Source: a virus. From it: a DNA stretch of 20,549 nucleotides. This document shows, in pieces, positions 1-20,549 of the stretch. A model generated the notes under the pieces. The model had not been told where the DNA came from and searched no databases. It worked only from the letters and a program-made list of their open reading frames with translations. Position 1 is the first letter of the stretch, and each line of letters begins with the position of its first letter. The stretch lies in the IMG/VR virus record IMGVR_UViG_3300020172_000146, positions 1 through 20,549 of that record. One strand, 5' to 3'. A program made the translations under genes and the position numbers.

Positions 1-21
1 CACAAAAAGGGGCAAAGTAAT

Positions 22-51
22 TTGACCAAAGGGGGGTTTAGTATTTATACT
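22..51 (+). promoter_or_regulatory. Putative sigma70-like promoter before the terminase genes
   Basis: A TTGACC hexamer at 22-27 (5 of 6 match to the -35 consensus) is separated by 18 nt from TATACT at 46-51 (5 of 6 match to the -10 consensus). Transcription would be expected to begin around 57-59, almost on the ATG at 58. It lies directly in front of the first gene of the structural operon, where a late promoter would be plausible. The call rests only on hexamer matching and spacing, and chance matches occur in AT-rich phage DNA. Confidence 0.4.
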
Positions 52-57
52 CCGCCC
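31..57 (+). other. Imperfect inverted repeat upstream of the small terminase gene
   Basis: AGTAT at 40-44 and ATACT at 47-51 form a small palindrome. It is flanked outside by GGGGGG (31-36) and CCGCCC (52-57), which are complementary except at one position. If folded in RNA, the structure would sit between the G-run and the ATG at 58. As DNA it could be a protein-binding site, since small terminases and late regulators bind near this location in related phages. No function can be assigned from sequence alone, and it overlaps the promoter-like hexamers. Confidence 0.25.
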
Positions 58-534
58 ATGAACAAAAAACCGCCCGAACTCCATTTGATTGATGGCACAA
101 AGCCTCGTGGCAAGTCCACGCAGAACTTAGCGACAATTCCCGACTCAATAAAAAAACGAATTCCTAAAGCCGACTGGTTGGACAACCCCGAGGATTGGGA
201 CAAAGACCAATTTATTGCCGAGACCGCTGAGTTTTTGTTTGAGGTCTACGGCATCGGTAGCGACCAAGACAAGCACACGCTTTCCATGCTGGCTGACCAT
301 ATTGAAACTTATGTTAAGTGCACCATCGGTTTAAAAAAGACAGGCATTGTTACGAAGTACAACGGCGGTCAAAACATTGGGGCTAGTCCATTTCTATTGG
401 TACGCAACAAAACCACCACGCTTATCATTCAATTGATGAATGAACTAGGCTTAACCCCACGGGGCAGACTGAGCCTAAACAAAGCGTCCGAAGATGATGA
501 TGTTGCCAAATTCCTACGAGGTCCGAAAGGGTGA
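58..534 (+). CDS. terS: Terminase small subunit, P27 family
   Basis: This is a 158-residue protein from the ATG at 58. Small terminases recognise phage DNA and regulate the large terminase at the start of packaging. The N-terminal LHLIDGTKPRG stretch and the C-terminal LGLTPRGRLSL motif are typical of the P27 family, and the gene lies immediately upstream of the large terminase with a GTGA overlap. The reading frame stays open back to a TTG at 22, which has AAAGGGG nine bases upstream and would add 12 residues. The ATG was preferred because family similarity begins there and because TTG at 22 coincides with a -35-like box. The ATG has no good ribosome-binding site at normal spacing, so the start remains uncertain. 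Family assignment is by motif and position, not by database search. Confidence 0.85.
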   Translation: MNKKPPELHLIDGTKPRGKSTQNLATIPDSIKKRIPKADWLDNPEDWDKDQFIAETAEFLFEVYGIGSDQDKHTLSMLADHIETYVKCTIGLKKTGIVTKYNGGQNIGASPFLLVRNKTTTLIIQLMNELGLTPRGRLSLNKASEDDDVAKFLRGPKG

Positions 535-2198
535 ACTGGCAAGATGGTGTTGTCTATGCAAAACAGGTAGCGGTTGGAAACATCAACGTCTGCCGTGACG
601 TGCGCTTGGCTTGTCAGCGTTTTCTCAATCAATACGAGAACAACGATTGGCAATGGGTATTTGATGAAGACTACCCGCAGCACATCCTAGACTTTGCCAA
701 CCACCTACGGCACACAAAAGGTCCGCAAGCTGGGCAGCCTATTGAGCTTGAGCCTTTTCAAGTATTCTTTATCTGCGCTATATACGGCTTTAGAAATAAA
801 AAAGACAGGCACAGGCGCATGGTGTCGGATGTAATTCTCTACATTCCACGCAAGGCGGGAAAGTCCACCCTTACCGCTGTAATTGCCTTGTATGAGCTTG
901 CGTGTGGCGAGGCGGGTGCTGAAGTCTTTACCTTAGCCACCAACAGGGAACAGGCAACAATTGTCTTTGATGCAGCCAAAGGGTTTATTGACAATATGCC
1001 CCAGCAATTTAGCCGCTTGTTTAATCAATCCAAATACGAGATTAAAAAAGTCGGGGACGCTCAATCAATGTTTAAAGCACTGAGCCGAGACACAAAAAAA
1101 ACGGGTGACGGTAAAAACCCATCGTGCGTTATTGTGGACGAAGCCGCACAGATTCTTGACCGCAACAGTGTTGAGGTTTTGCATTCCGGTATGGTAGCCA
1201 GACAAAACCCTTTGCGTATCTACATAACCACGGCATCGTTTACCAAAGAGACAAAGTTTTACGAAGACCTGTCTATGTTTCAGTCCATGCTTTATGGCGA
1301 GGCTACTGACAACCCCAAGTGGTTTGGCTTGCTATACGGTTTAGACCCACAAGATGATTGGCGTGACCCCGTTAATTGGGCAAAGGCTAACCCCATGCAC
1401 GGCATCTCAGTTTTTGAAGAAGCCATTGCTCAACGGGCAGAAGAAGCCAAACACAAACCCGCAGCCCTAAACGAATTCCTATGTAAAACGCTGAATATTT
1501 TTGTATCTGCCAACAGCGCATGGGTAGACCGTGCATATTGGGATGACAAAAAAGCTATTTCGGTGCAGCAAGACCGTCAACCTGAAGCCGTATTTATTGG
1601 TTTTGACTTAGCGGCTACCCGTGACTTAAATGCGGTTTGCACACTTAAACGCTATGGCGAACTAGATTACGAAGCCCATTGGCAATTCTTTTTGCCTGAA
1701 GCTGGTTATGACCTAATCCCTAAACACTATGCAGATATTTTTAGGGTAGCGGTAAAAAGCGGCATATTAAAGCTGACCGAAGGCAATGTCATGGATGACC
1801 GTGAGATTAGCGAATATATCAAACAGCAATGTAGCCTCTACGATGTTAAAGAGGTTGGCTATGATGCCTATAATGCTGCGTCACTTGTTGCCCGTTTGCA
1901 TGATGATGGCATACCAGTTAAGAAGGTGGGACAAGGCATGGCTACCCTTTCCAATCCATCAAAATATATAGAAAAGTTAATCCTTAATCATCAAATTAAG
2001 CATGACGGTAATCCTTTTGTTGGTTGGCAACTAGGCAATTGCGAGGTTTACGAGGACGTAAACGGAAATATCAAAGTGCGTAAAAACGAAGCTGACAAAT
2101 CCGCCAAGGTTGATGGTATTATTGCACTAATAATTGCGTCACATTGCAGCTTAGACAACCCGTATGTAAGCAATTCGTTTGGATTTAGAAGTTTTTAA
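531..2198 (+). CDS. terL: Terminase large subunit, HK97/Terminase_1 type
   Basis: This 555-residue packaging motor and nuclease starts at GTG 531, overlapping the small-subunit stop (GTGA). The N-terminal ATPase has a Walker A-like IPRKAGKST at residues 105-113, a Walker B CVIVDEA at 199-205, and a YITTAS coupling-type motif just after it. The C-terminal RNase H-like nuclease has its expected acidic residues: D359 in FDLAATRD, D445 in GYDAYN and D528 in KVDGIIA. These residues would bind the metal ions that cut concatemeric DNA. All key motifs are present and the length is usual for the family, so the protein looks intact. It acts with the small subunit and the portal at the procapsid vertex. 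The packaging mode (cos or headful) cannot be decided here. Confidence 0.97.
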   Translation: MNWQDGVVYAKQVAVGNINVCRDVRLACQRFLNQYENNDWQWVFDEDYPQHILDFANHLRHTKGPQAGQPIELEPFQVFFICAIYGFRNKKDRHRRMVSDVILYIPRKAGKSTLTAVIALYELACGEAGAEVFTLATNREQATIVFDAAKGFIDNMPQQFSRLFNQSKYEIKKVGDAQSMFKALSRDTKKTGDGKNPSCVIVDEAAQILDRNSVEVLHSGMVARQNPLRIYITTASFTKETKFYEDLSMFQSMLYGEATDNPKWFGLLYGLDPQDDWRDPVNWAKANPMHGISVFEEAIAQRAEEAKHKPAALNEFLCKTLNIFVSANSAWVDRAYWDDKKAISVQQDRQPEAVFIGFDLAATRDLNAVCTLKRYGELDYEAHWQFFLPEAGYDLIPKHYADIFRVAVKSGILKLTEGNVMDDREISEYIKQQCSLYDVKEVGYDAYNAASLVARLHDDGIPVKKVGQGMATLSNPSKYIEKLILNHQIKHDGNPFVGWQLGNCEVYEDVNGNIKVRKNEADKSAKVDGIIALIIASHCSLDNPYVSNSFGFRSF

Positions 2199-2218
2199 TT
2201 AAATAATTGGGGCGAAAA

Positions 2219-3616
2219 ATGGGTATTTTTGACAGATTTAAGAGCAAACCAAAAGCTCAAAATGAAGCAAATACTCTATTTGGTCAAACCCAACTAGGTA
2301 ATAATGTCATATATCAAGGGCAAGGCGGTAGACAAACCGTTAGCCAACAACTTTTATATGTAACGACTAGCAGCACCACCACGGCAGGTCGTGTTGTTGA
2401 TATGTCTATGTTAAGCCGTAATAGTACGGTTATGGCGGCAGTTGGCGTAAAAGCCCGTGCATTGGCGCAGCTACCAATTAGCATAATGACGAAGCAAGAC
2501 GATGGAACTTTTGTTGATGCCCTGCAATCTGACAAAGTGGGCGCACGGGATAAGGCTAAAGCCAAGCAAGTGCTTAACCTATTGCGAAACCCAAACCATT
2601 TTGAGAGCCAATACGAATTTTGGTATCAATGGTCAATGTGGCAAGACTTGGCGGGTGAAACTTTTACGCTTTGGTGGCGCAAAGACCAACAAGACTCAAT
2701 GCAAACGCCAATTGAGATGTATAACCTTGATTCAACATTGATTACTGCACGGCTTACAGAAACCCGATACCCTGCATACTCACTTAGTACGCCATCCTAC
2801 GGATTTAACAAAGATGAACCGCTATCAGCCCATCAAGTTTGCCACATTAAGGAAGCGGCTTGGCAGGGTTCAAGCGGATTCAACAAAGGAATCCTAGCTA
2901 CGGAACTGGTTGCATTAGATCAAGACATTGACCTCTACGCAAACTTTGTTATGCAAAACGGCGCAAAACCGTCCGGTATGTTTGTGACTGAGCAAGTTAT
3001 TCCCGATGCTAAGTACAAAGAAATCGCAAGCCGACTTAAAGAAGCATGGTCGAGTATGACGGGTAGCCGACAGACTGACCTAAGTAAGCCCGGACAAGGG
3101 ATGTTGCTAGATCAAGGTATGAAATATCAACCCTTGGATATGTTAACCCTGCAAGACACGCAAACCCAAGAATTAAAAAATCAAACCATGAAGCGTATTT
3201 GTGGTTTGTTTGGTGTGCCGCCCGCAATGATTGGTATTGCAGACCAAAAATACAACAACACGCAAACCATGATGGACGAATTTTACAAAGCCACCATGTA
3301 CCCGATGATTATCAATATTGAGCAAAAATTAAACTACCATTTGTTTAAGGGCTACCCCAACTTGTGCGTCCGTTTTGATACCAAAGACTTCCTAAAAGGC
3401 GCAGCGTTAGATCAAATTAACTTTGTCACGCAAGGCGTAAATGCGGGGATTATGTCCGCAAACGAAGCACGGGAATACCTAAATATGCCCAAAATAGACG
3501 GGCATGACGAGTTAATTAGCGGCAAAAAACAAGAGCCAATGACGGGCGCATCACCTCAAGATACGGGCGGCGGCGGTGGCAATCAAAAGCGCAAAATGAA
3601 TATCGGGACAACTTAA
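2219..3616 (+). CDS. Portal protein, HK97 family
   Basis: This 465-residue protein would form the dodecameric ring at one capsid vertex through which DNA enters and leaves. The ATG at 2219 was chosen because GGGG lies 6 nt upstream and the product begins MGIFDRFKSKPK, a common portal start; an in-frame TTG at 2207 lacks this support. Residues 100-150 contain the aromatic-rich YEFWYQWSMWQDLAGETF stretch. The RICGLFGVPPAMIGI motif around residues 326-340 is a hallmark of the family. The C-terminus is a short glycine-rich basic tail. The stop codon overlaps the next ATG (TAATG at 3614-3618). Position between terminase and prohead protease matches canonical HK97-like gene order. Confidence 0.95.
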   Translation: MGIFDRFKSKPKAQNEANTLFGQTQLGNNVIYQGQGGRQTVSQQLLYVTTSSTTTAGRVVDMSMLSRNSTVMAAVGVKARALAQLPISIMTKQDDGTFVDALQSDKVGARDKAKAKQVLNLLRNPNHFESQYEFWYQWSMWQDLAGETFTLWWRKDQQDSMQTPIEMYNLDSTLITARLTETRYPAYSLSTPSYGFNKDEPLSAHQVCHIKEAAWQGSSGFNKGILATELVALDQDIDLYANFVMQNGAKPSGMFVTEQVIPDAKYKEIASRLKEAWSSMTGSRQTDLSKPGQGMLLDQGMKYQPLDMLTLQDTQTQELKNQTMKRICGLFGVPPAMIGIADQKYNNTQTMMDEFYKATMYPMIINIEQKLNYHLFKGYPNLCVRFDTKDFLKGAALDQINFVTQGVNAGIMSANEAREYLNMPKIDGHDELISGKKQEPMTGASPQDTGGGGGNQKRKMNIGTT

Positions 3617-3819
3617 TGGGCATAGACAATAAAATTTGTGTATTGTTATCTTCACAAATTAAACAGCCTGATGTTAAACTACCCAAAAAAGTGGTTGCTC
3701 CCAAAATACAAGACAACAATCAGTCCATTTTACTTGGGGCAATAAATGAAAAACATCACTCTAGTCTGCGAAGCACAAGTCAAACTTGGACAAACCGCAG
3801 ACGAAGCCAACAACCCTAG
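3616..3819 (+). CDS. Possible small overlapping protein between portal and protease
   Basis: A 67-residue ORF starts at an ATG coupled to the portal stop (TAATG), with a weak GGGA seven bases upstream. Its first 43 codons fill the otherwise empty 3617-3745 interval. The remaining part overlaps the prohead protease gene in another frame for 74 bases. The product is lysine-rich early (KLPKKVVAPK) and basic at the end (TNRRR). No family is recognised. It may be a real small structural or regulatory peptide, or an untranslated leader of the protease gene. The start context favours translation and the long out-of-frame overlap argues against it. Confidence 0.4.
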   Translation: MGIDNKICVLLSSQIKQPDVKLPKKVVAPKIQDNNQSILLGAINEKHHSSLRSTSQTWTNRRRSQQP

Positions 3820-4543
3820 CGGCAAAATTGAAGCCCGTGTGACTACATGGGGCGCAAGGGAAGGCGCAGATGGTCGCAAGTTTAACTATCAGCCCGAAGG
3901 CTTCGCACAATGGGCAGATGAATTTGCAAGCTCTGGAAAACCTATGCCAATGTTTCTCAACCACAACGACATGGGTATGCCTGTTGGTGAATGGAACAAT
4001 GTCACATTTGATGAAGATGGAATGTCGGCAAGCGGCAAACTATATCTCAACACGGTAGCTGGCTCGGATTTATATTCCGTTCTTAAAGAATCCCCAAATA
4101 TGTTTGGCGGCGTTTCCGTTGGTGCTTACGCTGACGAGGCTCGCTATGTCAATGCAATGGGCGAAGAATTTGATATGGATGCAATGGACGATGAGCAAGA
4201 TGCTTATTTCCAAATTACAAAAGGTGGCTTGCGTGAGATTTCGGTAGTTATGTACCCGAACAATCCCGAAGCGAATATTCATCAACTTGAATACTTTGAC
4301 GCTGACGGTAACGCAAATCCACGAACCATCGAGAAAGTCTTGCGTGATGCAGGGCTGTCCCGCAAAGATGCGACCACCGCATCTTCTGTCCTCAAAAAAG
4401 TATTAGAACAGCGTGATGCTACTAAGACTATTGAGGAAGCCCCAAAGCAGGGTGAGCCTGATGCGGTGGTCAATGAAGCCGATGCAATTCTAAAAGCCCT
4501 TGAGGAAAGAGAATTGTTGAAGGCACTCTCCAAACGATTTTAA
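3746..4543 (+). CDS. Prohead protease, HK97 (S78) family
   Basis: This 265-residue serine protease would mature the procapsid by removing the capsid scaffold domain and then itself. GGGG lies 6 nt before the ATG. The catalytic histidine is most likely H73 in the MFLNHND motif, and the catalytic serine S166 in REISVVMYPNNPEA, both in family-typical context. The C-terminal third (about 200-265) carries an RTIEKVLRDAGLSRKDAT segment followed by charged helical sequence, as in many protease/scaffold tails that co-assemble inside the prohead. It sits between portal and first capsid gene. The presence of a protease fits the delta-like extension on the first capsid protein, the probable substrate. 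Confidence 0.93.
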   Translation: MKNITLVCEAQVKLGQTADEANNPSGKIEARVTTWGAREGADGRKFNYQPEGFAQWADEFASSGKPMPMFLNHNDMGMPVGEWNNVTFDEDGMSASGKLYLNTVAGSDLYSVLKESPNMFGGVSVGAYADEARYVNAMGEEFDMDAMDDEQDAYFQITKGGLREISVVMYPNNPEANIHQLEYFDADGNANPRTIEKVLRDAGLSRKDATTASSVLKKVLEQRDATKTIEEAPKQGEPDAVVNEADAILKALEERELLKALSKRF

Positions 4544-4552
4544 GGAATTATC

Positions 4553-5896
4553 ATGTCAGAAAAAATCATTGAAAAACTTGACGCAATCGAAGCATCAAAT
4601 GCCGCTAAGATTGACGAAGTTAAAGCCCAAGCAGTAGCCGCAATCGAAGAAGCCAAGGTTTCGTTCGAGGAAAAGGTAGCAGCACTAGAGGCGAAAGTTT
4701 CTTCCGTTTCAGCCGTGCCTGTTATCAAGACCTACAAAACAATCGCACAAGAAGTTAACCGTTCCGTTAAAGAACAAATCCGTGACTTTTATAAGTCCGG
4801 TGCAAAGGTTCAAAAAGAACTTTCAATGTTTGCTGACGAAAGCCAATACGATGCGTACATGAAGGAAGCCTCGGCATTGACAGGCGGCGGTGCAGGTATT
4901 GGTGGACGCACAGCTTACGATCCAGTATTTGCACCTTTGCGTTTGCTTAATCCTATGCGTGGCGTTGCCCGTTCAGTAGCAACCGATGGCGCAACCTATA
5001 TGTTTCGTGCAAAGGTTGGCAACGCAGGTGCAGCGTGGGGATATGCAATTCAAAATAACGGCGCAGATACTACTGAGAACACAAACATCTGGCAACTTAC
5101 CTTGCAAGATTTGAATGTCCAATTCCCAATCCGTACAGCCGCACTTGATGACATCGACGGTCTAGAAGCGAATGTCGTGAGCGATATGTTGGCAGAATTC
5201 AGCCAATCCGAAGCTCTGTCAATGATTCAAAACAACGACCAAGCCGCACAATCGGGCACAAACCCATACGGCGGCACTAATGGTCTGCGTGGTCTTGACC
5301 AATATGCGGGTGCTAATGCTACTTACGCAGGTGGCACAATCTCTACCGCAGCGTTTGGTACAAGCGGCACAGGTTCATCAAGCGGCTTGCATAGCTTGGC
5401 AACTTATGACCAAATCACTACTAACGCCAACACCGTTGGTGCGGCTAACATCAAGTACAAAGATGTTGTAAATTTCATTTACAGTTTGCCACAGCAGTAT
5501 TGGACATCAACGGCTTGCTTTGTTGTAAATCCAGTATTGCTTCAGCAAATTCGTGGATTGGTAGATGATCAAGGTCGACCAATCTATGTAGACGGTCTAG
5601 CCCGTGCTGATGGCATCGTTGGTTCGTTGCTTGGCTTTGATGTTGTTGTTAACAAGTACCTTGACAATCCATCGCAAGCCACAACGGGTTCAGCTGGCAC
5701 AAGCAGCCTATATCCAATGTACTTTGGTGACTTCCAGAAAGGATTTACCATCGTTGATCGTCTAAACATGATTCTGCGTAGATACGATCAGACATTGCCC
5801 GGCTTCATCACTTTCTACGGTGAGAAGCGTCTGGCAACTTCGGTTGTCGATCCGTTCGCAATCATCCGTTACCGCTCGACTGGCACTGCAACCTAA
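4553..5896 (+). CDS. Major capsid protein 1, HK97 fold with N-terminal delta-like domain
   Basis: This 447-residue shell protein is preceded by AAGGA and a good spacer. Residues 1-60 are a charged, alanine- and glutamate-rich predicted coiled coil (KIIEKLDAIEASNAAKIDEV), the expected form of an HK97 delta scaffold. The segment at about 65-103 links it to the shell domain. From KEASALTG at 104 onward the sequence is capsid-like, with DIDGLEANVVSDML and EALSMIQNNDQ at about 200-230 and DQTLPGFITFYGEKR from residue 412. The protease encoded just upstream would probably cut near residue 100, but no cleavage site can be proven from sequence. A stem-loop follows the stop codon. A second capsid paralogue lies 59 bases downstream. 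Confidence 0.95.
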   Translation: MSEKIIEKLDAIEASNAAKIDEVKAQAVAAIEEAKVSFEEKVAALEAKVSSVSAVPVIKTYKTIAQEVNRSVKEQIRDFYKSGAKVQKELSMFADESQYDAYMKEASALTGGGAGIGGRTAYDPVFAPLRLLNPMRGVARSVATDGATYMFRAKVGNAGAAWGYAIQNNGADTTENTNIWQLTLQDLNVQFPIRTAALDDIDGLEANVVSDMLAEFSQSEALSMIQNNDQAAQSGTNPYGGTNGLRGLDQYAGANATYAGGTISTAAFGTSGTGSSSGLHSLATYDQITTNANTVGAANIKYKDVVNFIYSLPQQYWTSTACFVVNPVLLQQIRGLVDDQGRPIYVDGLARADGIVGSLLGFDVVVNKYLDNPSQATTGSAGTSSLYPMYFGDFQKGFTIVDRLNMILRRYDQTLPGFITFYGEKRLATSVVDPFAIIRYRSTGTAT

Positions 5897-5903
5897 GTAA
5901 ATT

Positions 5904-5930
5904 GAGGGGGGTGTAAAAGCTCCCCTCTTT
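5904..5930 (+). terminator. Stem-loop terminator or attenuator between the two capsid genes
   Basis: GAGGGGGG at 5904-5911 pairs with CTCCCCTC at 5920-5927, an eight-pair stem with one G-U wobble and an 8-nt loop. It is followed by TTT, and a longer run of six T lies at 5941-5946. This resembles an intrinsic terminator with a short, interrupted U-tract, so partial read-through is likely. The downstream genes need transcription and no promoter is apparent in the gap, which suggests attenuation, not full termination. Confidence 0.55.
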
Positions 5931-5955
5931 GCTTAACTAATTTTTTGGAATGACT

Positions 5956-6990
5956 ATGAGCCTAATTCTTGAATCCGTAAAAAAAGCCCTGCTTGAAGGC
6001 AGCGCAACCGTTAATTTAAAAGAAGCATCTGCGCTAACTGGGTCGGGTTCGGATGTTGGTGGACGAGTCATTTACGATGATGCCTTTGCCCCAAAGCGTG
6101 AACACAATCCGCTTCGTGATGGCTCACGAGTTATTGATACCATTGGGTCAGACCAAGCGTTTGTAGTCAAAACGGGTAACGCTACCCTAATTGAAAACAG
6201 CACAAACAACCCTTGGGGTTATCCGGTAAACAACAACACGGGTTCACCAAACATTGCTACATCATTTTGGCAACTTCCGGTGCGCTCGCTAAACGCTGGT
6301 GTGCCTGTACGCACGGCGGTAATGTCCGATATTAACGGGCTAGAAGAAGCCTTGGTTTCTGACTTGATGCTTGAATTTGCACAGCAAGAAGCCCTTTCTA
6401 TGATGTTTAACAGCGACCAAGCGGGATCGACCACGGTTAACTACGGCGCAACTAGCGGCTTGCGTGGGCTTAACAGCTACGCAGGAAGCACAAGCACCGC
6501 ATCCTTTGGTACTAGCGGCTCGGCAATTACTAACGGCTTGCACACAATGTTGCAAGTACAACAAGCGGCACATCAAGCGGTTGCTTACGATGATTTGGCA
6601 AACTTGCAAGCCGCATTGCCATCGCAATTTTTGTACAAAGAAACAACCGCATGGATGATGCACCCAACAACAATTGGTGTATTGCGTAAACTTAAAGCAT
6701 CCGGTAGCAGCAACCATTTTATTGAAATTGGTAGCGATGAAGGTGGTGCAGTGCTTTACATTTTTGGACACCGTGTTATTCCTAACCCATACATGGATAT
6801 TAGCGGCGTGGGCAAATATCCTGTCTACCTTGCGGAGTGGAGCAATTTCTTTACTATTGCCGACAATGAAATTATGAGCATTAAGCGTTTTGACCAAACA
6901 TCGCCGGGCTTTATTTACCTATTTGCCGAAAAGCGTGTTTGCTCTACGATTCGTGATGTGTTTGCGGGTGTCCGTCTGGTTGGTGTTTAA
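5956..6990 (+). CDS. Major capsid protein 2 (HK97-fold paralogue without delta domain)
   Basis: This 344-residue protein is homologous to the capsid protein encoded just upstream. Shared blocks in order are KEASALTG (residues 22-29), NPLR, WGYP, FWQL, PVRTA, then DINGLEEALVSDLMLEFAQQ (from 125) with EALSMMFNSDQ, GLRGL, FGTSG, and the C-terminal DQTSPGFIYLFAEKR. Only about 21 residues precede KEASALTG, compared with 103 in protein 1, so the scaffold-like coiled coil is absent. The ATG at 5956 was preferred because GGA lies 6 nt upstream; ATG 5950 is directly against it. It may be a vertex (pentamer) protein, a minor shell protein or an alternative shell subunit. Which one cannot be told from sequence. 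Both copies retain full-length open frames. Confidence 0.9.
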   Translation: MSLILESVKKALLEGSATVNLKEASALTGSGSDVGGRVIYDDAFAPKREHNPLRDGSRVIDTIGSDQAFVVKTGNATLIENSTNNPWGYPVNNNTGSPNIATSFWQLPVRSLNAGVPVRTAVMSDINGLEEALVSDLMLEFAQQEALSMMFNSDQAGSTTVNYGATSGLRGLNSYAGSTSTASFGTSGSAITNGLHTMLQVQQAAHQAVAYDDLANLQAALPSQFLYKETTAWMMHPTTIGVLRKLKASGSSNHFIEIGSDEGGAVLYIFGHRVIPNPYMDISGVGKYPVYLAEWSNFFTIADNEIMSIKRFDQTSPGFIYLFAEKRVCSTIRDVFAGVRLVGV

Positions 6991-7000
6991 GGATTAAATT

Positions 7001-7663
7001 ATGCCTGTCGAAAGCGGCAATCCATATTTAGGCACTAACCGCAACCCGTTTAACTACGAAAAAGTTGAACAGGTTAGCCGTGACATTGTTACGGAATGGC
7101 TAACGCTTGAAGAAATTACGCAGCAATTAAACCTGTTTCAAGATGAAAGCCAAGACAGTTATTTGAGCAGCATTGAGTTAGCGACCCGCATGGCGATTGA
7201 GGACTACCTCGGTATGTCCATATTCCCCGTCACTTATAAATGCTATTACGGCACTTTTAATGGCATGGGTGGCACACAAATAAGTCTAGACCTACCCGAA
7301 GTGTCGCAAGCGTTTCAAGGACAGGCGGGAGTAACAATTAACTCCGTACAATACTATAACGGAGCGACACCGCCCGTATTGGTTGCGGTAGCAAGCTCAA
7401 CTTATTACTATGACCCAACGGGCAATAAAGTAGTCGTTACCGGATTGCCCGAAAGCATTAACAACTACAACACGAATCCAATTGTAGTTACCTACACTTG
7501 TAACGCCAATCCAATTGCTCAATATCCGGTTATTAAACAAGCGGGATTGATGCTTTTAACGCACATTTATAACAACCGTAGCAACACAACCACTGGCATT
7601 TTGCACGACATTCCTTTTGGCGTGGCAACTTTATTGCGCCCATATAAACCATTGGTGCTGTAA
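7001..7663 (+). CDS. Head-tail connector protein (HK97 gp6 / phiE125 gp8-like)
   Basis: This 220-residue protein has AAGGA eight bases before its ATG. The segment at about 35-75 (LTLEEITQQLNLFQDESQDSYL followed by ATRMAIEDYLG) is the helical region typical of gp6-like connectors, which bind below the portal and extend the DNA channel. A long beta-rich insertion at about 75-170 is larger than in HK97 gp6 and closer to the phiE125 gp8 type. The C-terminal helix (QYPVIKQAGLMLLTHIYNNRSN) and the ending are also typical. It is followed with no gap by the head-closure gene. Assignment is from motifs and gene order. Confidence 0.8.
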   Translation: MPVESGNPYLGTNRNPFNYEKVEQVSRDIVTEWLTLEEITQQLNLFQDESQDSYLSSIELATRMAIEDYLGMSIFPVTYKCYYGTFNGMGGTQISLDLPEVSQAFQGQAGVTINSVQYYNGATPPVLVAVASSTYYYDPTGNKVVVTGLPESINNYNTNPIVVTYTCNANPIAQYPVIKQAGLMLLTHIYNNRSNTTTGILHDIPFGVATLLRPYKPLVL

Positions 7664-8008
7664 ATGGCTATTGCCCGCTATGAGAATGTAGTGGTCAACA
7701 ATGTCACGAACGGGATAAACCTGTACGGTGAGCAAACTACGACCATCACGGAATGGTTTATTACCCGTGGCGTAGTAAAAGATGTACGCAACAATGTCCG
7801 TATATCCGAGCGTTATCGTGTTTATAGTGATTTGGTCACATTGACATTTCAATACACTCCAAACATGAAGCAAATTGTGGACGAGCAAAACTTATTTTCA
7901 TTGACTTGGCGTGATTACGATTGGCGCATTGTTGATTGTTTTGAGAGTGATGACCGCATGAGCATTACTTTTACTTGTTATCGCAACGATCCGGTGACAC
8001 CAGTATGA
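7664..8008 (+). CDS. Head-closure / head-tail adaptor protein (HK97 gp7, SPP1 gp16 type)
   Basis: This is a 114-residue beta-rich protein whose ATG directly follows the connector stop (TAAATG), suggesting translational coupling. Pieces such as VRISERYRVYSDLVTLTFQYTPNMKQIVDEQNLFSLTWRDYDWRI resemble head-tail joining proteins, in which an aromatic-rich barrel ends in a W-R-I/V strand. Such proteins attach under the connector and seal the channel until infection. Position between connector and tail-completion genes supports the role. The sequence is short and divergent, so context carries much of the weight. Confidence 0.7.
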   Translation: MAIARYENVVVNNVTNGINLYGEQTTTITEWFITRGVVKDVRNNVRISERYRVYSDLVTLTFQYTPNMKQIVDEQNLFSLTWRDYDWRIVDCFESDDRMSITFTCYRNDPVTPV

Positions 8009-8418
8009 GTCAAAACAATCCCGCCAATTATGCAAAAGCTATCCAAAACCAATTGGCAAGCATTGTTACGCCCGTGCCCGTCTATGCAAACTTTAACCGG
8101 AATTACGCTACACAGCCTAAATTCTTAACTTGGAATTTGCGTAATGTCCACCAACCTGTCTACACGGGAACGAACCAAAACAACAAAGGGATTGATAGAC
8201 CAATATTTCAAATATCAATCTTTGCTCAGTCTTTTGAAGATGCTATGAATTTGAGCAATACGATATTACAATCGCTACATGGCTACAGCGGTCAATTTGG
8301 CGGTGCAAATGGCTTTTACATAAGTAAAGCTGATGTAGATTGGCTTTACAACACATACGACAACGAAATCGGGTTGCAGCAAGTAATTTTGGATTGCACC
8401 TTGGACATTCCAACATAA
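8005..8418 (+). CDS. Tail completion protein (DUF3168 / gp17-like)
   Basis: This 137-residue product starts at ATG 8005, overlapping the previous stop (ATGA). The open frame extends back to a TTG at 7975, but the coupled ATG is preferred. The order of elements matches small tail-completion proteins: an N-terminal helix (ANYAKAIQNQLASIVTPVPVY), a strand with basic and aromatic residues, a central RPIFQISIFAQSFEDAMNLSNTI helix, and a final strand LQQVILDCTLDIPT. These cap the tube at the head-proximal end. It lies immediately before the tube genes, as in many siphophages. Assignment is by pattern and position. Confidence 0.65.
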   Translation: MSQNNPANYAKAIQNQLASIVTPVPVYANFNRNYATQPKFLTWNLRNVHQPVYTGTNQNNKGIDRPIFQISIFAQSFEDAMNLSNTILQSLHGYSGQFGGANGFYISKADVDWLYNTYDNEIGLQQVILDCTLDIPT

Positions 8419-8451
8419 TATAGAAATCATTTAACTTATCAAGGAACGAAC

Positions 8452-8946
8452 ATGGCTCTCCCAAACAAAGTGCTACCCGGCTTTAGTGCGGCACTCTATA
8501 TGCAACCATCGGCAACGCCCACGCCATTAACCGTAACCGAATTGTCTTTGGTCGCAAGCGTTGCGCCGATTGCGGTTAGCGGCAACTTAGTCAATGTAGA
8601 AGCCGTCCCCGCTTTTGGGCAAGACGATGCAATGGCTAACTTTAGTATTGCGGGTAGCCGCCAATCGGATAAGATTCCTACTCAATCCGCACCAACTAGC
8701 CTAACCATTACAGCACCTTGGAATCCATCGGACGCTGAGTTGTTGCTTATTCGTGGCGATGCTTATTCTGGCGTTGTAGACCGCACCTTTGTTATTAGCG
8801 CAACCGATGGCGCAAATATTGTTTACTACGCATTTAACGGGCGTGTTTCGCAATTCCAAATTGATGCACAACCCGGTGCGGAAGCTAAATGTGTTTTTAC
8901 TATCCACCCACGGGGCAACCAATACGGTTGGTCTAACAACGCATAG
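8452..8946 (+). CDS. Major tail tube protein 1
   Basis: This 164-residue protein is preceded by AAGGA. It should polymerise into stacked hexamer rings around the tape measure. Notable segments are MALPNKVLPGFSAALYMQ at the start, VEAVPAFGQDDAMANF at about 49-64, LTITAPWNPSD near the middle and FNGRVSQFQIDAQPGAEAK near the C-terminus. These fit a beta-sandwich tube protein with an extended loop. It is a close paralogue of the next gene, with most differences in residues 13-46. Position right after tail completion and before the chaperones and tape measure supports a tube role. The specific tube family was not recognised by a named motif. Confidence 0.8.
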   Translation: MALPNKVLPGFSAALYMQPSATPTPLTVTELSLVASVAPIAVSGNLVNVEAVPAFGQDDAMANFSIAGSRQSDKIPTQSAPTSLTITAPWNPSDAELLLIRGDAYSGVVDRTFVISATDGANIVYYAFNGRVSQFQIDAQPGAEAKCVFTIHPRGNQYGWSNNA

Positions 8947-8955
8947 AGGTTTATC

Positions 8956-9477
8956 ATGGCTCTCCCAAACAAAGTATTACCCGGCTTTTCTGCGTCCTTG
9001 TGGATGCAAAGCGGCGCAACACCAACCGCATTTACTACGGCTAACCTGTCCGTATGGACAGCGCAAGTTGCTACGATTGTTGGCACGGTTGCAAACGGAA
9101 CTGGCGGTTCAGGCGTGGCGGTTAATGTGGAAGCTGTACCCGCATTTGGTCAAGATGACGCAATGGCTAACTTTTCCGTTGCAGGAAGTCGGCAGTCAGA
9201 CAAAATCCCAACGCAATCAGCACCAACATCATTGACTATTACAGCACCGTGGAATCCAAGCGATGCAAGTTTGCTTTTGATCCGTGGCGATGCTTACTCC
9301 GGTGTGATTGATCGCACCTTTGTCATTGCCGCCGTTGATGGTGCAAACACTATTGCCTATGCGTTTAATGGTCGAGTTTCTCAATTCCAGATTGACGCTC
9401 AACCCGGTGCTGAAGCTAAATGCGTTTTTACGGTTCATCCCCGTGGCAATCAATATGGTTGGAGTAACAACACATGA
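8956..9477 (+). CDS. Major tail tube protein 2 (paralogue of tube protein 1)
   Basis: This 173-residue protein lies 9 bases after tube protein 1 and has its own AGAGG ribosome-binding site. The first 13 residues (MALPNKVLPGFSA) are identical to those of protein 1. The 118 residues from VNVEAVPAFG to the end differ at only 10 positions. A variable segment of about 32-42 residues between them differs in length and sequence, with a glycine-rich ANGTGGSG insert here. Codons differ at many synonymous positions, so the pair is not a recent duplication and the protein sequence is under constraint. It may form mixed tubes, a terminal ring, or an alternative tube surface. The stop overlaps the next ATG. 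Confidence 0.8.
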   Translation: MALPNKVLPGFSASLWMQSGATPTAFTTANLSVWTAQVATIVGTVANGTGGSGVAVNVEAVPAFGQDDAMANFSVAGSRQSDKIPTQSAPTSLTITAPWNPSDASLLLIRGDAYSGVIDRTFVIAAVDGANTIAYAFNGRVSQFQIDAQPGAEAKCVFTVHPRGNQYGWSNNT

Positions 9478-9683
9478 CCCTAAAAGCCGCAATCGAAACA
9501 TTGGCTACCACATACCAATCGCTTGACCTTGTGGCTCAGGGTTGCGTTGTGGATGCCGCAGAGGTAAACGCTGCGCTAAAAGCGGCAGAGCCAGACAGCG
9601 TAGAAGCGGTGTGTCTAGGCTACTTAGCAAAGTACAATCCTTTTGTGCCAACGCCTAAAAAACAAGTCACTCAAGCTGAATAA
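9474..9683 (+). CDS. Small unknown protein after the tube genes
   Basis: This 69-residue product starts at an ATG overlapping the tube protein 2 stop (ATGA), which implies coupled translation. It is alanine-rich and mostly helical, with LKAAIETLATTYQSLDLVAQG at the start and a lysine-containing, proline-interrupted end (FVPTPKKQVTQAE). No family is recognised. Its coupling to the tube genes suggests a tail-assembly role, but this is an inference from position. Confidence 0.6.
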   Translation: MTLKAAIETLATTYQSLDLVAQGCVVDAAEVNAALKAAEPDSVEAVCLGYLAKYNPFVPTPKKQVTQAE

Positions 9684-9689
9684 TAAAAT

Positions 9690-9935
9690 ATGAATACGAC
9701 AATACAAAATAATCAAGAACTACTCAACTATCTAATTAACCAAGCCAATTCAGGAACAAAGAATTGGTTTGGCTTTGGACAACAACGCATCACGGGAATC
9801 AATCTCGCTCACTCAATAGCCGCTAACCATGCGGATAAGATGAGTCCTGATGAGATTATTGATTATGTCATTAAGCTAAACAACAGCATCTATCACAAGC
9901 TAATCAAGGGTGATGGCAATGGCAACATCAGTTAA
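9690..9935 (+). CDS. Small unknown protein before the gp10-like gene
   Basis: This is an 81-residue product. It has an asparagine- and glutamine-rich start (MNTTIQNNQELLNYLINQ), an aromatic GTKNWFGFGQQR turn and a helical end (PDEIIDYVIKLNNSIYHKL). It begins 6 bases after the previous stop, with no strong ribosome-binding site, and its 3' end overlaps the start of the next gene. No family is recognised. The frame is fully open and the codon use looks like its neighbours. Position suggests an accessory tail or neck protein. Confidence 0.5.
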   Translation: MNTTIQNNQELLNYLINQANSGTKNWFGFGQQRITGINLAHSIAANHADKMSPDEIIDYVIKLNNSIYHKLIKGDGNGNIS

Positions 9936-10446
9936 TGTCCAATTCCAAGGCTTTAAAGAGTTTGAAGAATTGGCTACAAAAATAGCTGATGACTTTGGCT
10001 ACAAAGACGCACAAAAAATAATGGTATCAGCGGCGAGAATGTCTTTGCGTTCCGCTTTAGCTGATGCTAAAAGCCGTGCGCCCGTTGATACTGGAGCATT
10101 GCAAGCATCTTTGCAAATTGAGGCAAGAAAGCCAACAAGCAAAGATAGACGCTCTAAATACATTTCGCAGACGGATGTAGCCATTGCAGCCATTACGACA
10201 GCACCGGGCAAAAAGCTCGCTAAAACTAAATTCCAAAACCAACGCACTAGCACAAAACAAGTAGGAATAAAAAGTGATGCACGGGCAACGGCTATGGAAT
10301 TTGGCACGGCAAAAGTATCTGCCAAACCTTTTTTACGACCAGCACTAGAAAGCAACAGCAACGGTATTACTAACGATTTAGGTAGGACACTTGGTAATGC
10401 TCTCGAAAAATACAAGGCAAGACAAGCTACAAAGGTAAAGATATGA
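9919..10446 (+). CDS. HK97 gp10-like head-tail / tail component
   Basis: This 175-residue protein is taken from ATG 9919, with AAGGG eight bases upstream. Upstream in-frame starts at 9910 (GTG) and 9913 (ATG) are too close to that site. Two family signatures are clear: APVDTGALQASL at residues 54-65 and MEFGTAKVSAKPFLRPALE at 126-144. HK97 gp10-like proteins act at the head-tail junction or tail terminator. They usually lie between the head-closure and tail-completion genes, whereas here the gene is downstream of the two tube genes. Its first bases overlap the previous small ORF, and its stop overlaps the next ATG (ATGA). Confidence 0.88.
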   Translation: MATSVNVQFQGFKEFEELATKIADDFGYKDAQKIMVSAARMSLRSALADAKSRAPVDTGALQASLQIEARKPTSKDRRSKYISQTDVAIAAITTAPGKKLAKTKFQNQRTSTKQVGIKSDARATAMEFGTAKVSAKPFLRPALESNSNGITNDLGRTLGNALEKYKARQATKVKI

Positions 10447-10934
10447 ATAACTTTTCAAAAGCACTAGGCGATAAATTTGAACTTAACAAAGAAGCGTTAA
10501 GAACCCGCAAATTTGAATTCAATGGGCATACTTTTAAAGTTAAAGTGCCGCTTACCGTTGAAACGGATGCAATCTCTGAACGCACCAATAATTTAGATGA
10601 AGTTAAGCTAAATGAATATTATGCAGAGTTAACCAAAGAATTTACCGATAACAAATCAGACATTTTAGATAAAACCAAAGACATAGAATTTACTGAAACA
10701 GATGTAATTGTAAAAGGTAGGTCATTGCGTGAAACCGCTAAAAACAAATTGTTAATGGAAACAAGAATTTTAGAAATGTTTAAGCTATTAGTGCCAGAGG
10801 AAGAAGGCTTTGACATGAATACAATTACTTATTCAATGATTGAGGAACTTTTTCCTTTTACGATTCAAATGCAACTTTTAGAGTTAATTAGCGATACAAT
10901 TTCACCTAGTTATAAAGAAACCAAGGGAAAGTAA
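10443..10934 (+). CDS. Tail assembly chaperone, upstream product (gpG-like)
   Basis: This 163-residue acidic protein starts at an ATG overlapping the gp10-like stop. It contains an N-terminal LGDKFELNKEALRTRKFEFNG segment, a charged helical middle (NEYYAELTKEFTDNKSDIL) and a helical C-terminal half (LLMETRILEMFKLLVPEEE). Length and its place directly upstream of the tape measure fit the lambda G class, which binds the tape measure and recruits tube subunits. It ends ETKGK at two consecutive TAA codons, immediately after the GGGAAAG slippery heptamer. A fraction of ribosomes should shift and make the longer G-T fusion. Assignment rests on architecture, position and the frameshift signal. Confidence 0.85.
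   Translation: MNNFSKALGDKFELNKEALRTRKFEFNGHTFKVKVPLTVETDAISERTNNLDEVKLNEYYAELTKEFTDNKSDILDKTKDIEFTETDVIVKGRSLRETAKNKLLMETRILEMFKLLVPEEEGFDMNTITYSMIEELFPFTIQMQLLELISDTISPSYKETKGK
10925..10931 (+). other. Programmed -1 ribosomal frameshift site, GGGAAAG
   Basis: The heptamer lies in X XXY YYZ register for the gpG-like frame (G GGA AAG) and is identical to the lambda G/GT slippery site. The zero frame stops at once at TAATAA (10932-10937). The -1 frame is open from the slip to 11281. A -1 slip would give ETKGK then VIRSVRRQVK. Confidence 0.9.
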
Positions 10935-11281
10935 TAAGGTCAGTCCGTAGACAGGTAAAAGCATATTTAACCGCACACGGTGCTGACCCATCAAAAATAA
11001 ATGAAGAAGTCTTTACCGACATTTGCATTATGTATAACGATGGAGTGATTGGTAATTTAGGAATATTAGAAGTATTGGGTACGCTAACCGCAGGGCAATT
11101 TAATAAGGTATTGCCAAAGGGAAGCTCACCATATAAATTGCAATCTATTATTCCCCAAGCGTATGAGTATCTTTACCCGCCACAAACAGAACAAGACAAG
11201 AAGGAGCAAGCTAGTCAAAATCTTTTAGCTTTTGCGATGATGAGTCCAAACGCACCAAGCGAGTTATTTAAGGAAAAATAA
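10931..11281 (+). CDS. Tail assembly chaperone, frameshifted extension (gpT-like part of G-T)
   Basis: The -1 frame encodes 116 residues after the slip, beginning VIRSVRRQVKAYLTAHGADP and ending APSELFKEK. Joined to the upstream 163 residues, the fusion is 279 residues. The first in-frame ATG is at 11030 and has no ribosome-binding site, so independent initiation is unlikely and translation by frameshift is the best reading. In lambda, the minor GT fusion uses its T part to bind the tube protein while G coats the tape measure. The next gene, the tape measure, begins one base after this stop. Weak sequence similarity to known T parts is normal for these fast-evolving proteins. Confidence 0.85.
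   Translation, partial: VIRSVRRQVKAYLTAHGADPSKINEEVFTDICIMYNDGVIGNLGILEVLGTLTAGQFNKVLPKGSSPYKLQSIIPQAYEYLYPPQTEQDKKEQASQNLLAFAMMSPNAPSELFKEK
10938..10988 (+). promoter_or_regulatory. Stem-loop 6 nt downstream of the slippery site
   Basis: Bases 10938-10948 pair with 10977-10988 to form 10 Watson-Crick pairs and one G-U pair, interrupted by a single bulged T at 10981. GGTCAG pairs with CTGACC at the base of the stem and CCGT with ACGG at the top. The loop is 28 nt. The 6-nt spacer from the heptamer is in the usual range for -1 frameshift stimulators. Whether loop bases form a pseudoknot is not clear. Confidence 0.65.
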
Positions 11282-11282
11282 A

Positions 11283-13229
11283 ATGGCGATGATTGCACGA
11301 CTTGGTGTAGTCCTTGGACTGGATAGCGCAGAATTTACAAAAGGTATTGAGCGGGCAAAACAAGGTGTAAAAAGTTTTGCAAGCGATACAGTTCCATTAT
11401 TAAAAAATGCAGCCTTAATAGGTGCTGCGGCTTTTACGGGCATGACCTACAAAGCATTGCAATTAGCTGATCAAATATCGGATTTAGCGGCTGCATCAGA
11501 ATTAAGCGTTGCAAGTGTTTTAAAAATATCTGACGCTTTTCAACAATCTGGTGGAAAATACGATCAAGCTGGCAAAGCGATTCAAAAGTTTTCTGAAGTT
11601 GTTGACAACGCAGCTAAAGGCTCATTAGAGCTACAAAAAGCGTTTGGCTCTGTAGGCGTTTCGCTGTCAGACTTGGAAACAATGTCTGTAGAACAATTGT
11701 TCTATAAGTCTGTAGACGGGATTTCTAAGCTATCGGACTCCGCTACTAGAGCTGGCACTAAGATGGATTTGTTTGGCAAAGCCATGCGAAACATTGACAT
11801 GGGCGGCTTTAATGATCAATTAAAAGAAGGCACAGGCGAGTTTGATGATTATGCAGCAAGCATTAAAGCAGCCGGAGACCTTTCAGACAAACTAGAGAAA
11901 AAGTCTCGTGATTTAGTTTTAATTTTTGTAAAAGAACTTGGTCCGACATTAGATAGAATATTTGACACCATAAACCGCAAAGGCGGCATGGCTGAAAAAG
12001 TATTTGGCGGCATTAGAAATATTATTCTAGATGTTTGGTACGGTGCTGGGGCTTTGGCTATACAACTTCAAAAAGTTGAATTGTTTTTTAATAATGCCTT
12101 TAGTCGCAGCCCAAAACAATATTTTGAACAAATTGACGCATTAAACAAAGAACTAGAAGCCTTGCGTGAGAATGTATACGGTCTAAACAATATTCCAACC
12201 TTAAGCACAGTAACGGTTACTGATGATTCCCCAAGTGGACGCAGAACAGTAACGCCCGGTAAAGACCCAGCGGCAGAGCAAGAAAAGAAAATCCAAGCCA
12301 TGATTCGCATGGCTAATTTAAATTCTATTGAATTTGAAAGAGAATTAAAACACTCTAACGAAATGGCTTCATCCAGAGAACACATGAACTCTCTGACTAA
12401 CGACCAAAGAAAAATTCAAGAATCCGTTAATGAAGTGTTGGATGCAACTAGCAAAAAGATTAAAGAGATTACAGACAAGCGGGAAGAAGCCGTTAGCAAA
12501 GAAGCAGACCCAAGAATTATTGCTGCGTATGATGAGCAAATACTTAAAATTCAAGAACTAGGCAATGAGTGGGCAACCTTAACTGGCGAACAAACAATAG
12601 ATATTCTAGCCACACAAAAATCATTTAGCTATGGATGGGAGCGAGCCTTTCAACAATACGCAGAAGATTCAGAAAATTACGCAACAATGGCTAAGGATAT
12701 GTTTCAAGCGGTAACTGGCGCAATGTCTACGGCAATTGATAACTTTGTAGAAAACGGCAAATTTTCATTTAAAGACTTTGCTGGCAGCATCATTAAAGAC
12801 TTAATCAAAATTGAATTGAAGATACGGGCAAGCCAATTGTTCCGCATGGGCATCGGCGCAATCATGGGGTCATTTGGCGGTGGCTTGGGTGGCGCAAGTG
12901 TTTCGGGCATAGGCACAACCGCTGGTGGCGAAGGCGCAATGGCGTTTCCTGTAAATTTAGGCGGCGCAGCAAACGGTGGCACGATTACAGGTGCTACGCT
13001 AGTTGGCGAGCGTGGTCCGGAGTTGTTTGTGCCCGGACGCAGCGGAGCGATTATTCCAAACAATAATATGGGTAGCGCACTTGGCGGCACTACCTATGTA
13101 ACCAATAATTACATTGATGCGATAGATACAAAATCCTTTGAGGATAGAGTGTTAAGTAGCCACAACGCTGTATGGGCGGCAAATCAATACGCTAATAAAT
13201 CATTGCAAGTAGGCAGGGGCAGAACATGA
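11283..13229 (+). CDS. Tail tape measure protein, lambda gpH C-terminal type
   Basis: This 648-residue protein starts at ATG 11283, with AAGG nine bases upstream. Tape measures set tail length and are ejected ahead of the DNA. The N-terminus has VVLGLDSAEFTKGIERAKQGVKSF, a common tape-measure opening. A hydrophobic stretch follows at about 38-60. Long helical regions run through 230-430. Residues 447-518 match the lambda tape-measure C-terminal family, including NGKFSFKDFAGSIIKDLIKIE and a KIRASQLF ending. A glycine-rich segment follows, then GERGPELFVPGRSGAIIPN at about 575-593, a widespread tape-measure motif. Taking about 1.5 angstroms per residue, the tail shaft would be near 100 nm; this is an estimate. 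The stop overlaps the next ATG. Confidence 0.93.
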   Translation: MAMIARLGVVLGLDSAEFTKGIERAKQGVKSFASDTVPLLKNAALIGAAAFTGMTYKALQLADQISDLAAASELSVASVLKISDAFQQSGGKYDQAGKAIQKFSEVVDNAAKGSLELQKAFGSVGVSLSDLETMSVEQLFYKSVDGISKLSDSATRAGTKMDLFGKAMRNIDMGGFNDQLKEGTGEFDDYAASIKAAGDLSDKLEKKSRDLVLIFVKELGPTLDRIFDTINRKGGMAEKVFGGIRNIILDVWYGAGALAIQLQKVELFFNNAFSRSPKQYFEQIDALNKELEALRENVYGLNNIPTLSTVTVTDDSPSGRRTVTPGKDPAAEQEKKIQAMIRMANLNSIEFERELKHSNEMASSREHMNSLTNDQRKIQESVNEVLDATSKKIKEITDKREEAVSKEADPRIIAAYDEQILKIQELGNEWATLTGEQTIDILATQKSFSYGWERAFQQYAEDSENYATMAKDMFQAVTGAMSTAIDNFVENGKFSFKDFAGSIIKDLIKIELKIRASQLFRMGIGAIMGSFGGGLGGASVSGIGTTAGGEGAMAFPVNLGGAANGGTITGATLVGERGPELFVPGRSGAIIPNNNMGSALGGTTYVTNNYIDAIDTKSFEDRVLSSHNAVWAANQYANKSLQVGRGRT

Positions 13230-13876
13230 GCTTTCAAACAATCTTAAACATACAGCAAAGCCTGTCCATCAATAACCGAAGGATGGTTGGACAACAAGTA
13301 AGCCGCTCCGGTCAAATGCGGGTAGCTCAATACTTAACCGCCGTGCCTTGGGTGTTTACCGTACAACCACATTCATATTTATACTATCCGCAAGTTAGAG
13401 ATGTAATACAAAGCATCGACAACGCTGACCGAGAAATACCGGAGTATCTAAGTTTTAATACAGCTCAACTTGAGTGGTTTGTTTTGTATCAAGGTGATTT
13501 TACAAGCGGTCAAATAGCGGCATTAAATACAAACGCTGTACCAGCACCAAATTCACAAATCATTCAGATCAAAGGGTTGCCAACCGTAGCGTCTACCCTA
13601 TACGCATTTAAAGCGGGCGACTTTATACAAATTCAAAATTATGTTTACAAAGTCACTGCGGATGTTTTAAGGGGTTCTGCAAGTTATGTATCCGTGCCGT
13701 TGCACAGACCTATAATTGGATCACCGCCAGTTAGTACGGATATTTTAGTTGGCACGGAGGTATCATTTAACATGGTTGCGGAAAAGTGCCCAACCTACAC
13801 GCTTAACCCAATGACGGACGGTGCGTTTGTGCAATGGGATTCTGAGTTTGTATTTAGAGAATACATCATAGGATAA
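13226..13876 (+). CDS. Minor tail protein, distal-tail position
   Basis: This 216-residue product begins at an ATG overlapping the tape-measure stop (ATGA). Features are a basic N-terminal region (NNRRMVGQQVSRSGQMRVAQYL), a beta-rich VPWVFTVQPHSYLYYPQV strand pair, a likely central barrel (QIKGLPTVASTLYAFKAGDFIQI) and a C-terminal WDSEFVFREYIIG. The gene directly after the tape measure usually encodes the distal tail ring or a lambda gpM-like protein that starts the tip complex. The sequence fits such a barrel protein but carries no decisive motif. A role at the distal end of the tube is inferred from position. Confidence 0.65.
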   Translation: MSFQTILNIQQSLSINNRRMVGQQVSRSGQMRVAQYLTAVPWVFTVQPHSYLYYPQVRDVIQSIDNADREIPEYLSFNTAQLEWFVLYQGDFTSGQIAALNTNAVPAPNSQIIQIKGLPTVASTLYAFKAGDFIQIQNYVYKVTADVLRGSASYVSVPLHRPIIGSPPVSTDILVGTEVSFNMVAEKCPTYTLNPMTDGAFVQWDSEFVFREYIIG

Positions 13877-13880
13877 AGCC

Positions 13881-14549
13881 ATGCCCACAATAATGACCGC
13901 ACTTGATAGCCCATCAATTCGCCACGCTGAATTTATTAAGTTAACAATGCCAAGCGTTGTTTACACATATACAAACGCAGCGGCAGCGGTTACGGTGAGC
14001 GGGATGACCTTTGATAATCTTGGTAGCCTATTACAACTTGGCGATATTCAAAGGGATATTAAAGCCACAAGTGATGACTTAACGATTTCGCTTACGGGTA
14101 TTGACGCACAGAATGTAGGCATGGTTTTATCTGCGGATATTAAAGGAAGCATCGTAGAAGTTTGGCGTGGATTCTTAGACGCTGACAATCAAATTATCCA
14201 AACACCTACGCAACAATTCTTTAAGCGTTATCAAGGCATCATTTCATCGGTTAGCATTACCGAAAATTACAACATGGAAATAAGGCAACGCATTGCGACT
14301 TGTAATGTTTCTTGCTCATCAATGCGGCAAATCCTTATGAATCGTGTGGCTGGCGTAAAAACCAACCCCTCATCGTGGAATTTTCTTTACCCCAACGACA
14401 CAAGCATGGACAGAGTGCCAGTGATTGCCTCAACCTATTTTGACTTTGGCGCACAGCCTTTAAGTGGTAGCCAATCGGTAGCGGAAGCCCCACAAAATCA
14501 AAACGAAGGGAATAGTCAAGTGTCCACTAATGACAACGGTGGCGGTTAA
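13881..14549 (+). CDS. Minor tail protein / tail-tip hub component
   Basis: This 222-residue protein lies 4 bases after the preceding minor tail gene. Residues 38-75 read VSGMTFDNLGSLLQLGDIQRDIKATSDDLTISLTG, a pattern seen in tail-hub proteins of the DUF2163-like kind, and residues 115-160 contain RYQGIISSVSITENYN and a CNVSCSSMRQIL stretch. The IKATSDDLTISLTG part resembles the strand in which tip proteins contact the tube end. The C-terminal 35 residues are rich in Gln, Asn and Gly and probably disordered. In lambda this position holds gpL, which links the distal ring to gpJ. Family assignment is tentative. Confidence 0.6.
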   Translation: MPTIMTALDSPSIRHAEFIKLTMPSVVYTYTNAAAAVTVSGMTFDNLGSLLQLGDIQRDIKATSDDLTISLTGIDAQNVGMVLSADIKGSIVEVWRGFLDADNQIIQTPTQQFFKRYQGIISSVSITENYNMEIRQRIATCNVSCSSMRQILMNRVAGVKTNPSSWNFLYPNDTSMDRVPVIASTYFDFGAQPLSGSQSVAEAPQNQNEGNSQVSTNDNGGG

Positions 14550-14551
14550 AC

Positions 14552-14986
14552 ATGATTCGTAAAGCGACAAAATACGATAAGCCACAAATTATAGAAATGA
14601 TGAAGTTGTTTAGAGCGGAAAGTAACATTGAGCAATTTCAAGATATAGACAACGAACCTTATTGGAATCGCTTATTAGATAACATCATTGCGGGAAGGGG
14701 CGTTGTATTTATTGAGGAAGGCAAAGGCTTAATTATGGCAATCATTACTCATACCGCTTGGTGCGATAAGACTTTGCAAATGTATGAGCTTGCGTGGTAT
14801 GTAAAGCCCGAGTTTAGAAACACGACAATAGGTTATAGATTGCTTAAAGAATATGTTGATTATGGAAAACAACTTAAAGAGGAAGGACGGATTAGGGTAT
14901 TTTCCATAGCCAAAATGGTCACAAGTCCAGACATTAAATACTATAAGTTTGGGTTCACTAAGTTAGACGAGAACTGGATTCAATGA
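14552..14986 (+). CDS. GNAT-family N-acetyltransferase
   Basis: This 144-residue protein has the GNAT layout: an N-terminal IRKATKYDKPQIIEMMKLF strand and helix, a central strand (GLIMAIITHTAW), then motif A with MYELAWYVKPEFRNTTIGYRLL at about 76-97, where R-N-T-T-I-G-Y takes the R/Q-x-x-G-x-G/A coenzyme-binding position. The end has YYKFGFTKLDENW, typical of the last GNAT strand. It should transfer an acetyl group from acetyl-CoA to an amine, but the substrate is unknown. It lies inside the tail-tip cluster, two bases after a minor tail gene and overlapping the tip gene (ATGA). In lambda-like phages this slot normally holds the K peptidase and I proteins, which are absent here. Confidence 0.85.
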   Translation: MIRKATKYDKPQIIEMMKLFRAESNIEQFQDIDNEPYWNRLLDNIIAGRGVVFIEEGKGLIMAIITHTAWCDKTLQMYELAWYVKPEFRNTTIGYRLLKEYVDYGKQLKEEGRIRVFSIAKMVTSPDIKYYKFGFTKLDENWIQ

Positions 14987-17900
14987 TGCTTAAATTTGCC
15001 ATCCTGATATTAGCCGTTACTTACACAGTAGACGCTTATGCAATCGGCATGACTATTGCGGCGGCAATGGTTGCGGCGGGATATGTTGCAGCGGGCAGTA
15101 TAGCGGCGACAGCTATTGCGGTAGCTATTAACTTTGCGGTGAGTATGTTGGTTAGTCGAGCGTTTGCGCCCGATTTAAATAGCCCAGATTCACGAAGCAA
15201 TGGGGTAAGGCAGCAAGTGCCACCATCAACAACCAACGGAATTCCCGTGGTATATGGTGACGCATACCTTGGCGGTTCATTTGTTGATGCTGTATTGGCA
15301 ACAGAACAAACGATCATGTGGTACACGCTTGCCATCTCAAGCATTAGTACAAACGGACAATTTAGCTTCGATGTAACCAAATTCTATTACGGAGATAGGC
15401 TTTGCACTTTTAATACGGGCGGTGGTAGTCCTAGCGATGGCGCACGGGTTATTAGTCTTACGGATGGCGCAGGGAATGTAGACACAAAGATTAACGGCAG
15501 CTTGTTTATTTATCTATACACATCAAGCGCAACCGGAACAATTACACCAATTAACACTCCGCTTTATCCGTGGGATGTAATGGGCGCAAGCCCACCAAGC
15601 GGCGGCACTATTGATCCCGCAGAGCGGTGGACTACAACCGGACGCAGAATGAACGGCACAGCCTTTGCTATTGCCGTGCTTCACTACAACGAAGAAAACG
15701 AAACAACACAATTACAACCAATTACCTTTTACGCAAGACAATACTTAGTAAACAAAGGCTACGCTTGCCCCGGTGATGTTTGGCTTGATTACTTATTTAA
15801 TAGTAAATACGGCGGCGCAATTGATTCCCCATACATTGACGCTACGGCAGCCGCAGCATTAAACGCTTATTCAGACGAGTTAATTACTTACACGGATTCG
15901 GACGGTAATCCCGCCACACAACCACGCTATCGCATTAACGGAGTGCTAGACACTGGCAAACCAATTTTAGAAAACCTAGACAAGATATTGACCGCTTGCG
16001 ACTCATGGATGAGCTACAACGCCGCTAGTGGTCAATGGAGCGTAGTTATTAACAAGCCGCAATCGGTAGCGTTAGCTTTTAATGACTCCAATATTATTGG
16101 TGACATTCGAGTAAGTGTTACGGACATTACCCAATCAATTAACCAAATTGAGGCTCGCTTTCCAAGCAAGCTAAACCGTGACCAGCAAGATTATGTACAA
16201 ATTCAAACCCCAAGCGGGTTGCTTTACCCAAATGAGCCAGTAAATAAATACTCTACGACATACGACTTGGTTAATGATTCGGTGCAAGCGTACTACCTTG
16301 CAAACCGGACACTAGAGCAAGCAAGAGAAGATTTAATTGTTTCTATCAGTACCGCTTATGTTGGAATCCAAATCAATGCGGGTGATATTGTTAGTGTCAC
16401 AAATAGCGCATACGGATGGAATAACAAATTATTTAGGGTCACAAAAGTAAACGAATCGTCCTTGCCTGATGGCAATTTGGGGGCGGCTTTAGAGCTTACA
16501 GAGTACAACGCCGCAGTCTATGACGACAAAGATATTACCGAATATCAACCCGCAGCCAATAGCAATTTCCCAAGCCCGTCTTATTTCAGCGCAATATCAG
16601 CACCAACATTTACAAACATTGACACTACGGCGACCGTGCCAAATTTCACGGTCAATTGCGGAATTCCTGCGGTTGGCAGGGTAAATAATGTTTACTTGTT
16701 TTACACAGTTACGGCTACCCCAACGGATGCGGATTGGGTTCTTTGGGGAGCGCAAAACAATCCGTCCTCAACACCATTTGCGCCATCGACTTCGGTACAG
16801 TTTAGAAATGTAAGCATCCCTGCCAATACATATTATTTTTCTTTTAAAGTCGGCAACGACATTGCACAAGACCAGCTTTCGCCATTGAGTGCGCCGCTTT
16901 CTTGGAATCCGAACCCAACGACTTCAGCCGTGGCGGGTACATTCATTGCCACATGGTCACCCGTTGTTCAACAAGTGCCACGCACGGGCGGCACTACTCC
17001 CGTATTTACGGGTATTGCCCCACAGCTCTACGGTACGGCGGCGGGTGGCTCTATTGACTTTGTAGACGCACAAACGGATTCGGCGGGTAGCTTTGTAAAT
17101 AACACTTGGCGTATCGGCGATAGCGCAAGCACGGGTTATGGGGCAATTGTTAAAACAGGCATTACGATTGGCAACCCAACGGACGGTGGCACATTTGCAC
17201 AATTTCCTGCGCCTACCGCAATGGCATCAAGCCCTGCGTACATTTATGTCCCCGTGCGTTATAAAGACTCCGCAGGGAATGTTGTCCAAAGTGCTACGGC
17301 AGTATTGCAAACTTTATTTCTAGACCCCGGCGCAACGGGCACACCGGGCACGGATGGCACAAAGTCAGCAACGGCATATTTATATCAATGGTCACCATCC
17401 GTTCCAACAAACCCAAGCGGGCAATCAACCTATAACTGGACAACCAATTTAAATACCGTGTACACGGGCGGGGGCGGTTGGACATTAACTATTCCTGCGA
17501 ACCCCGGTACGCCAAACATTTATCTATGGCAAGCAGCCAAGCCCGTGTCAGATGTAGCATCAGCGTCCACTACGATAGTTAGCTGGGCAAGTGGCTACAG
17601 CATTTCGTCTACATCACAAAACGGCGCAGATGGCACTAACGGCACTAACGGCACTAATGGCATCAACGGATTGCAAACCGCTACCCCAACGGTTTTCCAA
17701 TGGGCGGCAACTATTCCAGCCGCACCGATTGGCACAAGTACCTACACATGGGCATCAGCGACTTTTACGCCTACGCCTAGCGGATGGTCGTTAACACCAA
17801 CATCTAGCCCAAGCCCCGGCTACACGCTTTGGGGCGCAACCGTATCATTGATTGATTCCGCAAGCGTTAGCACCTCAACAATTAACTGGGTCGCATCCAC

Positions 17901-19359
17901 AATTACCGCCCGTGGCTATGCGGGTACTACAGGCGCAACAGGCGCAACAGGCACGGCGGGGAATTCCGCAAGAATTTGTTATGCCGTTGTAAATGGAAGC
18001 ACACTTAATCCAAGTCCGTTAACAGTAACCACTAGCGGATCGGCATCCTTTCCGCCCGCAAACTCATGGGGCGGTGGCGAAACTTGGGGCGGCACAGTGC
18101 CCGCATACACGGCGGGGCAATCTATATTCCAATCTGACGGTATATACAGCCCCGTGTCAAATCAAACGGTTTGGGGTGTGCCTTACATATCGGCTTTAAA
18201 AGTCGGCGCACTATCGGCGATTACGGCTAACTTAGGGACAATGACAGCGGGAACGATTACCGCAAACAACATCCAATCTGGGACGGTTGGCAATTACAAC
18301 GGCGGCATATTTAGTCTAGGTTACGCATCTTCATTTAATGGATATTTAGGCGTATTAGCTGCCGCACAATTGATAGATGGTCGCACAGCAATTATTGGGG
18401 TGCATAACGGTGGCGCACCGTCTGCGACACAAAGTGCTGGTGGATTATTTGTTACTTACTCAAGAAACAGCCCCGCACTAATAGCCACAAATATAAATTC
18501 GCCAATTTTAGGTAATGTGTCTACAAGCACAGGTTTAAACTACGGAACGATTGGAATTGTTAGCAGTTTTGACGGTTCATATGTTGCCGCAGCCGCTAAT
18601 TCTTCATTCCAAGCAGCCTTTGGTTATGTAGGTTGTTTGGGTACGGCTTACAACGGGCAGACTTTGCCGCTGACCGAAGGCTATGTAGGTTTTGTTGGTT
18701 CGGGCGGTTTGTTTAGAAGGTATCTTGCAAACAGCACAACGATTAGCAAGCAAATATCATTAGCGGATGCGAGTTATTGTGCTTTTTCAGGGGCAGGGGA
18801 AGGCAAGATTTACATTGTGGACGGCACTGGACCATTTACAGGTTTCCACGAAGGTCTTATCCCCAATACAACTACGGTGCAAATTGGCGACATTTTGTTT
18901 GATGTGGCGGTCTATAAAGTATCCGGTATTAGTAGCTCGACATTTTATGTAGACATCGCTAATCAAGACAACCAAAAAGGCATTATCGGAGTATGTAGCC
19001 AACTTTATACAGAACCGCCTACCAATTGGCTTACGCCTATTGAGCCACCGTCCCCAAGCATTGATGAAAACAACACACCAACACTTGTTACGCCATTACC
19101 CGAACAAACTAGCTTAGTGCCCGATGGCTATTATGTGGTTGACATCAACGCAGTGGGCGAGGGTCAAATCAATGTTTGCGGTTTGGGTGGCAACATCCAA
19201 AAGGGTGATTTGATTGTGGCAAGCTCAATGCTTGGCAAAGGTATGAAGCAAACCGATGATATTGTGCGCTCATACACGGTAGCCAAGGCACGGGTAGACG
19301 CTGTATTTAGTAGCCCAAACGAAGTAAAAATGATTCCATGTATTTACATTTCGGGATAA
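14983..19359 (+). CDS. Tail tip / central fibre protein (gpJ-like), host recognition
   Basis: This large protein of 1458 residues starts at the coupled ATGATG (14983). Residues 1-62 are strongly hydrophobic, with alanine-rich segments. The gpJ-like hub begins near IPVVYGDAYLGGSFVDAV (87-104) and ends around YNAAVYDDKDITEYQP. A fibronectin-like beta domain spans about 527-646. Two copies of a YQW/FQW...YxW module follow (about 793-875 and 899-975), separated and flanked by Gly-X-X spacers. Then comes an ARICYAVVNG module (from 997) and KVGALSAITANLG (1073-1085), typical of the J stalk. Residues 1100-1320 are beta-rich and unique. The C-terminus has KGDLIVASSMLGKGMKQTDD (1407-1426). It should form the trimeric tip that binds the host receptor. 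Confidence 0.93.
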   Translation: MMLKFAILILAVTYTVDAYAIGMTIAAAMVAAGYVAAGSIAATAIAVAINFAVSMLVSRAFAPDLNSPDSRSNGVRQQVPPSTTNGIPVVYGDAYLGGSFVDAVLATEQTIMWYTLAISSISTNGQFSFDVTKFYYGDRLCTFNTGGGSPSDGARVISLTDGAGNVDTKINGSLFIYLYTSSATGTITPINTPLYPWDVMGASPPSGGTIDPAERWTTTGRRMNGTAFAIAVLHYNEENETTQLQPITFYARQYLVNKGYACPGDVWLDYLFNSKYGGAIDSPYIDATAAAALNAYSDELITYTDSDGNPATQPRYRINGVLDTGKPILENLDKILTACDSWMSYNAASGQWSVVINKPQSVALAFNDSNIIGDIRVSVTDITQSINQIEARFPSKLNRDQQDYVQIQTPSGLLYPNEPVNKYSTTYDLVNDSVQAYYLANRTLEQAREDLIVSISTAYVGIQINAGDIVSVTNSAYGWNNKLFRVTKVNESSLPDGNLGAALELTEYNAAVYDDKDITEYQPAANSNFPSPSYFSAISAPTFTNIDTTATVPNFTVNCGIPAVGRVNNVYLFYTVTATPTDADWVLWGAQNNPSSTPFAPSTSVQFRNVSIPANTYYFSFKVGNDIAQDQLSPLSAPLSWNPNPTTSAVAGTFIATWSPVVQQVPRTGGTTPVFTGIAPQLYGTAAGGSIDFVDAQTDSAGSFVNNTWRIGDSASTGYGAIVKTGITIGNPTDGGTFAQFPAPTAMASSPAYIYVPVRYKDSAGNVVQSATAVLQTLFLDPGATGTPGTDGTKSATAYLYQWSPSVPTNPSGQSTYNWTTNLNTVYTGGGGWTLTIPANPGTPNIYLWQAAKPVSDVASASTTIVSWASGYSISSTSQNGADGTNGTNGTNGINGLQTATPTVFQWAATIPAAPIGTSTYTWASATFTPTPSGWSLTPTSSPSPGYTLWGATVSLIDSASVSTSTINWVASTITARGYAGTTGATGATGTAGNSARICYAVVNGSTLNPSPLTVTTSGSASFPPANSWGGGETWGGTVPAYTAGQSIFQSDGIYSPVSNQTVWGVPYISALKVGALSAITANLGTMTAGTITANNIQSGTVGNYNGGIFSLGYASSFNGYLGVLAAAQLIDGRTAIIGVHNGGAPSATQSAGGLFVTYSRNSPALIATNINSPILGNVSTSTGLNYGTIGIVSSFDGSYVAAAANSSFQAAFGYVGCLGTAYNGQTLPLTEGYVGFVGSGGLFRRYLANSTTISKQISLADASYCAFSGAGEGKIYIVDGTGPFTGFHEGLIPNTTTVQIGDILFDVAVYKVSGISSSTFYVDIANQDNQKGIIGVCSQLYTEPPTNWLTPIEPPSPSIDENNTPTLVTPLPEQTSLVPDGYYVVDINAVGEGQINVCGLGGNIQKGDLIVASSMLGKGMKQTDDIVRSYTVAKARVDAVFSSPNEVKMIPCIYISG
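17323..17367 (+). repeat. Collagen-like Gly-X-X spacer 1 of the tip protein
   Basis: The coding sequence gives DPGATGTPGTDGTKS, that is Gly-Ala-Thr, Gly-Thr-Pro and Gly-Thr-Asp triplets. It sits immediately before the first YQW module of the gpJ-like protein. Such triplets can form a short triple helix in a trimeric fibre. Confidence 0.6.
17623..17670 (+). repeat. Tandem 9-bp repeats encoding Gly-X-X spacer 2
   Basis: Five consecutive 9-bp units begin with GGC and include GGCACTAAC twice in a row, then GGCACTAAT and GGCATCAAC. They encode the collagen-like GADGTNGTNGTNGING (residues 881-896) between the two duplicated modules. The near-perfect DNA repeat is a likely site of copy-number change by slippage or recombination. 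Confidence 0.8.
17914..17967 (+). repeat. Gly-X-X spacer 3 of the tip protein
   Basis: The DNA has two identical GGCGCAACA units at 17932-17949. The encoded GYAGTTGATGATGTAGNS (residues 978-995) follows the second YQW-type module and precedes the ARICYAVVNG module, again linking two folded blocks by a flexible or triple-helical glycine repeat. Confidence 0.7.
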
Positions 19360-19383
19360 AATAAACAAAACAAAACATGATAA

Positions 19384-19407
19384 ACCCGCCGTGAGTGCAT
19401 AGCGGGT
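19384..19407 (+). other. Small hairpin in the gap after the tip gene
   Basis: ACCCGC (19384-19389) and GCGGGT (19402-19407) form a perfect 6-bp stem with a 12-nt loop in the 68-base gap between the tip gene and the next gene. No T-run follows on the + strand, so a classical terminator is not supported. It may be an RNA processing or stability element, or a protein-binding site. The gap otherwise holds an A-rich stretch and the AAGGA site for the next gene. Confidence 0.4.
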
Positions 19408-19427
19408 ATGCCAAGTAAAGGATAATC

Positions 19428-19907
19428 ATGGCTGTCTTTAATAAAAACACACTTACGCAAGTGTCTGGTTTTGACAATCCCATTATTGCGGGCGAACTTG
19501 TCTACCAACAACAAACATTTTGGAATCTTGCTTTTAACAATGGTGAAACGCCCGTAGATTTGACAGGCGCAACCATTAACGCACAGATTATTCGTAGGGA
19601 ATTGAGCAATGTGAGAGATAGCCGCTACGGTTTAACTTTTGACATTTCTGATTATTCGCCGCCACCAAGCCCCGTGGCATTGACGATTGCAAACCGTGTG
19701 GATGCGGCAGGAACTTTTACGCTTGTTATTAACGACAACACTTGGGGACTAATTTCTAGTGACCCCGAGTTAGATATTGCCTCAATCAACGGTGCGGGGT
19801 TTTCGGGACGCATAAAGATTAGCTTCCCTGCGGCGGGGGCAACACCCGCCGAGGACAATATTATCTTTCTACTTTTCTTGGTTCGCTCAGACGCAATCGT
19901 AAATTAG
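19428..19907 (+). CDS. Tail-tip accessory / fibre-associated protein
   Basis: This 159-residue, mainly beta protein has AAGGA before its ATG. The segment at about 40-57 (ETPVDLTGATINAQIIRR) is a pattern often found in immunoglobulin-like or receptor-binding-protein N-terminal domains of tail tips, where a V-D-L-T-G-A strand opens the fold. A second half (GTFTLVINDNTW...GRIKISFPAAG) looks like further strands of the same sandwich. No enzyme motif is present. It lies between the gpJ-like tip and the fibre gene, so a linking or decorating role at the tip is likely. No exact family is recognised. Confidence 0.6.
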   Translation: MAVFNKNTLTQVSGFDNPIIAGELVYQQQTFWNLAFNNGETPVDLTGATINAQIIRRELSNVRDSRYGLTFDISDYSPPPSPVALTIANRVDAAGTFTLVINDNTWGLISSDPELDIASINGAGFSGRIKISFPAAGATPAEDNIIFLLFLVRSDAIVN

Positions 19908-19914
19908 GTTAAAA

Positions 19915-20211
19915 ATGGCTAATCTAAATGTAACGGTTGAACAAACAAACGGGATCAATGTAGACATAAATTCCGGTACGCAGCAATCGGTTAGCGTCAA
20001 TACGGGCGCAAACTTAACCGTACAAGTCACGCCCGTAGCGCAGCAAAACATTGTTATCAACCGTGGGCTTGCCGGACCACCCGGACCGAATACGATTGGT
20101 GGGTATGGTTTTGATATTCAAAATTTACAAGCACAAGATGTTCTTATGTTTGGTGGAGCGGCTTGGGAAAACACTCCCCAAACTGAGATTACAGACGGTG
20201 GCAATTTCTAA
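19915..20211 (+). CDS. Small fibre-module protein with collagen-like linker
   Basis: This is a 98-residue protein. The N-terminal half is rich in Asn, Val, Thr and Gln with alternating beta-type sequence (LNVTVEQTNGINVDIN). A GLAGPPGPN collagen-like linker follows at residues 51-59, then GGYGFDIQNLQAQDVLMFG and an acidic end. The latter segment resembles short linkers next to fibre heads. Its size suggests a small trimeric adaptor that attaches or caps the next fibre gene product. It begins 7 bases after the preceding stop, and a new AAAGGG site lies after its own stop. Function is inferred from composition and location only. Confidence 0.5.
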   Translation: MANLNVTVEQTNGINVDINSGTQQSVSVNTGANLTVQVTPVAQQNIVINRGLAGPPGPNTIGGYGFDIQNLQAQDVLMFGGAAWENTPQTEITDGGNF

Positions 20212-20223
20212 AAGGGTTTTATC

Positions 20224-20549
20224 ATGGCAAACATTATTCGCATTAAACGCAGAGCGGTCGGTGGTGGGGCGGGTGCGCCAACTACTTTACAAAACGCTGA
20301 AATGGCGTTTAACGAAGATACTAATATCCTCTACTACGGATCGGGCACGGGCGTAGGCGGTGCTGCAACTTCCATTATCCCTATTGCGGGTAACGGTAAT
20401 TTTGTAGACTTAACCACCAATCAAACCGTTGGCGGCGTTAAGACCTTTTCAAACACGATTGTCGGTTCAATTAACGGCAACGCTAACACCGCTACAACGC
20501 TTGCAACGGGTCGCACCATTTCCGTTACTGGTGACCTTGCGTACACATC
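20224..20549 (+). CDS. Tail fibre protein, 5' part (runs off the window)
   Basis: An ATG at 20224 with AAAGGG seven bases upstream opens a frame that is still open at the window end, giving at least 108 residues. The N-terminus is IIRIKRRAVGGGAGAPTTLQ, followed by NAEMAFNEDTNILYYGSGTGVGG. This is a widespread phage fibre N-terminal pattern, in which a short basic strand and an E-M/L-A-F/Y-N-E-x-x-x-x-L-Y-Y-G motif start the trimer. It continues with glycine- and threonine-rich beta sequence (GNANTATTLATGRTISVTG), typical of fibre shafts. The receptor-binding C-terminus lies beyond the window. Confidence 0.75.
   Translation, partial: MANIIRIKRRAVGGGAGAPTTLQNAEMAFNEDTNILYYGSGTGVGGAATSIIPIAGNGNFVDLTTNQTVGGVKTFSNTIVGSINGNANTATTLATGRTISVTGDLAYT

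Follow-up and report, generated by a model that had tools for sequence, protein, structure and literature searches.

Capsid genes of the head module

The window analysed here is the whole of a 20,549-nucleotide stretch of viral DNA (IMG/VR virus record IMGVR_UViG_3300020172_000146, positions 1 to 20,549). Its plus strand carries a head module that, by comparison with Pfam and PHROG, is ordinary apart from its two capsid genes, MCP1 (4553–5896, a full-length major capsid protein of 447 aa) and MCP2 (5950–6990, 346 aa). These are preceded by genes for the terminase large subunit TerL (531–2198; Pfam TerL_nuclease and TerL_ATPase), the portal protein (2207–3616; Pfam Phage_portal, E 1.4e-61) and a prohead serine protease of the S78 family (3746–4543; Pfam Peptidase_S78, E 7e-9; PHROG head maturation protease), and MCP2 is adjoined downstream by a head-tail connector gene (7001–7663; Pfam Phage_connect_1, E 2.6e-5; phrog_442). 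An initial annotation made from the letters alone had described two open reading frames across 4553–6990 whose products share capsid blocks in the same order; both frames are present there, and BLASTP aligns the blocks in order, with 38% identity over 345 aa (E 4e-74). Its assignment of both products to the capsid family agrees with their matches to PF05065 (Phage_capsid; MCP1 114 bits, E 1.1e-32; MCP2 61.5 bits, E 1.1e-16), above the curated cut-off of 24.2 bits, and to phrog_10, major head protein. MCP1 and MCP2 are HK97-fold capsid paralogues in a standard head module.

By sequence, both proteins have as their nearest relative of known structure Rcc01687, the capsid protein of RcGTA, the Rhodobacter capsulatus gene transfer agent. 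An AF2 model of MCP2 made with 65 orthologues (mean pLDDT 74.2) has the HK97 arrangement, and its top structural match is again the RcGTA capsid (6tsu; Z 23.0, rmsd 4.3 over 259 residues), with Z 16–18 to HK97 and about 15–18 to most other HK97-fold proteins. Structure prediction had been proposed as a check on MCP2, and it returned this fold and not a different one. The AF2 model of MCP1 is weak (pLDDT 56.7, 65 sequences), with the RcGTA capsid also as its top structural match, so its fold assignment rests on sequence, by which the MCP1 profile finds that same capsid.

Further downstream, the window encodes two tail tube-like proteins (phrog_158) in tandem (8452–8946 and 8956–9477), which are 80% identical and differ mainly in an N-terminal stretch. 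Among related loci, 34 have the second copy and 106 a single one, some of the latter being ended early by contig edges. A 144-aa ORF (14552–14986) lies among the tail genes just upstream of that for a 1458-aa tail protein, and reads to us like a GNAT-type acetyltransferase.

Conservation and history of the pair

Viral contigs were searched with MCP2 and with profiles of MCP1 and MCP2, and genome contigs with the MCP1 profile. Each profile has more than 560 relatives in viral contigs, and the 193 loci analysed are the best-scoring ones of these searches. The two genes are adjacent in 172 of the 193; in nine more both are present but an ORF call is frameshifted or overlong or an additional ORF occurs, and in the remaining 12 the sequence ends inside or beside the pair. 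All 181 best-scoring loci with room for both genes (a redundant set) have them in the same order, and the pair is present also in loci retrieved by the MCP1 query alone. Because several loci are the same contig represented twice, 67 representatives were used for statistics. Of the records in the phage collection, Methylophilaceae phage P19250A (KX815270) alone has relatives of both, and its host belongs to the freshwater LD28 group; its gene order is that of the window, and its MCP2 is annotated as a 'hypothetical protein'. The search of related phages for conserved pairing, which the initial annotation had suggested, thus finds the pair both in these loci and in P19250A.

In a tree of 66 pairs, one branch with support of 100 parts all MCP1 from all MCP2 sequences, so that a single duplication suffices; the MCP2 branches are longer than the MCP1 branches. 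Recent or repeated duplication is unsupported by this topology. Both genes have dN/dS values of about 0.03–0.24 (16 genome pairs) and are under purifying selection, and these values together with the conserved pairing rule out an artefact or a pseudogene. Judged by these comparisons, the pair is an old and maintained gene duplication. No single-capsid close relatives occur among the best-scoring loci retrieved and in the phage collection the portal proteins next in similarity are only about 25% identical, so that the state before duplication is not seen. Four loci (L127, L128, L130 and L132) have an MCP1 in the window's clade of the tree and an MCP2 in that of P19250A, which suggests that recombination can exchange one gene without the other.

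N-termini and the gene junction

The paralogues differ conspicuously at their N-termini. In MCP1 the KEASALTG motif (4862–4885), a possible processing junction, begins at residue 104, and the 103 residues ahead of it (4553–4861) are kept in orthologues and have the length of a delta domain. Residues 2–51 and 64–81 are predicted by AF2, with low confidence, to be helical, and such a helical domain ahead of the shell domain is found in MCP1 only; it is presumed from its sequence to be scaffold (delta)-like and to be removed later. In MCP2 the motif (6019–6042) begins at residue 24 when counted from 5950. A second ATG at 5956 is, however, the equivalent start in many orthologues and has a conserved GGA 6 nt upstream, and is probably the start codon, which leaves a leader of 21 residues (5956–6018), kept in orthologues and with one helix (5–16) in the model. 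The figures of about 103 and 21 residues ahead of the motif in the initial annotation are therefore correct, the latter with the start at 5956.

In HK97, gp5 has an N-terminal delta domain of about 103 residues, the protease gene is located just upstream and cleavage occurs after residue 103. The alignment of the MCP2 model to HK97 prohead I begins at HK97 residue 76, so the MCP2 leader may be the counterpart of the end of the delta domain; by simple offset, we infer that the HK97 cleavage maps to KEASALTG or its vicinity in each protein, and the S78 protease (3746–4543) presumably processes both. Within a genome, the motif variants of MCP1 and MCP2 match more often than in shuffles, although the effect is small and the shuffles ignore relatedness. 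In one clade (L105, L107, L111, L113 and L118) the MCP1 motif is altered and that of MCP2 is not, a pattern that speaks against strictly shared cleavage rules. For these reasons we do not adopt strict co-evolution of KEASALTG as a common protease site, and keep it as a hint.

Some relatives have a longer MCP2. In ten loci (L142, L150, L156, L081, L082, L084, L086, L087, L090 and L094) the frame is open for about 100 residues further upstream, and the extension is a phrog_2859 domain, unrelated to the MCP1 scaffold domain; the fusions span, for example, 5931–7256 in L142 and 4226–5554 in L081. The MCP1/MCP2 spacers of about 345 nt in such loci hold this in-frame extension of MCP2, and a separate extra gene is ruled out. 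The MCP2 tree places the carriers at two distinct positions. The phrog_2859 domain occurs in other phages as well: proteins longer than 800 residues and annotated as major capsid protein begin with it in Synechococcus phage S-CBS1 and Roseobacter phage CRP-811, as does, in a Vibrio phage, a coil-containing protein encoded upstream of the capsid. The N-terminus of MCP2 can therefore bear a head-associated module at the position that the scaffold has in MCP1. A longer MCP1/MCP2 gap in L075 contains a separate 217-aa ORF (8339–8992) starting GNMFYTYAHYKKDTGELFYIGKGKG, which looks GIY-YIG-like to us and suggests a homing endonuclease.

Between the genes of the window is a GC-rich, terminator-like hairpin of nine pairs (5904–5927), followed by TTTGCTTAAC. 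It is the first listed of 23 terminator-like sites on the two strands of the window and has the most GC pairs; the number of sites is no higher than in shuffled sequence, so the evidence for the hairpin is its conservation. When a hairpin was scored by at least five GC pairs no more than 60 nt after a stop codon, one was present just 3' of the MCP1 stop in 67 of 67 representatives, with differing stem sequences. The same test applied to the other junctions of the module gave 1/300 in total (TerL 0/47, portal 0/57, protease 0/66, MCP2 1/66, connector 0/64). The T runs behind the hairpin are short in several members, and the element could be a 3'-end stabiliser instead of a terminator. Whether it terminates or stabilises transcripts, more MCP1 than MCP2 is expected, and MCP1 is accordingly predicted to be made in excess.

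A possible division of labour and known systems

The reading that we favour, with some but not great confidence, gives MCP2 a specialised place in the shell at low copy number, most likely that of pentamer (vertex) protein, and has it co-assemble through the scaffold domains of MCP1. The two products of the old duplication would build one head together. MCP1 would be the major subunit, forming hexamers and supplying the scaffold as its own delta domain of about 103 residues, and MCP2, with the shell fold retained behind a leader of just 21 or so, would be recruited into the shell scaffolded by those delta domains. With the terminator-like hairpin between the genes, MCP2 output would be lower, and the protein would take a minority position in the lattice, most likely the pentameric vertices, as does gp24 in T4. 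The prohead protease may trim both proteins at or near KEASALTG. The stoichiometry, the vertex position of MCP2 and the cleavage at KEASALTG are what we infer.

The places where the paralogues diverge bear on this. Relative to MCP1, MCP2 has about 80 fewer N-terminal residues and three internal gaps, one of 8 residues in the P-linker and two of 6 and 8 in the A-domain, and its E-loop is a little longer. With domain borders that we set from the MCP2 model, the ratio of between-family to within-family identity is lowest in the A-domain, at 0.46, and 0.57–0.78 in the other parts. The A-domain encircles the capsomer axis, and divergence focused there fits a difference in capsomer type, although within each paralogue family, too, no other part is as variable. 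Some T4 gp24-bypass mutations, by which gp23 replaces gp24, are at A-domain sites in the intra-capsomer subunit interface (PMC9958956). Together, the hairpin and the A-domain divergence indicate unequal amounts and a capsomer-type difference, and so fit a labour division of the gp23/gp24 kind. Of the initial annotation's comparison with gp23 and gp24, the paralogue pair, the single scaffold-length domain and the conserved pairing are upheld, and the specialised role of MCP2 is made plausible by the hairpin and the A-domain.

It is unlikely that MCP1 and MCP2 form a mosaic shell, mixed in the same capsomers with no fixed position, in which MCP2 would reduce the prohead scaffold or tune stability. 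Two-component Family 2B encapsulins do co-assemble two HK97-fold proteins into shells whose composition varies and whose tiling is irregular (PMC12407261), and the core folds of the paralogues here are collinear, with similar N-arm, spine and P-linker. However, divergence is greatest in the A-domain, which would need to match its neighbours round one capsomer axis, and the old, unbroken pairing suggests fixed roles. Improbable, too, is a role for MCP2 near the portal or as some other special element of the shell, such as a ring at the portal vertex and not eleven pentamers: in the examined loci its gene does have MCP1 on one side and the head-tail connector on the other, and a low copy number would fit, but gene order alone is weak evidence and we know of no HK97-fold paralogue confined to the portal vertex. 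Least probable of all is that MCP2 is an alternative capsid (for some conditions or another head size) or a non-virion assembly factor, since, although the phrog_2859 extension means that its N-terminus may have its own job, every retrieved relative with room keeps the gene, under purifying selection like that on MCP1, and no regulatory switch was seen.

Neither the HK97 fold nor the concept of a vertex protein that is a paralogue is new. In the titles, abstracts and passages covered, we found no precedent for other tandem HK97-fold capsid genes in siphophages, and the combination of a scaffold-fused paralogue, a delta-less partner and a conserved hairpin in a siphophage family of about 38 kb appears, within that literature, to be new. 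The family is a large group of small freshwater tailed phages with paired shell-protein genes, and the pair is a small natural system in which to ask why certain tailed phages have a dedicated vertex protein. The paralogues are still 38% identical, one of them alone carries the scaffold and P19250A is an isolated phage, so labour division, scaffold sharing and stoichiometry control could be put to a direct test. The pair also suggests a function for the 'hypothetical' protein of P19250A, which is found in hundreds of viral contigs.

HK97 gp5 is like MCP1 in its fold, its N-terminal domain of about 103 residues and its upstream protease gene, but HK97 has one capsid gene where there are two here. 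Because that single protein forms both pentamers and hexamers, no vertex protein is required for a genome of about 38 kb. RcGTA, whose capsid is also the closest solved relative of the MCP2 model by fold, likewise makes the pentamers and hexamers of its particle from one capsid protein (PMC7296036). The two-component Family 2B encapsulin of Streptomyces lydicus shares the use of two HK97-fold proteins in one shell; it is a cellular nanocompartment with irregular mixing and without portal, terminase or protease (PMC12407261). With portal, terminase, protease and connector genes adjoining the capsid pair, identity as a two-component encapsulin is ruled out here. P19250A has the window's gene order and proteins 67% (MCP1) and 53% (MCP2) identical to those of the window, but one tail tube-like gene instead of two.

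The closest parallel in logic is T4, in which gp24* fills 11 vertices and loses 10 N-terminal residues compared to 65 in gp23 (PMC9958956). The likeness lies in two HK97-fold paralogues with a long and a short N-terminal propeptide, which in the present case would also share one head. T4 has a separate scaffold core, whereas scaffold-length sequence is here fused to MCP1, and gp23 and gp24 are about 20% identical, in contrast to 38% for MCP1 and MCP2. The T4 genome is also much larger, at about 170 kb compared to about 38 kb. There was no match to the T4 Gp23-type family by descent, since the shell domains match PF05065 and no other Pfam family, and the T4-like logic looks to have evolved independently in this siphophage family. 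More tentatively, these widespread phages of about 38 kb may have independently evolved the whole of a T4-like labour division, with a delta-bearing hexamer protein, a dependent delta-less vertex protein and a ratio set by a conserved intergenic attenuator of transcription.
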